From Ralstonia sp. 25mfcol4.1 (lineage in GTDB: Bacteria > Pseudomonadota > Gammaproteobacteria > Burkholderiales > Burkholderiaceae): a stretch of DNA of 64,000 nucleotides. Below are positions 1 to 64,000 of this stretch, piece after piece. The stretch lies in contig NZ_FNJO01000003.1 of assembly GCF_900104095.1 (NCBI RefSeq), positions 434,001-498,000 of the forward strand, written 5' to 3'. Made by a program: the position numbers and the translations under genes. Positions within the stretch are counted from its first letter, which is position 1, and every line of letters begins with the position of its first letter. Below the pieces are notes generated by a model that saw only the letters and a program-made list of their open reading frames with translations, was not told the DNA's origin and searched no databases.

Positions 1-92
1 ACAAGATCGACGCTTTCGTCGGTGCCCGCCACGAGACCCGCAGCGGCTTTCTGGCCCGCGCCGCGATGGAAGCCATGGCCAGTGACGCGTGA
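1..92 (+). CDS. HicB-like antitoxin, C-terminal fragment
   Basis: Only the last 29 codons are present, ending at TGA 90-92. The tail reads KIDAFVGARHETRSGFLARA and then continues to the stop. A 'TRSGFLA.AA..AM' helix is typical of the ribbon-helix-helix or HTH C-terminus of HicB-type antitoxins, which neutralise HicA mRNA interferases and repress their own operon. No hicA lies downstream; mutS follows after about 200 bases, so any toxin partner would be upstream of the window. The call rests on a short tail, and another RHH/Arc-type DNA-binding protein is possible. Confidence 0.6.
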   Translation, partial: KIDAFVGARHETRSGFLARAAMEAMASDA

Positions 93-163
93 GCCTGCGC
101 AACGGCTCCGAATTCCCGAGCAAAAATGAGAATCGGGGACGAGGTTCCGACAGGGGCTGGCGG

Positions 164-169
164 TAAAAT
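164..169 (+). promoter_or_regulatory. Possible -10 element of mutS
   Basis: TAAAAT at 164-169 lies in the spacer between the antitoxin tail and mutS, about 130 bases before the mutS ATG. I see no convincing -35 at the right distance, so this is only a candidate. Confidence 0.3.
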
Positions 170-300
170 GCCGCTTTGCGCCGCGAGCCCAAACAGGCCG
201 GTGATGCCGGGAACGCTCCGCGCGTCCGCCCGACTGCCTGCCTGACCCGCGGCAACCGATATACCGGCGGCCCCACTGTGGCGCTGCCCGAGAGGAATGC

Positions 301-3102
301 ATGTCCGCTGAAGCCCTTTCCAACCTGTCCACGACTTCTCCCGACGACACGCCGCGCGAGGACGACATCCACGCCGCCCGCGACGCCGCCCTGTCGGCCG
401 AAGCACTGGCCGCCGCCGAAGGCACGACGCCGCGCGGCGGCAGATCCGGCAAATCGGACAAGGCTGAGAAGCACACGCCAATGATGCTGCAGTATCTACG
501 CATCAAGGCGGACCATCCGGACACGTTGCTCTTCTACCGGATGGGCGACTTCTATGAACTGTTCCACGACGACGCCGAGAAGGCTGCCCGCCTGCTCGAC
601 ATCACGCTGACGTCGCGTGGGCAGTCCGGCGGCGTGCCGATCCGCATGGCGGGCATCCCGTTCCACTCGGTCGATCAATATCTGGCGCGCCTGGTCAAAC
701 TTGGCGAATCGGTGGCGATCTGCGAGCAGATTGGCGATCCGGCTACGAGCAAGGGGCCGGTCGAACGCAAGGTCGTACGCATCGTCACGCCAGGCACGCT
801 GACCGACGCGGCGCTGCTGCCCGACAAGACCGACAGCTATCTGATGGCCGTACACCAGCAGACCACGCGCCGCGGCGTCAGCAAGACAGGCCTGGCGTGG
901 CTGAACCTGGCCAGCGGGGAACTGCGCCTGATGGAATGCGATGCCGCCCAGTTGTCGCGCGAGCTCGAACGCATCCGCCCGGCCGAGCTGCTGTATGCGG
1001 ACGGCATGGATCTGCCCGTGCTGGAGTGTGCCCGCACGCGCCTGCCCGAATGGCATTTCGACCAGGACGCCGGCACGCGTCGGCTGCGCGAGCAGATTGG
1101 CGTGGCAAGCCTGGAGCCCTTCGGCTGCGCCGGACTGGGCGCCGCCCTTGGCGCGGCGGGCGCGCTGCTCAACTATGCCGCCACCACGCAAGGGCAATCG
1201 CTGCGCCACGTACAGGGCGTCACCGTCGAGCGGGAATCCGAGTTCGTCGGGCTCGATACCGCGACACGGCGCAATCTCGAACTGACCGAAACGCTGCGTG
1301 GCGGCGAATCGCCGACGCTGTTCTCGCTGCTCGACACCTGCTCGACGACGATGGGCAGCCGCGCGCTGCGCCACTGGCTGCATCACCCGCTGCGCGACCC
1401 GGCGCTGCCGCGTGCGCGTCAGCAGGCGATTGGCGTACTGATCGCGCAAGATCCGGAAATCGTGCGCGCCACGCTCCGCAGGCTGTGCGATGTCGAACGC
1501 GTCACGGCCCGGCTGGCGCTCCTGTCGGCGCGGCCGCGAGACCTGTCGTCGCTGCGCGACACGCTGGGCGCGCTGCCCGCCGTCCAGGCCAGCGTCAGCG
1601 CCGCGCACGAATCGCCGTTGCTGGCGCAGACGATCGACGAACTCGAAGTGCCGGCTGACTGCCTGTCGCTGTTGACGCGCGCGGTGGCCGAGGAACCATC
1701 GACGGTCATCCGCGATGGCGGCGTGATCGCACGCGGCTACGATGCCGAGCTCGACGAACTGCGCGACATTTCCGAAAACTGCGGCCAGTTCCTGATCGAG
1801 CTGGAAACGCGTGAACGCACACGTACCGGCATCTCGAACCTGCGTGTCGAGTACAACCGCGTGCATGGCTTCTATATTGAAGTGACGAACGGCCAGGCCG
1901 ACAAGGTGCCGGACGACTATCGCCGCCGCCAGACGCTGAAGAATGCCGAACGCTACATCACGCCGGAACTCAAGGCCTTCGAAGACAAGGCGCTGTCGGC
2001 GCAGGACCGCGCCCTGGCACGCGAGAAGCAGCTTTACGAAGCACTGCTGCAGGCGCTGCTGCCCCATATCGGCAGCCTGCAACGCGTGGCGGGCGCGCTG
2101 GCGCGGCTGGACGTCCTGACCACGCTGGCCGAACGCGCCCGCACGCTCGACTGGACCCAGCCGGAGCGGGTCAGCGAAAACGTGGTGGACATCGCACAAG
2201 GCCGGCACCCGGTGGTGGAGGGGCAGCTGGCAGCGGAATCGATCGCCTTCATCGCCAACGACTGCCAGCTCAACGAGGCGCGCAAGCTGCTGCTGATCAC
2301 CGGCCCGAACATGGGCGGCAAGTCGACTTTCATGCGCCAGACAGCCCTGATCGTGCTGCTGGCCTGCGTTGGCGCGTGGGTGCCGGCGCGGCAAGCCAGG
2401 ATCGGGCCGATCGACCGCATCTTCACGCGGATCGGGGCGGCCGACGACCTCGCTGGCGGACGCTCCACCTTCATGGTGGAAATGACCGAGGCGGCGGGCA
2501 TCCTTCATAACGCCACCCCGTCGAGCCTGGTGCTGATGGACGAAATCGGCCGGGGCACGTCGACATTCGACGGCCTGGCGCTGGCCTGGGCGATTGCGCG
2601 CCACCTGCTGTCGCACAACCGCAGCCACACGCTGTTCGCCACGCACTATTTCGAGTTGACGCAACTGCCGCAGGAGTTTCCGCAGGCGGCCAATGTCCAT
2701 CTGTCCGCCGTGGAGCACGGCGATGGCATCGTCTTCCTGCATGCCGTGCAGGACGGGCCGGCCAGTCAGAGCTACGGCCTGCAGGTTGCGCAACTGGCGG
2801 GCGTGCCGCAACCCGTGATTCGCGCCGCGCGCAAGCATCTGGCATGGCTGGAGCAGCAATCGGCCGATGCCACGCCGACGCCGCAGATGGACCTGTTCGC
2901 GGCACCGGCCACGCCGCCGGATGACGACGACACTGTATCGGTTACGGCTTCCGCATCGGTCGGGCAGGCAATGGAACAGGCTGCCGCACGGGAAGCCCTG
3001 GAAGCGCTGACCGCCATCGACCCGGACAGCCTGTCGCCGCGCGACGCGCTGGAGGCGCTGTACCGGCTCAAGGCCATTGCGGAATCTGCCGCCCAGGCAT
3101 GA
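301..3102 (+). CDS. mutS: DNA mismatch repair protein MutS
   Basis: MutS binds mismatches and small loops and recruits MutL. The protein has 933 residues, longer than the usual ~850-880. The excess is a low-complexity N-terminal stretch of about 60 residues before the conserved '[10 protein letters not shown]' start of the mismatch-binding domain. The mismatch-wedging F-x-E is F84-Y-E86 (GDFYELF). The ABC-type ATPase has Walker [10 protein letters not shown] at 668-676 and Walker [11 protein letters not shown] with D747/E748. The C-terminus carries the acidic linker and dimerisation helices. The Met at 481 would give a start without the extension, but 301 keeps the conventional length for Burkholderiales. 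The stop overlaps the next gene's ATG (ATGA). Confidence 0.97.
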
Positions 3103-4151
3103 GAGCCATGCACGGCTCCGGACGCCTGGCCCTGGCAGCGGCCGTCCTGGCTGGCTGCGTCTGCCTGACGACACCGGGCGCTGCCATGGCGGCACGCACT
3201 AGCAAGGTCTCGCCGCCACCCGCACCTGCCGTGCAGCTCACGCGCATGGCCCTGATCGCTGACGTGCCGCAATGGCCAGCGGCGGAAGCCGATATGGCGG
3301 CACTGTTCGACCAGATGAACGCGCGACAGGTCGCGCTGATCGTGCATGCCGGCGGCATCAAGGGGGACACGGAATCCTGCGGAGACGCTGTGCTGGGCGC
3401 GCGACTGCGCGCGCTCGACGACGCTCCCGCGCCATTGCTCTATGTCCCGGGGGAAACCGACTGGGCAGAATGCCAGAAGCCGGTCAACGGCAGATTCGAT
3501 GCAGTCGAGCGCCTGAACCGGCTACGCGAACTGTTCTTTCCGGTGGATGCCACGCTCGGCCGACGCACGATCCCCGTGGTGCGGCAGTCGGATCAGGCCA
3601 TGTTCCGCAGCTTTCGCGAGAACGTGCGGCTGGTGGAAGGCAACGTGATGGTGGTCGGACTGAACCTGCCTGGGGACAACAATCACTATCGCAGCGAAGG
3701 TGGCCGCAACGGCGAGTTCGAAGACCGTCGCGAGGCCAACCGGCAATGGCTGCACCGGGCATTTTCGGTGGCCACCCAGCGCGATCTGCCAGGCGTTCTT
3801 GTGGTGGTCCACGCCGACCCGATGTTCGGCAACGGCTGGGAGAAGCGCGGCAAGCCATCGCTGCTCGATGGATTCCTGCGACGTGGCACGCGCGATGGCT
3901 ACCTTGAATTCAAGAAACAACTACGTGACCTGACCACGAAGTTCCCGGGCCAGGTCCTGCTCGTTCATGCCAGCGACAGTGGCTTCAGCGTCGACAAGCC
4001 GCTGCGCGACACGGCGGGCAAGCTAGTCGGTAACTTTACGCGCGTGGCGTTGCCGATCGGCAATCCGTCGCGCTGGGTCGAATTGACCGTCACACCCGGC
4101 ACGCGATCGGTGTTCCAGGTGGAACTGCGGGACGGGCCGAAGCCCAACTAG
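3099..4151 (+). CDS. Exported metallophosphoesterase-like protein, divergent active site
   Basis: A 350-residue protein whose ATG overlaps the mutS TGA (ATGA), which suggests translational coupling; an alternative ATG lies at 3108. The N-terminus is a signal peptide. It contains a lipobox-like LAGC (C20) as well as a later AMA|A signal peptidase I site, so it is either a lipoprotein or a soluble periplasmic protein. The core resembles calcineurin-like phosphoesterases in order (IADV, a GGIKGD loop, PGETDW where GNHD/E is usual, [14 protein letters not shown]). Several canonical metal ligands are replaced. It may therefore be a divergent or inactive phosphoesterase. Substrate unknown. Confidence 0.7.
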
Positions 4152-4216
4152 CGCCAGCCAGAGGGCCGGCGGAATTGACCTGCATCATGCCTCGGCCAGC
4201 CTGCTGAGTCCAAATG

Positions 4217-4244
4217 AAAAAAGCCGGCAGATGCCGGCTTTTTT
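4217..4244. terminator. Bidirectional rho-independent terminator
   Basis: A perfect stem AAAAAAGCCGGCA / TGCCGGCTTTTTT with a GA centre lies between the convergent genes ending at 4151 (+) and 4300 (-). The A-run and T-run make it usable on both strands. Confidence 0.9.
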
Positions 4245-4299
4245 CATATTCGCGATGACCTGTCGCGTATCGCTCGACTGGCAGGGATCCGTTATCGAA

Positions 4300-4839
4300 T
4301 CAGTGCAGCGTGCGCGGGCTGTCTGCCTCGCCGCCATCGTCCTCGTCTTCGTCGACGACTTCGATGCCCGATGCGCCATGCGCATGGCCGTGTCCCACTT
4401 CCTCGGCGGTGGCTTCACGCACCTCGGACACTTTCAGCCAGAAGCGCAGCGCCATGCCCGCCAGCGGGTGGTTGCCGTCCAGCACGACCTTCTCTTCGGC
4501 CACGTCGGTCACCGTGTAGATGATCGAATCCTCGTCGTCACCGTCCTCGGGCACGCCCTCGAACTGCATGCCGACTTCCAGCGGCTCGGGAAAGCGGTCG
4601 CGCGGCTCAACCTTCACCAGTTCGGCATCGTAGTCGCCGAACGCGTCTTCGGGTTCCAGCTGCAGTTGGGTCTCGAAACCGGCATCGTGGCCGTCCAGAG
4701 CTTCCTCGATCTTGGGGAACGTGCCATCATACCCGCCGTGCAAGTAGACCATCGGCTCATCGGATTCCTCGATGAGATTGCCCTGCGCGTCCGACAGCTT
4801 GTACACAACGGACACCACCGTGTTCTTAGCGATTTTCAA
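4300..4839 (-). CDS. slyD: FKBP-type peptidyl-prolyl isomerase, SlyD-like
   Basis: A peptidyl-prolyl cis-trans isomerase and chaperone of the SlyD type (179 residues), which helps folding and, in relatives, nickel delivery. The FKBP part begins LKIAKNTVVSVVYKL and contains EPMVYLHGG and the EDAFGDYD loop. An insert-in-flap domain follows, then HPLAGMALRFWLKV. The tail is His-rich (GHGHAHG) and then strongly acidic, consistent with the metal-binding tail of SlyD. I chose the TTG at 4839 because GGAG lies 7 bases upstream and the family begins here; reading on to 4911 would add 24 unnatural residues. The start lies only 11 bases from the divergent oxygenase ATG. Confidence 0.93.
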   Translation of the reverse strand: MKIAKNTVVSVVYKLSDAQGNLIEESDEPMVYLHGGYDGTFPKIEEALDGHDAGFETQLQLEPEDAFGDYDAELVKVEPRDRFPEPLEVGMQFEGVPEDGDDEDSIIYTVTDVAEEKVVLDGNHPLAGMALRFWLKVSEVREATAEEVGHGHAHGASGIEVVDEDEDDGGEADSPRTLH

Positions 4840-4850
4840 TTCTTGACTCC

Positions 4851-6059
4851 ATGAGCGATTCCGCATTATACGCGCAGGCCCTGCCTGCGGGCCCCATTGA
4901 TCCCGACGCACCGCTCACGCTGCTCGGGGGCATGACGCCCGCGGCATTCATGCGTGACATCTGGCACCGCAAACCGTTGCTGATTCGACAGGCCGTGCCC
5001 GGAATTGTGCCCCCTGTGTCGCGCGAATCGCTTTTTGAACTGGCCGATCGGGACGATGTGGAATCGCGCCTGGTGTCGTACTTTCGCAACCGCTGGAAGC
5101 TCGAACACGGCCCGTTCGCCGAAGACAACCTGCCGTCACGCAAGTCGGGCAAGTGGACGCTGCTGGTGCAGGGCGTGAACCTGCACAACAGGGCGGCCGC
5201 CGAACTGATGAGCCAGTTCCGCTTCGTGCCCGACGCGCGGCTCGACGACGTCATGATCAGCTATGCCACCGACGGCGGCGGCGTGGGCCCGCATTTCGAT
5301 TCGTACGACGTTTTCCTGCTGCAAGTATCGGGCCGACGCCGGTGGCGCATTTCGTCACAGACCAAGCTCGATCTGATCCCGGACATGCCGCTGAAAATCC
5401 TCTCGGACTTCAGCGCCGAAGAGGAATGGATGCTGGAACCCGGCGACATGCTTTACCTGCCGCCGCAGTACGCCCACGACGGCATCGCCGAAGGGGAATG
5501 CATGACGGCGTCGATCGGCTTCCGCGCGCCGGCCTACCGTGAACTGGCGGGCCACTTCCTGGCCTGGCTGTCTGAAACGGTCGAGGGCAACGAGGCGCTG
5601 GACGGCCGCTATGCCGACGCTGGCGAGGCGGCCACAGCCACCCCGGCCCAGTTGCCCGCCGGCCTGGCCCGCGCCGTCGCCGACCGGCTGCAGGCGCTGA
5701 AATGGGACAAGGGCATGGTGTCCGAATTCCTCGGGTCATACCTGTCGGAGCCCAAGCAGTCGGTCCAGTTCGACGAGATCGCGGAAATCAGCCTGAAGCA
5801 ATACACGAAGCTGGCCAAGGCGCATGGCGTGGTCCTTGCTCCGGGCTCCATTGCGCTCTACGACCGCACAAACTTCTTCCTGAACGGCGAAGCGTACGAA
5901 CCGCCGCCGGCCCTGGCGAAATGGCTGCGGCGCCTGGCAGACCTGCGCCAGCTGACCGCCGAGGAAGTGGCTGCGTGCGCGGCACTTCCGGATCTCATGG
6001 ACACGTTTCACGACTGGACCATGGAAGGCTGGTTGCAGATTGCGCCAGCACGTGTGTAA
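4851..6059 (+). CDS. roxA: JmjC/cupin ribosomal oxygenase, RoxA (YcfD) type
   Basis: A 2-oxoglutarate/Fe(II) dioxygenase of the YcfD/RoxA family (402 residues; the E. coli member is 373 and hydroxylates an arginine of ribosomal protein L16). The N-terminal DIWHRKPLLIRQA motif is characteristic. The iron ligands are visible as H148-F-D150 (GPHFDSYDVFLLQ) and H209 (PPQYAHDG) on the double-stranded beta helix. A C-terminal winged-helix-like domain follows. No clear Shine-Dalgarno precedes the ATG, and the region between the two divergent starts is only 11 bases, so translation may be weakly initiated or leaderless. L16 as target is inferred from the family. Confidence 0.9.
   Translation: MSDSALYAQALPAGPIDPDAPLTLLGGMTPAAFMRDIWHRKPLLIRQAVPGIVPPVSRESLFELADRDDVESRLVSYFRNRWKLEHGPFAEDNLPSRKSGKWTLLVQGVNLHNRAAAELMSQFRFVPDARLDDVMISYATDGGGVGPHFDSYDVFLLQVSGRRRWRISSQTKLDLIPDMPLKILSDFSAEEEWMLEPGDMLYLPPQYAHDGIAEGECMTASIGFRAPAYRELAGHFLAWLSETVEGNEALDGRYADAGEAATATPAQLPAGLARAVADRLQALKWDKGMVSEFLGSYLSEPKQSVQFDEIAEISLKQYTKLAKAHGVVLAPGSIALYDRTNFFLNGEAYEPPPALAKWLRRLADLRQLTAEEVAACAALPDLMDTFHDWTMEGWLQIAPARV
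4865..4870 (-). promoter_or_regulatory. slyD -10 element inside roxA
   Basis: The minus strand reads TATAAT here, within codons 5-7 of roxA. Transcription would begin near 4858 and give a ~20-base slyD leader holding the GGAG. No good -35 is visible. Confidence 0.55.
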
Positions 6060-6095
6060 TTTTGCGTAACAGAATGAACCGACATATTTCGCCTA

Positions 6096-6124
6096 TACAC
6101 AAGGCGGGAAAACGCGGATATAAT
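6096..6124 (+). promoter_or_regulatory. Sigma-70 type promoter of the small lipoprotein gene
   Basis: TACACA (6096-6101), a 17-base spacer and a perfect TATAAT (6119-6124) lie about 135 bases before the ATG at 6259. The expected leader would be ~125 bases and would include the palindrome at 6199-6216. Confidence 0.65.
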
Positions 6125-6198
6125 CGCCCGCTGGCTAGTACTGTGGACCACTGCACTGTCGGCACCCGGGAGAGCCTCATATTTGCAGTACAAGAGCG

Positions 6199-6216
6199 AT
6201 AATTACCGGTAATTAT
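6199..6216. promoter_or_regulatory. Perfect 18-bp palindrome in the lipoprotein leader
   Basis: ATAATTACCGGTAATTAT is a perfect AT-rich inverted repeat between the promoter and the start codon of the small lipoprotein gene. It could be a dimeric repressor operator or an RNA hairpin in the leader. No T-run follows, so it is not a terminator. Confidence 0.5.
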
Positions 6217-6258
6217 TCATCGCCTGTTTTCGTTTTATTAAAAGTTAAAGGACGAACA

Positions 6259-6498
6259 ATGAAGAAGTCTCTCCTGATCGCATCCCTGCTGGCTGCTGTT
6301 GCTCTGGCCGCTTGCGGCAAGAAAGAAGAAGCCGCTGCCCCCGCTGCTGATACCGCTGCTTCGGCTCCCGCCGCTGCTGCTCCGGCTGCTGACGCTTCGG
6401 CTCCCGCAGCTGCTGCTCCGGCTGCTGACGCTTCGGCCCCGGCTGCCGACGCTTCGGCTCCGGCTGCTGACGCTTCGGCTCCGGCTGCCAAGCAGTAA
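6259..6498 (+). CDS. Small Ala-rich repeat lipoprotein
   Basis: A 79-residue protein with a clean lipoprotein signal (MKKSLLIASLLAAVALAAC, lipobox LAAC, C19). The mature part is GKKEEA followed by imperfect repeats of AADASAP almost to the end. It resembles the low-complexity entericidin/histone-tail-like lipoproteins common in Burkholderiaceae, but no enzymatic domain is visible. AAAGGA lies 6 bases before the ATG. A strong promoter and terminator flank it, so it is a single-gene unit, probably well expressed. The repeat is encoded by near-identical DNA units and may vary in copy number between strains. Function unknown. Confidence 0.85.
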   Translation: MKKSLLIASLLAAVALAACGKKEEAAAPAADTAASAPAAAAPAADASAPAAAAPAADASAPAADASAPAADASAPAAKQ

Positions 6499-6517
6499 TC
6501 GGATCTTTCCGAAAAAC

Positions 6518-6545
6518 AAAAAGCCGACCTTCGGGTCGGCTTTTT
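6518..6545 (+). terminator. Rho-independent terminator with UUCG loop
   Basis: AAAAAGCCGACC / GGTCGGCTTTTT arms enclose a TTCG tetraloop 20 bases after the lipoprotein stop. The A-run upstream lets it also serve the minus-strand MBL gene that ends at 6597. Confidence 0.92.
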
Positions 6546-6596
6546 GTTTTGGCGATTATCTGACGCCTCTCTATTAGCGGGATCGGCGCTCGCCGA

Positions 6597-7385
6597 TTAT
6601 GCCCGCACGGGCTGCCAGCCCAACCCCTCTTCCTGATCCGCGATCAGAATTTCATCAGGCAGTACTCCCAGCACCGTGGCCAGCGCGCCCGCTGCAAGTT
6701 CGCGGGTATTGTTCTGCTTGCTCAGGTGCGCCGCCACCACGCGCGACAAGCCTGCATGGATCACCTGCGACAGGATGCTGGCCGCGATATCGTTGGCCAG
6801 GTGACCGAAGTCACCGCCGATCCGCCGCTTCAGCGACCATGGATAGACCGAGTTGGCCAGCATGTCGCGGTCATGGTTGCATTCCAGGACCAGCGCATGC
6901 ACGCCTGCCAGCCGTGCCGTGACGTAGGGTGTTTCCATGCCGGCATCGGTCAGTACGCCAAGCCGGGCATCGCCATCGGTCAGCACGAACTGCAGCGGCT
7001 CGCGCGCATCGTGCGGCACGGTATAGGGATGAATCTGAAGACCACCCACCGAAAACACGTGATCGGCGCAACATACCCGCACGTCGGCCTGGTCCGCGCC
7101 ACGCATATGCGAAGTGGCCAGCCAGGTGCCGTGACTCGTATGAACGGGCAGCTTGTGCCGCGCGGCAAACGCGTAGGCGGAGCCCACGTGGTCGCCGTGC
7201 TCGTGGGTGACCAGCACCGCATCGAGTTGCGAGGGCGATACACCGAGCCGCTCAAGACGACGTGCCGTTTCCTTGATCCCGAAGCCACAGTCGAGCAGCA
7301 CACGCGTCACGGACGCGCCCTCGCCGGCCTCGATCAGCAGCGAATTGCCTTCGCTGCCACTTCCCAAAAAAGCAAAGCGCATCAT
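6597..7385 (-). CDS. MBL-fold metallo-hydrolase, YycJ/WalJ-like
   Basis: A metallo-beta-lactamase-fold hydrolase of 262 residues. The dinuclear zinc motif HxHxDH is seen as VTHEHGDH, with the further ligands expected in SHGTW/HDAREP and ECNHD. The N-terminus FAFLGSGSEGNS is typical of the YycJ-like subgroup, related to DNA/RNA-processing or exonuclease-type MBL proteins. It is the last gene of dapA-bamC-MBL, 67 bases after bamC. Two ATGs stand in tandem (7385 and 7382). Substrate not deducible. Confidence 0.88.
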   Translation of the reverse strand: MMRFAFLGSGSEGNSLLIEAGEGASVTRVLLDCGFGIKETARRLERLGVSPSQLDAVLVTHEHGDHVGSAYAFAARHKLPVHTSHGTWLATSHMRGADQADVRVCCADHVFSVGGLQIHPYTVPHDAREPLQFVLTDGDARLGVLTDAGMETPYVTARLAGVHALVLECNHDRDMLANSVYPWSLKRRIGGDFGHLANDIAASILSQVIHAGLSRVVAAHLSKQNNTRELAAGALATVLGVLPDEILIADQEEGLGWQPVRA

Positions 7386-7452
7386 CGATGCGCTCGCCTG
7401 GGGAGATGCCCGACGGCGGGCGCCGTCGGGATCGATGGACTACCGACGCCCA

Positions 7453-8709
7453 TCAGTGCAGCTGTTCGTCCAGCAGCGACAGGATACGCTTGCTGATCTC
7501 GGTGTTTTCCGGCTGGCCGGCATCGTTCTGCACCGTGACCGTCGTACCCGTGCCATTGCCCTTCAGCGACACGCGATACTTCTTCGCGGTCTTGCCGTCG
7601 TTGGGCTTGGTGAACAGCTTGGAGAAGAAGCCGCGATCGTCCACCGCCTGCTTCGGATCCACGTAGCGCACGTAGTAAAGGCCTTGTGCGCGGTCACGAT
7701 CTTCCACCGTGAAATTTACGCGATCCAGCGACAGGCCGACCGAGCGCCAAGCGCGATCGAACGGCTCCGGCAGTTGCAGTGCCGGCGAGCCATTGACCTG
7801 GGCCAGGAACGACTTGCTTTCAGCGGCGCTGGCCGTCGCTGCGCCCGTTGCCGCGGCGGCACCGATGCCCGTGGCGTCGCCCGACGGTGCCGGGGCGGCG
7901 GCGGCCGCAGCATTGCCCACCGGCGTCGGGTTCTTGGCCATCTGGTTGGCCTGTTCCTTCTGCACGCCCAGGCGCTGCGCCAGACGCGACAGGAATTCGG
8001 CTTCCAGCTCCGGATCGGCCGGACGCGGCGTCCAGACGGTGGTCGACTTGTCGACGCCGGTCAGTTGCTCCTGCGCGCCACGGTGGCTGATGAACACTTC
8101 GAGCTGGCCGTTCTGGGCACGTTCCACACGCGTACGGAACTTGTCACGCTCGGAGGTCGAGTACAGGCCATCGAACACCTTGCCGATCGTATTGCGGATG
8201 ATGTCCTGCGGAATCTTGGCGCGGTTCTCGGCCCAGTCCGTCTCCATGATGCCGGTCTGAGGCGAATCCTGCGTCAGCAGGAAGCCGTTTTCCTGCCAGA
8301 AGCCGCGCAGCGACTCCCACAGCTGGTCGGCACGCATGCCATTGCTGATGACGAGCCAACGCTGGTTGCCATCACGCTCCATGCGGATGCCCTGCGAGGA
8401 CGGCAGCACGTTGGTGGCCGGTTCGGCCTCGCGCGTCTTGGTGGCCTGCTGGTAGTTCGACAGCGTCGACGTACCGGCGGCGTCGGGCACGGTATAGCGG
8501 CGGTCGCCTTCGAGCTTGGTCAGGTCCGGCGGAATGTCCAGCGACGCGGTCTTCTTGCCTTGGGACTTGTAGTCGATCTTGTCGGGCTGCATGGCTTCGT
8601 TGATGCTGCTGCAGCCGGCAATCAGCGTCAGCGCCACCACGGGCGCAACCACGGCGACACGGCGGATCTGCGTCGCGCCGCGACGGTTAAGCTTCTGTTT
8701 CATTGACAC
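7453..8709 (-). CDS. bamC: Outer membrane assembly lipoprotein BamC
   Basis: A lipoprotein of the BAM complex, which inserts beta-barrel proteins into the outer membrane. It has 418 residues with a lipoprotein signal ending LIAGC (C33, or C31 if the second Met at 8703 is used). The N-terminal unstructured region (DKIDYKSQ...LDIPPDLTKL) is the segment that binds BamD in the family. Two helix-grip domains follow, separated by an Ala-rich linker. It lies directly after dapA, the same dapA-bamC order as in E. coli, which supports the call. Confidence 0.93.
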   Translation of the reverse strand: MSMKQKLNRRGATQIRRVAVVAPVVALTLIAGCSSINEAMQPDKIDYKSQGKKTASLDIPPDLTKLEGDRRYTVPDAAGTSTLSNYQQATKTREAEPATNVLPSSQGIRMERDGNQRWLVISNGMRADQLWESLRGFWQENGFLLTQDSPQTGIMETDWAENRAKIPQDIIRNTIGKVFDGLYSTSERDKFRTRVERAQNGQLEVFISHRGAQEQLTGVDKSTTVWTPRPADPELEAEFLSRLAQRLGVQKEQANQMAKNPTPVGNAAAAAAPAPSGDATGIGAAAATGAATASAAESKSFLAQVNGSPALQLPEPFDRAWRSVGLSLDRVNFTVEDRDRAQGLYYVRYVDPKQAVDDRGFFSKLFTKPNDGKTAKKYRVSLKGNGTGTTVTVQNDAGQPENTEISKRILSLLDEQLH

Positions 8710-8761
8710 GTAATCCTGGTTTCAAGAATCGGCGAATAGCCGAACGTTCAGCCGGCGAATC

Positions 8762-9646
<885 letters not shown>

Positions 9647-9680
9647 ATCTCAGGGAATTCGGGAAATTCGAACAAACGGG

Positions 9681-9686
9681 ATTGTA
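9681..9686 (-). promoter_or_regulatory. dapA -10 element
   Basis: The minus strand reads TACAAT 35 bases before the dapA ATG. The -35 is weak. An inverted repeat ACGTTA-N7-TAACGT (9730-9748) lies about 45 bases further upstream and may be an operator. Confidence 0.45.
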
Positions 9687-9794
9687 CCGGAACCGTCAGG
9701 GCCTCCGGACCCCCTATCAGTGAGGGAAAACGTTAGCGGGCGTAACGTGTGGCGCGCCGGTCTCGCCGACCGCCGCCGCTGGGCCCCCCGCGCC

Positions 9795-10385
9795 TCACGG
9801 CCGCGGCGATCCGCACGGCACCGAGGGCAGCGGGTAGCGCGGCGGCGCGGCCCCAGATTCACTTCGGGGCGCCTCGCGCACGGCACAGATCCGCTGTACG
9901 AAGGCCTCGCGCGGCGCCGCCAGCGTGCCGTCTTCGTAACCCGTCACCCGCAACGTGCCGCGCGTCACTTCCAGCAGTTCGCCGGGCCGCAGCAGGAAAT
10001 CGGGCCGCGACGGCTTGCCGACGGTCTCGTTGCCGGCCGCGAAGGTCTCGTAGATCAGCACCCCGCCCGGCGCCAGGGCGTCCAGCAGATATGGCCACAG
10101 GGGTCGGTGCAGATAGTTGGTGACCACCACCGCATCGAACCGCCCGGCGTCCGCCAGGGGCCAGGCGCCCTGCTCCAGATCGGCCACCCGGCCCTCGATG
10201 CCGGCTGGCAGTCCGGCAACAGCCTCGGCATCGCGGTCCACGGCCAGCACCGCAAACCCCTGCCCCGCCAGCCACGCGGCGTGCCGGCCGCTGCCGCAGG
10301 CCAGGTCAAGGACGCGGCCACCCGGCCGGATCAGGTGGGCCCATCGGGTCAGCCAGGTGGAAGGCGCGGCAAGCTGGGAGTGCAT
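9795..10385 (-). CDS. Class I SAM-dependent methyltransferase
   Basis: About 196 residues from the Met at 10385. The longer frame from 10436 adds 17 residues unlike the family. Motif I is VLDLACGSGRHA, followed by the acidic end of beta-2 (AVDRDAEAV), then FDAVVVTNYLHRP and LAPGGVLIYETFA. This is the pattern of small TehB-like methyltransferases. The C-terminal ~25 residues are low-complexity Pro/Arg/Ser and may be non-conserved. It stands between dapA and the M50 protease gene on the same strand. Substrate unknown. Confidence 0.85.
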   Translation of the reverse strand: MHSQLAAPSTWLTRWAHLIRPGGRVLDLACGSGRHAAWLAGQGFAVLAVDRDAEAVAGLPAGIEGRVADLEQGAWPLADAGRFDAVVVTNYLHRPLWPYLLDALAPGGVLIYETFAAGNETVGKPSRPDFLLRPGELLEVTRGTLRVTGYEDGTLAAPREAFVQRICAVREAPRSESGAAPPRYPLPSVPCGSPRP

Positions 10386-10446
10386 GGAACGGAACGGAAA
10401 ATGGCAGGGAACCGGCGAGCCGGCACGAGAAGGCACCAGGCGGGCG

Positions 10447-11112
10447 TTACTGCAACACCATCAGCACCGGGCGCAGCATCAGTTCGACGATCGACAGCAG
10501 CACCGTCATCACCGGCTGCATCCAGATCCGCGTGATGACCCCGGCGGCCACCAGCGCCAGCACGATGAAAATGCCGTACGGCTCGACGCGGCCAACCGCT
10601 TCCGCCATGCGGCGGGGCAGAAAGGCGGTCAGCACGCGGCCGCCATCGAGCGGTGGAATGGGGAACAGGTTGAACGCGGCGACCACCGTGTTGACCAGCA
10701 CGCCGGCGCGGGCCATCTGGCTCCAGAACGGCTCCTGGATCTGCGCCAGCGCCAGGCCCACGGCGATCAGCGCCCACAGGAACGCCTGGACGATATTGCT
10801 GCCGGGCCCGGCCAGCGCCACCCACATGCCATGCCAGCGCGGGTTGCGCAGGTGGCTGAACACCACCGGCACGGGCTTGGCAAACCCGAACACGAACTGT
10901 CCGGCGGTCAGGAAATACAGCAGCAACGGCACGGCCACGGTGCCGATCGGATCGATATGGCGGATGGGGTTCAGGCTGACGCGCCCGAGCAGCCACGCCG
11001 TGTCGTCACCGAAATACCTGGCCACGAAGCCATGCGCGGCCTCGTGAAGCGTGATGGCGAACAGCACGGGCAGTGCATATACGGCGAAGGTCTGGACGAT
11101 CGAGGAATCCAT
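10447..11112 (-). CDS. Site-2-protease-like M50 zinc metallopeptidase
   Basis: An intramembrane metalloprotease of the compact M50 type (221 residues, about six hydrophobic segments). The zinc site is HEAAH in the first helix, and the third ligand lies in PIPPLDGGRVL. There is no PDZ domain, so it is the short SREBP protease/YwhC-like class rather than RseP. The Met at 11112 was chosen because the membrane segment follows at once; the longer frame from 11157 adds 15 basic residues. Substrate unknown. Confidence 0.9.
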   Translation of the reverse strand: MDSSIVQTFAVYALPVLFAITLHEAAHGFVARYFGDDTAWLLGRVSLNPIRHIDPIGTVAVPLLLYFLTAGQFVFGFAKPVPVVFSHLRNPRWHGMWVALAGPGSNIVQAFLWALIAVGLALAQIQEPFWSQMARAGVLVNTVVAAFNLFPIPPLDGGRVLTAFLPRRMAEAVGRVEPYGIFIVLALVAAGVITRIWMQPVMTVLLSIVELMLRPVLMVLQ

Positions 11113-11217
11113 GCGAACTATTCTATCGGGCCGCCGGCGCCCAAGGCTGTCCGGCATGTCCGGGGATGTGCGGTATGTATCAGAAACGACAGGTCAAATG
11201 AAACAAGGCTGGCAGGA

Positions 11218-11853
11218 TCAGGCCGCGGCCGTCAGTCCGAATCGCTCCACATCGCCCCGGCCGGCACGTACCAGTTCCGGCTCGCCGCTGGTCAGGTCGA
11301 TCACCGTGGTCGGCTGGGCTGGCGCCGGGCCGCCACAGATCACCAGGTCGAGCTGTTTCTCCAGCCGCGCACGGATTTCGGCCGGTTCGTTCATTGGCGC
11401 CTCGTCGTCCGGCAGCTGGAGCGTGGCCGAAATCAACGGCTGCCCGAGCTCGGCCACCAGCGCCAGCGGAATCAGGTGGTCGGGCACGCGCACACCGATG
11501 GTCTTGCGCGCCGGGTGCGACAGCCGCCTGGGCACTTCCTTGGTCGCCTCCAGGATGAACACGTACGGGCCCGGCGTGGCGCCCTTGATCCAGCGGTACT
11601 GGCGGTTATCGACCCGGGCGAAGTTGCCGAGTTCCGACAGGTCGCTGCACATCAGCGTCAGATGGTGCTTTTCGTCGATACCGCGCAGGCGGCGCAGACG
11701 TTCCACGGCGGATTTGTCGTCCAGCTGGCAGGCCAGCGCGTAGCTGGAATCGGTGGGTAGCGCGATCAGCCCGCCCTTCTGCACGATCTGCGCGGCCTGC
11801 TTCACCAGCCGCGCCTGCGGGTTGTCGGGATGAATCTCGAAGTACTGGGACAT
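11218..11853 (-). CDS. yciO: YciO/YrdC/Sua5-family protein
   Basis: A 211-residue single-domain member of the YrdC/Sua5 family, whose best known enzymes make threonylcarbamoyl-AMP for tRNA t6A. The motif GGLIALPTDSSYAL replaces the P-T-E-T-x-Y-G-L signature of true TsaC/Sua5, and the KxR loop (RLRGIDEKHHLTLM) is shifted. This suits the YciO subgroup, whose physiological role is less certain. It sits 30 bases after the PHP phosphoesterase gene, and E. coli also pairs yciO with the PHP gene. Confidence 0.85.
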   Translation of the reverse strand: MSQYFEIHPDNPQARLVKQAAQIVQKGGLIALPTDSSYALACQLDDKSAVERLRRLRGIDEKHHLTLMCSDLSELGNFARVDNRQYRWIKGATPGPYVFILEATKEVPRRLSHPARKTIGVRVPDHLIPLALVAELGQPLISATLQLPDDEAPMNEPAEIRARLEKQLDLVICGGPAPAQPTTVIDLTSGEPELVRAGRGDVERFGLTAAA

Positions 11854-11883
11854 GAGGGGCGCGGGTTTCGGGGAAAGGGGCGG

Positions 11884-12735
11884 TTACCAGTCGTACCAGA
11901 CCGGCGTGACGTCCGACGGCAGCGGCGGCAGCGTGCCGATTTCCACCCGGCCCTCCCCGGGACCGTGGAAATCCGATCCGCGCGACGCCAGCAGGCCATA
12001 GTGGCGCGCCACATCGGCGTAACGGCGGAACTGGTCGGGCGTATGGCTGCCGGTCACCACCTCCACCGCGCGGCCGCCCAGTTGCGTGAATTCGTCGAAC
12101 AGCGCGTCGTGTTGCAAATCGGTGTAGTTGTATCGGCCCGGATGCGCCATCACCGCAATGCCGCCGGCGCCGCGAATCCAGCCCACGGCATCCTTCAATG
12201 CCGACCAGCGGTGCGGCACGAAGCCCGGCCGGCCTTCCGACAGGTATTCGCTGAACACATCGCCGATGGTCTTGCAGCGGCCCTCGTCCACCAGCCAGCG
12301 CGCAAAGTGCGTGCGCGAAATGAGGTCGGGATTGCCGACGTGGCGCAGCGCGCCTTCGTAGGCGCCGGGGATGCCGATTTTTGCCAGTGCCTCGCCGATG
12401 TCCTGCGCACGGCGCGCACGGCCGTCGCGGGTGCGGGCCAGGCCATCGATGAGGTCCGCGTTGAACGGATCGATCTGCAGGCCGACGATGTGCACGGTCT
12501 GCCCGGCCCAGGTAACCGAAATCTCCACGCCAGGCACATAGCGCATGCCCAGCGATTCGGCGGCGGCGCGGGCTTCGGCCTGGCCGCCTACCTCGTCATG
12601 GTCGGTCAGGGCCCAAAACGCCACGCCGCCGGCATGCGCACGCGCGGCCACCTCGGACGGTGACAACATCCCGTCGGACACGGTGGAATGGCAGTGCAGG
12701 TCGGCGTTGATGGCATGGGCGTTTTGCATGGGCAT
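11884..12735 (-). CDS. rnm: PHP-domain phosphoesterase / 5'-3' exoribonuclease, RNase AM type
   Basis: A PHP-domain hydrolase of 283 residues. The metal-binding pattern is complete: DLHCHSTVSDG at the N-terminus, ALTDHDEVGG, PGVEIS, VMAHPGRYN and SRGSDFHG near the end. The family (E. coli YciV/RNase AM) hydrolyses 3',5'-nucleotide bisphosphates and removes nucleotides 5'-3' from short RNAs and rRNA precursors. The start at 12735 has GGGAG six bases upstream. Co-directional with yciO. A perfect hairpin (12746-12769) lies just upstream. Confidence 0.88.
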   Translation of the reverse strand: MPMQNAHAINADLHCHSTVSDGMLSPSEVAARAHAGGVAFWALTDHDEVGGQAEARAAAESLGMRYVPGVEISVTWAGQTVHIVGLQIDPFNADLIDGLARTRDGRARRAQDIGEALAKIGIPGAYEGALRHVGNPDLISRTHFARWLVDEGRCKTIGDVFSEYLSEGRPGFVPHRWSALKDAVGWIRGAGGIAVMAHPGRYNYTDLQHDALFDEFTQLGGRAVEVVTGSHTPDQFRRYADVARHYGLLASRGSDFHGPGEGRVEIGTLPPLPSDVTPVWYDW

Positions 12736-12745
12736 ATTCTACTCC

Positions 12746-12769
12746 CGGCAGGGCTTTTTAGCCCTGCCG
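12746..12769. repeat. Perfect 9-bp inverted repeat in a divergent spacer
   Basis: CGGCAGGGC / GCCCTGCCG arms enclose TTTTTA between the divergent starts of the PHP gene (12735) and the ferredoxin reductase (12850). It abuts the PHP gene's GGGAG. No T-run follows on either strand, so a 5'-UTR hairpin or operator is more likely than a terminator. Confidence 0.55.
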
Positions 12770-12849
12770 TCAAAGGTGGTGTGCCCGGATTGCCGTGGCG
12801 CGCAGGGTATCATGGGGCCTGTCCCGACCGCATTTTTCAGCTTCCAGCC

Positions 12850-13917
12850 ATGTCCTCCACGCCCATTGCCGCGACCCCGGAAACCATCCAGACCGACGTG
12901 CTGATCGTCGGCGCGGGCCCCGTGGGCCTGTTCGCGGCGTTCCAGGCCGGCGTGCTGGGGCTCAAGTGCGAGCTGATCGACGTGCTGGACCGTGCTGGCG
13001 GCCAATGCACCGAGCTTTATCCCGAAAAGCCGATCTATGACATTCCGGCCGTGCCCGGCTGCCTGGCGCAGGAACTGGTGGATCGACTGCTGGAACAGTG
13101 CGCGCCGTTCGCGTTTCCGATGCACTTCAGCCAGCGTGCGCAGTCGGTCAGCGACACCCACGGCGCAGATGGCCATCCGCGCCTGCTGATCACGACCGAT
13201 GGCGGCAAGCGATTCGACGTGGCGGCGGTGCTGATCTGCGCGGGCGCCGGGGCGTTCGCCCCGCAGCGCGTGTCGCTGCCCGAGGCCGCCGCGCTGGAAG
13301 ACCGGCACGTGCACTATGCCGTGCGCGACGTGTCGCGCTTCGCCGGCAAGCGCGTGATCGTGGCCGGCGGCGGCGATTCCGCGCTGGACTGGGCGCTGGC
13401 GCTGCGCAAGGTGGCGGCACGCGTCACGCTCCTGCACCGGCGCGAAGGCTTTCGTGCCGCCGATCACACGGTGGGCGCGATGCGCGCCGCCGTTGACGCG
13501 GGCGAGATGGATTTCGTGGTCGGCATGCTCGGCAGCCTGCAAACCGATGACGCCGGGGCCCTCACCCACGCCGGCATCAAGACGCGCGACGGCGACCGCA
13601 CCATCGAGGCCGACGAACTCGTCGCGCTCTACGGTCTGGTGTCCGAACCGGGTCCGATCGCCCAGTGGGATCTGGACATGCACGCCGGGCGCATCCACAT
13701 CGAGAACACCACCACATACGAAACCTCGCGCCGCGGCATCTTTGCGGCCGGAGACATCGCCGTTTATCCAAACAAGCAGAAGCTGATCCTGTCGGGCTTC
13801 CACGAAGCCGCGCTGGCGCTGCGCAAGGCGTATCACTACGCCTTCCCCGACAAGGCGCTGGTCCATATGCACACCAGCAACAACCCCGCGCTGAAGGAAA
13901 AGCTCACGCACGCGTGA
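12850..13917 (+). CDS. Ferredoxin/flavodoxin-NADP reductase, thioredoxin-reductase-like type
   Basis: A flavoenzyme of 355 residues that passes electrons between NADPH and ferredoxin. The FAD Rossmann motif is VGAGPVGLFAAF (G21-x-G23-x2-G26). GGQCTELYPEKPIYDIP follows, then the NADPH motif VAGGGDSALDWAL, and near the C-terminus FAAGDIAVYPNKQKLI. The CxxC of true thioredoxin reductases is absent, which fits the TrxR-like FNR family. I start at 12850; the open frame extends 54 codons upstream, but that stretch overlaps the divergent gene's control region and has no family resemblance. Confidence 0.93.
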   Translation: MSSTPIAATPETIQTDVLIVGAGPVGLFAAFQAGVLGLKCELIDVLDRAGGQCTELYPEKPIYDIPAVPGCLAQELVDRLLEQCAPFAFPMHFSQRAQSVSDTHGADGHPRLLITTDGGKRFDVAAVLICAGAGAFAPQRVSLPEAAALEDRHVHYAVRDVSRFAGKRVIVAGGGDSALDWALALRKVAARVTLLHRREGFRAADHTVGAMRAAVDAGEMDFVVGMLGSLQTDDAGALTHAGIKTRDGDRTIEADELVALYGLVSEPGPIAQWDLDMHAGRIHIENTTTYETSRRGIFAAGDIAVYPNKQKLILSGFHEAALALRKAYHYAFPDKALVHMHTSNNPALKEKLTHA

Positions 13918-14002
13918 ACGGCGGGGCGTTTCGGCTCCTCTCTGCCATGCCATCCCGTGCCATGCCATGGGACAGGGCGACAACCAGCGCCTGACCCCGG
14001 AC

Positions 14003-14896
14003 TCAGGCCAGGAAGTCCTCGATCAGGCTGGCCACCGCCTGCGGCTGGTCGTGGTGAAGCATGTGTCCGGCGTCGTCGACGAATACCTCGCGGAAGTCCG
14101 GAAAGGCGCGGAACCGCTCCTTGAATTCCTCGATACTCTGCTTGTGGGCGATGTGCTTCAGCGTCGCCGAATCGCGCGCTTCCACGTGCAGTACCGGCGC
14201 GGCCACCTTTTCCCAGATCGCCATGATCTCGTCGATGCGGTACAGCGTCGGGTTGGTCATCTTGTGGGCGCCGTCGCCCAGGATCTCCCAGCGGCCATCT
14301 GCATTGCGGCGCGACCAGTGCGCGGCCAGGAAGGCGGCGCGGTCGTCGGGCAGCCGCGGATTGGTCTTCTGCAGCCGGGCGGCCACGGCGGCCTCGCTGT
14401 CGTAGGTCTTCAGTTCGGGCGGCGTGCGCAGTTCGTCGAGCCAGCGCGCCAGGCGGGCTGGCGCCTGGTCTGGCCGCGTGCGCGTCAGGCCGAAACCTTC
14501 CAGGTCCACCACGCGGCGCACCCGTTCCGGGCGTACGCCGGCGTAGATGCACACCACGTTGGCGCCCATGCTGTGACCCACCAGGTCTACCTGCCCGTCG
14601 GGCTGGTAATGGTCGAGCAGCGCTTCCAGGTCGGCCACGTAATCGGGGAACCAGTACGAGCGCGTGCCCGGATACTGCGTCGGGTAATCGGATTCGCCAA
14701 AGCCGCGCCAGTCCATGGCAATCACATGCCAGTCGCGCCGGAACGCATCGACCAGGAACTGGAACGACGCCGCGACATCCATCCAGCCATGCAGCATGAA
14801 CAGCTTGGGCGCGCCGGGTTGTCCCCAGTGGCGGACGTGCGTGCGCAGGCCGCGCAGCGTGATAAATTCGGAACGCGAAGTTTCCGTGATGGTCAT
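14003..14896 (-). CDS. Alpha/beta hydrolase
   Basis: A 297-residue alpha/beta-hydrolase-fold enzyme. The oxyanion-hole region is MLHGWMDVAASF, the nucleophile elbow is DLVGHSMGANVV, and the catalytic His lies in DDAGHMLHHDQP. MDWRGFGESDYP is typical of the epoxide hydrolase/haloperoxidase-like branch. It is convergent with the ferredoxin reductase and divergent from the acyl-CoA synthetase, sharing the 146-base control region that carries a palindromic operator. Substrate not predictable. Confidence 0.88.
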   Translation of the reverse strand: MTITETSRSEFITLRGLRTHVRHWGQPGAPKLFMLHGWMDVAASFQFLVDAFRRDWHVIAMDWRGFGESDYPTQYPGTRSYWFPDYVADLEALLDHYQPDGQVDLVGHSMGANVVCIYAGVRPERVRRVVDLEGFGLTRTRPDQAPARLARWLDELRTPPELKTYDSEAAVAARLQKTNPRLPDDRAAFLAAHWSRRNADGRWEILGDGAHKMTNPTLYRIDEIMAIWEKVAAPVLHVEARDSATLKHIAHKQSIEEFKERFRAFPDFREVFVDDAGHMLHHDQPQAVASLIEDFLA

Positions 14897-14970
14897 GGTG
14901 TCTGCCCTCTGTGCCGGGGTCTTCCGATATGCGCGCAGCCCATGGCCACGCGGCGGCCCGGATAAAAATA

Positions 14971-14982
14971 GAACGATCGTTC
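14971..14982. promoter_or_regulatory. TetR-type palindromic operator
   Basis: GAACGATCGTTC is a perfect 12-bp palindrome 60 bases before the acyl-CoA synthetase ATG, in the divergent spacer. A second inverted repeat, ATAGCC-AAAC-GGCTAT, follows at 14995-15010. A copy matching 11 of 12 bases lies at 59464-59475 upstream of the PHB depolymerase gene. Confidence 0.6.
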
Positions 14983-15042
14983 GCTTACTGGATTATAGCC
15001 AAACGGCTATCTGAAGCGAGCGGGAACATTGGAGACAATTGC

Positions 15043-16782
15043 ATGACCGCCCTGCCGGCCACGCGCCGTGACGACTATCACGCGCTGCACGAATCGTTCC
15101 ACTGGAACGTCCCCGCGTTCTTCAACCTTGCCGAAGTGTGCTGCGGCCGCTGGGCGCGCGACCCGGCCACGGCCAGCCGCGTCGCGGTGCACACCGAACA
15201 CGAGGACGGCCGGCGCGCGTCGTACACGTACGCGCATATCCAGGCCGAGGCCAACCGGCTGTCGCGGGCGCTGCGCGAGCTTGGCGTGCAGCGCGGCGAC
15301 CGCGTGGCCATCGTGATGCCCCAGCGCATCGAAACGGTCATCGCCGGCATGGCCGTGTATCAGCTTGGCGCGATTGCCATGCCGCTGTCGATGCTGTTCG
15401 GTCCCGAGGCACTTTCCTACCGGATCGACCACAGCGAAACGCGCGTGGCCATTGCCGACGAAACCTCGATCGACAACCTGCTGGCCGCCCGCCCCGACTG
15501 CCCCACGCTGAAGACCGTCATCGGCGCCGGCCAGGCCACCGGTCGCGGCGACCTGGACTGGGACACCCTGCTGGCCGCCCAGCTGCCCGATTTCACGGCG
15601 GAACAGACCAAGGCCGACGAAGCCGCGGTGCTGATCTACACCAGCGGCACCACGGGGCCGCCCAAGGGCGCGCTGATTCCGCACCGCGCGCTGATCGGCA
15701 ACCTGACCGGCTTTGTCTGCTCGCAGAACTGGTATCCGCGGGATGACGACGTGTTCTGGAGCCCCGCCGACTGGGCCTGGACCGGCGGGCTGTGGGATGC
15801 ACTGATGCCGGCGCTGTATTTCGGCCGTCCGATCGTCGGCTACCAGGGGCGTTTTACGGCCGACCGCGCCTTCGAACTGCTGGAACGCTACGGCGTGACC
15901 AACACCTTCCTGTTCCCGACCGCGCTCAAGCAGATGATGAAAGCCTGCCCGACGCCATCGGAAAAATACGATCTGAAGCTGCGCGCCATCATGAGCGCGG
16001 GCGAGGCCGTGGGCGAGACGGTATTCACATGGTGCCGGGACGCGCTGGGCGTGATCGTCAACGAGATGTTCGGCCAGACCGAGATCAACTACATCGTCGG
16101 AAACTGCACGGCGCAGTATGACGACGACCGCCTGGGCTGGCCGGCGCGGCCGGGATCGATGGGCCGTCCCTACCCCGGCCACCGCGTGGCCGTGATCGAC
16201 GATGAAGGCCGTCCGTGCGCGCCGGGCGAGGATGGCGAGGTGGCCGTCTGCGCCACCGATGTCCACGGCCATCCCGACCCCGTATTCTTCCTGGGCTACT
16301 GGAAGAACGAGGCCGCCACGGCTGGCAAGTATTCGGAATCGGACGGGCTGCGCTGGTGCCGCACCGGCGACCTGGCGCGCATGGATGCCGAGGGCTATCT
16401 CTGGTATCAGGGCCGCGCCGACGACGTGTTCAAGTCATCGGGCTATCGGATCGGGCCGAGCGAGATCGAGAACTGCCTGCTCAAGCATCCGGCGGTATCG
16501 AACTGCGCCGTGGTGCCGTCGCCGGACCCCGAGCGCGGGGCCATCGTCAAGGCGTTCATTGTGCTGACGCCCGCCGTGGCGCGCTCGTTCGACAACGATG
16601 CGGCGCTGGTGGCCGAACTGCAGCAGCATGTGCGCGGCCAGCTGGCACCTTATGAATACCCGAAAGCCATCGAATTCATCGACCAGTTGCCGATGACGAC
16701 CACGGGCAAGATCCAGCGCCGTGTGCTGCGGCTGATGGAGCAGGAACGCGCGCGGCAGCAGGCCGGGAATCCGGCCAACTAG
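15043..16782 (+). CDS. Acyl-CoA synthetase, AMP-forming (AcsA-like)
   Basis: Activates an acid with ATP and CoA through an acyl-adenylate. 579 residues from the ATG at 15043, preceded by GGAGA; the frame extends upstream to 14911 without a ribosome site. The AMP-binding signature is YTSGTTGPPKGAL (199-211). Further motifs are SAGEAVGE, EMFGQTEINY, RTGDLARMD, and TTTGKIQRR with the catalytic lysine K556. ADWAWTGGLWDALMP is typical of the medium-chain/propionate-like group. A palindromic operator lies upstream. Its last codon shares a CTAG with the next gene on the other strand. Chain-length preference is unknown. Confidence 0.92.
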   Translation: MTALPATRRDDYHALHESFHWNVPAFFNLAEVCCGRWARDPATASRVAVHTEHEDGRRASYTYAHIQAEANRLSRALRELGVQRGDRVAIVMPQRIETVIAGMAVYQLGAIAMPLSMLFGPEALSYRIDHSETRVAIADETSIDNLLAARPDCPTLKTVIGAGQATGRGDLDWDTLLAAQLPDFTAEQTKADEAAVLIYTSGTTGPPKGALIPHRALIGNLTGFVCSQNWYPRDDDVFWSPADWAWTGGLWDALMPALYFGRPIVGYQGRFTADRAFELLERYGVTNTFLFPTALKQMMKACPTPSEKYDLKLRAIMSAGEAVGETVFTWCRDALGVIVNEMFGQTEINYIVGNCTAQYDDDRLGWPARPGSMGRPYPGHRVAVIDDEGRPCAPGEDGEVAVCATDVHGHPDPVFFLGYWKNEAATAGKYSESDGLRWCRTGDLARMDAEGYLWYQGRADDVFKSSGYRIGPSEIENCLLKHPAVSNCAVVPSPDPERGAIVKAFIVLTPAVARSFDNDAALVAELQQHVRGQLAPYEYPKAIEFIDQLPMTTTGKIQRRVLRLMEQERARQQAGNPAN

Positions 16783-17663
16783 CCGGCCGACGCCTCCAGC
16801 CAGGCCAGTTCATCCTCGTCGAAACCCGCCGCGCGGCGGGCGTCGAGGTTGAACGGCCCACGCAGCTTCGGCGCCTTGTACTGCTCGGCCAGCTGCGCAT
16901 AGGTGGCCACTGGCTCCAGCCCGCGCCGGGTGCAGAGCCAGCGGTACCAGCGGTTGCCGATGGCCACATGGCCCACTTCGTCGCGCAGGATGATGTCGAT
17001 GATCGCGGCGGCGGCTTCGTCGCCGGCATCGGCCAGCTTGGCACGCACCGGCGGCGAGGCGTCGAGCCCGCGCGCTTCCAGCGTGCGCGGCACCAGCGCC
17101 ATGCGCGCCAGCACGTCGCCCGCTGTCTTGTCGGTCATCTCCCAGAGGCTGTTGTGCGCCGGGAAATCGCCATAGGTGGCGCCCAGCGTCTGCAGGTGAT
17201 CGGCCAGCAATGTGAAGTGATAGGCCTCTTCGTCGGCCACACGCAGCCAGTCCTGGTAATAATCGGCCGGCATGCCGGAAAAACGCCAGACGGCGTCGAG
17301 TGCCAGGTTGATCGCGTTGAACTCGATATGGCACAACGCGTGGATCATGTTGGCGCGGCCGGCCGTGGTGTGGATCGACCGGCGCCGCTCCACCCGCATC
17401 GGCGGCACCAGTTCGGGGCGCGCCGGGCGGCCAGGCACTGCGCCGGGCGCCGCCACCAGGGTTTCATCGGGATCGACTACGGTATCCACACCGGCCAGCA
17501 GCGCGGCATACAGGGCTCGGGCCGCCGCGGCCTTGGCCCGGGCATCGGTCATGCATAGCACGTCCAGCGCGCGGCGGCGCGCGGAGGCCGGCACGGCGGC
17601 GGCCCCGGGCGAGGGCCCGACAAGTGGCGTGGGCGCGATGTCGGCGGGTGCGATCACTGGCAT
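16779..17663 (-). CDS. DUF455 ferritin-like domain protein
   Basis: A 294-residue protein of the ferritin-like DUF455 family. Probable di-iron ligands are spread over the four-helix core: [27 protein letters not shown] and [13 protein letters not shown], each with the E..H spacing of ferritin-like proteins. The first ~90 residues are Ala/Pro-rich. Biochemical role unknown; relatives have been linked to tRNA modification and other diiron hydroxylations, but nothing here decides that. Its stop overlaps the acyl-CoA synthetase stop in the palindrome CTAG. Confidence 0.85.
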
Positions 17664-17792
17664 AGGCGTAAAATTCGGGAAGCCGCCATTGTAGAGCCCC
17701 CCGCCCGGAGCTTGTCCCCAAGCCGGCCCCGTCGGCGGACTCTTTTAATCCGCGCGGCCATCCCCAATTACGCACATTCAGCAGGAGACCCC

Positions 17793-18317
17793 ATGGCGCT
17801 TTACCAGCTCGGCGATACCGCCCCGAAAATCCACGAAGACGCCTATGTGGCGGCCGAAGCCACCATCATCGGCAACGTGACGCTCAAGGCGCGTGCCAGC
17901 GCCTGGCCGGGTGTGGTGATTCGCGGCGACAACGAGCCGATCGTGGTGGGCGAAGATACCAACATCCAGGAAGGTTCGGTGCTGCACACCGATCCGGGCC
18001 GTCCGCTGACGCTGGGCGACAAGGTGTCCGTGGGCCATCAGGCCATGCTGCACGGCTGCACCGTGGGCGAAGGCTCGCTGATCGGCATCCAGGCCGTGGT
18101 GCTCAATGGCGCCGTGATCGGCAAGGAATGCCTGGTGGGCGCTGGCGCCGTGATCACCGAGAACAAGGTGTTTCCGGACCGTTCGCTGATCCTGGGTGCG
18201 CCCGCGAAGGTGGTGCGCGAACTGACCGACGCCGACGTGGCCAACCTCTATCGCAACGCCGAGACGTATGCGAAGCGGCAGGCCGTTTACAAGACTGAAC
18301 TCAAGCGCATCGGCTGA
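17793..18317 (+). CDS. Gamma-carbonic anhydrase family protein
   Basis: A left-handed beta-helix (hexapeptide repeat) trimer of 174 residues, PaaY/YrdA-like. The three histidine zinc ligands are H65 ([11 protein letters not shown]), H82 and H87 ([11 protein letters not shown]). Successive I/V-G-x turns (IIGNV, IGIQA, IGKEC, VGAGA) mark the helix coils. The ATG at 17793 follows AGGAGA. It lies 45 bases upstream of hslO on the same strand. Carbonic anhydrase activity is common but not universal in this family. Confidence 0.92.
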
Positions 18318-18361
18318 CGCCTGGCGCAGCCGATACGCCGACTTAACCGCTAGACAGAACC

Positions 18362-19366
18362 GTGACCGCTTCCTCGAATCCCGATACGCTTCAGAAATTC
18401 CTGTTCGATGCCGCTCCCGTGCGTGGCGAACTGGTCCGCATCCAATCCACCTGGCAGGAGGTGCTGAACCGCCATGCCTATCCGGAGCCGGTGCGGCGCG
18501 TGCTGGGCGAGATGATCGCGGCCGCGGCGCTGCTGTCCGCCAATCTGAAGTTCAATGGCGCGCTGGTCATGCAGGTACACGGCGACGGGCCGGTGCGCAT
18601 GCTGGTGGTGGAATGTCTGTCCGACCTGTCGCTGCGCGCCACGGCCAAGATTGCCGAGGGCGCCGAGATTGCCGACGACGCCACGCTCAAGCAGCTCGTG
18701 AACGTGCATGGCAAGGGCCGCTTCGCCATCACGCTGGACCCGCAGGACAAGCTGCCGGGCCAGCAGGCCTACCAGGGCATCGTGCCACTGGCCGACGAAC
18801 ATGGCCCGCTGGCGACCATGACCGAGGTGCTCGAACACTACATGCAGGCGTCCGAACAGCTCGATACCCGCCTCTGGCTGGCGTCGAACGACCAGGTGGC
18901 GGCCGGCATGCTGCTGCAGAAGCTGCCGTCGTATGGCGGCACCGCCGGCGCGCAGATCGGCGAGACCGGCGCCGCGCTGACCGACGAAGGACAGGGCCAG
19001 GATCTGGACACGTGGGATCGCGCCTGCCAGCTGGGCGCCACGCTGAAGGAAGACGAACTACTGGCCGAAACGCCGGAAACCCTGCTGCGCCGCCTGTTCT
19101 GGGAAGAGCTGCAGAATGCCGGCCTGCGTGTGTTCGAGCCAATGACACCGCACTTCCAGTGCTCGTGCTCGCGCGAAAAGGTGGCGGGCATGCTGCAGAC
19201 GCTGGGCCGGGAGGAAATCGAAGGCATCATCGCCGAGCGCGGCGAGGTGGAGATTCACTGCGATTTCTGCGGCCAACGCTATGCGTTCGACCCCGTGGAC
19301 GCCGCCCAGCTGTTCACCGCGCCGGTGGCCACAGGCGCCGGCGAGGGTGCGAATCAGCAGCATTGA
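18362..19366 (+). CDS. hslO: Redox-regulated chaperone Hsp33
   Basis: A holdase that is switched on by oxidation and loss of zinc. 334 residues, slightly longer than the ~290 of E. coli. The zinc centre is intact: C267-S-C269 and C300-D-F-C303. The N-terminal core carries the typical LLSANLKFNGALVMQVHGDGP. It starts at GTG 18362 without a strong ribosome site. A GC-rich hairpin without a T-run follows the stop (19375-19404). Confidence 0.95.
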   Translation: MTASSNPDTLQKFLFDAAPVRGELVRIQSTWQEVLNRHAYPEPVRRVLGEMIAAAALLSANLKFNGALVMQVHGDGPVRMLVVECLSDLSLRATAKIAEGAEIADDATLKQLVNVHGKGRFAITLDPQDKLPGQQAYQGIVPLADEHGPLATMTEVLEHYMQASEQLDTRLWLASNDQVAAGMLLQKLPSYGGTAGAQIGETGAALTDEGQGQDLDTWDRACQLGATLKEDELLAETPETLLRRLFWEELQNAGLRVFEPMTPHFQCSCSREKVAGMLQTLGREEIEGIIAERGEVEIHCDFCGQRYAFDPVDAAQLFTAPVATGAGEGANQQH

Positions 19367-19519
19367 GGTGCCACCCGCCCCCCTGTCACGCAGTTCGGGG
19401 GCGGAAAACCGGGGGAAACCGGGGAAAACCATCAGGTCCGCCTACCGTGCGGAACCACACACACGGGTGGTCGGGTCCAATGGCATGCTTGTTCTTCAGC
19501 CGTTCGAACGGAGTCCGAT

Positions 19520-19930
19520 ATGACAGCGACCATTCGTTCCAGATCGACACCTGCCCTGGCCTGCCAGCTGGCCAGCGTACTGGCGCTTGCCGGCTTGATT
19601 GCCGGCTGCGCGGCGCCGGTGCCGCGCAGCCCCGACGGCGTGCCGGCTACGGCACGATTGCCGGACAATGCCATCCCCCCCGCTCCGCTTAGCGACGCCG
19701 AGCGCCAGAAGCTGGGCGCGCTGAACCAGCAGATCCTTCAGGAACAGGCCACGGTAATGGCTAACCAGCAGTCGGCCGCCGCATGGAGCCGTGCGTCGTA
19801 CTACCCGAACACGAGCGTCAACATGTTCTACAACGGTTGGGGTGGCGGCGGCGGTGGCTGGGGTGCCGGCGTAGGCTTCGGCTTCCCGGGGTACGGCTAC
19901 GGAGGCTACCCGTACGGCGGCTGGTGGTGA
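19520..19930 (+). CDS. Lipoprotein with Gly/aromatic tail, unknown function
   Basis: A 136-residue protein with a lipoprotein signal (lipobox LIAGC). The mature part has a Pro-rich linker, a short helical segment (SDAERQKLGALNQQILQEQ) and a C-terminal low-complexity tail of Gly, Tyr, Phe and Trp ending GGYPYGGWW. No enzyme motif. GGAG lies 9 bases before the ATG and overlaps a perfect 12-bp palindrome, CCGTTCGAACGG (19500-19511), which could affect ribosome access. Probably an outer-membrane-associated surface protein, but this is inference from composition only. Confidence 0.75.
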   Translation: MTATIRSRSTPALACQLASVLALAGLIAGCAAPVPRSPDGVPATARLPDNAIPPAPLSDAERQKLGALNQQILQEQATVMANQQSAAAWSRASYYPNTSVNMFYNGWGGGGGGWGAGVGFGFPGYGYGGYPYGGWW

Positions 19931-20001
19931 TGCGGCGTGCGCAAACGATAGCGGCCGCGTTGCGCGGCCGGACCTGATGCTTGATGCGTGCTGGCTGACG
20001 C

Positions 20002-20343
20002 CTAGTGACCGCCGCGTCCGGCGACGGAGTTGGCAGGCGGCGGCAGTGGCGGCGTGGCGCTGACCTTCGGGGCCGGGGCCACGAACTGGACGAACACCTC
20101 GTCGTCCTTGACCATGCCCAGTTCGTAGCGGGCGCGCTCTTCGATGGCGCCCGTGCCATCCTGCAGGTCCTTCACTTCGCCTTCCAGCTTGGCGTTGCGC
20201 AGTTTCAGCGCCTGGTTGTGGGCCATCTGCTCGCCCACCTGGCGATTCAGATCCCACACGCGCAGCCAGCCGCCCTTGCCCAGCCAGAGCGGGTACTGAA
20301 TGGCCAGCAACAGCACGAACAACAGCAGGGAAATCAGGCGCAT
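20002..20343 (-). CDS. ftsB: Cell division protein FtsB
   Basis: A small bitopic divisome protein that joins FtsL and FtsQ. 113 residues: one N-terminal membrane helix ([18 protein letters not shown]), the conserved LWLGKGGW, and a coiled coil that includes the [14 protein letters not shown] turn and [19 protein letters not shown] Pro-rich tail follows. I start at the Met at 20343; upstream codons in the frame do not resemble the family. It lies downstream of eno, the usual eno-ftsB order in proteobacteria, but a terminator stands between them here. Confidence 0.93.
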
Positions 20344-20500
20344 CGGGGCAAAAGGCGCAATGGAATAATGGCGTGGTCGGAGGTTTCCGATGGGCACCAA
20401 TGATCCATCATGCGGCCGCAGATTGCAAAACAAAAGACGCTACAAAGCGCAACAACCGTGCGTGCGGCACCGGATATCGGCACAATCGCCACACCGGATC

Positions 20501-20539
20501 GAAAAAAACGCCGCCCCGGCGAACCCGGGAGCGGCGTTT
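20501..20539 (-). terminator. Rho-independent terminator after eno
   Basis: AAACGCCGC / GCGGCGTTT arms (20506-20514 and 20531-20539) enclose a GC-rich 16-base loop. On the minus strand the stem runs into seven T residues, 45 bases after the eno stop. It should reduce read-through into ftsB. Confidence 0.8.
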
Positions 20540-20584
20540 GTCGTTGGCTTGCCGGCGGCACGCGCCGACGGCAGGCTCGGGGAA

Positions 20585-21910
<1,326 letters not shown>

Positions 21911-21937
21911 CTACGTGCCAGATGACGGGTGGAAGTC

Positions 21938-22228
21938 TCAGACGCCTTCCACGACGATCATGTTCATCTTTGCCGCATGCTCGCGGGATTGGCGGGCTGC
22001 CAGGTATTCCTCGCTCGCGTAGAAGGCCTTGGCGGCCTCGTAGCTGGGGAATTTCAGCACCACCACGCGCGTCGGCGCCCATTGCCCCTCGAGCGGCTCC
22101 GTCTTGCCGCCCCGCACCAGCACTTCCGCGCCGTGAGCCTGCATGGCCCGCGTGGAAAGCACCTTGTACTGCTCGTACTGCTGGGGATCCGTCACGTCGA
22201 CGTACGCGATGATAAGGCCGGCGGCCAT
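21938..22228 (-). CDS. DUF1330 family protein
   Basis: A 96-residue dimeric alpha/beta-barrel-like protein of DUF1330. The family pattern is visible: AYVDVTDPQQYEQY, GAEVLVRGGKTEPLEG, VVVLKFPSYEAAKAFYASEEY. It is encoded between kdsA and eno on the same strand. No catalytic assignment is possible. Confidence 0.9.
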   Translation of the reverse strand: MAAGLIIAYVDVTDPQQYEQYKVLSTRAMQAHGAEVLVRGGKTEPLEGQWAPTRVVVLKFPSYEAAKAFYASEEYLAARQSREHAAKMNMIVVEGV

Positions 22229-22362
22229 ACGCTATCTCCGAATCTTTTGTATTGTCTTTCGATACCCGTGCGTCCGGGGCGATTCACGCACGCACCCGAT
22301 CTGACGCATCCGGAAGCGACGCCGCCCGCGACAGGCGCGGGCGGCGGGTACTGCTGGCTGGA

Positions 22363-23232
22363 TCACGCGCAGGCGGGCCAGCCGAAATTGTCTTCGAGGA
22401 AGCCGGCGCGCTTGACCAGGGTATCCAGGTCCTTCAGCACGGCCAGCAGTTCCTTCATGCGCGACAGCGGCACCGCGTTCGGGCCGTCGGACATGGCCTT
22501 GCTCGGGTCCGGATGGGTTTCCATGAACAGGCCCGCCACGCCGGTGGCCACCGCGGCACGCGACAGCACCGGCACGAACTCGCGCTGGCCGCCCGAGCTG
22601 GTGCCCTGGCCGCCCGGCAACTGCACCGAGTGGGTCGCGTCGAACACCACCGGGGCACCGGTCTCGCGCATGATCGCGAGCGAGCGCATGTCCGACACCA
22701 GATTGTTGTAGCCGAAGGAAACACCACGCTCGCAGGCCATGAACACGTCATCGGGCAGACCGGCCTCACGGGCCGCGTCACGCGCCTTGTCGATCACATT
22801 CTTCATGTCGTGCGGCGCCAGGAACTGGCCCTTCTTGATGTTCACCGGGCGTCCGCTCTGGGCGCACGCACGGATGAAATCGGTCTGGCGGCACAGGAAG
22901 GCCGGCGTCTGCAGCACGTCAACCACGGCGGCGACGGGCTTGATCTCGTCGATCTCGTGGATGTCCGTCAGCACGGGCACGCCGATTTCGCGCTTCACGG
23001 TGGCCAGGATCTCCAGCCCCTTCTCCATGCCGAGACCGCGGAACGACTTGCCCGACGACCGGTTGGCCTTGTCGAACGACGACTTGTAGATGAACGGGAT
23101 GCCCAGTTCGCCGGTGATCTGCTTGAGCTCGCCGGCGGTGTCCAGCGCCATCTGCTCGGACTCGATGACACACGGGCCGGCGATCAGGAAGAACGGCTTG
23201 TCGAGGCCGACGTCGAATCCACACAGTTTCAT
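22363..23232 (-). CDS. kdsA: 3-deoxy-8-phosphooctulonate synthase
   Basis: Condenses arabinose 5-phosphate with phosphoenolpyruvate to make KDO 8-phosphate for lipopolysaccharide. 289 residues; a DAHP-synthase-like TIM barrel. Family motifs are [56 protein letters not shown] and [11 protein letters not shown]. It follows pyrG by 23 bases and precedes DUF1330 and eno, which would provide PEP. Confidence 0.97.
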
Positions 23233-23255
23233 GGCTTGTCTCCTTCGTCGCGACG

Positions 23256-24940
<1,685 letters not shown>

Positions 24941-25045
24941 CATGAGACCCCGTCCGCCGCCGACCCGGATTTTGTGACAGGGCAGTGTCCGCGATGCGCC
25001 GCCCTGCTGCTGCGGCGCATGCGCCGCTCGGCGCCGCGCCCGTCT

Positions 25046-25867
25046 TCAGTGGCCGCTGGCGCGCATCTGCCCGATCAGCTCATGCACGGTGGCGGCGGTT
25101 TCCAGGGGCCGCTCCATCGGATAGAGATGCCCGCCTTCCAGGAAGCGCAGGCGGTCGCCCACCAGCTTGCGCGTGGCGCCCAGTCCCACCTGCCTGACCT
25201 CGCGTGATTTCGTGCCGGCAATGAAGCCCACCGGCACCGGCGCGCCATGGGCCACGCGCCGGCCCAGGCTGGTAGGCAGCGTGCGATAGATGCGGTATTC
25301 CACGTCGCGGTCGAAACGCAGGCGGCGTTCCGCGGCCCGGCCCGTCGGCTCGGTGCCATGCTCGGCGTAGTCGCGCAGCACGTCCGGGTCCCAGACCCGG
25401 AAATTGCGCTTGGCCTGGAAGTGGGTCCAGACCGATTCGGTATCGGGCCAGTGCGTGCGGCGGTTCTTGGTCACGGCCGCCGGGCCCGGCTTTTCGTCCA
25501 GACCCAGGACCTGCGACGCGCGCAGCAGCGACGCCCGCCAGCCGGCGATGATCGGCGAGTCGAGCATCACCACGCCGCGCACGCGCTGCGGTTCGCGCAG
25601 CGCGGCCATCAGCGACAGGAAACCGCCCAGCGAATGCCCGACCAGCCAGACCTTGCGGGAATCGGCACCGTCGCGACGGGCGCGTTCGATCTCACGTAGC
25701 AGTTCGTCCACCAGATTGGGCCATTCGCGCGTGACCGGGTACTTTGGATCGTGGCCGTAGCGCTCGACGGCGCGGATCTCGAAGGCATCTTCCAGTGCCC
25801 CGAACAGCTTGCGGTACGTGGATACGGGAAATCCGTTGGCGTGGGAGAACAGCAGGATGTCGCGCAT
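25046..25867 (-). CDS. Alpha/beta hydrolase downstream of the Anbu operon
   Basis: A 273-residue alpha/beta hydrolase. The oxyanion-hole segment is FSHANGFPVSTY, the nucleophile elbow is WLVGHSLGGFLS, and the catalytic His lies in LEGGHLYPMERP. It begins 99 bases after the Anbu gene on the same strand with no terminator between, so co-transcription is possible. Substrate unknown. The family also includes many unlinked house-keeping esterases. Confidence 0.87.
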   Translation of the reverse strand: MRDILLFSHANGFPVSTYRKLFGALEDAFEIRAVERYGHDPKYPVTREWPNLVDELLREIERARRDGADSRKVWLVGHSLGGFLSLMAALREPQRVRGVVMLDSPIIAGWRASLLRASQVLGLDEKPGPAAVTKNRRTHWPDTESVWTHFQAKRNFRVWDPDVLRDYAEHGTEPTGRAAERRLRFDRDVEYRIYRTLPTSLGRRVAHGAPVPVGFIAGTKSREVRQVGLGATRKLVGDRLRFLEGGHLYPMERPLETAATVHELIGQMRASGH

Positions 25868-25966
25868 GAGACAAGTGCAATGGGAATGTGGCAGTCGCCG
25901 CAGAGTGTACTGCGGCGCCCCGCCGTTCGACGCCCGCGCCGGCGCGAATGGGGTAGACGTTTCCCT

Positions 25967-26770
25967 CTACCGTTCCCGGCGTGCGCGCACGGGCTGGCCC
26001 CATCGGTCGGCCTCGTCGCGCGCCAGCGGAAACTCGGCCGGCTCGGCGGCATCCCACTCGGGATTGGCGATCTCGCCGAACACCTGACGCAGGCGCTGGC
26101 CCCAGGTGTCGCGGATCATGCGGAAGTACGCGTTCTTCTCGTCGATGTTGACAAAGCGCGTCACGCGCAGCGAATCGGCCTCGTACACCAGCAGGTCCAG
26201 CGGCAGGCCCACCGAGATATTCGACTTGAGCGTCGAATCCATCGAAATCAGCGCGCACTTGGCGGCCTCGCCCAGCGGCAGCGACGGCGACACCACTCGG
26301 TCGACGATCGGCTTGCCATACTTGGCCTCGCCAATCTGGAAGTAGCAGTTTTCGGGCGACGCCTCGACGAAATTGCCCGCCGCATAGATATGGAACAGCC
26401 GCGTGCGCTCGCCGCGGATCTGCCCGCCGAAGATCATGCTGACGTTGAAGTCGATGCCGGCCTCGCGCAGTGCGTGGGCGTCGCGCTTGTGCACGGCGCG
26501 CACGGCGTCGCCGACGATCGTGGCGGCCTCGAACATGTCGCGGGCCGTCCACAGCGAACGCTTTTCGTCGCGCGCCTCGGCCAGCAGCTGCCGCACCGAC
26601 TGGCTGATCGCCAGGTTGCCGGCCGTCATCAGCACCAGCACGCGGTCGCCCGGCTCTTCGAAGACGGTCATCTTGCGCGAGGTGGAAATGGCATCCACCC
26701 CGGCATTGGTTCGGGAATCGGACAGGAATACCAGACCGGCATCCAGCCGCATCGCTACGCAGTACGTCAT
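25967..26770 (-). CDS. anbu: Anbu, proteasome-like peptidase
   Basis: The bacterial 'ancestral beta-subunit' homologue of 20S proteasome and HslV proteases (267 residues). The chain begins MTYCVAMRLDAGLVFLSDSRT. Removal of Met1 exposes Thr2 as the N-terminal nucleophile. D18 (SDSRTNAG) and K33 (SRKMTVF) fit the proteasomal Thr1/Asp17/Lys33 triad. The GNLAISQSV and FNVSMIFGGQ segments are typical of Anbu. It ends the run ATP-grasp / alpha-E / transglutaminase / Anbu, the recurring neighbourhood of the family. Known Anbu proteins form open helical or ring assemblies with unclear substrates; no regulatory ATPase is encoded nearby. Confidence 0.93.
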   Translation of the reverse strand: MTYCVAMRLDAGLVFLSDSRTNAGVDAISTSRKMTVFEEPGDRVLVLMTAGNLAISQSVRQLLAEARDEKRSLWTARDMFEAATIVGDAVRAVHKRDAHALREAGIDFNVSMIFGGQIRGERTRLFHIYAAGNFVEASPENCYFQIGEAKYGKPIVDRVVSPSLPLGEAAKCALISMDSTLKSNISVGLPLDLLVYEADSLRVTRFVNIDEKNAYFRMIRDTWGQRLRQVFGEIANPEWDAAEPAEFPLARDEADRWGQPVRARRER

Positions 26771-26872
26771 GAACAGGTGTCTTGTTGGGGCGCCGTGTCA
26801 CTTGTGAGACGGCAAATTTGCATTCTAGCCGCTCGGCAAAACGCCACGCCGTTGAATGCCGGCGCGGGCCGG

Positions 26873-27685
26873 TCAGGCAGCGGGCGTGATGGCGATATCG
26901 ACGTCGAGCGTTTCGCCCGCGCCGCCTTCCAGAATGCCCCGGATTGGTGCGGCCGAGGCGTAGTCGCGCCCCACCGCGAGCCGCACGTGGCGGGCATCTG
27001 TCACACAGCGGTGCGTCACGTCGATACTGCACCAGAGGCCCCGGCCGGCATCGAGACAGACATCGGCCCAGGCATGGCTGGCCAGCGCCGTGGCGGCCGG
27101 ATCGTAGAAGTAGCCACTGACATAGCGCGCCGGAATGCCCAGCACACGGCACGCGGCCACCATCACCTGCGCCTGGTCCTGGCAGACGCCACTCCCCAGC
27201 TGGAAGGCCTGGGCCGCCGACGTTCCGACATCGGTGGTATTGGCCTGGTAGCGCACGCGATCGGCAATGCCGCCCGCCAGGGCCAGCAGTGCCGGCACAT
27301 CGTGACCCGCCGCCACATAGGGCGCGGCAAACGCCTGCAGGCCGTGCGGCGCCTGCGTAAGTGGCGTAGTCGAAACAAAGTATAGCGGCGACACCCGTGA
27401 CTCGCCCGAATCCGGCTGATCGACGAAAGCATGGTGTCCGCCCTGCACCTCCACCTCGCCGGTGGCGGTGATGGCGATCGTACGGGCCGGGCCGGCCATG
27501 GTGAAGTTGTGGACGATATTGCCGAAACCGTCGCGCGCCTCGCTCAGGTTGCCCGGCGCCGAAAGTTGCCAGCCCTGCACCGATTGCAGGGGCCCCGAGC
27601 GCGGGGCGAGGCGCAGTTCGTGCACGCTGCGACGCACCGGTTCGGTGTATTGATAGACGGTTTTGTGGTGAATCCTGTATTTCAC
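26873..27685 (-). CDS. Transglutaminase-like cysteine protease of the Anbu operon
   Basis: A 270-residue protein with an N-terminal bacterial transglutaminase-like beta domain (YRIHHKTVYQYTEPV...LRLAPR) followed by the papain-like core. The putative triad is C168 (GSGVCQDQAQ), H204 (ASHAWADV) and D222 (SIDVTH). I start at GTG 27685, where the family sequence begins. The frame is open to 27811 but that stretch is Cys/Pro/Gly-rich and overlaps the alpha-E gene. Enzymes of this fold can hydrolyse or transfer amide bonds, so either protease or amide-forming activity is possible. Confidence 0.9.
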   Translation of the reverse strand: MKYRIHHKTVYQYTEPVRRSVHELRLAPRSGPLQSVQGWQLSAPGNLSEARDGFGNIVHNFTMAGPARTIAITATGEVEVQGGHHAFVDQPDSGESRVSPLYFVSTTPLTQAPHGLQAFAAPYVAAGHDVPALLALAGGIADRVRYQANTTDVGTSAAQAFQLGSGVCQDQAQVMVAACRVLGIPARYVSGYFYDPAATALASHAWADVCLDAGRGLWCSIDVTHRCVTDARHVRLAVGRDYASAAPIRGILEGGAGETLDVDIAITPAA

Positions 27686-27767
27686 GATGCGTATCGCGCG
27701 CCCGGCACGGCACCCGCCGGTGCTTCCCCGGCCCGGCGCGTGACGCACCGGGCACATGCATGACGGT

Positions 27768-28721
27768 TCAGGCGGCCAGCAGCGGCACGAGGAAATCCCG
27801 GCTGATGCCATTGCCGAGATCGCCGATGCGCTCCAGGAAGCTGGTCAGGTAGGCGTGCAGGCCGACGGCGAAGATGTCGTCGATGCGCGCGTATTTGAGG
27901 TCGGCGTGGAGTTTACCAGCCTGGCGCTCGGTCTCCGACGATTGCTGGTTGGCCACCAGCGCCAGGATCGCCACCACTTCGTCCATGCTCGACACGAGCG
28001 AGCGCGGCATGTCCGGCCGCAGGATCAGCAGTTCGGCCACGCGCTGCGGCGTGATCACGGCCCGGTAGATCTTGCGGTAGACCTCGAAGCCCGACACCGA
28101 CCGCAGCACGGCCGCCCAGTGGTAGAAGTCGTTCTGCTCGCGGTTCGGATCGCTGTCGTCGCGGCCCGACGCCTGGAACTTGACGTCCAGGATCCGCGCC
28201 GTATTGTCGGCGCGCTCCAGGAAGGTGCCAAGCCGCATGAAGTGGAACGCATCGTCCTTGAGCATGGTGCCGAACTGCACACCGCGCGCCAGGTGCGAGC
28301 GGAACTTGACCCATTCGAAGAAGCGCGACGGGTCATCGCGCAGCTCGCCCTCGGTGATCATGCGCTGCACGTCCAGCCACGTGGTGTTGATGGTTTCCCA
28401 CACCTCCGTAGTCAGCGACCCACGCACCGCCCGCGCGTTCTCGCGCGCCGCGCGCAGGCAGCTCATGATCGACGACGGGTTGGTCATGTCGCGCACCATG
28501 AAGTCGATCACGTCGTCACGGTGCAGCAGGCCGTACTTGTGGTCGTAGGCCTGGGTCAGCTCGGAGATGTCGAGCATCGCCCACCAGCCCTGCTCGGCCA
28601 CTTCGGCCGACTGCGGCAGCAGCGAGGTCTGGTAGTTGACGTCGAGCATGCGCGCGGTGTTTTCCGCGCGCTCGGTGTAGCGGGCCATCCAGAACAGGTG
28701 GTCGGCGGTACGGCTCAGCAT
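27768..28721 (-). CDS. Alpha-E domain protein of the Anbu operon
   Basis: A 317-residue all-helical alpha-E protein. Diagnostic repeats of the form F.ARYTERAENTARMLDV (near the N-terminus) and LGTFLERADNTARILDVKF (middle) place paired Arg/Glu residues on the helices. FLERIGDLGNGI occurs near the C-terminus. Alpha-E proteins almost always accompany circularly permuted ATP-grasp and transglutaminase genes; they are thought to help form or modify a peptide bond, but no activity is proven that I know of. It follows the ATP-grasp gene by 33 bases. Confidence 0.92.
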   Translation of the reverse strand: MLSRTADHLFWMARYTERAENTARMLDVNYQTSLLPQSAEVAEQGWWAMLDISELTQAYDHKYGLLHRDDVIDFMVRDMTNPSSIMSCLRAARENARAVRGSLTTEVWETINTTWLDVQRMITEGELRDDPSRFFEWVKFRSHLARGVQFGTMLKDDAFHFMRLGTFLERADNTARILDVKFQASGRDDSDPNREQNDFYHWAAVLRSVSGFEVYRKIYRAVITPQRVAELLILRPDMPRSLVSSMDEVVAILALVANQQSSETERQAGKLHADLKYARIDDIFAVGLHAYLTSFLERIGDLGNGISRDFLVPLLAA

Positions 28722-28754
28722 GATGGGGTCTCCCGGCGATCAGTGTGTTCGGCT

Positions 28755-30230
28755 TCAGCGTTCCAGCACCCAGGTGTCCTTGGTGCCCCCGCCCTGCGAG
28801 GAATTCACCACCAGCGACCCCTCGCGCAGCGCCACGCGCGTCAGCCCGCCCGGCACCATGCGCACTTCCTTGCCCGACAGCACGAATGGCCGCAGGTCGA
28901 TATGGCGCGGCGCGATGCCCGATTCCACATAGGTCGGGCAGGTGGACAGCGCCAGCGTGGGCTGGGCGATGTACTGTTCGGGCCGCGCCTTGACCACCTC
29001 GCGGAACTGGTCGATCTCGGCCTTCGTCGCGGCCGGGCCCACCAGCATGCCGTATCCCCCGGCCCCGTGGGTTTCCTTCACGACCAGCTCGGCCATGTGG
29101 TCGAGCACGTATTGCAGGTCATCGGGCCGTCGGCACATGTAGGTGGGCACGTTCGACAGGATGGCCTCTTCGCCCAGGTAGAAGCGGATCATGTCCGGCA
29201 CATACGGATAGATCGACTTGTCGTCGGCCACGCCGGTGCCGATGGCATTCGAGATCGTCACGTTGCCGGCACGATAGACCGACAGCAGTCCCGCCGCGCC
29301 CAGCGCCGAATCTGGCCGGAATACGAGCGGATCGAGGAAGTCGTCGTCCACGCGGCGGTAGATCACGTCGATGCGCTGCGGCCCCTGCGTGGTGCGCATG
29401 TAGAGGTGATCGTCCTCGACGAACAGGTCGCTGCCCTCCACCAGTTCCACGCCCATCTGCTGGGCCAGGAACGCGTGCTCGAAATACGCGGAGTTGTACA
29501 TGCCCGGCGTGAGCACGACCACGGTAGGGTCGGCGATATTCTGCGGCGACACGCTGCGCAGCATGTCCAGCAGCAGGTCGGGATAGTGGGCCACGGGCGC
29601 CACCCGGTTGCGGGCGAACAGGTCGGGGAACAACCGCATCATCATCTTGCGGTTTTCCAGCATGTACGACACGCCCGACGGCACGCGCAGGTTGTCTTCC
29701 AGCACGTAGAACTCGCCCTGGCCCGCGCGCACCACATCGATGCCGGCTACGTGCGCGTAGATGTCGCGCGGCACGTCGATGCCGAGCATCTCGGGCCGGT
29801 ACTGGGCGTTGTTATAGATCTGGTCGGGCGGAATCACGCCGGCACGGATGATGTCCTGGCCGTGGTAGATATCGTGGATGAAGCGGTTCAGCGCCGCCAC
29901 CCGCTGGCGCAGGCCGCGCTCCAGCGTGGCCCATTCGCTGGCCGGGAACACGCGCGGGATCACGTCGAACGGAATGGTCCGCTCAGTGCCGCTGTTGGAC
30001 TCGTCCTTGTCGCCATAGACGGCGAAGGTAATGCCCACGCGCCGGAAGATCAGATCCGCCTCCGCGCGCTTGTTGTCCATCGTGGATACGGACTGCCGGC
30101 CGAGCCAGTCCGCAAAACTTCGGTAGTGAGTCCGGACCGCCCCTGGCGGCAATACCTGTCCGGCCTCGACGGCCGTCACCGTGCCGTCCTCTCGCCCTTC
30201 CAGCATCTCGTCGAAAAACCGCGCCGCCAT
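28755..30230 (-). CDS. Circularly permuted type 2 ATP-grasp protein of the Anbu operon
   Basis: A 491-residue circularly permuted ATP-grasp ligase. Landmarks are FDVIPRVFPASEWATLERGL, ALNRFIHDIYHGQ, the DNLRVPSGVSYMLENR loop, VVVLTPGMYNSAYFEHAFLA, VVKETHGAGGYGMLVGP (glycine-rich ATP loop) and HIDLRPFVLSG. ATP-grasp enzymes join a carboxylate to an amine or thiol through an acyl-phosphate. The first gene of the four-gene cluster, with GGAG before the ATG. The substrate pair cannot be inferred. Confidence 0.93.
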   Translation of the reverse strand: MAARFFDEMLEGREDGTVTAVEAGQVLPPGAVRTHYRSFADWLGRQSVSTMDNKRAEADLIFRRVGITFAVYGDKDESNSGTERTIPFDVIPRVFPASEWATLERGLRQRVAALNRFIHDIYHGQDIIRAGVIPPDQIYNNAQYRPEMLGIDVPRDIYAHVAGIDVVRAGQGEFYVLEDNLRVPSGVSYMLENRKMMMRLFPDLFARNRVAPVAHYPDLLLDMLRSVSPQNIADPTVVVLTPGMYNSAYFEHAFLAQQMGVELVEGSDLFVEDDHLYMRTTQGPQRIDVIYRRVDDDFLDPLVFRPDSALGAAGLLSVYRAGNVTISNAIGTGVADDKSIYPYVPDMIRFYLGEEAILSNVPTYMCRRPDDLQYVLDHMAELVVKETHGAGGYGMLVGPAATKAEIDQFREVVKARPEQYIAQPTLALSTCPTYVESGIAPRHIDLRPFVLSGKEVRMVPGGLTRVALREGSLVVNSSQGGGTKDTWVLER

Positions 30231-30356
30231 GATGGCCGCTCCTTCGTGGAAATGGGCGCCTGCCGCGGTCCGTGCCGCCTGACTGCTCTTCGGCCTTGCT
30301 GCACGGCAATACCGCCGGCCACCCGTTTATCGATGCCTCGTCGAGTCGACGCTTCC

Positions 30357-30384
30357 AGCATATCCGCACCGGCAAATCCCGCAA
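30357..30384 (-). promoter_or_regulatory. Possible promoter of the Anbu operon
   Basis: On the minus strand TTGCGG (30384-30379), a 16-base spacer and TATGCT (30362-30357) lie about 130 bases before the ATP-grasp ATG. The match is only moderate. I see nothing else in the 240-base gap between this operon and gntK. Confidence 0.3.
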
Positions 30385-30471
30385 GGGGTTGCATGCACAA
30401 GACATGCGCCGGTACGCAAAACGGTTTAGCAAGATGCTTGCCAGCCACGCGTGGCTGGCCTTGGTGCAGGG

Positions 30472-30996
30472 TCAGTGCGCGGTCTTGGCCTGGCCGGCGC
30501 ACGAGACCGACTCCGGCGGGCATTTGGCCAGGATGTCCTCCACCAGGACTTCGGGCGCCCGACGGATATCCAGCACCAGCGCGTCCTGGGGCTCTTCCAG
30601 GGTATCGAACTGGCTTTGCAGCAGCGCCGGATTGAAGAAGTGGTCGGCGCGGGCCGACAGGCGGCCGCCGATCGTCGAGGCATCACCCTTCATGAATACG
30701 AAGGTCACGCCGCCATCGGGCGGGGTCAGGCGGTCGCGGTAGGTCTGGCGCAGCGCCGAGCAGGTGAAGACATGGGTGCGGCCCTCGGCGCGCGCGGCGT
30801 CGATGGCGGCGCGCATGGCGGCCAGCCAGGGCCAGCGGTCTTCGTCGGTCAGTGGCACGCCATCGTGCATCTTGGCCTTGTTGGCCTCGCTGTGAAAGGT
30901 GTCGGCATCATGGAAGCCACAGTGCAGCCGCTCAGCAAGCAGCTGGCCCACGGTGGTCTTGCCGCTGCCGGAAACGCCCATCAGGATATAGATCAT
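30472..30996 (-). CDS. gntK: Gluconokinase
   Basis: Phosphorylates gluconate to 6-phosphogluconate. 174 residues from the Met at 30996, which has GGAG at a good distance; the frame is open to 31035. P-loop GVSGSGKTT (7-15). The family motifs FHDADTFHSEANKAKM, GVPLTDEDRWPWL and CSALRQTYRD are present. It lies 164 bases after edd on the same strand, so GntK's product is the substrate of its neighbour. Confidence 0.96.
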   Translation of the reverse strand: MIYILMGVSGSGKTTVGQLLAERLHCGFHDADTFHSEANKAKMHDGVPLTDEDRWPWLAAMRAAIDAARAEGRTHVFTCSALRQTYRDRLTPPDGGVTFVFMKGDASTIGGRLSARADHFFNPALLQSQFDTLEEPQDALVLDIRRAPEVLVEDILAKCPPESVSCAGQAKTAH

Positions 30997-31160
30997 GTCT
31001 GCTCCATCGAACATGGTGTCGGGTGGTATTGCCACCCTTGTCGGTAGCCGCCGGTCACGCGTCGGCGTGGCCAGGCAGTGCCCCGGGGCGTCAGCGCCGC
31101 GGGGATTACGGAATGTCTGAAAGGATTGGCTGTGGTGGGCCGGCCTGCCCGGACGTCCGC

Positions 31161-33077
31161 CTATTGTGCGACGGCGGACGCGGTTTTGACAGCCGCGTCG
31201 GCCGTGGCCGACGACGGGGCATCGGCCTCGGACAGGTCGAGCGCGCTGCCGCCCTCCTCGGCAATGCGGGCATGGCGCCGGAACAGCCCGAACAGGCCAC
31301 GGCCCATGCTGAAATTCGCGAAATCGTCCGACGGCGCCGGCACCGGCGTGCGCGCGGCGAAATCCGCCTGCACGTCGGCATCGCCCACCAGTTCGAGCGT
31401 ACCGGCCACGGCGTCGACACGAATGACGTCGCCGTCACGCACCCGGGCCAGCGGGCCGCCCACAAGCGCCTCCGGACCGACATGGATCACGGCCGGCACC
31501 TTGCCCGACGCGCCCGACATGCGGCCATCGGTGACCAGCGCGACCTTGTGGCCGGCGTCCTGCAGCGCGCCCAGCGCCGGGGTCAGCCGGTGCAGTTCGG
31601 GCATGCCGTTGGCATTCGGGCCCTGGAAGCGCACCACCGCCACCACGTCGCGATTGAGTTCGTCGGCTTCGAACGCCGCCTGCAGCGCCTCCTGCGAATC
31701 GAACACGCGCGCCGGCGCTTGCACGACGCGATGCTCGTCGGTCACGGCCGAGACCTTGATCACGCCACGCCCCAAATTGCCGGCCATCAACCGCAGGCCG
31801 CCTTCGGCCGAGAACGGCGCCGATGCCGGTGCCAGCACGGCGGTATCGCCGCTGGTGGCCGGGCCGTCGCGCCAGCGCAGCGCGCCGTCGGTCATGACCG
31901 GCTCTTCGGTGTAGCGTGCCAGGCCACGGCCCACCACGGTGTTCACGTCCTCGTGCAGCAGGCCCGCTTCCAGCAGCTGGCCGATCACGTAGGCCACGCC
32001 GCCCGCCGCGTGGAAGTGGTTCACATCGGCCGAGCCGTTCGGATAGACGCGCGCCAGCAGCGGCGTCACGGCCGACAGGCGGTCGAAGTCGTTCCAGTCG
32101 ATCACGATGCCGGCGGCGCGCGCCATGGCCACCAGGTGGATCGTGTGGTTGGTCGAACCGCCCGTGGCCAGCAGGCCGACCATGGCGTTGACCACCGCCC
32201 GCTCGTCGACGATCTGCGCCAGCGGCGTGTATTCGCGGCCGCGCGCGATCAGCGCCAGCGCCCGCTGTGCCGCCGCCGTGGTCAGCGCATCGCGCAGGCC
32301 GCTGTCCGGGTGCACGAACGCCGCGCCGGGCATGTGCAGGCCCATGATTTCCATCAGGAACTGGTTGCTGTTCGCGGTGCCGTAGAACGTGCAGGTGCCG
32401 GCGCCATGGTAGGCCGCGCATTCGGCTTCGAGCAGCGCGTCGCGCCCGACCTGTCCGGTGGCATAGAGCTGGCGCACGCGCGCCTTTTCCTTGTTCGACA
32501 GCCCCGAGGCCATCGGGCCGGCCGGCACGAACACCACCGGCAGGTGGCCGAACTGCAGCGCGCCCATCAGCAGCCCCGGCACGATCTTGTCGCAGACGCC
32601 CAGCATCAGCGCGGCGTCGAACGTATTGTGCGACAGCGCCACGGCGGTGCTCATGGCGATGGCATCGCGCGAGAACAGCGACAGTTCCATGCCTGCATTG
32701 CCCTGCGTGATGCCGTCGCACATCGCCGGCACGCCGCCCGCCACCTGCGCCACGGCGCCCACGGCACGCGCGGCTTCGCGAATGACCGCCGGATAGCGTT
32801 CGTACGGCTGGTGGGCCGACAGCATGTCGTTGTAAGCCGTGACGATACCCAGGTTCGGTGCATGTTCCACGCGCAGCTTGAGCTTGTCGTCGGCGGGCAG
32901 TGCCGCGTAACCATGGGCCAGGTTGGCGCATGACATGCCGCGCAGCGGCCCCAGGTCTTGCTGGGCGCGCTCGCAACGCGCCAGGTAGGCGGCGCGGCTG
33001 GCGCGGCTGCGTTCGACGATGCGGTCGGTGACGGCCGAAACTTCGGCGCGGACGTGGCCCTTGGCGGCTTGGGTCAT
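31161..33077 (-). CDS. edd: 6-phosphogluconate dehydratase
   Basis: Dehydrates 6-phosphogluconate to KDPG, the first specific step of the Entner-Doudoroff pathway. 638 residues of the IlvD/Edd family, which carries a [4Fe-4S] cluster. Cysteine landmarks are [23 protein letters not shown] and [28 protein letters not shown] lies near the C-terminus. A low-complexity Ala/Asp tail ends the protein. Neither eda nor zwf is in the window. Two HexR-type operators and a TATAAT stand upstream. Confidence 0.97.
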
Positions 33078-33154
33078 GGCGGAATGGATCCTCGTGGGGC
33101 GATCCGGGACAACCGCGCGACAGGTAAGAACATGTCGCCACAGGCCACCGGATC

Positions 33155-33169
33155 TGTAGATTTTCTACA
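33155..33169. promoter_or_regulatory. HexR-type operator, edd side
   Basis: TGTAGATTTTCTACA, a perfect inverted repeat with arms TGTAG/CTACA. It abuts the edd -10 box, so a bound repressor would block RNA polymerase. The arms match the HexR consensus known from gamma-proteobacteria (TGTA...TACA). Confidence 0.8.
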
Positions 33170-33296
33170 TTATAGCCACGGCCGACACCTCGCCGGAAGC
33201 CTTGCCACCGCCTGGAAATGGCGTTACGCGCGCAAATTCGGGTAAATCCTAGGATGAAAACCGGGCGCCGGGGGCTGCGAATCCGACAGTCGAATG

Positions 33297-33311
33297 TGTA
33301 GAATCTCTACA
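33297..33311. promoter_or_regulatory. HexR-type operator, hexR side
   Basis: TGTAGAATCTCTACA, with the same arms as the edd-side site and a different 5-base centre. It lies 72 bases before the hexR ATG, consistent with autoregulation. Confidence 0.8.
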
Positions 33312-33382
33312 TATTAAAAGACGCGGCCACCCCGGCTCCGCCGTCAAGACTCCCACGCACCGTTTCCCGCACGACCTTCACC

Positions 33383-34420
33383 ATGCGCGACAGAATCCTT
33401 GCCGTCTATGACACGCTACGCCCGTCCGAACGCCGGCTGGCCGACTATGTAGCCCGCCACGGCGCCAGCGTCATCCGGCTGACCATGCCGGAGCTGGCCG
33501 AACGTGCCGGCGTCTCGCAGCCGACCATCGCGCGCTTTTGCGCCGCGCTCGGCTACGACGGCTTCAAGGAGTTCAAGCTCCAGTTCGCCCAGAACGTCGG
33601 CGGCGGCACGCCGTTCGTGCATCAGGACGTGGAGGCCAACGACCGGCCCGCCGACATCGCCGGCAAGGTATTCGACCGCACCATCGCCACGCTGATGTCG
33701 GTGCGCAACGCACTGTCCGCCGACCAGATCGAGCACGCCATCCGCCTGCTGGCCAGCGCGCGGCGCATCGAGTTCTACGGCTGCGGCAATTCGGGCATCG
33801 TCGCGCTCGACATCCAGCACAAGTTCTTCCGCCTGGGCATCCCCACCACGGCGTATTCCGATTCGCACGTGTTCAGCATGTCCGCCGCGCTGCTGCGGCC
33901 GGGCGACGTGGCCGTACTGGTGTCGAACAGCGGCCGCACGTGGGACATGCTGGCCGCCGCCACGCTCGCCCGTGGCAGCGGCGCTGGCGTCCTGGCGCTG
34001 ACCCACAGTGGGTCTCCGCTGGCCAAGCTGGCCGACGTCTGCGTGTTCTCCGACGTCGAGGAGGACAGCGAGGTCTATACGCCGATGACGTCGCGCATCT
34101 GCCATCTGGTGCTGGGCGATGTGCTCGCCGCCGGTGTGGCACTGGAGCGCGCGGAGTCGGTGGCGGGCGGCCTGCAGCGCGCCAAGGCCCATCTGCGCGA
34201 GCGACGCATTGCCGGCGCGGAGCCGGCCGCACTGGCGGATCAGGCTGACGATGCCGACGAAGGCGCCGGGGAAGGCGCCGTCCGATCCGCGACCAGAAAG
34301 CCGGCCAAGACGCATCCGGCCGCAGCCAAGCCCAGCGCGAATGCGATCGGGAAAACCAGCACCAAGCCTCGCAGTGGTTCCGCGGCCAAACCCGCCAAGG
34401 CGCCCGCAAGGGCCAACTGA
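33383..34420 (+). CDS. hexR: RpiR/HexR-family transcriptional regulator
   Basis: A 345-residue regulator. The N-terminal RpiR winged HTH contains LAERAGVSQPTIARFCAALGYDG. A SIS sugar-phosphate-binding domain follows (EFYGCGNSGIVALD, VLVSNSGRT). HexR proteins repress Entner-Doudoroff and related genes and let go of DNA when they bind KDPG. Divergent edd and twin operators support HexR identity. Unusual: about 60 extra C-terminal residues rich in Lys, Ala and Pro (KPAKTHPAAAKPS...), histone-tail-like, not needed by the family. Convergent with comEC, 6 bases apart. Confidence 0.92.
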   Translation: MRDRILAVYDTLRPSERRLADYVARHGASVIRLTMPELAERAGVSQPTIARFCAALGYDGFKEFKLQFAQNVGGGTPFVHQDVEANDRPADIAGKVFDRTIATLMSVRNALSADQIEHAIRLLASARRIEFYGCGNSGIVALDIQHKFFRLGIPTTAYSDSHVFSMSAALLRPGDVAVLVSNSGRTWDMLAAATLARGSGAGVLALTHSGSPLAKLADVCVFSDVEEDSEVYTPMTSRICHLVLGDVLAAGVALERAESVAGGLQRAKAHLRERRIAGAEPAALADQADDADEGAGEGAVRSATRKPAKTHPAAAKPSANAIGKTSTKPRSGSAAKPAKAPARAN

Positions 34421-34426
34421 CTCGCA

Positions 34427-36973
34427 TCAACGCGGCGCCGGCGGCCCATCGCGCCAGTAGCGGCGATATCGCTGCCGATACGGCACGACCTCAAGCGCAT
34501 CGCCCGACGTCAGGATCGATACGGCGCCGGTCTCGTCCGTGCGATAGCGGGCGATACCCGCCCGCTCGTAGCGCCGCCAGACGTCATCGCGCGGATGGCG
34601 GTAGCGGTTTGCAAACCCCAGCTGGAAAATCGCCAGTTCCGGCTGTACGGCGCGCAGGAACGACACATGCGATGACGTGCCGCTGCCGTGATGGGGCACC
34701 AGCAGGACGTCGGCACGCAACTGTTCCGGCGTCAGGCGCTCGACCAACCGCAGCTCCTCGCGCACACCGATGTCGCCGGTCAGCAGCAGGCTGCGTCCTG
34801 CCGTGGCCACACGCAACACACAACTGCGCGCATTGCTCTGGAGCCTGCCGGGGGCCAGCTCCTCCGTGGTGGGATGCACGATGTCGAACCGTACCCCGTC
34901 CCATTGCCAGCCGGTGCCGCCCACGCACGGCTGCCAGTCAGCGCCCTCCGCTCCCGCCATCAGCCGATGCCCGGGCGGTGCCGCCGTCAGCCGTGATCCG
35001 ACCGGCACCGCCTGCACGACATCGCGCACGCCCCCGGCATGGTCGGCGTCTTCGTGGCTGACCATGAGCGTGTCCAGCCGGCGCACCCCCGACGCGCGCA
35101 GGAACGGCACGACGACCTGCCCTCCGGCACTGGTGCCCGACACGTAGGCCGGCCCCGCGTCATACAGCAGCGCATGCCGGCGCGTTTCCACCAGCACCGC
35201 CGTGCCCTGCCCGACATCGAGCGCCGTCACGCGCATCTCGCCTTCGGCCACGGCAGCGCGCCCGGTCATCAGCATCGGCACCATCAGGCCCGCGCCAGCC
35301 CAGCGTGGAACCGGCCGCGCGATCTGCGGGCTTCCCTTGCGAGACTGGACGCTTTGCGGCCATTGGGGCCGTCGCGGCACCAGCAACAGCCAGACACCGC
35401 CGATGGCCAGCGCCGTGCGCCACCAGGCCGGATGCGCGGCCTCCCAGACAGCCCATGCCGGCGCAGCCAGCCAACCCAACCCGCTCACCAGCCACGCCAG
35501 CGCGGTGTGCGCCACGGCCAGCAACGGCGCGGCGAACGCGCTCGGCAGCACGGCCCCGGCCAGCGCCAACGGCGTCACGAGCAGGCTTACCACCGGAATC
35601 GCCACCGCATTGGCCATGCAGGACACCAGTGACACGTGACCAAACAGCAACAGCGTCAGCGGCACAAGCCCGATGGTCACGGCCCACTGCGTACGCGCGG
35701 CGTTCACGACGCCGTCCCGCAGCCGGGCCATGCGCCGACCGGCGTCGTTGCCTGCCGCCATGGGCCGGCTATCGTCCGGCCCGTCGCGCGCATGGAGAAA
35801 GATCACCGCCACGGCACCGAAGGACAGCCAGAACCCCGGCGACATGACCGCCCAGGGATCGATCGCCACCGCCATGCCAGCGGCCCACGCCAGCACCACC
35901 GACAGTGGCGTCGCCCGGCCGCTCCACAACGCCAGGGCCGCCACGGCCAGCATCGCCACGGTGCGCAACGCCGGAATCTGCATGCCGGCGATCAGGCCAT
36001 AACCGAGTGCGGCCAGCACGGTCACTGCCAGCGCGGCCTGCTGCGCCGGCCACACCAGCGGCAACGGACGGCGCAGCCGCCGCCCGAGCCCGAACGAATG
36101 CCGCCACAGCATGCGCGCCAGGGCTCCCGTCGCGCCAGCGATCATGGTGATATGCAGGCCCGAGATACTGACCAGATGCGAAATGCCGGTGCGCCGGAAG
36201 ATGTCCCAGTCCGCCCGCGCAATGCCGCGCTGATCGCCGATCACCAGCGCGATCAGCACGGCGCCGTAGCGGGCGTCGGGGGGCAAGGCGGCACGCAGAC
36301 GATCGCGCAGGCCGGCGCGCCACATCGCGATGCGCACGGGCCACGGCACCGGGCCCCCGGAGGCCAGCGTGGCGGCGCCACGCACGTAGCCCGTGGCATG
36401 CACGCCTTCCCGCAGCAACCAGTACGCGTAATCGAAGCCGTGCGGATTCGCCAGCCCGCGCGGACGGCGCAGGCGTACGGTCAGGCGGTGGCGCTGGCCC
36501 GGCCACAGCGCATTCATCGGCGGGAATTCGTCGGGCGCGGCGCCGTCGCCGGCCGCCTCGTCGCGCCACGTGAGCAGCAGGCGCTGCGGCAGCGACTGCC
36601 CCGCTTGGCCATCCGGCCAGTTCTCGACGCGGAACAGGAAACGCGTGCCGTGCGGTACGGCATCGGGCAGCCCGGCAATGATGCCTTCCACCACCAGGTC
36701 CTTGCCCGCCATATCCGATGGCAGCCAGCGTTCGATGCGCACGTCCGCGCGCCACGCGGACCAGCCCACGCCGATCAGCAGCGCCAGCGAGGCGCCCAGC
36801 GCCAGTCGCCCGTGCGGCGCCCATCGGCCCCGCACGCGTGCCGATGCCCATATCGCACCGGCCAGCCCAAAGGCAAGCCCACACCCGGCAAGCCATTCGG
36901 CGCGGCCCGGCAGCATGCCCTGCTGTTGCAGCAGCCAGCACCCCAAAACGAACGCCAGCAACAGCAAGCGCAT
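34427..36973 (-). CDS. comEC: DNA uptake channel ComEC/Rec2
   Basis: The inner-membrane channel for single-stranded DNA in natural transformation. 848 residues in the usual three parts: an N-terminal OB-fold-like region (about residues 70-200), a multi-helix competence domain containing the typical GISHLVSISGLHITMIAG, and a C-terminal MBL-fold domain with VSHEDADHAGG, LLTGDIG and VPHHGSGTS. The MBL motifs look intact. It follows tatD by 146 bases. A perfect TTGACA lies on the minus strand in that gap (37060-37055), but without a clear -10. Confidence 0.94.
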   Translation of the reverse strand: MRLLLLAFVLGCWLLQQQGMLPGRAEWLAGCGLAFGLAGAIWASARVRGRWAPHGRLALGASLALLIGVGWSAWRADVRIERWLPSDMAGKDLVVEGIIAGLPDAVPHGTRFLFRVENWPDGQAGQSLPQRLLLTWRDEAAGDGAAPDEFPPMNALWPGQRHRLTVRLRRPRGLANPHGFDYAYWLLREGVHATGYVRGAATLASGGPVPWPVRIAMWRAGLRDRLRAALPPDARYGAVLIALVIGDQRGIARADWDIFRRTGISHLVSISGLHITMIAGATGALARMLWRHSFGLGRRLRRPLPLVWPAQQAALAVTVLAALGYGLIAGMQIPALRTVAMLAVAALALWSGRATPLSVVLAWAAGMAVAIDPWAVMSPGFWLSFGAVAVIFLHARDGPDDSRPMAAGNDAGRRMARLRDGVVNAARTQWAVTIGLVPLTLLLFGHVSLVSCMANAVAIPVVSLLVTPLALAGAVLPSAFAAPLLAVAHTALAWLVSGLGWLAAPAWAVWEAAHPAWWRTALAIGGVWLLLVPRRPQWPQSVQSRKGSPQIARPVPRWAGAGLMVPMLMTGRAAVAEGEMRVTALDVGQGTAVLVETRRHALLYDAGPAYVSGTSAGGQVVVPFLRASGVRRLDTLMVSHEDADHAGGVRDVVQAVPVGSRLTAAPPGHRLMAGAEGADWQPCVGGTGWQWDGVRFDIVHPTTEELAPGRLQSNARSCVLRVATAGRSLLLTGDIGVREELRLVERLTPEQLRADVLLVPHHGSGTSSHVSFLRAVQPELAIFQLGFANRYRHPRDDVWRRYERAGIARYRTDETGAVSILTSGDALEVVPYRQRYRRYWRDGPPAPR

Positions 36974-37119
36974 GAAGCCCCCGGATCGATGTCACGAAGG
37001 GGGCTTTGTACCGTGCAAAGGAGGGGAAAAACGTGTCCGAATGATGCGCCGGTGTGTCAATACGTTAAATCTGCATCGCATCCGGCGATGTGGCCCGAGA
37101 AATGGCGAAAAAGCGAAGA

Positions 37120-37947
37120 CTATCGCGGCGCCATGACGTCCGCGAACGCACCCAGGCGGGGCAACGCGGCAACAGAATTGCGCCACATGATGTGCGCCAG
37201 TTCGCGCTCCGGCATGCCTCGTAATTCGGCCATGACACGCGCCACGCCAGCCACCTCGCCGGGCGTGTTGCGCGCCTTGTGCTGCGCGCCGAACTGATCG
37301 TCGGACAGCCACGCGGGGGCGATATCGGGCGCATCGGTTTCGAGCACGATGGCCTCGATGGGCAACGCCGTGGCCAGGCGCCGGATCTGTTTCGCGCGCG
37401 AGAACGTCACGTTGCCGCCGAAGCCAAGCTTCATGCCGTGCTCGACATAGCGGCGCGCCTGCTCGTGGCTGCCGTTGAAGGCATGCGCGATGCCCTGCCG
37501 CACGCCCACGCGGCGCAGGCCGGCGTAGACCTGATCCTGCGACTTGCGCACGTGCAGCAGCACCGGCAGGTCGAATTCGCGGGCAATCTTGAGCTGCTCG
37601 GTGTAAAGCCAGGTCTGGTGCTGCGCGTCCAGGCCCGGCACGAAGAAATCGAGCCCGATCTCGCCGATGGCGACCAGGCGCGGATCATCGATCGATGCCG
37701 CCACCTGTCGGCGCAGCGCGTCGAGGTCGGCCTGCCCGGCGCCCGGCGTGCACAGCGGATGGATGCCGAGCGCATAGACGCAGCGCGATCCCTCGCGGGC
37801 CAGCGCCCGCACGGCGTCGAAGTTCGACACCGCCACGGCCGGCAGCACGATGCCCGAGATGCCGGCCGCCAGGGCCGCGTCGATCACGCCCGCGCGGTCG
37901 GCATCGAACTCGGCGGCGTCCAGATGACAATGGGTGTCGATCCACAT
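37120..37947 (-). CDS. TatD-family metal-dependent hydrolase
   Basis: A 275-residue TIM-barrel hydrolase of the TatD family (3'-5' DNase or deoxyribonuclease). Metal motifs are DTHCHLDAAEF, IGEIGLDFF, LPVLLHVRKS, HAFNGSHEQ and VLETDAPDIAP. It lies 13 bases downstream of lolD. E. coli ycfH (TatD-like) is also near the lol genes, so this is the YcfH-type paralogue by context. Confidence 0.93.
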   Translation of the reverse strand: MWIDTHCHLDAAEFDADRAGVIDAALAAGISGIVLPAVAVSNFDAVRALAREGSRCVYALGIHPLCTPGAGQADLDALRRQVAASIDDPRLVAIGEIGLDFFVPGLDAQHQTWLYTEQLKIAREFDLPVLLHVRKSQDQVYAGLRRVGVRQGIAHAFNGSHEQARRYVEHGMKLGFGGNVTFSRAKQIRRLATALPIEAIVLETDAPDIAPAWLSDDQFGAQHKARNTPGEVAGVARVMAELRGMPERELAHIMWRNSVAALPRLGAFADVMAPR

Positions 37948-37960
37948 AAGGCCGCGCGGG

Positions 37961-39947
<1,987 letters not shown>

Positions 39948-40033
39948 GAGGAATCCTGTTGTTCTGGAAACGCGTCGGCGCCAATTTTGCCACCCCGGGG
40001 TGACGGAAGACTGGCGCCGGCCAGCCGGAAGTT

Positions 40034-40039
40034 TACAAT
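40034..40039 (+). promoter_or_regulatory. -10 element of the rpfE-like gene
   Basis: TACAAT ends 10 bases before the ATG at 40050. The transcript would then have an almost absent leader (about 4 bases), so initiation may be near-leaderless. There is no good -35. Confidence 0.4.
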
Positions 40040-40049
40040 CTCGGCAACC

Positions 40050-41171
40050 ATGATGACGCACCTGACCCTGATTGTGCCTTTTTCCGTCCCGCCCGGCGCC
40101 GGCGACGACGCCACGGACGATGTCGTCCCCGGCGCGCTGCTGCGCCAGTTGGAGTTGCCTGCGCTCGGAAAGTTGCTGACGCGCGCCGCCCCGGGACCCC
40201 GCGAAACGCACGACGACCCCTACCTGCGCACCCTGCCGCAGGAACGCTGGCTGGCCGGCCGCGCCGGCCTGGATACCGCCCAGGTGCCGACTGCGCCCTT
40301 TATGCGCCTGGCCGACCGCGCGGCCGCGGGCCTGCCGGCCGATGCCAGCCCTGACGCCGACGCGGGCTGGGCCTGCCTGCAGCCGGTGCATATCCACGCC
40401 GCGCGCGATCACCTGGTGCTGATGCACCCCGACCAGCTCGACATCCGCGCCGACGAGGCCGACACGCTGCGCGCCGCCATCGCCGGACTGCTCGATGAAA
40501 CCGGCATCCGGCTGGAGGCGCCGCTGCCCGCCCGATGGTACGTGCCGGACGGCCTCTTCGGCGAACTGACGGCGACCACGCCGGTGCGCGCCACCGGCCG
40601 CAATATCGATATCTGGATGCAGGCCGGCTCGCGCGCGCGCGAATGGCGCCGGCTGCAGAACGAGATCCAGATGACCTGGCACGGCCATCCGGTCAACGAC
40701 GCCCGCGAGGCCACGGGCCGCCTGCCGGTCAATTCGGTCTGGCTGCATGGCGGCGGCAAGGCGGGCACCGTCCGCAAGCTGGCCGACACGGTGCTGACCG
40801 GCGACCCGTTCATGGCCGGCCTGGCGCTGGCCGCCGGCAGCCGGGTTGGCCCGCAGCCGGCCCGTTTTGCCGAGGTGGCGAACACGGAAGGCAGCGTCAT
40901 GTGCCTGCTGGACAGCGCCACCGAAGCCCATATTGCATCCGACTGGGGCCTGTGGCTCGAACGGATGCACGCGCTGGACGCCGAGTGGTTCCAGCCCGTG
41001 CTCGATGCGCTGACCGCCGGCCAGATCCAGTCCGTCACGATGGTGCTGGGCGGCGAGAACCACTTTGCCGAATTCACGGTCACGCGGGCCGACCTGCGCA
41101 AGTTCTGGCGCGGCCTGGGTGCGCGCGGCGACTGGCGCGCACTGTTGTCGAACCTGGCCATGGCCGCCTAG
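40050..41171 (+). CDS. RpfE-like / phosphoglycerate-mutase-type protein
   Basis: A 373-residue protein that matches, in general character, the 'RpfE-type' family found before recJ in beta- and gamma-proteobacteria. Such proteins are sometimes labelled cofactor-independent phosphoglycerate mutase. No clear metal motif is visible to support enzyme activity. Recognisable segments are LTLIVPFSVPPG, WACLQPVHIHAARDHLVL and NSVWLHGGGK. It precedes recJ by 28 bases. Function unknown; the name reflects synteny with the Xanthomonas rpf region rather than a role in diffusible-signal control. Confidence 0.7.
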   Translation: MMTHLTLIVPFSVPPGAGDDATDDVVPGALLRQLELPALGKLLTRAAPGPRETHDDPYLRTLPQERWLAGRAGLDTAQVPTAPFMRLADRAAAGLPADASPDADAGWACLQPVHIHAARDHLVLMHPDQLDIRADEADTLRAAIAGLLDETGIRLEAPLPARWYVPDGLFGELTATTPVRATGRNIDIWMQAGSRAREWRRLQNEIQMTWHGHPVNDAREATGRLPVNSVWLHGGGKAGTVRKLADTVLTGDPFMAGLALAAGSRVGPQPARFAEVANTEGSVMCLLDSATEAHIASDWGLWLERMHALDAEWFQPVLDALTAGQIQSVTMVLGGENHFAEFTVTRADLRKFWRGLGARGDWRALLSNLAMAA

Positions 41172-41199
41172 CCGCCCGAACGCCAACGGAACGAAGATC

Positions 41200-42900
41200 A
41201 TGACCCGGATTGCCATCCGCTCCTATTCCGACGACCACGCCAGCGTGCTGGCCGCCGCCGGCCTGCATCCCACGCTGGCGCGCATTCTGTCCGCGCGCGG
41301 CGTGCTGGACCCGGCCGAGCTGGCCACCGAACTGCCCGGACTGGTGCCCCCTTCCGCCATGAAGGGGATTGACCACGCCGCCGCCTACCTGGCTGACGCC
41401 ATCGCCGCGCAGCGCAAGCTGCTGATCGTGGCCGACTACGACTGCGACGGCGCGACGGCCTGTGCCGTGGGCGTGCGCGGGCTGCGCATGCTGGGCGCGC
41501 GCGTGGACTATATCGTGCCGAACCGTTTCGAGTACGGCTATGGCCTGACGCCCGAGATCGTCGAGCTGGCCGCGCAGCAGCGGCCCGACGTGATCGTCAC
41601 GGTCGACAACGGCATCGCGAGCGTCGACGGCGTGGCGGCCGCCAACGCACGCGGCATCGACGTGGTGGTGACCGACCACCACCTGCCGGGCGCCGTGCTG
41701 CCCGACGCCGCCGTGATCGTGAATCCGAACCAGCCCGGCTGCGAATTCCCGAGCAAGAACCTGGCGGGCGTGGGCGTGATGTTCTACGTGCTGCTGGCGC
41801 TGCGCGCCGAACTGCGGCAGCGCGGGGTCTATACCAAGGACACCCAGCCGCCGCTGCAGACGCTGCTGGACCTGGTGGCGCTGGGCACCGTGGCCGACGT
41901 GGTGAAGCTCGACGCCAACAACCGCATCCTGGTGGCGCAGGGCCTGAAGCGCATGCGCATGGGCCGGATGCATGCCGGCGTGGCCGCCCTGTTCCGCGCC
42001 GCCGGCCGCGAAGCCCAGCGCGCCAATACCTTCGACCTGGGCTTCGGGCTGGGGCCGCGCCTCAACGCGGCGGGCCGGCTGGCCGACATGTCGCTGGGCA
42101 TCGAGTGCCTGCTGACCGACGACGCCAACCGCGCCTGGGAAATCGCCCAGGAACTGGACGGCATGAACCGCGAGCGCCGCGATATCGAGGCCGGCATGCA
42201 GCAGGAGGCGCTGCAGATCCTGGAACAGCCGCTGGCCGGGCTCGATCCGGCGTCACGCTACACGGTGAGCGTGTTCCACGAGACCTGGCACCAGGGCGTG
42301 ATCGGCATCGTCGCGTCGCGGCTCAAGGAAAAATTCCACCGCCCGACCATCACCTTCGCGCCGGGCGACGAGGAGCACATCAAGGGGTCTGGCCGTTCGA
42401 TCCCCGGCTTTCACCTGCGCGATGCGCTGGACCTGGTGTCCAAGCGCCATCCCGGCCTGCTGGTGAAATTTGGTGGCCACGCCATGGCGGCCGGCCTGAC
42501 CGTCCGCGCGAAGGATTTCGACACCTTCGTGGCGGCATTCGAGGACGTGGGCCGCGAATGGCTCAACGAAGAGCAACTGGCCCGGGTGATCGAGACCGAC
42601 GGCGATATCGACGACGGCTGCTTCAGCCCCGAATTCGTGACCCTGCTCGAAGGCCAGGTGTGGGGCCAGGGCTTTCCGCCGCCCACGTTCTCGGGCGAAT
42701 TCGAGGTACTGCGCCAGACCGTGCTGAAGGGCAAGCACCTCAAGCTGCAACTGGGACGCGGCAGCCAGCGTTTCGACGCGATCTGGTTCAACCACGCCGA
42801 CGCACTGGACGGCGCCAGCGCACTGGTGGCCTACCGGCTCGACAACAACACGTTCAATGGCGTGACACGCGTGCAGCTGGTGGTGGAGCACGCCCAGTAG
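41200..42900 (+). CDS. recJ: Single-stranded-DNA exonuclease RecJ
   Basis: A 5'-3' exonuclease of the DHH superfamily used in mismatch repair, RecF recombination and base excision repair. 566 residues from the ATG at 41200. DHH motifs: D79-Y-D81 (VADYDCDGATA), TVDNGIAS and D159-H-H161 (VVTDHHLPG). The DHHA1 motif near the C-terminal half is KFGGHAMAAGLT. MutS, encoded at the other end of the window, is a functional partner in mismatch repair. Confidence 0.96.
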   Translation: MTRIAIRSYSDDHASVLAAAGLHPTLARILSARGVLDPAELATELPGLVPPSAMKGIDHAAAYLADAIAAQRKLLIVADYDCDGATACAVGVRGLRMLGARVDYIVPNRFEYGYGLTPEIVELAAQQRPDVIVTVDNGIASVDGVAAANARGIDVVVTDHHLPGAVLPDAAVIVNPNQPGCEFPSKNLAGVGVMFYVLLALRAELRQRGVYTKDTQPPLQTLLDLVALGTVADVVKLDANNRILVAQGLKRMRMGRMHAGVAALFRAAGREAQRANTFDLGFGLGPRLNAAGRLADMSLGIECLLTDDANRAWEIAQELDGMNRERRDIEAGMQQEALQILEQPLAGLDPASRYTVSVFHETWHQGVIGIVASRLKEKFHRPTITFAPGDEEHIKGSGRSIPGFHLRDALDLVSKRHPGLLVKFGGHAMAAGLTVRAKDFDTFVAAFEDVGREWLNEEQLARVIETDGDIDDGCFSPEFVTLLEGQVWGQGFPPPTFSGEFEVLRQTVLKGKHLKLQLGRGSQRFDAIWFNHADALDGASALVAYRLDNNTFNGVTRVQLVVEHAQ

Positions 42901-42955
42901 GCCGGGGCGGCGGCTACGCGGCCCGCCCCGCGGCGACGGGCCGTGGGCGGTGCCG

Positions 42956-43699
42956 TTATCCGCGTGGCGGCAGGTAGAGCGCCGGATTCACCGGCTTGCC
43001 GTTGCCGCGCACCTCGAAGTGCAGCTCGTTGTCGCGGCTCATGCTGCCGATCTCCTGCCCTGCCGAAATCCGGTCGTTTTCCTTGACCAGGGGCCGGTCG
43101 AGGTTGCCGTACACGGTCAGCCAGTCGTCGTTGTGCTTGATGATGACCAACTGGCCGTAACCGCGCAGCGTACCCACATGGATCGCCCAGCCGGACGCCG
43201 CGGCGCGCACCTTGCCGCCAGCCGGCACCTCGATACGCAACCCTTTTTCCGCTGGCGGCGCAAAACTGCCGGTCACGCGGCCATCGGCCGGCCATTGCAG
43301 GCGGATGGCGCTGGCGGGCGGCTTCGACGGCGTGGTGTCGGGCGCGGCGGCGCGCGGCGCGGAAGTCGCGGCGGGCTTGTCGGTAGCCTTGGCGGCCGAG
43401 ATGCCGGCGCCTGCCGGCGGCTTGACGCGAATCAGCTGGCCAACTTCAATCTGGCTCGAATCTGAAATGTTGCTCCAGCGCGCCAGATCGGCCACCGAGC
43501 GGTTGTGACGCCGGGCGATCGAGTACAGCGTGTCGCCGCGTTCGACGCGGTAATAGCCCTCGGGCGCGGGCTCGCTGGGCGTGGTGCCGCAGGCGGCAAG
43601 CATGGCGGCCAGCGAGATCGCGGCCAGGCGCCCAAGTGTGCGTCGGCGCGCACCCTGCGGGCGCGACACGTCGTGATGGACTGCGTGGATTCCTGTCAT
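42956..43699 (-). CDS. LysM/LytM lipoprotein, NlpD-like with degenerate active site
   Basis: About 247 residues from the Met at 43699; the frame is open to 43801. A lipoprotein signal ends MLAAC. A LysM repeat follows (YYRVERGDTLYSIARRHN...LARWSNI...IEVGQLIRV), then an Ala/Pro linker and a C-terminal M23/LytM domain. The M23 zinc motif HxxxD is replaced around EKGLRIEV, and only one His is kept in NELHFEVRG. The domain therefore looks catalytically dead, as in NlpD and EnvC, which activate amidases at the division site. An amidase-activator role is an inference. Confidence 0.85.
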   Translation of the reverse strand: MTGIHAVHHDVSRPQGARRRTLGRLAAISLAAMLAACGTTPSEPAPEGYYRVERGDTLYSIARRHNRSVADLARWSNISDSSQIEVGQLIRVKPPAGAGISAAKATDKPAATSAPRAAAPDTTPSKPPASAIRLQWPADGRVTGSFAPPAEKGLRIEVPAGGKVRAAASGWAIHVGTLRGYGQLVIIKHNDDWLTVYGNLDRPLVKENDRISAGQEIGSMSRDNELHFEVRGNGKPVNPALYLPPRG

Positions 43700-43890
43700 G
43701 CGTACGGGGAAACTCCTGATCGTGGCCGCTATTGTCGCCGAAGTCGGAACGAAACCTTGCAGCGAAAAGAGGGGAAAGTCACGCAATAGACCGTTCGCCA
43801 TGCGAACAGTTCAGCCGAATCCGCAACGGGCGTGCAGCCCGGACCGCCATCCCACTCGCACGCCGGCCGGGTTTCGCGGCGCCGATCCGC

Positions 43891-43896
43891 TATAAT
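43891..43896 (+). promoter_or_regulatory. prfB -10 element
   Basis: A perfect TATAAT lies 38 bases before the prfB ATG. The -35 is weak. Confidence 0.55.
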
Positions 43897-43933
43897 TCCA
43901 CGTTTTGCACGCGCAGCATTACCAGGAATATCA

Positions 43934-45038
43934 ATGGAAGCAGAACGCCTCAACGCCATCTCCGGTGCCATCTCCGATCTCCGTTCGCGAACGGAAGATC
44001 TACGGGGGTATCTTTGACTACGATGTCAAGGAAAACCGTCTAGCCGAAGTCAACGGACTCCTGGAAGACCCGGACGTCTGGAACAACCCCAAGCGTGCCC
44101 AGGACCTGGGCAAGGAAAAGAAGGCGCTCGAAGCCGTCGTGCAGACGCTGGGCAAGCTCACCGCCGACCTCGCCGGCGCGGACGAGCTGTTCGAACTCGC
44201 GCGCGAGGAAGGTGACGACGAGACGCTGGAGTCGATCGATGCCGACGTGCAGGGATTCGAGGCGATCGTCGCCGACATGGAATTCCGCCGCATGTTCTCG
44301 GGCGAGATGGACCAGGCCAACGCCTTCATCGACATCCAGGCCGGCGCCGGCGGTACCGAGGCTTGCGACTGGGCATCGATGCTGCTGCGCCAGTACCTGA
44401 AGTACTGCGAGCGCAAGGGCTTCAAGGCCGAGGTGCTGGAAGAATCCGAAGGCGACGTGGCCGGCATCAAGAGCGCCACGATCAAGATCGAGGGCGAATA
44501 CGCGTTCGGCTACCTGCGCACCGAGACCGGCGTGCACCGCCTGGTGCGCAAGTCGCCGTTCGATTCGTCGGGCGGCCGCCACACGTCGTTCTCGTCGGTG
44601 TTCGTCTACCCCGAGGTGGACGATTCGTTCGAGGTGGAAGTCAACCCGGCCGACCTGCGCGTGGATACCTATCGCGCATCGGGCGCGGGCGGCCAGCACA
44701 TCAACAAGACCGATTCGGCCGTGCGGATCACGCACATCCCGACCGGCATCGTCGTGCAGTGCCAGAACGACCGTTCGCAGCACCGCAACCGCGCCGAAGC
44801 CATGTCGATGCTGAAGTCGCGCCTGTACGAGCATGAAATGCGCAAGCGCCAGGCCGAGGCCGACAAGCTCGAAGCCGGCAAGACCGATGTGGGCTGGGGC
44901 CACCAGATCCGCTCGTACGTGCTGGACCAGAGCCGCATCAAGGACCTGCGCACCAACGTGGAAATGTCCAACACGCAGAAGGTGCTCGACGGCGACCTCG
45001 ACCCGTTCATCGAGGCCAGCCTGAAACAGGGCCTGTAA
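43934..45038 (+). CDS. prfB: Peptide chain release factor 2, with programmed +1 frameshift
   Basis: RF2 ends translation at UGA and UAA. The first 27 codons (43934-44014, [11 protein letters not shown]...) lead to an in-frame TGA at 44015-44017. A +1 shift at CTT TGA C moves reading to GAC at 44016 and gives 367 residues in total. AGGAA lies before the ATG. The SPF anticodon-like motif (RKSPFDSSG) and the GGQ loop ([10 protein letters not shown]) are present. The frameshift makes RF2 level self-regulating: low RF2 means slow UGA termination and more shifting. Annotate as join(43934..44014,44016..45038). Confidence 0.96.
44004..44018 (+). promoter_or_regulatory. prfB programmed frameshift site
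   Basis: GGGGGTATCTTTGAC: an internal Shine-Dalgarno-like G-run, then three bases, then the slippery CTT followed by the in-frame UGA and C. The layout equals the classic E. coli RF2 site. Confidence 0.95.
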
Positions 45039-45159
45039 CACCGGCAAGACCTGATGCCGCAGCCGTGCCGCCATGCCTGCCCCGTGCCGGCATGGCGGCA
45101 CGACGAATACCAAGAGTCTCCATCCTGAAGTCGCCGTTTCATCGAACAAGGTCCACGTC

Positions 45160-45930
45160 ATGACCACCGGAACGCCCCGCCCCATCCATCTCTACATCGT
45201 CACCGGCGCCTCGCGCGGCTTGGGCGCATCGCTCGTGCGCGCGCTGCTCAAGCCGGGCAACCGCATCATCGGCGTGGCGCGCAGCCGCAACACCGGCCTC
45301 GAACGCGAAGCCTCGGCCAGCGGCGTGCCGGTGGCCTGGCACCTGCAGGACCTGTCGCAGCCCGGCCCCTCGGCCGGCTGGCTGTCCAGCGTGCTGGAAG
45401 CCGTGGACGAAGCGCCGGCCAGCGTGACGCTGATCCTGAACGCGGGTGTGGTGGAGCCCATTGGCCCGATCACCGAACTGCACGAAAACTCGCTGGTGCC
45501 GCATCTGCAGACCAACCTCGTCACGCCGATGACGATGACCGGCGCGTTCATCGACGCCACCGCGCGCTTCGACTGCCCGCGCAAGGTACTGGCCATCTCG
45601 TCGGGCGCCGCGCGCAACCCGGTGCCGGGCTGGAGCGCCTACTGCGCCGGCAAGGCGGGCCTGGACATGTTCATCCGCTCGGTCAATGCCGAGTACGCCG
45701 GCCTGGCCGACGATCGCGCGGTACGCGCCGTGGCGCTGGCGCCGGGCGTGGTGGACACCGGCATGCAGGAGACCATCCGCGGCGCCGATTTTGCCCAGGT
45801 GCAGCGTTTCCGCGACCTGAAGGCGAATGACCAGCTGGCGTCGCCCGACGACGTCGCACAACGCATCGCCGCCTATCTGGAACGCGCTGACTTCGGCAAG
45901 ACCGAACTCGACGACATCCGCAACTATTGA
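45160..45930 (+). CDS. Short-chain dehydrogenase/reductase
   Basis: A 256-residue SDR, from the ATG at 45160 (longer frame from 45073). Cofactor motif TGASRGLG at the N-terminus, NAG in LILNAGVVEP, catalytic Ser in AISSGAA and YxxxK in SAYCAGKAGLDM. The closest general type is YjbA/benzil- or sepiapterin-reductase-like SDRs. NADPH preference is probable from TGASRGLG followed by basic residues. It lies between prfB and lysS on the same strand. Substrate unknown. Confidence 0.9.
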   Translation: MTTGTPRPIHLYIVTGASRGLGASLVRALLKPGNRIIGVARSRNTGLEREASASGVPVAWHLQDLSQPGPSAGWLSSVLEAVDEAPASVTLILNAGVVEPIGPITELHENSLVPHLQTNLVTPMTMTGAFIDATARFDCPRKVLAISSGAARNPVPGWSAYCAGKAGLDMFIRSVNAEYAGLADDRAVRAVALAPGVVDTGMQETIRGADFAQVQRFRDLKANDQLASPDDVAQRIAAYLERADFGKTELDDIRNY

Positions 45931-45980
45931 ACTGAACCATCGCGCAGGGCCCCGTGCCTTGCACGACCGAAGCTGACACC

Positions 45981-47525
45981 ATGACCGAACCGACCCGCAC
46001 GCCCGCCGCCGCACCCGCCGACGCGCCTGCCGTAGACGAGAACAAGATCATTGCCGAACGGCGCGAGAAGCTGCAGGCCCTGCGCGAGCAAGGCGTGGCC
46101 TTCCCGAACGATTTCCGCCCGACGCACCAGGCCGGCGCGCTGCACGCGCAGTACGGCGAGACCGACCAGGCAACGCTGGAAGCCAGCCCGGTGGAAGTGT
46201 CGATCGCCGGCCGCATGATGCTCAAGCGCGTGATGGGCAAGGCCAGCTTTGCCACCGTGCAGGACGGCAGCGGCCAGATCCAGTTCTACATCACGCGCGA
46301 CAAGGTGGGCGAGGACGTCTACGCGGCGTTCAAGCACTGGGACCTGGGCGACATCATCAGCGCGCGCGGCGAGCTGTTCCGCACCAACAAGGGCGAGCTG
46401 TCGGTGCAGGTGCGCGAACTGCGCCTGCTGTCGAAGAGCCTGCGCCCGCTGCCGGACAAGTTCCACGGCCTGGCCGACCAGGAAATGAAGTACCGCCAGC
46501 GATATGTGGACCTGATCGTCTCGCCGGAAACGCGCGACACGTTCCGCGCCCGTACCAAGGCGATGTCGTCGCTGCGTCGCCATATGTCCGACGCCGGCTT
46601 CATGGAAGTCGAAACGCCGATGCTGCATCCGATTCCGGGCGGCGCGGCGGCCAAGCCGTTCATCACGCACCACAACGCGCTGGACATGCAGATGTTCATG
46701 CGCATCGCCCCCGAGCTGTACCTGAAGCGCCTGATCGTCGGCGGCTTCGAGCGCGTGTTCGAGATCAACCGCAACTTCCGTAACGAAGGGGTGAGCCCGC
46801 GCCACAACCCCGAGTTCACGATGATGGAGTTCTACGCGGCCTACACGGACTACCGCTGGCTGATGGACTTCACCGAGAACCTGATCCGCCAGGCCGCCAT
46901 CGACGCCAGCGGCAGCGCCGTGCTGAACTACCAGGGCCGCGAGCTGGACCTGTCGAAGCCGTTTCATCGCCTGACGATCTGCCAGGCGATCCAGAAGTAC
47001 GCCCCCGAATATACCGATGCGCAACTGGCCGACGCCGAATTCCTGCGTGCCGAGCTGAAGGGCAAGTTCAAGATCAACACCAGCGCGCCGCAGTTCCTGA
47101 ACGCCGGCGTAGGCACGCTGCAACTGGTGCTGTTCGAGGAAACGGCCGAGTCGCAACTGTGGGAGCCGACCTACATCGTCGACTACCCGGTGGAAGTGTC
47201 GCCGCTGGCGCGCGCCTCGGACACGCAGCCGGGCATCACCGAGCGGTTCGAGCTGTTCATTACGGGGCGCGAGATCGCCAACGGCTTCTCGGAACTGAAC
47301 GATCCGGAAGACCAGGCCAACCGCTTCCGCAAGCAGGTGGAGCAGAAGGACGCCGGCGACGAGGAAGCCATGTACTTCGACGCCGACTACATCCGCGCGC
47401 TCGAATACGGCATGCCCCCGACCGGCGGCTGCGGCATCGGCATCGACCGCCTGGTCATGCTGCTGACCGACAGCCCGAACATCCGCGACGTGATCCTGTT
47501 CCCGCACCTGCGCCGCGAAGACTGA
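45981..47525 (+). CDS. lysS: Lysyl-tRNA synthetase, class II
   Basis: Charges tRNA-Lys. 514 residues from the Met at 45981; 45954 in frame would add nine. An Ala/Pro-rich N-terminal extension precedes an OB-fold anticodon-binding domain ([19 protein letters not shown]). The class II core has motif 2 in [20 protein letters not shown] and motif 3 in [12 protein letters not shown]. The order prfB, (SDR), lysS is common in proteobacteria. Two GC-rich hairpins without T-runs follow the stop. Confidence 0.97.
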
Positions 47526-47531
47526 TCGGCC

Positions 47532-47583
47532 GGCGCAGCCAGCCTGCGCCGCGCCCTGTTCCCCACGCCTGTCCGGCGTGGGG
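47532..47583 (+). repeat. Two GC-rich hairpins after lysS
   Basis: GGCGCAG-CCAGC-CTGCGCC (47532-47550) and CCCCACGCC-TGTCC-GGCGTGGGG (47561-47583) follow the lysS stop. Neither has a T-tract, so they may stabilise the mRNA end or aid rho-dependent ending rather than act as intrinsic terminators. The remaining ~190 bases to the next gene hold no visible gene. Confidence 0.5.
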
Positions 47584-47772
47584 CGCTACCACCACCTCCC
47601 GATTTGCCGGCTGTTACAGACGCCCGCGCACCTTCCTCCTCGCCTCGCTGTAACCCACTGATTTTCCTTCGGATTTCGGGCTACACATCCTTACAAAATC
47701 AAACGGAAACGGAATCGTAATTCGGCCAGACTCTAGGTATCCACCCTTCCAGGGTGACTTGGAGAACAAGAA

Positions 47773-48495
47773 ATGTCCGGTCCGGAAACCCTTCCCGCCC
47801 TGCCGTCGCAACGCCGCCTGAATCCGCTGGTGGGCGCGGCGGCCGTCGCACTTGTGGTGGCCAGCCTCACGGTGGTCGCAGCCGTAACGGGCGTGCTGCC
47901 GATTACCAAGGCCACACAGGCGCCGGCCGAGGCTTCGTACAGCAGTTCATATGGCAGCTCATCCGGGGGCTCGTACAGCGGCAATCAAACCGGCACCCAG
48001 CCCGTCATGAACGAGCCGCCGCCGCTGACGAGCCAGCCGGCACCAGGATCGACCACGCGGCCACCCGCCTATGACGCTCGCCAGGCCCAGAACAACATGG
48101 CGCCGCCACCGGCCCAGCCGATGCAGCAAGCCCAGGCCGCGGAAAAGCCGGCCGCCCGGCCTAGCCATACGGCCGGTCACGTGACAGGCGTGCAGGTGGT
48201 GGAAGCCGAAAAGCCCACCAGCGGCCTGGGCGCGGTTGGCGGTGCCGTTGTCGGCGGCCTGCTGGGCAACCAGATCGGCTCGGGCAATGGCCGTATTCTG
48301 GGTACCGTGGCCGGCGCGGCCGCAGGCGGCTTCGGCGGCAACTACGCCGAGAAGAAGCTGAACACCAACAAGTCGTACCGCGTCAGCGTGAAGATGGATG
48401 ACGGCTCGCGCCGCACGTTCACGTACCAGAATCCTCCGGGGGTCGAAGTGGGCCAGCGCGTGCATCTGGAGCGCGGCGTTCTCGTGACTGGCTGA
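47773..48495 (+). CDS. Glycine-zipper membrane protein
   Basis: A 240-residue protein with one N-terminal membrane helix (VGAAAVALVVASLTVVAAV). A long Ser/Pro/Gln-rich linker follows, then a glycine-zipper 2TM-like domain (GAVGGAVVGGLLGNQIGSG...GTVAGAAAGGFGG). The C-terminal beta segment is SYRVSVKMDDGSRRTFTYQ, followed by PGVEVGQRVHL. This arrangement is common in SlyB/OmpA-linked envelope-stress lipoproteins, but no lipobox is present here. GGAGA precedes the ATG. Function unknown; envelope association is inferred. Confidence 0.85.
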   Translation: MSGPETLPALPSQRRLNPLVGAAAVALVVASLTVVAAVTGVLPITKATQAPAEASYSSSYGSSSGGSYSGNQTGTQPVMNEPPPLTSQPAPGSTTRPPAYDARQAQNNMAPPPAQPMQQAQAAEKPAARPSHTAGHVTGVQVVEAEKPTSGLGAVGGAVVGGLLGNQIGSGNGRILGTVAGAAAGGFGGNYAEKKLNTNKSYRVSVKMDDGSRRTFTYQNPPGVEVGQRVHLERGVLVTG

Positions 48496-48544
48496 CGCCC
48501 TTCGGATTCGGTCCCGCCCCAGCGAGCCCGATTCCGACACAAAC

Positions 48545-48576
48545 AAAAAAGCACGGCGTGACAGCCGTGCTTTTTT
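48545..48576. terminator. Bidirectional rho-independent terminator
   Basis: AAAAAAGCACGGC / GCCGTGCTTTTTT arms around GTGACA, between the glycine-zipper gene (+) and iscX (-). Symmetric A/T runs let it end both transcripts, including the isc operon. Confidence 0.92.
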
Positions 48577-48603
48577 GCTTCATTTGCCTTGGATCAACCG
48601 GAC

Positions 48604-48798
48604 TTATTCCGCTTCCTCGATCCACGCCTGCTGGATCGCCTCCAGGATTTTCTCGCCCGAGCGTTCCGGCAGGTCGCTGAAACCGTCCAGTTCCAGCACC
48701 CACTGGCGCAATTGCGTGAAACGCACCGTTACCGGGTCGACGTCAGGAAACTTGTCGTACAGCGCGGCGGCAATGTCGTAGGTATCTGTCCATTTCAT
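48604..48798 (-). CDS. iscX: Fe-S assembly protein IscX
   Basis: A 64-residue acidic protein, full length for the family (MKWTDTYDIAAALYDKFPDVDP at the start, FTQLRQWVLELDGF in the middle). IscX binds IscS and acts as an iron-dependent regulator or possible iron donor for cluster building. Last gene of the isc operon. Confidence 0.96.
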   Translation of the reverse strand: MKWTDTYDIAAALYDKFPDVDPVTVRFTQLRQWVLELDGFSDLPERSGEKILEAIQQAWIEEAE

Positions 48799-48820
48799 GG
48801 GGAAACTCCTCGCGCGGGCC

Positions 48821-49159
48821 TTAGTGGCCTTCCTTGGCGTGGTTGATCGTGTACTTCGGGATTTCGACGGTCAGGTCCGTGTCCGCGACGATGGCCTGGC
48901 ACGACAGGCGCGAATTGGGCTCCAGCCCCCACGCCTTGTCCAGCAGGTCTTCCTCTTTTTCCTCGGCATCTTCCAGCGAATTGAAACCTTCGCGCACCAC
49001 CACGTGGCACGTGGTGCAGGCGCACGACTTCTCGCAGGCGTGCTCGATGTTGATACCGTTGTTCAGCAGCGCGTCGCAGATGCTGGTGCCGGTGCCGGCC
49101 TCGAAGACGGCGCCCTCCGGACACAATTCGACGTGGGGCAAAACGATGATCTGTGGCAT
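48821..49159 (-). CDS. fdx: ISC-type [2Fe-2S] ferredoxin
   Basis: Supplies electrons for cluster assembly on IscU. 112 residues. The [2Fe-2S] ligands are C42, C48, C51 (ACEKSCACTTC) and C87 (SRLSCQA), the same positions as in E. coli Fdx. The acidic helix EDAEEKEEDLLDKAWGLEP is the partner-binding region. Between hscA and iscX. Confidence 0.97.
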   Translation of the reverse strand: MPQIIVLPHVELCPEGAVFEAGTGTSICDALLNNGINIEHACEKSCACTTCHVVVREGFNSLEDAEEKEEDLLDKAWGLEPNSRLSCQAIVADTDLTVEIPKYTINHAKEGH

Positions 49160-49203
49160 GTGATTCCTGTTTTCTCTCTCTAGGCAGGTGCGCTGCGTGT
49201 GAC

Positions 49204-51069
49204 TCAGCCCAGCTCCTGCACCTTCTTTCCGGCCAGCGCGCTCTTGATCGAGCGGTCCATGCGGCGGGCGGCAAATTCGTCGGTACCATGCGACAGCTGC
49301 TCGACGGCCGCCTTGATCGCGTGGTGGTCGTCGCCGCGCGCGATCTCGGTCACGCGGGCCATCAGCGCATCCACGGCCGCGCGTTCCTCGGCCGACAGCA
49401 GGTCGCCGTCGACTTCCAGCGCACGCCCGGTGGCCTCCACCAGCCGCGCGGCCTCCACGCGTTCCTCGGCCAGCGCGCGGCTCTTCATGTCGTGCTCGGC
49501 CTCGCGGAAGCTTTCCTGCAGCATGCGCGCGATATCGTCGTCGGCCAGGCCGTACGACGGCTTGACCGACACCGACGCTTCCACGCCCGAATTGGTCTCG
49601 CGCGCCGACACCGACAGCAGCCCGTCCGCATCCACCTGGTAAGTCACGCGAATGCGCGCCGCGCCCGCCACCATCGGCGGAATGCCGCGCAGCTCGAAAC
49701 GCGCCAGCGACCGGCAATCGCTGGCCAGTTCGCGCTCGCCCTGCAGTACGTGAATGGCCATGGCGGTCTGGCCATCCTTGAAGGTGGTGAATTCCTGCGC
49801 ACGCGCGACCGGAATCGTGCTGTTGCGCGGGATGATCTTCTCGACCAGGCCGCCCATCGTCTCGACGCCCAGCGACAGCGGGATCACGTCGAGCAGCAGC
49901 CAGTCCTCGCCCGGCGCATGGTTGCCGGCCAGCAGGTTGGCCTGCATGGCGGCGCCCAGCGCCACCACCTTGTCCGGATCCAGGTTGGTCAGCGGCTGCT
50001 GGCCAAAATACTCGCCCACGGCCTTGCGGATCGCCGGCATGCGCGTCGCACCGCCCACCAGCACCACGCCCTTGACATCCTCGGGCGTGACACCGGCATC
50101 GCGCAGCGCCTTGCGCACCGGCGCCAGGGTCTTCTGCACCAGGTTGGCGGTGATGGCGATGAACGTTTGCGCGTCCAGCGGCAGATGCACGATCTCGCCG
50201 GTGGTCAGCACGGCGTCGATCACGGTGCTGTCGCTCGCGGACAGGGCTTCCTTTGCAGCACGCGCGCGCATCATCAGCAGGCGCGTATCCTCGGCCGAGA
50301 GCGGCTGCAGGCCGGCCTGCTCGACCACCCAGCACAGCAGGCGCTGGTCGAAGTCGTCGCCGCCCAGCGCCGAATCGCCGCCGGTGGACATCACCTCGAA
50401 CACGCCCTTGGTCAGCTTGAGCACCGAGATATCGAACGTGCCGCCGCCCAGGTCGTAGACGGCGTAGATGCCTTCGGCGGCATTGTCCAGGCCGTAGGCA
50501 ATCGCAGCGGCGGTCGGCTCGTTGAGCAGCCGCATCACGTCCAGGCCCGCCAGTTGCGCGGCGTCCTTGGTGGCCTGGCGTTGCGCGTCGTCAAAATACG
50601 CGGGCACCGTGATCACGGCCCCCACCAGCTCGTCGCCCAGCGAATCCTCTGCACGCTGGCGCAGCGTGGCCAGGATCTCTGCCGACACTTCCACCGGGCT
50701 CTTGATGCCGGCGGCCGTCTTCAGCTGCACCATGCCCGGCGCATCGACGAAGTCGTACGGGCTGTGCTCGATATTTGCCACGTCGCGCAGGCCACGACCC
50801 ATGAACCGCTTCACGGAAACGATCGTGTTCTTGGGGTCGCGCACGGCCTCGTCCTGCGCCTTGAAGCCGATATGCGCGTTGCCGTTGGGCAGGTAGCGCA
50901 CCACAGACGGCAGCAGGGAGCGGCCATCGTCGTCGGGCAGGACTTCGGGAATGCTGTTGCGCACGGCGGCCACCAGCGAATTGGTGGTGCCAAGGTCGAT
51001 GCCAACAGCCAGCCGGCGCTGGTGAGGCGCGGGCGACATGCCGGGTTCGGAAATCTGGAGCAGTGCCAT
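49204..51069 (-). CDS. hscA: Fe-S assembly Hsp70 chaperone HscA
   Basis: A specialised Hsp70 that releases clusters from IscU. 621 residues. Nucleotide-binding motifs are [24 protein letters not shown] and [14 protein letters not shown]; the substrate-binding domain begins after about residue 390. It recognises the LPPVK motif of IscU, which is present here. It follows hscB by only 9 bases. Confidence 0.97.
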
Positions 51070-51078
51070 GAGAATCTT

Positions 51079-51597
51079 CTAATCTTCGAGCCGATCGATC
51101 GCCTCGCTGGCGTCGTGTTCGATCTTCTCGATAAACATCAGCTGGCGCGCGGCGGCGCCGGCGGCTTCGTTGTCACCGGCATCGAGCAGCGCACCGAGTG
51201 CCGCGTGGCGCTCGCGCTTTTCCTGGCGCAGATCGCGCAGCAGGCGGTCGAGCTGGTCCACGTCGCGCGCCTGCGTCGCGTCCTGCAGCGCCTCGCGCCA
51301 TTCCATCTGCTGCATCAGGAACGCCGGCGCCATCGCCGTATTGCTTTCAGCCTGGATGTCCACGCCGCGCAGATGCAGCAGGTAGATGGCGCGCTTGAGC
51401 GGCTGGCGCAGCGTGCGGTACGCCTCGTTGGCGTGCGCGGCCCACTGCATGGCCACGCGCCGCTCGGCATCGCCGGCATTGGCAAATCGGTCAGGGTGCG
51501 CCTGCGACTGGACGGTGCGATAAGCCGCGTCCAGCGCGGCTTCGTCCACTTCGTATTGGGCAGGCAGCCCGAACAGCGAGAAAAAATCGTCTTTCAA
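51079..51597 (-). CDS. hscB: Fe-S assembly co-chaperone HscB
   Basis: A J-domain protein that brings IscU to HscA. 172 residues from the TTG at 51597, which has GGAAAG seven bases upstream and opens with [11 protein letters not shown] as in the family. A GTG at 51621 would add eight residues but lacks a ribosome site. The HPD motif is intact ([11 protein letters not shown]), and the C-terminal three-helix IscU-binding region is present. Confidence 0.94.
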
Positions 51598-51701
51598 AGC
51601 GCGTCTTTCCAAAACATTCACAACAAAAAGGAGCGGTCATGCCGCCCCTTGTCGTGTCGCCGCCCTCGCATCGATTGCCGATCCGTGCGCGGCACGGGCC
51701 A

Positions 51702-52022
51702 TCAGACCCGGAACGACTCGCCGCAGCCGCACTCGTCCTTGACGTTCGGGTTGTTGAACTTGAAGCCTTCGTTCAATCCCTCGCGCGCGAAGTCCAGTTC
51801 GGTACCGTCGATGTACGGCAGGCTCTTCGGATCGACGATCACCTTGATGCCGCGCGTCTCGAACACCTGGTCTTCCGGCTGCAGTTCGTCCACGTACTCC
51901 AGCTTGTACGCCAGGCCCGAGCAGCCGGTGGTCTTCACGCCCACGCGCAGGCCCAGGCCCTTGCCGCGGCGTTCCAGGTAGCGGGAAACATGTTTCGCCG
52001 CCTTTTCGGTCATCGTGATCAT
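51702..52022 (-). CDS. iscA: A-type Fe-S carrier IscA
   Basis: An iron-sulphur carrier that passes clusters to targets. 106 residues from the Met at 52022 ([12 protein letters not shown]); the frame is open further to 52079. The three conserved cysteines are C34 (TTGCSGLAY), C98 and C100 (DECGCGESF). About 100 non-coding bases separate it from hscB. Confidence 0.96.
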
Positions 52023-52103
52023 CTTTGCCTTGCTGTCGAAACGCCACGCGCGATACCGCACCGCGCGCGGCCATACCAACTTGTCTGAAGCGGACCAGGC
52101 CGC

Positions 52104-52505
52104 TCAGGCAGCCTTCTGCTCGGCGCCGCCGTGCTTCTTCTTGTAATCCTCGACGGCCGCCTTGATGGCGTCTTCCGCGAGGATCGAGCAGTGGATCTTC
52201 ACCGGCGGCAGCGCCAGTTCCTCGGCGATCTGGGTGTTCTTGATCTCCAGCGCCTGATCCACGGTCTTGCCCTTGACCCATTCGGTCACCAGCGACGACG
52301 ACGCGATGGCCGAGCCGCAGCCGTAGGTCTTGAACTTGGCGTCCTCGATCACACCCGCCTCGTTCACCTTGATCTGCAGCTTCATCACGTCGCCGCAGGC
52401 CGGGGCGCCGACCATGCCGGTGCCCACCGCGTCGTCGTTCTTGTCGAACGAACCGACGTTGCGCGGATTTTCATAGTGGTCGAGAACCTGGTTGCTGTAA
52501 GACAT
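52104..52505 (-). CDS. iscU: Fe-S scaffold IscU
   Basis: The scaffold on which new [2Fe-2S] and [4Fe-4S] clusters are made. 133 residues. Ligands are C37, D39 (APACGDVM), C63 (YGCGSA) and C106 next to H105 (KIHCS). LPPVK (99-103), the HscA recognition motif, is intact. It lies between iscS and iscA. Confidence 0.98.
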   Translation of the reverse strand: MSYSNQVLDHYENPRNVGSFDKNDDAVGTGMVGAPACGDVMKLQIKVNEAGVIEDAKFKTYGCGSAIASSSLVTEWVKGKTVDQALEIKNTQIAEELALPPVKIHCSILAEDAIKAAVEDYKKKHGGAEQKAA

Positions 52506-52560
52506 TTTGGTTACCTCTGACGAATCTTTATGGGGTTCTTGTTTTTACCGTGGATCGCAA

Positions 52561-53781
52561 TCAGTGCGCGGCCCACTGGATCGAATTCAGGTCGACGCCG
52601 TCCTTGAACATCTCCCACAGCGGCGACAGGTCGCGCAGCTTGCCGATCTTGTTCTTGAGCAGCTCGACGGTGTAGTCGATCTCGGCTTCGGTCGTAAAAC
52701 GGCCAACCGTGAAGCGGATCGAGCTATGCGCCAGCTCGTCGTTGCGGCCCAGGGCGCGCAGCACGTACGACGGCTCCAGCGACGCCGACGTGCAGGCCGA
52801 ACCCGACGACACGGCCACGTCCTTGATGGCCATGATCAGCGATTCGCCTTCGACGAAGTTGAAGCTGACATTCAGGTTGTGCGGCACCCGGTGTTCCATC
52901 GAACCGTTCAGGTACACCTCTTCCATCGACGACAGGCCGTTCCACAGGCGGTCACGCAGCATGCGGATGCGCTCGTTCTCGGTGGCCATTTCCTCGCGGG
53001 CCAGGCGGAACGCCTCGCCCATGCCGACGATCTGGTGCGTGGCCAGCGTGCCCGAACGCATGCCGCGCTCGTGGCCGCCGCCGTGCATCTGCGCTTCGAT
53101 GCGCACACGCGGCTTGCGGCGCACGTACAGCGCGCCGATGCCCTTCGGGCCGTAGGTCTTGTGGGCCGAGAACGACATCAGGTCGCACTTCAGCGTGGAC
53201 AGGTCGATCGCAACCTTGCCGGTGGCCTGCGCGGCATCGCAGTGGAAGATGATGCCCTTCTCGCGGCAGATCTCGCCGATCTGCTCGACATCCTGGATCA
53301 CGCCGATCTCGTTGTTCACGAGCATCACCGACACCACGATCGTGTCCGGGCGGATCGCCTGCTTGAACACTTCCATGTCGATCAGGCCATCGTCCTTGAC
53401 GTCGAGGTACGTCACCTCGAAGCCCTGGCGCTCCAGTTCACGCGTGGTGTCCAGCACGGCCTTGTGCTCGGTCTTCACGGTGATGATGTGGCGGCCCTTG
53501 CCCGAGTAGAAATTGGCCGCGCCCTTGATGGCGAGGTTGTCCGACTCGGTCGCGCCCGACGTCCACACGATCTCGCGCGGATCGGCACCCACCAGCGCCG
53601 CCACCTGCTCGCGCGCCTCTTCCACGGCGCGCTCGGCATCCCAGCCGTACGCGTGGCTGCGCGACGCCGGATTGCCGAACTGCTCGCGCAGGTACGGAAT
53701 CATCTTGTCCGCCACGCGCGGGTCCACCGGCGTGGTGGCCGAGTAATCCATGTAGATCGGGAAATGTGGGGTGGTGCTCAT
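52561..53781 (-). CDS. iscS: Cysteine desulfurase IscS
   Basis: A PLP enzyme that takes sulphur from cysteine and hands it to IscU and to tRNA thiolation. 406 residues. The PLP lysine is K208 (FSAHKTYGP) and the persulfide-bearing C330 lies in [17 protein letters not shown]. Start [21 protein letters not shown] is canonical for class I NifS/IscS. Confidence 0.98.
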
Positions 53782-53855
53782 CTTATGACTGCCTTATAGG
53801 GATCGCTAATCGCGTACTGCCTACCGATAGTTTAATGCAGGTGCTGCAACCTTGC

Positions 53856-54410
53856 TTACGACTGCGCGAGGCTGAACACCGAGTTGACCACGCGGGCGCG
53901 TGCCGGCTTTTCCTGCTTCTCGGCCTTGCTGCGCGACACGGTGACGGGCTGCTGCGCGGCGTCTTCGCGCATGTCGTGCAGCACGGCCGGCTGGCGGGCG
54001 CGTTGCTGGTCAACGAGATTCTTCAGCGATACGGAGTCCAGGTACTCCACCATCTTCTGGTTCAGCGTGGCCCACAGCTCGTGGGTCATGCAGCGCCCGG
54101 ATCCGTCATCTCCGTTACAATTGCCCTTTCCCCCGCACTGGGTGGCATCGAGCGGCTCGTCCACGGCAATGATGATGTCTGCCACCGTGACGTCCTCGGC
54201 CTTGCGCGCGAGGCTGTAACCACCGCCCGGACCGCGCACGCTCTCGACGATCTCGTGACGGCGCAGCTTGCCAAACAGCTGCTCCAGGTACGACAGCGAG
54301 ATCTTCTGGCGCTGACTGATGCCTGCCAGCGTGACAGGACCCTGATCCTGGCGCATGGCCAGGTCGATCATGGCGGTTACCGCGAAGCGGCCTTTGGTGG
54401 TCAGTCTCAT
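53856..54410 (-). CDS. iscR: Fe-S cluster regulator IscR
   Basis: An Rrf2-family regulator that senses cluster supply with its own [2Fe-2S] and represses the isc operon when holo. 184 residues. The HTH lies around QKISLSYLEQLFGKLRRHE, and the wing is SVRGPGGGYSLAR. Ligands are C92, C98, C107 and H110; three residues are inserted between the second and third cysteine compared with E. coli (92/98/104/107). First gene of iscR-iscS-iscU-iscA-hscB-hscA-fdx-iscX. Confidence 0.96.
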   Translation of the reverse strand: MRLTTKGRFAVTAMIDLAMRQDQGPVTLAGISQRQKISLSYLEQLFGKLRRHEIVESVRGPGGGYSLARKAEDVTVADIIIAVDEPLDATQCGGKGNCNGDDGSGRCMTHELWATLNQKMVEYLDSVSLKNLVDQQRARQPAVLHDMREDAAQQPVTVSRSKAEKQEKPARARVVNSVFSLAQS

Positions 54411-54456
54411 GATGCTCGGGGAGAGGGAATACTTGAGAATTTCGCTCGAGTTTAAG

Positions 54457-54482
54457 ATATCCCGACTAAATCAGTCAAGTAC
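54457..54482 (-). promoter_or_regulatory. Type 1 IscR binding site
   Basis: The plus strand reads ATATCCCGACTAAATCAGTC and continues AAGTAC, about 50 bases before the iscR ATG. The GACT-N5-AGTC core and the flanks fit the E. coli type 1 consensus (ATASYYGACT..AGTCRRSTAT). It overlaps a TTGACT that may be the -35 of the operon. Confidence 0.8.
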
Positions 54483-54608
54483 CCGATCCCGCAACGCACT
54501 ATTCCACGCCCCATAACGATCCTGCGGTCGCGGCTTCGGAAAACTGCCATGCAAAGCACCCCGGCTTGATTTCCGGCATGGCATATCGGGCGATTCTGAT
54601 AGTCGTGC

Positions 54609-55067
54609 TCAGGCCAGTTGGCGCCGCAGCATCTCGATCACGCCGTCGCAGGCATCCTCGATGTAGTCCAACACGCGCTCGAAGCCGTCGCCCTCGCCGT
54701 AGTACGGGTCCGGCACTTCCTCGACCCGATAACGCGTGGCAAAGCTCATCAGCAGGCGCAGCTTGTCGGGGCCGACCTCCGGAAGCAGCCGGCGCAGCCC
54801 GGCCATGTTCGCCAGATCCATGGCCAGCACCAGATCGAAGCGGTCGAAGTCCGCCACATCCACCTGACTGGCCCGCAGCGCGGAAAGGTCATAGCCGCGC
54901 TGCAAGGCCGCGCGCTGACTCCGCGCGTCGGGCGCGCGGCCCACGTGGTAGTCGTGCGTGCCGGCCGAGTCGAGTTCGACCCGGTCGGACAGCCCAGCGG
55001 CCTGAAGCTTGGCGCGCAGCACGCCCTCCGCCGTTGGAGAACGGCAGATGTTACCCATGCAGCACAT
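54609..55067 (-). CDS. Low-molecular-weight protein-tyrosine phosphatase, possibly truncated N-terminus
   Basis: An arsenate-reductase-fold phosphatase of 152 residues. The catalytic P-loop is C3-M-G-N-I-C-R9-S (C-x5-R-S) and the general-acid Asp lies in VPDPYYGE. Homologues begin about eight residues earlier with the first beta strand (pattern M..ILMCCMGNICRSP). Upstream the DNA reads ATG AAA AAA TAG GCC ATT CTG ATG. A TAG therefore stands where the start of that strand should be, and only the downstream ATG (55067) is open. No strong ribosome site precedes either ATG. It lies 198 bases before iscR on the same strand. Confidence 0.88.
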   Translation of the reverse strand: MCCMGNICRSPTAEGVLRAKLQAAGLSDRVELDSAGTHDYHVGRAPDARSQRAALQRGYDLSALRASQVDVADFDRFDLVLAMDLANMAGLRRLLPEVGPDKLRLLMSFATRYRVEEVPDPYYGEGDGFERVLDYIEDACDGVIEMLRRQLA

Positions 55068-55161
55068 CAGAATGGCCTATTTTTTCATCGGCGCGATTTT
55101 ACCGCCATGCTCACCGCTAAAAACCGCCCCGACGATAGGGCCGCTAGAGCCGCTACAGCCG

Positions 55162-55401
55162 CTACAGCCGCTCGGCCAGCAGCTTGCCGCGCGCGAACCC
55201 GGCTGCCTCGGCGTCGGTGGGCGACTTGTAGTGCTCTGACGGCGGCGAGGTTTCCACCAGCGTGTCGGCCGCGCGAATATTCGTGCCTTTGCGGCACACG
55301 CGAACCGTGTAGTCCCATTCGATGGGCGACCGGGGTTTCACCAGCACCTGGATCTCGTGCGTTTCGAAAACCCTCTTTTTCCATTCACTGCTATAGGACA
55401 T
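55162..55401 (-). CDS. Small unknown protein
   Basis: A 79-residue cytoplasmic protein, unrecognised. It begins with MSYSSEWKKRVFETHEIQVL, is rich in charged residues and ends with a helix (SPTDAEAAGFARGKLLAERL). Together with the next gene it forms a pair of small same-strand genes that share the layout 'beta strands, then T/SPxxAxxxAxxxA...' with a C-terminal helix. They may be distant paralogues. No Cys pair, membrane helix or signal peptide. Confidence 0.7.
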   Translation of the reverse strand: MSYSSEWKKRVFETHEIQVLVKPRSPIEWDYTVRVCRKGTNIRAADTLVETSPPSEHYKSPTDAEAAGFARGKLLAERL

Positions 55402-55457
55402 CAGTGTCTCCTGGCGTGCCGGCCTTCTTCGGGCGTGACTGGGGGCTGATTCGGGTT

Positions 55458-55679
55458 TCAGCTCACCTCGCCGGCATCTATTGTCCGCATGGCTTCGGCC
55501 TCCGCCAGCGCCAGCGCTGCCTCTGGCGTATCGGCCGAGCCGGTCTCGGTTTCAAACGTGGGCCCGCCGGGCTCGCCGAACGCATCGGAAATGGTCAGTA
55601 CCCCGGCAAAACCGCCGCCCGCATGCGCAACGGCACGGGCAACGACCGTATAACCACCATATTCGAACTGTGTCACCAT
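55458..55679 (-). CDS. Small unknown protein, possible paralogue of its neighbour
   Basis: A 73-residue protein, unrecognised. It reads as three or four beta strands (FEYGGYTVVARAVAHAGGGF, then AGVLTISDAFG) followed by a helix (TPEAALALAEAEAMRTIDAG). No catalytic motif. Fifty-six bases before the other small gene, and about 107 bases after uvrB's stop on the same strand. Small proteins of this type are common in Burkholderiaceae and have no known role. Confidence 0.65.
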   Translation of the reverse strand: MVTQFEYGGYTVVARAVAHAGGGFAGVLTISDAFGEPGGPTFETETGSADTPEAALALAEAEAMRTIDAGEVS

Positions 55680-55786
55680 GGCACACTCCCTGGTTCGTGA
55701 TCCGGCGTCCCGCGCTGGGCGGATTGCCTAATCACTATAGGATGCCGTGGCGCACCATGCCCATCGGGCGCCGATCAGGTCTTCCC

Positions 55787-57880
55787 TCAGCTTGACGGCG
55801 GCAGCAGATGGTCGCCTTCGGCGCCGGCCCCGAACACCTGCGCCCGCAGCTTGGCAAGTTGGTCCCGCACCTGGGCCGCCTTTTCGAACTCCAGGTTCTT
55901 GGCGTGATCGAGCATCTGCTTCTCCAGGCGCTTGATTTCCTTGGCCACCTGCTTCTCGCTCATGTCCTCGTATTTCGCGCGTTCCGCGGCGGCGGTCAGC
56001 TCGGCCTTGACCTCGTCGGCGTCGTAGACGCCATCGATGATGTCCTTGATCCGCTTGACCACGCCGCGCGGCGTAATGCCGTGGGCCTCGTTGTGCGCGA
56101 TCTGCTTGGCGCGGCGGCGCTCGGTCTCCTGGATCGCCACCCGCATCGAATCGGTCATGCGGTCGCCGTAGAGAATGGCGGTGCCATTGACGTTACGGGC
56201 GGCCCGCCCGATGGTCTGGATCAGCGACCGCTCGGCCCGCAGGAAGCCTTCCTTGTCGGCATCGAGGATGGCCACCAGCGACACCTCCGGGATATCCAGG
56301 CCTTCGCGCAGCAGGTTGATCCCGACCAGCACGTCGAACGTGCCCAGGCGCAGGTCGCGGATGATTTCCACGCGCTCGACCGTATCGATGTCCGAATGCA
56401 GGTAGCGCACCTTGATGCCGTTTTCGGACAGGAACTCGGTCAGCTGCTCGGCCATGCGCTTGGTCAGCGTGGTCACCAGCACACGCTCGCCGGCCTGCAG
56501 CCGCAAGTGGATCTCGCTGAGCAGGTCGTCCACCTGCGTGGTGGCGGGCCGCACGTGGATGATCGGGTCGACCAGGCCGGTCGGCCGCACCACCTGCTCC
56601 ACCACCTGCCCTGCGTGCTCCTTCTCGTAGTTCGCCGGCGTGGCGGTGACGAAGACCGCCTGGCGCATCTTGCGCTCGTATTCCTCGAACTTGAGCGGCC
56701 GGTTGTCCAGCGCCGACGGCAGCCGGAAGCCGTACTCCACCAGCGTGGTCTTGCGCGCCCGGTCGCCGTTGTACATGCCGTTCAACTGGCCGATCAGCAC
56801 GTGCGATTCATCCAGGAACATCAGCGCGTCGGGCGGCAGGTAGTCCACCAGCGTCGGCGGCGGCTCGCCCGGCTTGGCGCCCGAAAGGTGGCGCGAATAG
56901 TTTTCGATACCCTTGCAGAACCCCAGTTCCGACAGCATTTCCAGGTCGAAGCGCGTGCGCTGCTCCAGCCGCTGTGCCTCGACCAGCCGGTTTTCCTTGT
57001 AGAAGAAGTCGAGCCGCTCGCGCAGCTCCACCTTGATGTCCTCGATCGCGCGCAGCACGGTCTCGCGCGGCGTCACGTAGTGGCTCGACGGGTAGACGGT
57101 GAAGCGCGGAATCTTCTGACGGACGCGGCCCGTCAGCGGGTCGAAGAACTGCAGCGAGTCCACCTCGTCGTCGAACAGCTCCACACGCACGGCCATCTCG
57201 GCATGCTCGGCCGGGAAGATGTCGAGCGTGTCGCCGCGCACGCGGAACGTGCCGCGCTGGAAGTCGGTCTCGTTGCGCGTGTACTGCATGGCGATCAGCC
57301 GCGCGATCACGTCGCGCTGGCTCAGCTTGTCGCCGGTACGCAGCGTCAGGATCATCTGATGGTATTCGCTCGGATTGCCGATACCGTAGATCGCCGACAC
57401 CGTCGCCACGATGATCGTGTCGCGCCGCTCCAGCAGGCTCTTGGTGGCCGACAGCCGCATCTGCTCGATATGCTCGTTGATCGACGAGTCCTTTTCGATG
57501 AACAGGTCGCGCTGCGGCACATAGGCCTCAGGCTGGTAGTAGTCGTAGTAGCTGACGAAATATTCCACCGCATTGCGCGGGAAAAATTCGCGAAATTCCG
57601 AATACAGCTGCGCCGCCAGGGTCTTGTTTGGCGCAAATACGATGGCCGGCCGGCCCATCCGGGCAATCACATTGGCCATCGTGAAGGTCTTGCCCGAGCC
57701 GGTCACGCCCAGCAGCGTCTGGAACGACAGGCCGTCCTCAATGCCCTCCACCAGTTGCCGGATCGCTTCGGGCTGGTCGCCCGCGGGCGGATACGGCTGG
57801 TACAGCTGGAATGGGGATCCCGGGAACGTGACGAATTTGTCTTCGTCCAGGGGCGGGGCGACTTCAGCGAGATTCGTCAT
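55787..57880 (-). CDS. uvrB: UvrABC excinuclease subunit B
   Basis: The helicase-like damage verifier of nucleotide excision repair. 697 residues. Walker A GVTGSGKT (58-65), the beta-hairpin [15 protein letters not shown] that clamps the DNA, helicase motif [14 protein letters not shown] (motif VI) and the C-terminal UVR/UvrC-binding domain ([20 protein letters not shown]). The N-terminus has ~20 extra residues. A LexA-like box lies upstream. Confidence 0.98.
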
Positions 57881-57991
57881 AAACGTAGGGAAAAACCTGA
57901 GGAAAACTGGCGGGATACGCTAGAATCTGGGGGTTGCGCGGATCGGTTCAAGCCCGGTTGGCCATAGTTTGCCGCACGGATACTGTCAGGT

Positions 57992-58007
57992 TTTGTCAGT
58001 AGTGACA
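57992..58007. promoter_or_regulatory. LexA-like SOS box candidate
   Basis: TTGT-CAGTAGTG-ACAG matches the CTGT-N8-ACAG LexA form at seven of eight defined positions. TGTCA-GTAG-TGACA inside it is a perfect inverted repeat. It stands 112 bases before uvrB and 104 before the aminotransferase, in their shared divergent region. A further TGTCAGG/GTCAGTCAGG repeat surrounds it. Confidence 0.4.
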
Positions 58008-58110
58008 GGAAGTCAGTCAGGAGCCCGTCACCGGTGCCGCCGCAGCCACAGCGCAGTTCGAAGCATTCTACGCCCTCCGTTTTGTTACACAGCTGACCAC
58101 GAGATCCCAA

Positions 58111-59307
58111 ATGAGTTTGTTTTCTGCCGTCGAGATGGCCCCGCGCGACCCGATCCTGGGCCTGAATGAAGCATTCAATGCCGATACCCGCGCCACCAAA
58201 GTGAATCTGGGCGTTGGCGTGTACTTCACCGACGAAGGGAAAATTCCGCTGCTGCGCGCCGTCCAGGAAGCCGAAAAGGCCCGCCTGACCAGCGCCACCC
58301 CGCGCGGCTACCTGCCGATCGAAGGCATCGCAGCCTACGACCAGGCCGTGCAGACCCTGCTGTTCGGCAAGGATTCGGCGCTCATTACCGAAGGCCGCGT
58401 CGTGACGGCTCAGGCACTTGGCGGCACGGGCGCCCTGAAGATCGGCGCCGACTTCCTGAAGCGTCTGTACCCGAACGCATCGGTCGCCATCAGCGATCCG
58501 AGCTGGGAAAACCACCGCGCGCTGTTCGAATCCGCCGGCTTCCCGGTGGTCAACTATGCGTACTACGATGCCCCGTCGCACGGCCTGAACTTCGCCGGCA
58601 TGGTGGAATCGCTGAAGTCGTATCCGGCCAACACGATCGTCGTGCTGCACGCGTGCTGCCACAACCCGACCGGCGTGGACCTGAACGACGCCCAGTGGAA
58701 ACAGGTAGTGGAACTGGTCCAGGAACGCAACCTGATTCCGTTCCTGGACATGGCCTACCAGGGCTTTGCCGAAGGCATCGAGCCGGACGGCGCCGCCGTG
58801 CGTCTGTTTGCCGAATCGGGCCTGCCGTTCTTCGTGTCGAGCTCGTTCTCGAAGAGCTTCTCGCTGTACGGCGAGCGCGTTGGCGCCCTGTCGATCGTCA
58901 CTACGGGCAAGGAAGAAGCCCAGCGCGTGATGTCGCAGATCAAGCGCGTGATCCGCACGAACTACTCCAATCCGCCGACCCACGGCGGCACCGTGGTGGC
59001 CACCGTGCTGAACAGCCCGGAACTGCGCGCCATGTGGGAGCAGGAACTGGCCGAAATGCGCGACCGCATCAAGCTGATGCGTAACGCGCTGGTCGACAAG
59101 CTGGCCGCCAAGGGCGTGCCGGGCGACTTCTCGTTCGTGAAGGCCCAGCGCGGCATGTTCTCGTACTCGGGCCTGACCTCGGCCCAGGTGGACCGCCTGC
59201 GCAACGAGCATGGCATCTACGCCGTCGGCACCGGTCGCATCTGCGTGGCCGCGCTGAACAGCCGCAACATCGACGCCGTGGTCAACGCCATCGCCGCGGT
59301 GTACTAA
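58111..59307 (+). CDS. tyrB: Aspartate/aromatic aminotransferase, class I
   Basis: A PLP aminotransferase of subgroup I-alpha (398 residues, AspC/TyrB-like). The PLP lysine is K248 in SSSFSKSFSLYGERVG. Further motifs are NLGVGVYFTDEGKIP at the N-terminus, HACCHNPTGVDL and RGMFSYSGL near the end. Whether aspartate or aromatic amino acids are preferred cannot be judged from these motifs. It has its own terminator and is divergent from uvrB. Confidence 0.9.
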   Translation: MSLFSAVEMAPRDPILGLNEAFNADTRATKVNLGVGVYFTDEGKIPLLRAVQEAEKARLTSATPRGYLPIEGIAAYDQAVQTLLFGKDSALITEGRVVTAQALGGTGALKIGADFLKRLYPNASVAISDPSWENHRALFESAGFPVVNYAYYDAPSHGLNFAGMVESLKSYPANTIVVLHACCHNPTGVDLNDAQWKQVVELVQERNLIPFLDMAYQGFAEGIEPDGAAVRLFAESGLPFFVSSSFSKSFSLYGERVGALSIVTTGKEEAQRVMSQIKRVIRTNYSNPPTHGGTVVATVLNSPELRAMWEQELAEMRDRIKLMRNALVDKLAAKGVPGDFSFVKAQRGMFSYSGLTSAQVDRLRNEHGIYAVGTGRICVAALNSRNIDAVVNAIAAVY

Positions 59308-59336
59308 AAAGCAACACCCGACCCTGCGTCAGCGGC

Positions 59337-59373
59337 AAAAGGCGACCTGGAGGCCACTCAGGTCGCCTTTTTT
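59337..59373 (+). terminator. Rho-independent terminator after the aminotransferase gene
   Basis: AAAAGGCGACCTG / CAGGTCGCCTTTTTT arms around GAGGCCACT, 30 bases after the aminotransferase stop. Confidence 0.92.
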
Positions 59374-59463
59374 GTCATTGTCAGGCGGTGTCATCCAGAT
59401 TTAGCGCCAATGTCCTATTGTCTTCCCTGCTTGCCGGCGTAATTTGGAAGCGTATGCTGCAAA

Positions 59464-59475
59464 GCACGATCGTTC
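59464..59475. promoter_or_regulatory. TetR-type operator upstream of PHB depolymerase
   Basis: GCACGATCGTTC differs by one base from the perfect palindrome GAACGATCGTTC at 14971-14982. It ends 9 bases before CATAAT (59485-59490), a possible -10 of the depolymerase gene. Confidence 0.5.
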
Positions 59476-59539
59476 GATTGCGGGCATAATCAGTTGCGCG
59501 ACAAGCACTCGCGACAAGAAAGGCTAGACAGGTACCGGC

Positions 59540-60778
59540 ATGCTTTACCAACTGCATGAATTCCAGCGTTCGATGCTGAACCCGCTGACAGCGTGGGCCC
59601 AGGCGACCGCCAAGACATTTACGAATCCCCTCAGCCCCCTCTCGCTGATTCCGGGCGCGCCCCGGATGGCGGCTGGATACGAGCTGTTGTACCGGCTCGG
59701 CAAGGAATACGAGAAGCCGGAGTTCGGCATCAAGAGCGTACGCTCGAATGGCCGCGAGATCCCCATCGTCGAACAGACCGTGCTGGAAAAGCCGTTCTGC
59801 AAGCTGGTGCGCTTCAAGCGGTATGCCGACGACCCCGAGACCATCAAGCTGCTCAAGGACGAGCCCGTGGTGCTGGTCTGCGCGCCGCTGTCGGGCCACC
59901 ACGCCACGCTGCTGCGCGACACCGTGCGCACGCTGCTGCAGGACCACAAGGTCTATGTGACCGACTGGGTCGATGCCCGCATGGTGCCGGCCGAGGAAGG
60001 CGCGTTCCACCTCGCCGACTACATCTACTACATCCAGGAATTCATCCGACATATCGGCGCCGACAAGCTGCACGTGATCTCGGTCTGCCAGCCTACCGTC
60101 CCGGTGCTCGCCGCCATCTCGCTGATGGCGTCGGCCGGCGAACAGACGCCGCGCACGATGACGATGATGGGCGGCCCGATCGACGCGCGCAAGAGCCCGA
60201 CTTCGGTCAACTCCCTGGCCACCAACAAGTCGTTCGAATGGTTCGAGAACAACGTCATCTACACGGTGCCGGCGAACTATCCGGGCCATGGCCGCAAGGT
60301 CTATCCGGGCTTCCTGCAGCACGCCGGCTTCGTGGCGATGAATCCGGACCGCCATCTGTCGTCGCACTATGACTATTACCTGAGCCTGATCGAGGGCGAC
60401 GCCGACGACGCCGAAGCGCACGTGCGCTTCTACGACGAATACAACGCGGTGCTGGACATGGCCGCCGAGTACTACCTCGACACGATCCGCGAAGTGTTCC
60501 AGGAATTCCGCCTGGCCAACGGCACGTGGGAAATCGACGGCGACCCGGTGCGCCCGCAGGACATCAAGGGCACGGCGCTGCTGACGATCGAAGGCGAGCT
60601 CGACGACATCTCGGGCGCGGGCCAGACGGCCGCCGCGCACGACCTGTGCGCCGGCATTCCGAAAACGCGCAAGCAACACATCACCGCGCCGAAGTGCGGC
60701 CACTACGGGATCTTCTCGGGCCGTCGCTGGCGCGACAACATCTATCCGGAACTGCGCGACTTCATCCGCAAGTACTGA
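59540..60778 (+). CDS. phaZ: Intracellular poly(3-hydroxybutyrate) depolymerase PhaZ
   Basis: Degrades PHB stored in granules, releasing 3-hydroxybutyrate units. 412 residues. The nucleophile is a cysteine, C183, in ISVCQPTVPVL. That is the lipase-box-like motif of the Cupriavidus necator PhaZ1 type, which also uses Cys183. The C-terminal H of the triad is expected in PKCGHYGIFSG. No signal peptide, as required for an intracellular enzyme. It is followed by a strong terminator and a TetR gene on the other strand. A palindromic operator lies upstream. Confidence 0.97.
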   Translation: MLYQLHEFQRSMLNPLTAWAQATAKTFTNPLSPLSLIPGAPRMAAGYELLYRLGKEYEKPEFGIKSVRSNGREIPIVEQTVLEKPFCKLVRFKRYADDPETIKLLKDEPVVLVCAPLSGHHATLLRDTVRTLLQDHKVYVTDWVDARMVPAEEGAFHLADYIYYIQEFIRHIGADKLHVISVCQPTVPVLAAISLMASAGEQTPRTMTMMGGPIDARKSPTSVNSLATNKSFEWFENNVIYTVPANYPGHGRKVYPGFLQHAGFVAMNPDRHLSSHYDYYLSLIEGDADDAEAHVRFYDEYNAVLDMAAEYYLDTIREVFQEFRLANGTWEIDGDPVRPQDIKGTALLTIEGELDDISGAGQTAAAHDLCAGIPKTRKQHITAPKCGHYGIFSGRRWRDNIYPELRDFIRKY

Positions 60779-60813
60779 GCCTGGCCTGGCCCCGCCCAGG
60801 GCCGGAATGGCAG

Positions 60814-60850
60814 AACGCCCGCGAGGACCTCGCGGGCGTTTTAGTTTTAT
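60814..60850. terminator. Rho-independent terminator after phaZ
   Basis: A perfect 13-base-arm inverted repeat (AACGCCCGCGAGG / CCTCGCGGGCGTT) is followed by TTTTAGTTTT. It lies between phaZ (+) and the TetR gene (-). Confidence 0.9.
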
Positions 60851-60880
60851 GGCCGATCGACTATACCGCTGAGCGATGCC

Positions 60881-61516
60881 TCAGCGATTGGTCAGATACG
60901 ACAGCAGCATGTCGGTATGCAGGTCGGCAAAGCGCGCGTGCTCTTCCTCGGTGGCCACGTCGCGGCCGATGACGGCGCTGATCGTGTACCGGTTCGACAG
61001 CACGTAGTAGCCCAGCGCCGAAATGGTCAGGTAGAACTGCGGCACGTCGATGTTGTCGCGGAACACGCCCTGCTGCTGCCCGCGCCTGATGATGTCGGCC
61101 AGCACGTCCACCACCGGATTGATCAGCTGATGGAGCTGGGCCGATTTTTTCAGATGGCGCGCCTCATGCAGGTTCTCGCTGTTCACGAGCCGGATGAACT
61201 CCGGATGGGCGTAGTACCAGTCCCAGACGAAGCGGGCCAGCGTGCGCACCGCCGCCTCGGGGTCTTCGTCGGTGACATGCAGCTGCTCCTCGGCCGCGCG
61301 AAACTCGGCGTACTGTTTTTCGAGCACGGCCAGGAACAGGCCTTCCTTGCTGCCGTAGTAGTAATAGAGCATGCGCTCGTTGGTCTCGGCGCGGCGTGCG
61401 ATCTGGTCGACGCGTGCGCCCGCCAGCCCGCCCTTGGCAAACTCCTCGGTGGCGGCGGCCATGATGCGGCGGCGCGTGCCTTCGGGGTCCCGCTTGGTTT
61501 TTGGCTCGTTCGACAT
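60881..61516 (-). CDS. TetR/AcrR-family regulator next to phaZ
   Basis: A 211-residue TetR-type repressor. HTH residues: VDQIARRAETNERMLYYYYGSKEGLFLAV. The C-terminal ligand domain is helical (RFVWDWYYAHPEFIRLVN, ISALGYYVLSNRY). It is convergent with phaZ. The two near-identical palindromes at 14971 and 59464 are of the length and symmetry TetR proteins bind, so it is a candidate for controlling both phaZ and the acyl-CoA synthetase gene. That is inference; neither site adjoins its own promoter. Confidence 0.9.
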   Translation of the reverse strand: MSNEPKTKRDPEGTRRRIMAAATEEFAKGGLAGARVDQIARRAETNERMLYYYYGSKEGLFLAVLEKQYAEFRAAEEQLHVTDEDPEAAVRTLARFVWDWYYAHPEFIRLVNSENLHEARHLKKSAQLHQLINPVVDVLADIIRRGQQQGVFRDNIDVPQFYLTISALGYYVLSNRYTISAVIGRDVATEEEHARFADLHTDMLLSYLTNR

Positions 61517-61633
61517 GAATATCTGATCTGTCAGTTGCGCGGATTATGGCACAGCCCGTCACCTCGTCCGGGCTCCTCTTCCCGTTCGGGTGACGGCGAA
61601 TCATCGCCTTTTCTGCACCGCGGCGAAATCGGG

Positions 61634-61639
61634 GATAAT
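61634..61639 (+). promoter_or_regulatory. rsxB-nth -10 element
   Basis: GATAAT, about 68 bases before the GTG at 61707; it also argues against translation starting at 61590. The -35 is weak. Confidence 0.4.
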
Positions 61640-61706
61640 CCTTGCCGCACACACGTCCACAGAGGCGTGCAAGATTCCAGTCGTCCCCCTGATTCCGTTT
61701 TCCGTC

Positions 61707-62567
61707 GTGATCCGTTCCCCCTCGTCCGTTGCCGGCGACGCCAGCCTGGCTGACCGCCTTGAAGCCCTGCTGCCGCAAACCCAATGCACCAAATGTGGGT
61801 TCGACGGCTGCCGCCCCTACGCCGAAGCCATGGCCGCGGGCGAGGCGGCAAGCAACCGCTGCCCGCCGGGCGGCGCCGAGGGCATCGTGCGGCTGTCGGC
61901 CGTGCTTGGGGTCGCGCCCCAGCCGCTGGACCCCGCGCGGGGCGTCGAGCAGGCCCGTGCCGTGGCCCGAATCGACGAATCACTATGTATCGGCTGCACG
62001 CTGTGCATCCAGGCCTGCCCGGTGGACGCCATCGTCGGCGCCGCCAAGCAGATGCATACCGTGCTGCCCGACTGGTGTACCGGCTGCGACCTCTGCGTGG
62101 CCCCCTGCCCCGTCGATTGCATTGCGATGATTCCGGTCACCGGCGCGAATACGGGCTGGGCCGCCTGGTCGCAGGAACAGGCCGATGCCGCGTACGGTCG
62201 CTATCAGTCGCGCAAGGTGCGCCTGGTGCGCGAGCGCGAGGAAAACGACGCCCGCCTGGCCGCCAAGGCCGCGGCCAAGCTGGAAGCACTGCAGGCCGAA
62301 GCCGCAGCCAGCGAGGCGGAACAGGCCGCGCAGGCGCGCAAGAAGGCGATCATCCAGGCCGCCATCGAACGCGCGCGCCAGAAGGCGGCCGCCGTGCAGC
62401 CCCGCAACACCGACAATGTGTCGCCGGCCGTGCAGGCGCAGATCGATGCCGCCGAAGCGCGCCGTGCGAAACGGGGCCTGACGGACCAGCCCGGCCAGGA
62501 ACGCCAGAGCCCGGACGGCAGCACCGCAACCGGCGACAACGACCATAACGACGATTCCCGCTCATGA
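61707..62567 (+). CDS. rsxB: RnfB/RsxB-type iron-sulphur protein
   Basis: An electron-transfer subunit homologue of 286 residues from GTG 61707. The N-terminal 4Fe-4S domain reads [15 protein letters not shown] with a fourth ligand in NRCPPGG. Two ferredoxin-type clusters follow ([12 protein letters not shown] and [12 protein letters not shown]). The long C-terminal helix is Ala/Glu/Arg-rich and probably coiled coil. The hydrophobic N-terminal anchor of true RnfB is missing, and no other rnf/rsx genes are near. It may thus serve soluble electron transfer, for example to repair or cluster-bearing proteins such as the overlapping nth. The ATGA junction couples it to nth. Confidence 0.88.
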
Positions 62568-63208
62568 ATCCCGCCAAGCGCCTTGCCATCTTCGAGACCC
62601 TGCGCGAGGTCAATCCCACCCCGGAAACGGAACTCGAATACAGCTCGCCGTTCGAGCTGCTGATCGCGGTGCTACTGTCCGCCCAGGCCACCGACGTCGG
62701 CGTGAACAAGGCCACGCGCAAGCTGTTTCCGGTGGCCCATACCCCGCAGCAGATCCTGGACCTGGGCGAGGCTGGCCTGATCGAGTACATCAAGACCATC
62801 GGTCTGTACAAGACCAAGGCCAAACACGTGATGGAAACCTGCCGGATCCTCGTCGCGCAGCATGGCGGCAAGGTGCCGCCCGTGCGAGAGGCGCTGGAGG
62901 CCTTGCCGGGCGTCGGCCGCAAGACCGCGAACGTGGTACTGAACGTGGCGTTCGGCCAGCCGACGATTGCGGTCGACACGCATATCTTCCGCGTGGCCAA
63001 CCGCACCGGACTGGCGCCGGGCAAGAACCCCGATGCCGTGGAACAGAAGCTGTTGAAGGTAACGCCGACCGAGTTCCTGCACGACGCCCACCACTGGCTG
63101 ATCCTGCATGGCCGCTACGTCTGCAAGGCTCGCAAGCCCGAATGCTGGCATTGCGCCATCGAGCCCCTCTGCGAGTTCAGGCCGAAGACTCCCGCACCGA
63201 ACGTCTAG
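62564..63208 (+). CDS. nth: Endonuclease III
   Basis: A DNA glycosylase/AP lyase for oxidised pyrimidines, with a [4Fe-4S] cluster. 214 residues. Catalytic K120 in the HhH motif ([11 protein letters not shown]) and D138 (VDTHIFRV). Cluster ligands are C187, C194, C197 and C203 (C-x6-C-x2-C-x5-C). All these positions equal those of E. coli Nth. The ATG overlaps the rsxB stop. Confidence 0.98.
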
Positions 63209-63834
63209 GCCGGGTTCGGCCCCTTCAGGACCAGCGCCAGCTGCAAGGCGGTGCGCGCCACGGTGTCCACGTCTGGCGTGTAGCCGTTGCGGATCCAGTA
63301 CAGCGCCACATGCACGATGCCGCCCGCCACGCCGGCGGCCAGCATCGGATCCACCTTCGCGCCGGGCGGCAGCAGCGTCCGGGCCATCAGGGCGCCGAAA
63401 TCGCATAGCGATACCGCCAGCGCCTCGTCCACGAGCTTGCTGACCCCGCGAATCTCCACCAGAAACACGCGCGCCGAGCGCGGCTCGCACTGCAGCGCTC
63501 CGAAATAGGCGCGCAGCATGGCCAGCACGCGGTGTTCGCCGCTGCCACCGGCCTCTTCCCCGGCCCTTGCCAGCGTTTGAAGCAGGCGGTGCGTGACCGT
63601 TTCATACGATGCCAGCAGCAATGCCTCGCTGTTGGCGAACGATTCGTAGAAGTACCGTTCCGTGAGCCCCGCCGCCTCGCACACCGCCTTGACGGTGGCA
63701 TTCTGGTAGCCTCGCTCGCCATAGACCTGCACGGCGGCGGCAATCAGCTGCCCGCGCCGCTGGGCGCGGCGCTCTTCGGCTTCGGCGCCGCGGTAGCGGC
63801 GGGCGGGAGATAGCTCGGTGGTCATGGCGGCCAT
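63205..63834 (-). CDS. TetR/AcrR-family regulator
   Basis: A 209-residue TetR-type repressor. HTH: VKAVCEAAGLTERYFYESFANSEALLLA. The C-terminal domain is helical. M4 at 63825 is an alternative start. Its stop shares CTAG with the nth stop on the other strand. It is divergent from a flavoprotein monooxygenase, and the 75-base spacer holds three TTGTCAGA half-sites, so control of the monooxygenase gene and itself is likely. The inducer is unknown. Confidence 0.9.
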   Translation of the reverse strand: MAAMTTELSPARRYRGAEAEERRAQRRGQLIAAAVQVYGERGYQNATVKAVCEAAGLTERYFYESFANSEALLLASYETVTHRLLQTLARAGEEAGGSGEHRVLAMLRAYFGALQCEPRSARVFLVEIRGVSKLVDEALAVSLCDFGALMARTLLPPGAKVDPMLAAGVAGGIVHVALYWIRNGYTPDVDTVARTALQLALVLKGPNPA

Positions 63835-63848
63835 TATGACATTCCCTA

Positions 63849-63884
63849 TTGTCAGATGGCTTCTGACAACCTATGTTGTCAGAA
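63849..63884. promoter_or_regulatory. Operator cluster of three half-sites between the TetR and monooxygenase genes
   Basis: TTGTCAGA (63849-63856), TTCTGACAA (63861-63869) and TTGTCAGAA (63876-63884). The last two are perfect inverted 9-mers with a 6-base spacer. The first also pairs with the second (TTGTCAGA...TCTGACAA). This suits binding of two TetR dimers. Confidence 0.7.
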
Positions 63885-63909
63885 TACCCACTCGCCTCCG
63901 GTAGCCGTC

Positions 63910-64000
63910 ATGCGCCCTCACAGTCCCGATGACGATGTTCTGGATGTCCTGATCGTTGGTGCCGGCTTGTCCGGCATCGGCGCCGCCCGCCAACTGCAGC
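63910..64000 (+). CDS. Flavoprotein monooxygenase, N-terminal fragment
   Basis: The first 30 codons run to the window edge: MRPHSPDDDVLDVLIVGAGL then SGIGAARQLQ. GxGxxG with the preceding VLIV is the FAD-binding Rossmann fold of flavin monooxygenases of the Baeyer-Villiger/FMO kind. The second Rossmann motif and FxGxxxHxxxW would lie beyond the edge, so the exact class is open. Its promoter region is shared with the TetR gene. Confidence 0.75.
   Translation, partial: MRPHSPDDDVLDVLIVGAGLSGIGAARQLQ

Follow-up and report, generated by a model that had tools for sequence, protein, structure and literature searches.

What do a ligase, its helper, a transglutaminase-fold enzyme and a proteasome homologue do together, and does the protease belong to the same functional unit as the three genes that precede it? 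The question arises from four adjacent genes within the window, which here denotes the entire analyzed stretch of 64,000 nucleotides. They represent the Cupriavidus copy of a known bacterial gene set with an unsolved function, which Iyer et al. (2009) are said to have discussed first. The Anbu operon is already in print (PMC5666114, PMC6376114), while its substrate is not, and Anbu has been discussed as a relic of the origin of the proteasome (PMC5666114).

Composition of the gene set and identity of its members

The locus comprises the following features:

25046..25867, minus strand: alpha/beta hydrolase adjoining Anbu (PF12697, E = 3.4e-15)
25967..26770, minus strand: Anbu, N-terminal-Thr hydrolase with proteasome fold, 267 aa (five PDB sequences)
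26765..26767, minus strand: codon of Anbu Thr2 (mature Thr1), the expected nucleophile once Met is removed (from sequence; MTY start in 80/80 loci)
26771..26872, minus strand: gap between transglutaminase and Anbu genes, 102 bp (from coordinates)
26873..27685, minus strand: transglutaminase-fold protein, 270 aa, probable GTG start (PF08379, PF01841)
27768..28721, minus strand: alpha-E protein, 317 aa, ATP-grasp partner (PF04168)
28755..30230, minus strand: circularly permuted ATP-grasp ligase, 491 aa, first gene (PF14403, PF04174, 3n6x)
30428..30443, minus strand: sigma54-type -24/-12 site TGGCAAGCATCTTGCT (10/11 consensus positions)

All four ORFs lie on the minus strand in the order ATP-grasp, alpha-E, transglutaminase-fold and Anbu, i.e., the adjacency and order that define an Anbu operon, and this order is retained in 69 of 80 close loci. 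The first-pass annotation had named these four neighbors from the letters, and the ORF map, Pfam and phmmer agree with its identities. The ATP-grasp protein matches PF14403 (E = 6.4e-170), PF04174 (E = 3.8e-157) and, over residues 30–490, the structure 3n6x (E = 4.7e-217). Its partner matches PF04168 (Alpha-E; E = 5.6e-101), and the transglutaminase-fold protein matches both PF08379 (E = 3.1e-23) and PF01841 (E = 2.3e-21). Scores for the CP_ATPgrasp, Alpha-E and bacterial transglutaminase families exceed the curated Pfam cut-offs. Against solved structures, phmmer returned nothing for the alpha-E protein, and the one profile hit, to a coiled coil, was at chance level (E = 0.79).

The start of the transglutaminase-fold gene had to be revised. 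The earlier call was ATG 27811, but GTG 27685 is probably the true start, as Pfam places the start of the first domain at residue 45 of the longer reading frame, two codons past this GTG, and as the aligned start in relatives, obtained with a query that we had cut at GTG 27685, sits right behind the alpha-E stop. The protein carries the motifs SGVCQD, SHAWAD and SIDVTH, which we take to hold the Cys-His-Asp triad; the C, H and D of these motifs are conserved at 97% or more across 71 loci. Of the four proteins, it is the most variable: across 27 loci (six Achromobacter, 21 other Burkholderiales), its identity is 36–45%, compared to 71–76% for ATP-grasp.

Anbu scores 20.1 bits against PF00227, below the cut-off of 22.4, and a search of the genome for this family therefore yields two other proteins, an HslV-like and a BPH-like one, rather than Anbu. 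The second of these is presumably BPH; the HslV gene lies on another contig, next to an ORF that we take to be HslU-like. With phmmer, the subthreshold protein hits five different PDB sequences (E = 8.4e-93 to 1.6e-63), which carry the names Anbu, Designed Anbu Protein or Peptidase. The matches span nearly the full length, from residue 1–2 to 235–240, and on this similarity the protein is identified as Anbu. It lacks a propeptide, with Thr directly following the initiator Met in 80/80 loci. The Met-Thr start, Asp18 and Lys33 (Thr1, Asp17 and Lys32 of the mature protein) are likewise invariant in all 80 related loci, which bears out the N-terminal Thr and the Thr/Asp/Lys catalytic residues proposed earlier. 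Four of the five positions of the Anbu-1 S1 pocket (T20-F30-T48-L52-S55 in P. aeruginosa) are kept; position 30 is Phe in P. aeruginosa, Ser in the window and Ala or Ser in 33/33 Cupriavidus-titled loci. Hence, the protein is assigned as Anbu, and the Anbu-1 subtype is not claimed.

An alpha/beta hydrolase gene follows Anbu within 800 bp in 27 of 34 Cupriavidus-group and 11 of 11 Ralstonia-group loci, in three of seven Comamonadaceae-like loci and in none of 28 others. Possibly, it represents a fifth gene of the set in this lineage.

Co-occurrence and detachability of Anbu

In a class-wide sample of 276 genomes, Anbu occurs in 69, ATP-grasp in 85 and both in 66 (Fisher p = 3.5e-42, a nominal value since the genomes are related). 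ATP-grasp is found without Anbu in 19 genomes. The reverse is limited to three, two of which hold matches of 123–124 out of 260 positions; the third (G254) has a full-length Anbu and no ATP-grasp match in an assembly estimated to be 100% complete but split over 170 contigs. Alpha-E is present in 84 genomes, i.e., in every ATP-grasp genome except one, which has a fragment of 51 positions, and its match directly follows ATP-grasp in all 29 class-wide loci fetched, which were the best-scoring ones (one, L154, is partial). Anbu is thus nearly dependent on the presence of ATP-grasp and alpha-E in the genome.

Its position is a different matter. Among 50 class-wide Anbu matches with ATP-grasp within 12 kb, 41 lie on the opposite strand. 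Opposite-strand ORFs separate Anbu from the other three genes in L017 and L072, and seven Comamonadaceae-like loci have Anbu apart from the other three. Anbu is therefore detachable: it tracks the presence of the ligase in the genome, not its position. The term operon used in the first-pass annotation holds for the adjacency seen here and does not carry over to the several relatives in which Anbu is split off, nor to most loci class-wide. Despite other preceding genes, 110–132 bp upstream of Anbu are retained in L017, L019 and L072.

This co-occurrence bears on the role of Anbu. If Anbu were a general protease, self-compartmentalising and used to turn over proteins during nitrogen starvation, with neighbors that merely feed it or use its products, it should be independent of any one ligase, but ATP-grasp is present in 66 of the 69 Anbu genomes. 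Anbu of Y. bercovieri failed to cleave standard peptidase substrates and formed no specific complex with the products of the other operon genes (PMC6376114, whose authors also expressed an Anbu from Ralstonia eutropha), and no unfoldase partner is known. We regard such a role as unlikely, even though the active site is proteasome-like, epoxomicin and MG132 bind at Thr1, the authors of the inhibitor-binding work favor protein degradation (PMC5666114), and some studies found Anbu induced under nitrogen limitation (PMC8050072, PMC3325844).

A sigma54-type site and nitrogen control

The site TGGCAAGCATCTTGCT is located 197 bp before the ATP-grasp ATG and 28 bp after a gntK-like ORF. It matches 10 of 11 positions of the sigma54 consensus (GG and GC elements 12 bp apart, in a TGGCACN5TTGCW context) and is the sole 10/11 site on both strands of the 64 kb, with a chance expectation of 0.0035 in 213 bp of simulated sequence. 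A site of this type precedes ATP-grasp in 33/33 Cupriavidus-group loci. Different versions occur in 6/6 Achromobacter loci, all six with an NtrC-like palindrome (10–12 of 12 bases) 110–157 bp before, and in the Comamonadaceae-like group (6/6 loci), where they immediately precede the shared ATG of ATP-grasp even with Anbu located elsewhere. Of 71 Burkholderiales loci scanned, 21 from other groups have no site of 10/11 or better, and the class-wide scan, which took in ATP-grasp loci L083–L092 and L154–L182, gave none of at least 10/11 in 26 of 29 loci. Genome-wide, TGGCANNNNNNTTGCW occurs 39 times compared to four for the reversed control. One of these sites precedes a pilin-like ORF, and pilin is a sigma54 target. 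Thirty of these 39 sites were inspected for an NtrC-like palindrome of at least 10/12 within 250 bp, and none had one; palindromes with at most one mismatch are only weakly enriched over the genome (26 versus 15 per strand). The site before ATP-grasp is a putative sigma54 promoter in this strain, with the loci that lack a match and the paucity of NtrC-like palindromes weighing against the reading. In the open-licence literature, we came across no description of a sigma54 site preceding the Anbu operon of Cupriavidus, and no priority is claimed.

The matches in 11 Ralstonia-group loci were not counted. They lie inside a coding sequence that we take to be comEC, 108 codons before its stop, and 27 of 65 invariant comEC residues use a single codon throughout, so that constraint on DNA and on protein is inseparable. 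We also looked for a conserved promoter just upstream of Anbu in Cupriavidus, and neither approach showed one: the alignment of this region held no conserved block, and a sigma70 scan of the transglutaminase-Anbu gap gave no sigma70-like match.

In P. putida, the ATP-grasp promoter responded to nitrogen limitation in a reporter assay and the Anbu promoter did not, the region before Anbu acting as a constitutive promoter (PMC8050072). To the surprise of its authors, the same assay missed glnK, whose promoter also seemed constitutive, which weakens the constitutive reading for Anbu. A separate Anbu promoter in the present strain would be expected in the gap 26771..26872. Co-expression of the four genes, as the first-pass annotation implied, is borne out by part of the published data: Anbu mRNA rose on nitrate and had a log2 value of 4.44 in P. 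putida (PMC8050072), and it reached 11.1 and 4.0 in two P. putida comparisons (PMC3325844), but was flat in nitrogen-limited wild type, at 1.12-fold compared to 11–15-fold for the other three genes (PMC7801951). These three were still induced 14–20 fold in an rpoN mutant, as were the urt genes (PMC7801951), which argues against sigma54 control in P. putida.

The persisting induction also favors another explanation, namely that the site is a different conserved element and that another sigma factor drives the operon. Its spacer bases CATC are conserved in Cupriavidus although sigma54 does not require them, a nearly identical 16-mer lies within Ralstonia-group comEC, and no NtrC-like palindrome occupies a constant place before the site in Cupriavidus loci. 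The spacers in Achromobacter and Comamonadaceae-like loci differ, however, and both the genome-wide excess and the low chance expectation, as well as the lack of a sigma70-like match in the stretch scanned before the ATP-grasp gene, make this explanation quite improbable.

A candidate mechanism and its relation to known systems

We give roughly even credence to a ligase module for nitrogen starvation combined with an independently supplied hydrolase, Anbu, that acts on its product. ATP-grasp and alpha-E would work as one two-part amide (peptide) ligase, the product of which the transglutaminase-fold enzyme would process or transfer; the sigma54-type promoter before ATP-grasp would switch this first module on in nitrogen shortage. 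Anbu, with its own basal expression, would form the second module and cleave the amide or peptide made or attached by the first, releasing a nitrogen-bearing product. The proposal builds on what is observed here, namely the gene identities, the conserved catalytic residues, the joint occurrence of ATP-grasp and alpha-E, the near-dependence of Anbu on both, its detachability and the conserved sigma54-type site. It also draws on findings of others in relatives: induction by nitrogen limitation, distinct promoters, binding of inhibitors to Thr1 of Anbu and phosphate release by ATP-grasp. The earlier suggestion that bond-making enzymes stand beside a bond-cleaving one gains support; the introduction of PMC6376114 already puts it forward as a hypothesis.

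The ligase product could instead be a peptide tag that the transglutaminase-fold enzyme attaches to proteins, with Anbu removing the tag or degrading the tagged proteins, as in a published hypothesis quoted in PMC6376114. Two folds able to form or transfer amides indeed lie beside a proteasome homologue, and the passages covered of PMC12239564 place a protease, an ATP-grasp protein and an inactive transglutaminase-domain protein of P. aeruginosa (Rlo) in one pathway. Yet the literature passages covered report no tag or conjugate, and none of the four proteins is less conserved than the presumed attaching enzyme; we consider tagging possible but rather doubtful. A more specific reading to which we assign a low probability is a nitrogen-scavenging pathway in which ATP-grasp/alpha-E would form an amide from a compound bearing an amine or amino acid, and Anbu would hydrolyze it after processing as a dedicated amidohydrolase, not a bulk protease; the change of Phe30 to Ala/Ser would have adapted the Cupriavidus S1 pocket to a bulkier product. 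Such a pathway can be likened to ligate-process-hydrolyse nitrogen catabolism.

For the two-module reading, the conserved 16-bp site would connect a sigma54-type promoter with the ligase half, and Anbu tracks the presence of the ligase, not its position. Together, these two points give concrete conditions and backgrounds for a substrate hunt: nitrogen-limited cells, and Anbu Thr1 mutants that either retain or lack ATP-grasp.

Several known systems resemble the locus. The same genome holds a second ATP-grasp/alpha-E operon (L107), which shares the ATP-grasp, alpha-E and transglutaminase domains, but lacks Anbu, has ATP-grasp and alpha-E fused (893 aa) and carries an extra DUF2126 amidoligase domain. 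A 9/11 sigma54-type site 51–61 bp upstream is common to three of four such loci examined, the fourth and more distant one having no site of 8 or more; it is less convincing, with eight 9/11 matches within the same 14-kb stretch. The available parts of PMC5491218 describe the B. cenocepacia relative of this operon as NtrC/sigma54-dependent: mutation of ntrC lowers a DUF404/407-DUF403-transglutaminase cluster 6.0–9.4 fold, and the cluster is counted among the targets common to sigma54 and NtrC. The paralogous operon had escaped the earlier reading of this DNA, as had the sigma54-type site and the nitrogen control already in print. This genome also encodes HslV and the presumed BPH, which belong to the proteasome family (PF00227) like Anbu, as separate genes elsewhere. 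In the Rlo/Rim systems (RloABC, RimB/RimK), an ATP-grasp protein likewise accompanies a peptidase, Rlo also has a transglutaminase-domain protein, and genetics place ligase and protease of Rlo in one pathway; the two systems differ by a RimK-like ATP-grasp, an aspartic peptidase replacing Anbu and an inactive, membrane-bound transglutaminase domain (PMC12239564, in the parts available). The closest counterparts are the Anbu operons of Pseudomonas, Yersinia and Hyphomicrobium (PMC5666114, PMC6376114), with the same four families, the same order and the same Thr1/Asp17/Lys32(33), to which the present locus adds the sigma54-type site conserved before ATP-grasp and the alpha/beta hydrolase beside Anbu.

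Composition of the gene set

The window is carried by a Cupriavidus-like genome (contig C29). Among the best 80 of the 159 confirmed loci, the closest are from Cupriavidus, and the Anbu of Cupriavidus sp. U2 is 100% identical to that of the window. The four-gene observation of the first-pass annotation is confirmed, the Anbu system itself being already known. All four genes lie on the minus strand, and the order below is that of transcription, with successive gaps of 33, 82 and 102 bp (from the coordinates) within the quartet:

30230-28755, minus: ATP-grasp ligase (Pfam and solved structure 3n6x)
28721-27768, minus: alpha-E (Pfam)
27685-26873, minus: transglutaminase-fold protein, probable GTG start (Pfam and a partial match to 3isr, E 5.6e-11)
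26770-25967, minus: Anbu (five PDB sequences)
25867-25046: alpha/beta hydrolase, 99 bp after Anbu

Comparison of alpha-E with solved structures gave no match. The genome encodes another PF00227 proteasome-family protein (L002:1414-2046, minus; G000:C29:276597-277139; MTTCVVV start), which we take to be BPH-like, next to an ORF that is presumably pyruvate-dehydrogenase-E2-like; HslV-like and BPH-like proteins and Anbu thus appear to coexist in this genome.

The MTY start, Asp18 and Lys33 are present in all of the 80 related Anbu loci (best 80 of 159 confirmed). Across 71 loci, conservation of the Cys, His and Asp motifs of the transglutaminase, presumably its catalytic triad, is 97% or higher. 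With taxon groups set from record titles, Anbu residue 30 is Ala (30/33) or Ser (3/33) in the loci titled Cupriavidus. In the rest of the 80 it is Phe (43 loci), apart from Ala in L064 and in three of 18 members of a mixed Oxalobacteraceae/Burkholderiales group. Four of the five residues that PMC5666114 gives for the P. aeruginosa S1 pocket (T20, F30, T48, L52, S55) are the same in the window Anbu, whereas its residue 30 is Ser.

A sigma54-type site before the ligase gene

The ATP-grasp gene is preceded by TGGCAAGCATCTTGCT (30443-30428), a -24/-12 promoter-like element that agrees with 10 of the 11 consensus positions and is the sole match at that score on both strands of the window. Simulated sequence yields about one such match per 64-kb strand; for the 213 bp ahead of the gene the figure is 0.0035. 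The site is kept in 33 Cupriavidus-group loci, with a mean column identity of 0.84-1.00 in its three five-column bins versus 0.38-0.62 in the upstream and 0.42-0.64 in the downstream flanking bins, the alignment being anchored on the site itself. The 34th locus of this group (L019) lacks ATP-grasp, and the ATP-grasp gene elsewhere in its genome (L086) has the site. Genome-wide, TGGCANNNNNNTTGCW occurs 39 times versus four times for the reversed control, and no NtrC-like palindrome of at least 10/12 lies within 250 bp of the 30 sites examined. NtrC palindromes with at most one mismatch are weakly enriched in the genome (26 per strand versus 15 in the control).

Outside this group, a site scoring 10-11/11 is present in all six Achromobacter loci, preceded at a distance of 110-157 bp by an NtrC-like palindrome (10-12 of 12). 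All six Comamonadaceae-like ATP-grasp loci (L087-L092) have a TGGCCCG-type site (10/11) 40-50 bp before a common ATG (an in-frame start further upstream is possible in L089 and L091), although Anbu is placed elsewhere in these genomes; in three of the loci an NtrC-like palindrome (10/12) is present as well. Class-wide, a site of at least 10/11 precedes ATP-grasp in three of 29 loci (L159, L172, L182), two with a 10/12 NtrC-like palindrome. No site of that score was found in 21 of the 71 Burkholderiales loci scanned.

Matches in 11 Ralstonia-group loci were set aside as they lie within comEC coding sequence. In L035-L045, ATP-grasp is preceded by an ORF that we take to be comEC, and the 3' portion of its coding sequence contains a 16-mer, MADILLVPHHGS, almost identical to the Cupriavidus site. 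The Cupriavidus element might be derived from this comEC-internal 16-mer.

A paralogous operon in the same genome, on contig C17, codes for a DUF2126 protein that also has transglutaminase domains, for ATP-grasp and alpha-E fused in one protein of 893 aa, and for a transglutaminase; Anbu has no match there. This natural fusion supports the idea that ATP-grasp and alpha-E may work as one enzyme. A 9/11 match, GGTACAAGTCTTGCT, lies 51-61 bp upstream of the operon in three of four loci, but such matches number eight in that 14-kb stretch, so this site is weaker than it appears; the fourth, more distant locus has no match of at least 8/11. The ORF directly downstream of the operon (L107:1105-3783, minus) carries YadA-type trimeric autotransporter adhesin domains (PF05662, PF05658).

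In P. putida, the promoter region of PP_2688 (ATP-grasp) responds 3.7-fold to nitrogen limitation and those of PP_2685 (Anbu) and glnK are constitutive, which the authors call surprising, while nitrate raises the mRNA of both PP_2685 (log2 4.44) and PP_2688 (log2 3.99) (PMC8050072). Wild-type PP_2686-2688, the other three quartet genes, are up 11-15 fold and PP_2685 1.12-fold, the latter being 4.81 in relA/spoT; in an rpoN mutant, induction of PP_2686-2688 is still 14-20 fold, likewise for urt genes (PMC7801951). PMC3325844 lists 11.1 and 4.0 for PP2685, 6.6 and 4.6 for PP2686, and 7.1 and 2.6 for PP2687. In B. cenocepacia, an ntrC mutant has I35_5080-5083 lowered 6.0-9.4 fold; this cluster has a large transglutaminase protein, and the available text does not contain the word proteasome (PMC5491218). 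Because of the P. putida rpoN result and the 21 Burkholderiales loci without a site, sigma54 control cannot be extended to lineages other than those that have the site.

Position and co-occurrence of Anbu

All four genes occur in the same order with a transglutaminase-Anbu gap below 400 bp in 69 of the 80 loci (best 80 of 159 confirmed). In L017 (C. numazuensis) and L072 (C. laharis), the transglutaminase and Anbu genes are 3.4-4.1 kb apart, with opposite-strand ORFs in between. The DNA upstream of Anbu is kept over 132 bp in L017, 110 bp in L072 and 118 bp in L019 (comparison with L020). The 8-kb flank of Anbu in L019 lacks the other three genes; in the same genome, ATP-grasp, alpha-E and the start of a transglutaminase lie together in L086, which is either on a different contig or over 100 kb distant. 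In L046, an alpha-E truncated by the locus edge lies 7 kb from Anbu.

In seven further loci (L068, L074, L078-L082), none of the other three genes was found in the Anbu flank. These loci are from Hydrogenophaga, Malikia and a Burkholderiales MAG, except L068, whose record is titled as a Chitinophaga pinensis MAG although its Anbu is Malikia-like. ATP-grasp is elsewhere in the genome for six of them, and the seventh (L079, a MAG) gave no ATP-grasp match. Of the five among these loci whose Anbu border was inspected, L074, L078, L080 and L082 have the 3' end of an upstream ORF, presumably MutS, overlapping Anbu by 4 bp (around 8001), and L068 has a different ORF at that place. The alpha/beta hydrolase still adjoins Anbu in L074, L080 and L082.

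Across 276 genomes spread evenly over the class (requested completeness at least 90%), Anbu (profile A1) was found in 69, ATP-grasp (PF14403) in 85 and both in 66; five ATP-grasp pieces that were short or partial (G278, G081) were left out, without loss of either genome from the count, as each has other matches. Alpha-E (PF04168) occurs in 84 genomes, the ATP-grasp set less one fragment genome (lists compared by eye). Anbu without ATP-grasp occurs in three genomes, with partial matches in G031 and G163 (123-124 of 260 positions) and a full-length one in G254 (L201:6035-6775, minus); ATP-grasp without Anbu occurs in 19, one of these a fragment. For 75 Anbu matches (three more short pieces omitted), the nearest ATP-grasp, which may be the paralogous fused copy in some genomes, is upstream on the same strand in eight, downstream in one, convergent in 20, divergent in 21, more than 12 kb away on the same contig in five and absent from the contig in 20, some of these being contig breaks as many of the genomes are drafts. 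Thus, 41 of the 50 Anbu genes with ATP-grasp within 12 kb are on the opposite strand, which together with the 66/69 co-occurrence indicates that Anbu tracks the presence of the ligase and not its position.

A proposed two-module arrangement

The simplest account is one of two modules. The first would be the ATP-grasp/alpha-E ligase with the transglutaminase, under nitrogen regulation; the second would be Anbu, which nearly always needs the ligase to be present but can be placed apart from it and, in P. putida, has a separate promoter. A role of Anbu as hydrolase of the ligase product, or of something bearing that product, would fit this. The regulatory site and the separable position of Anbu usefully extend what was known and make the question of the Anbu substrate easier to test. 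According to PMC6376114, Anbu has no activity on standard peptides, the quartet products form no complex among them, and Anbu lies mostly within a four-gene operon of conserved order; the class-wide layout differs from this last statement, at least for an even sample.
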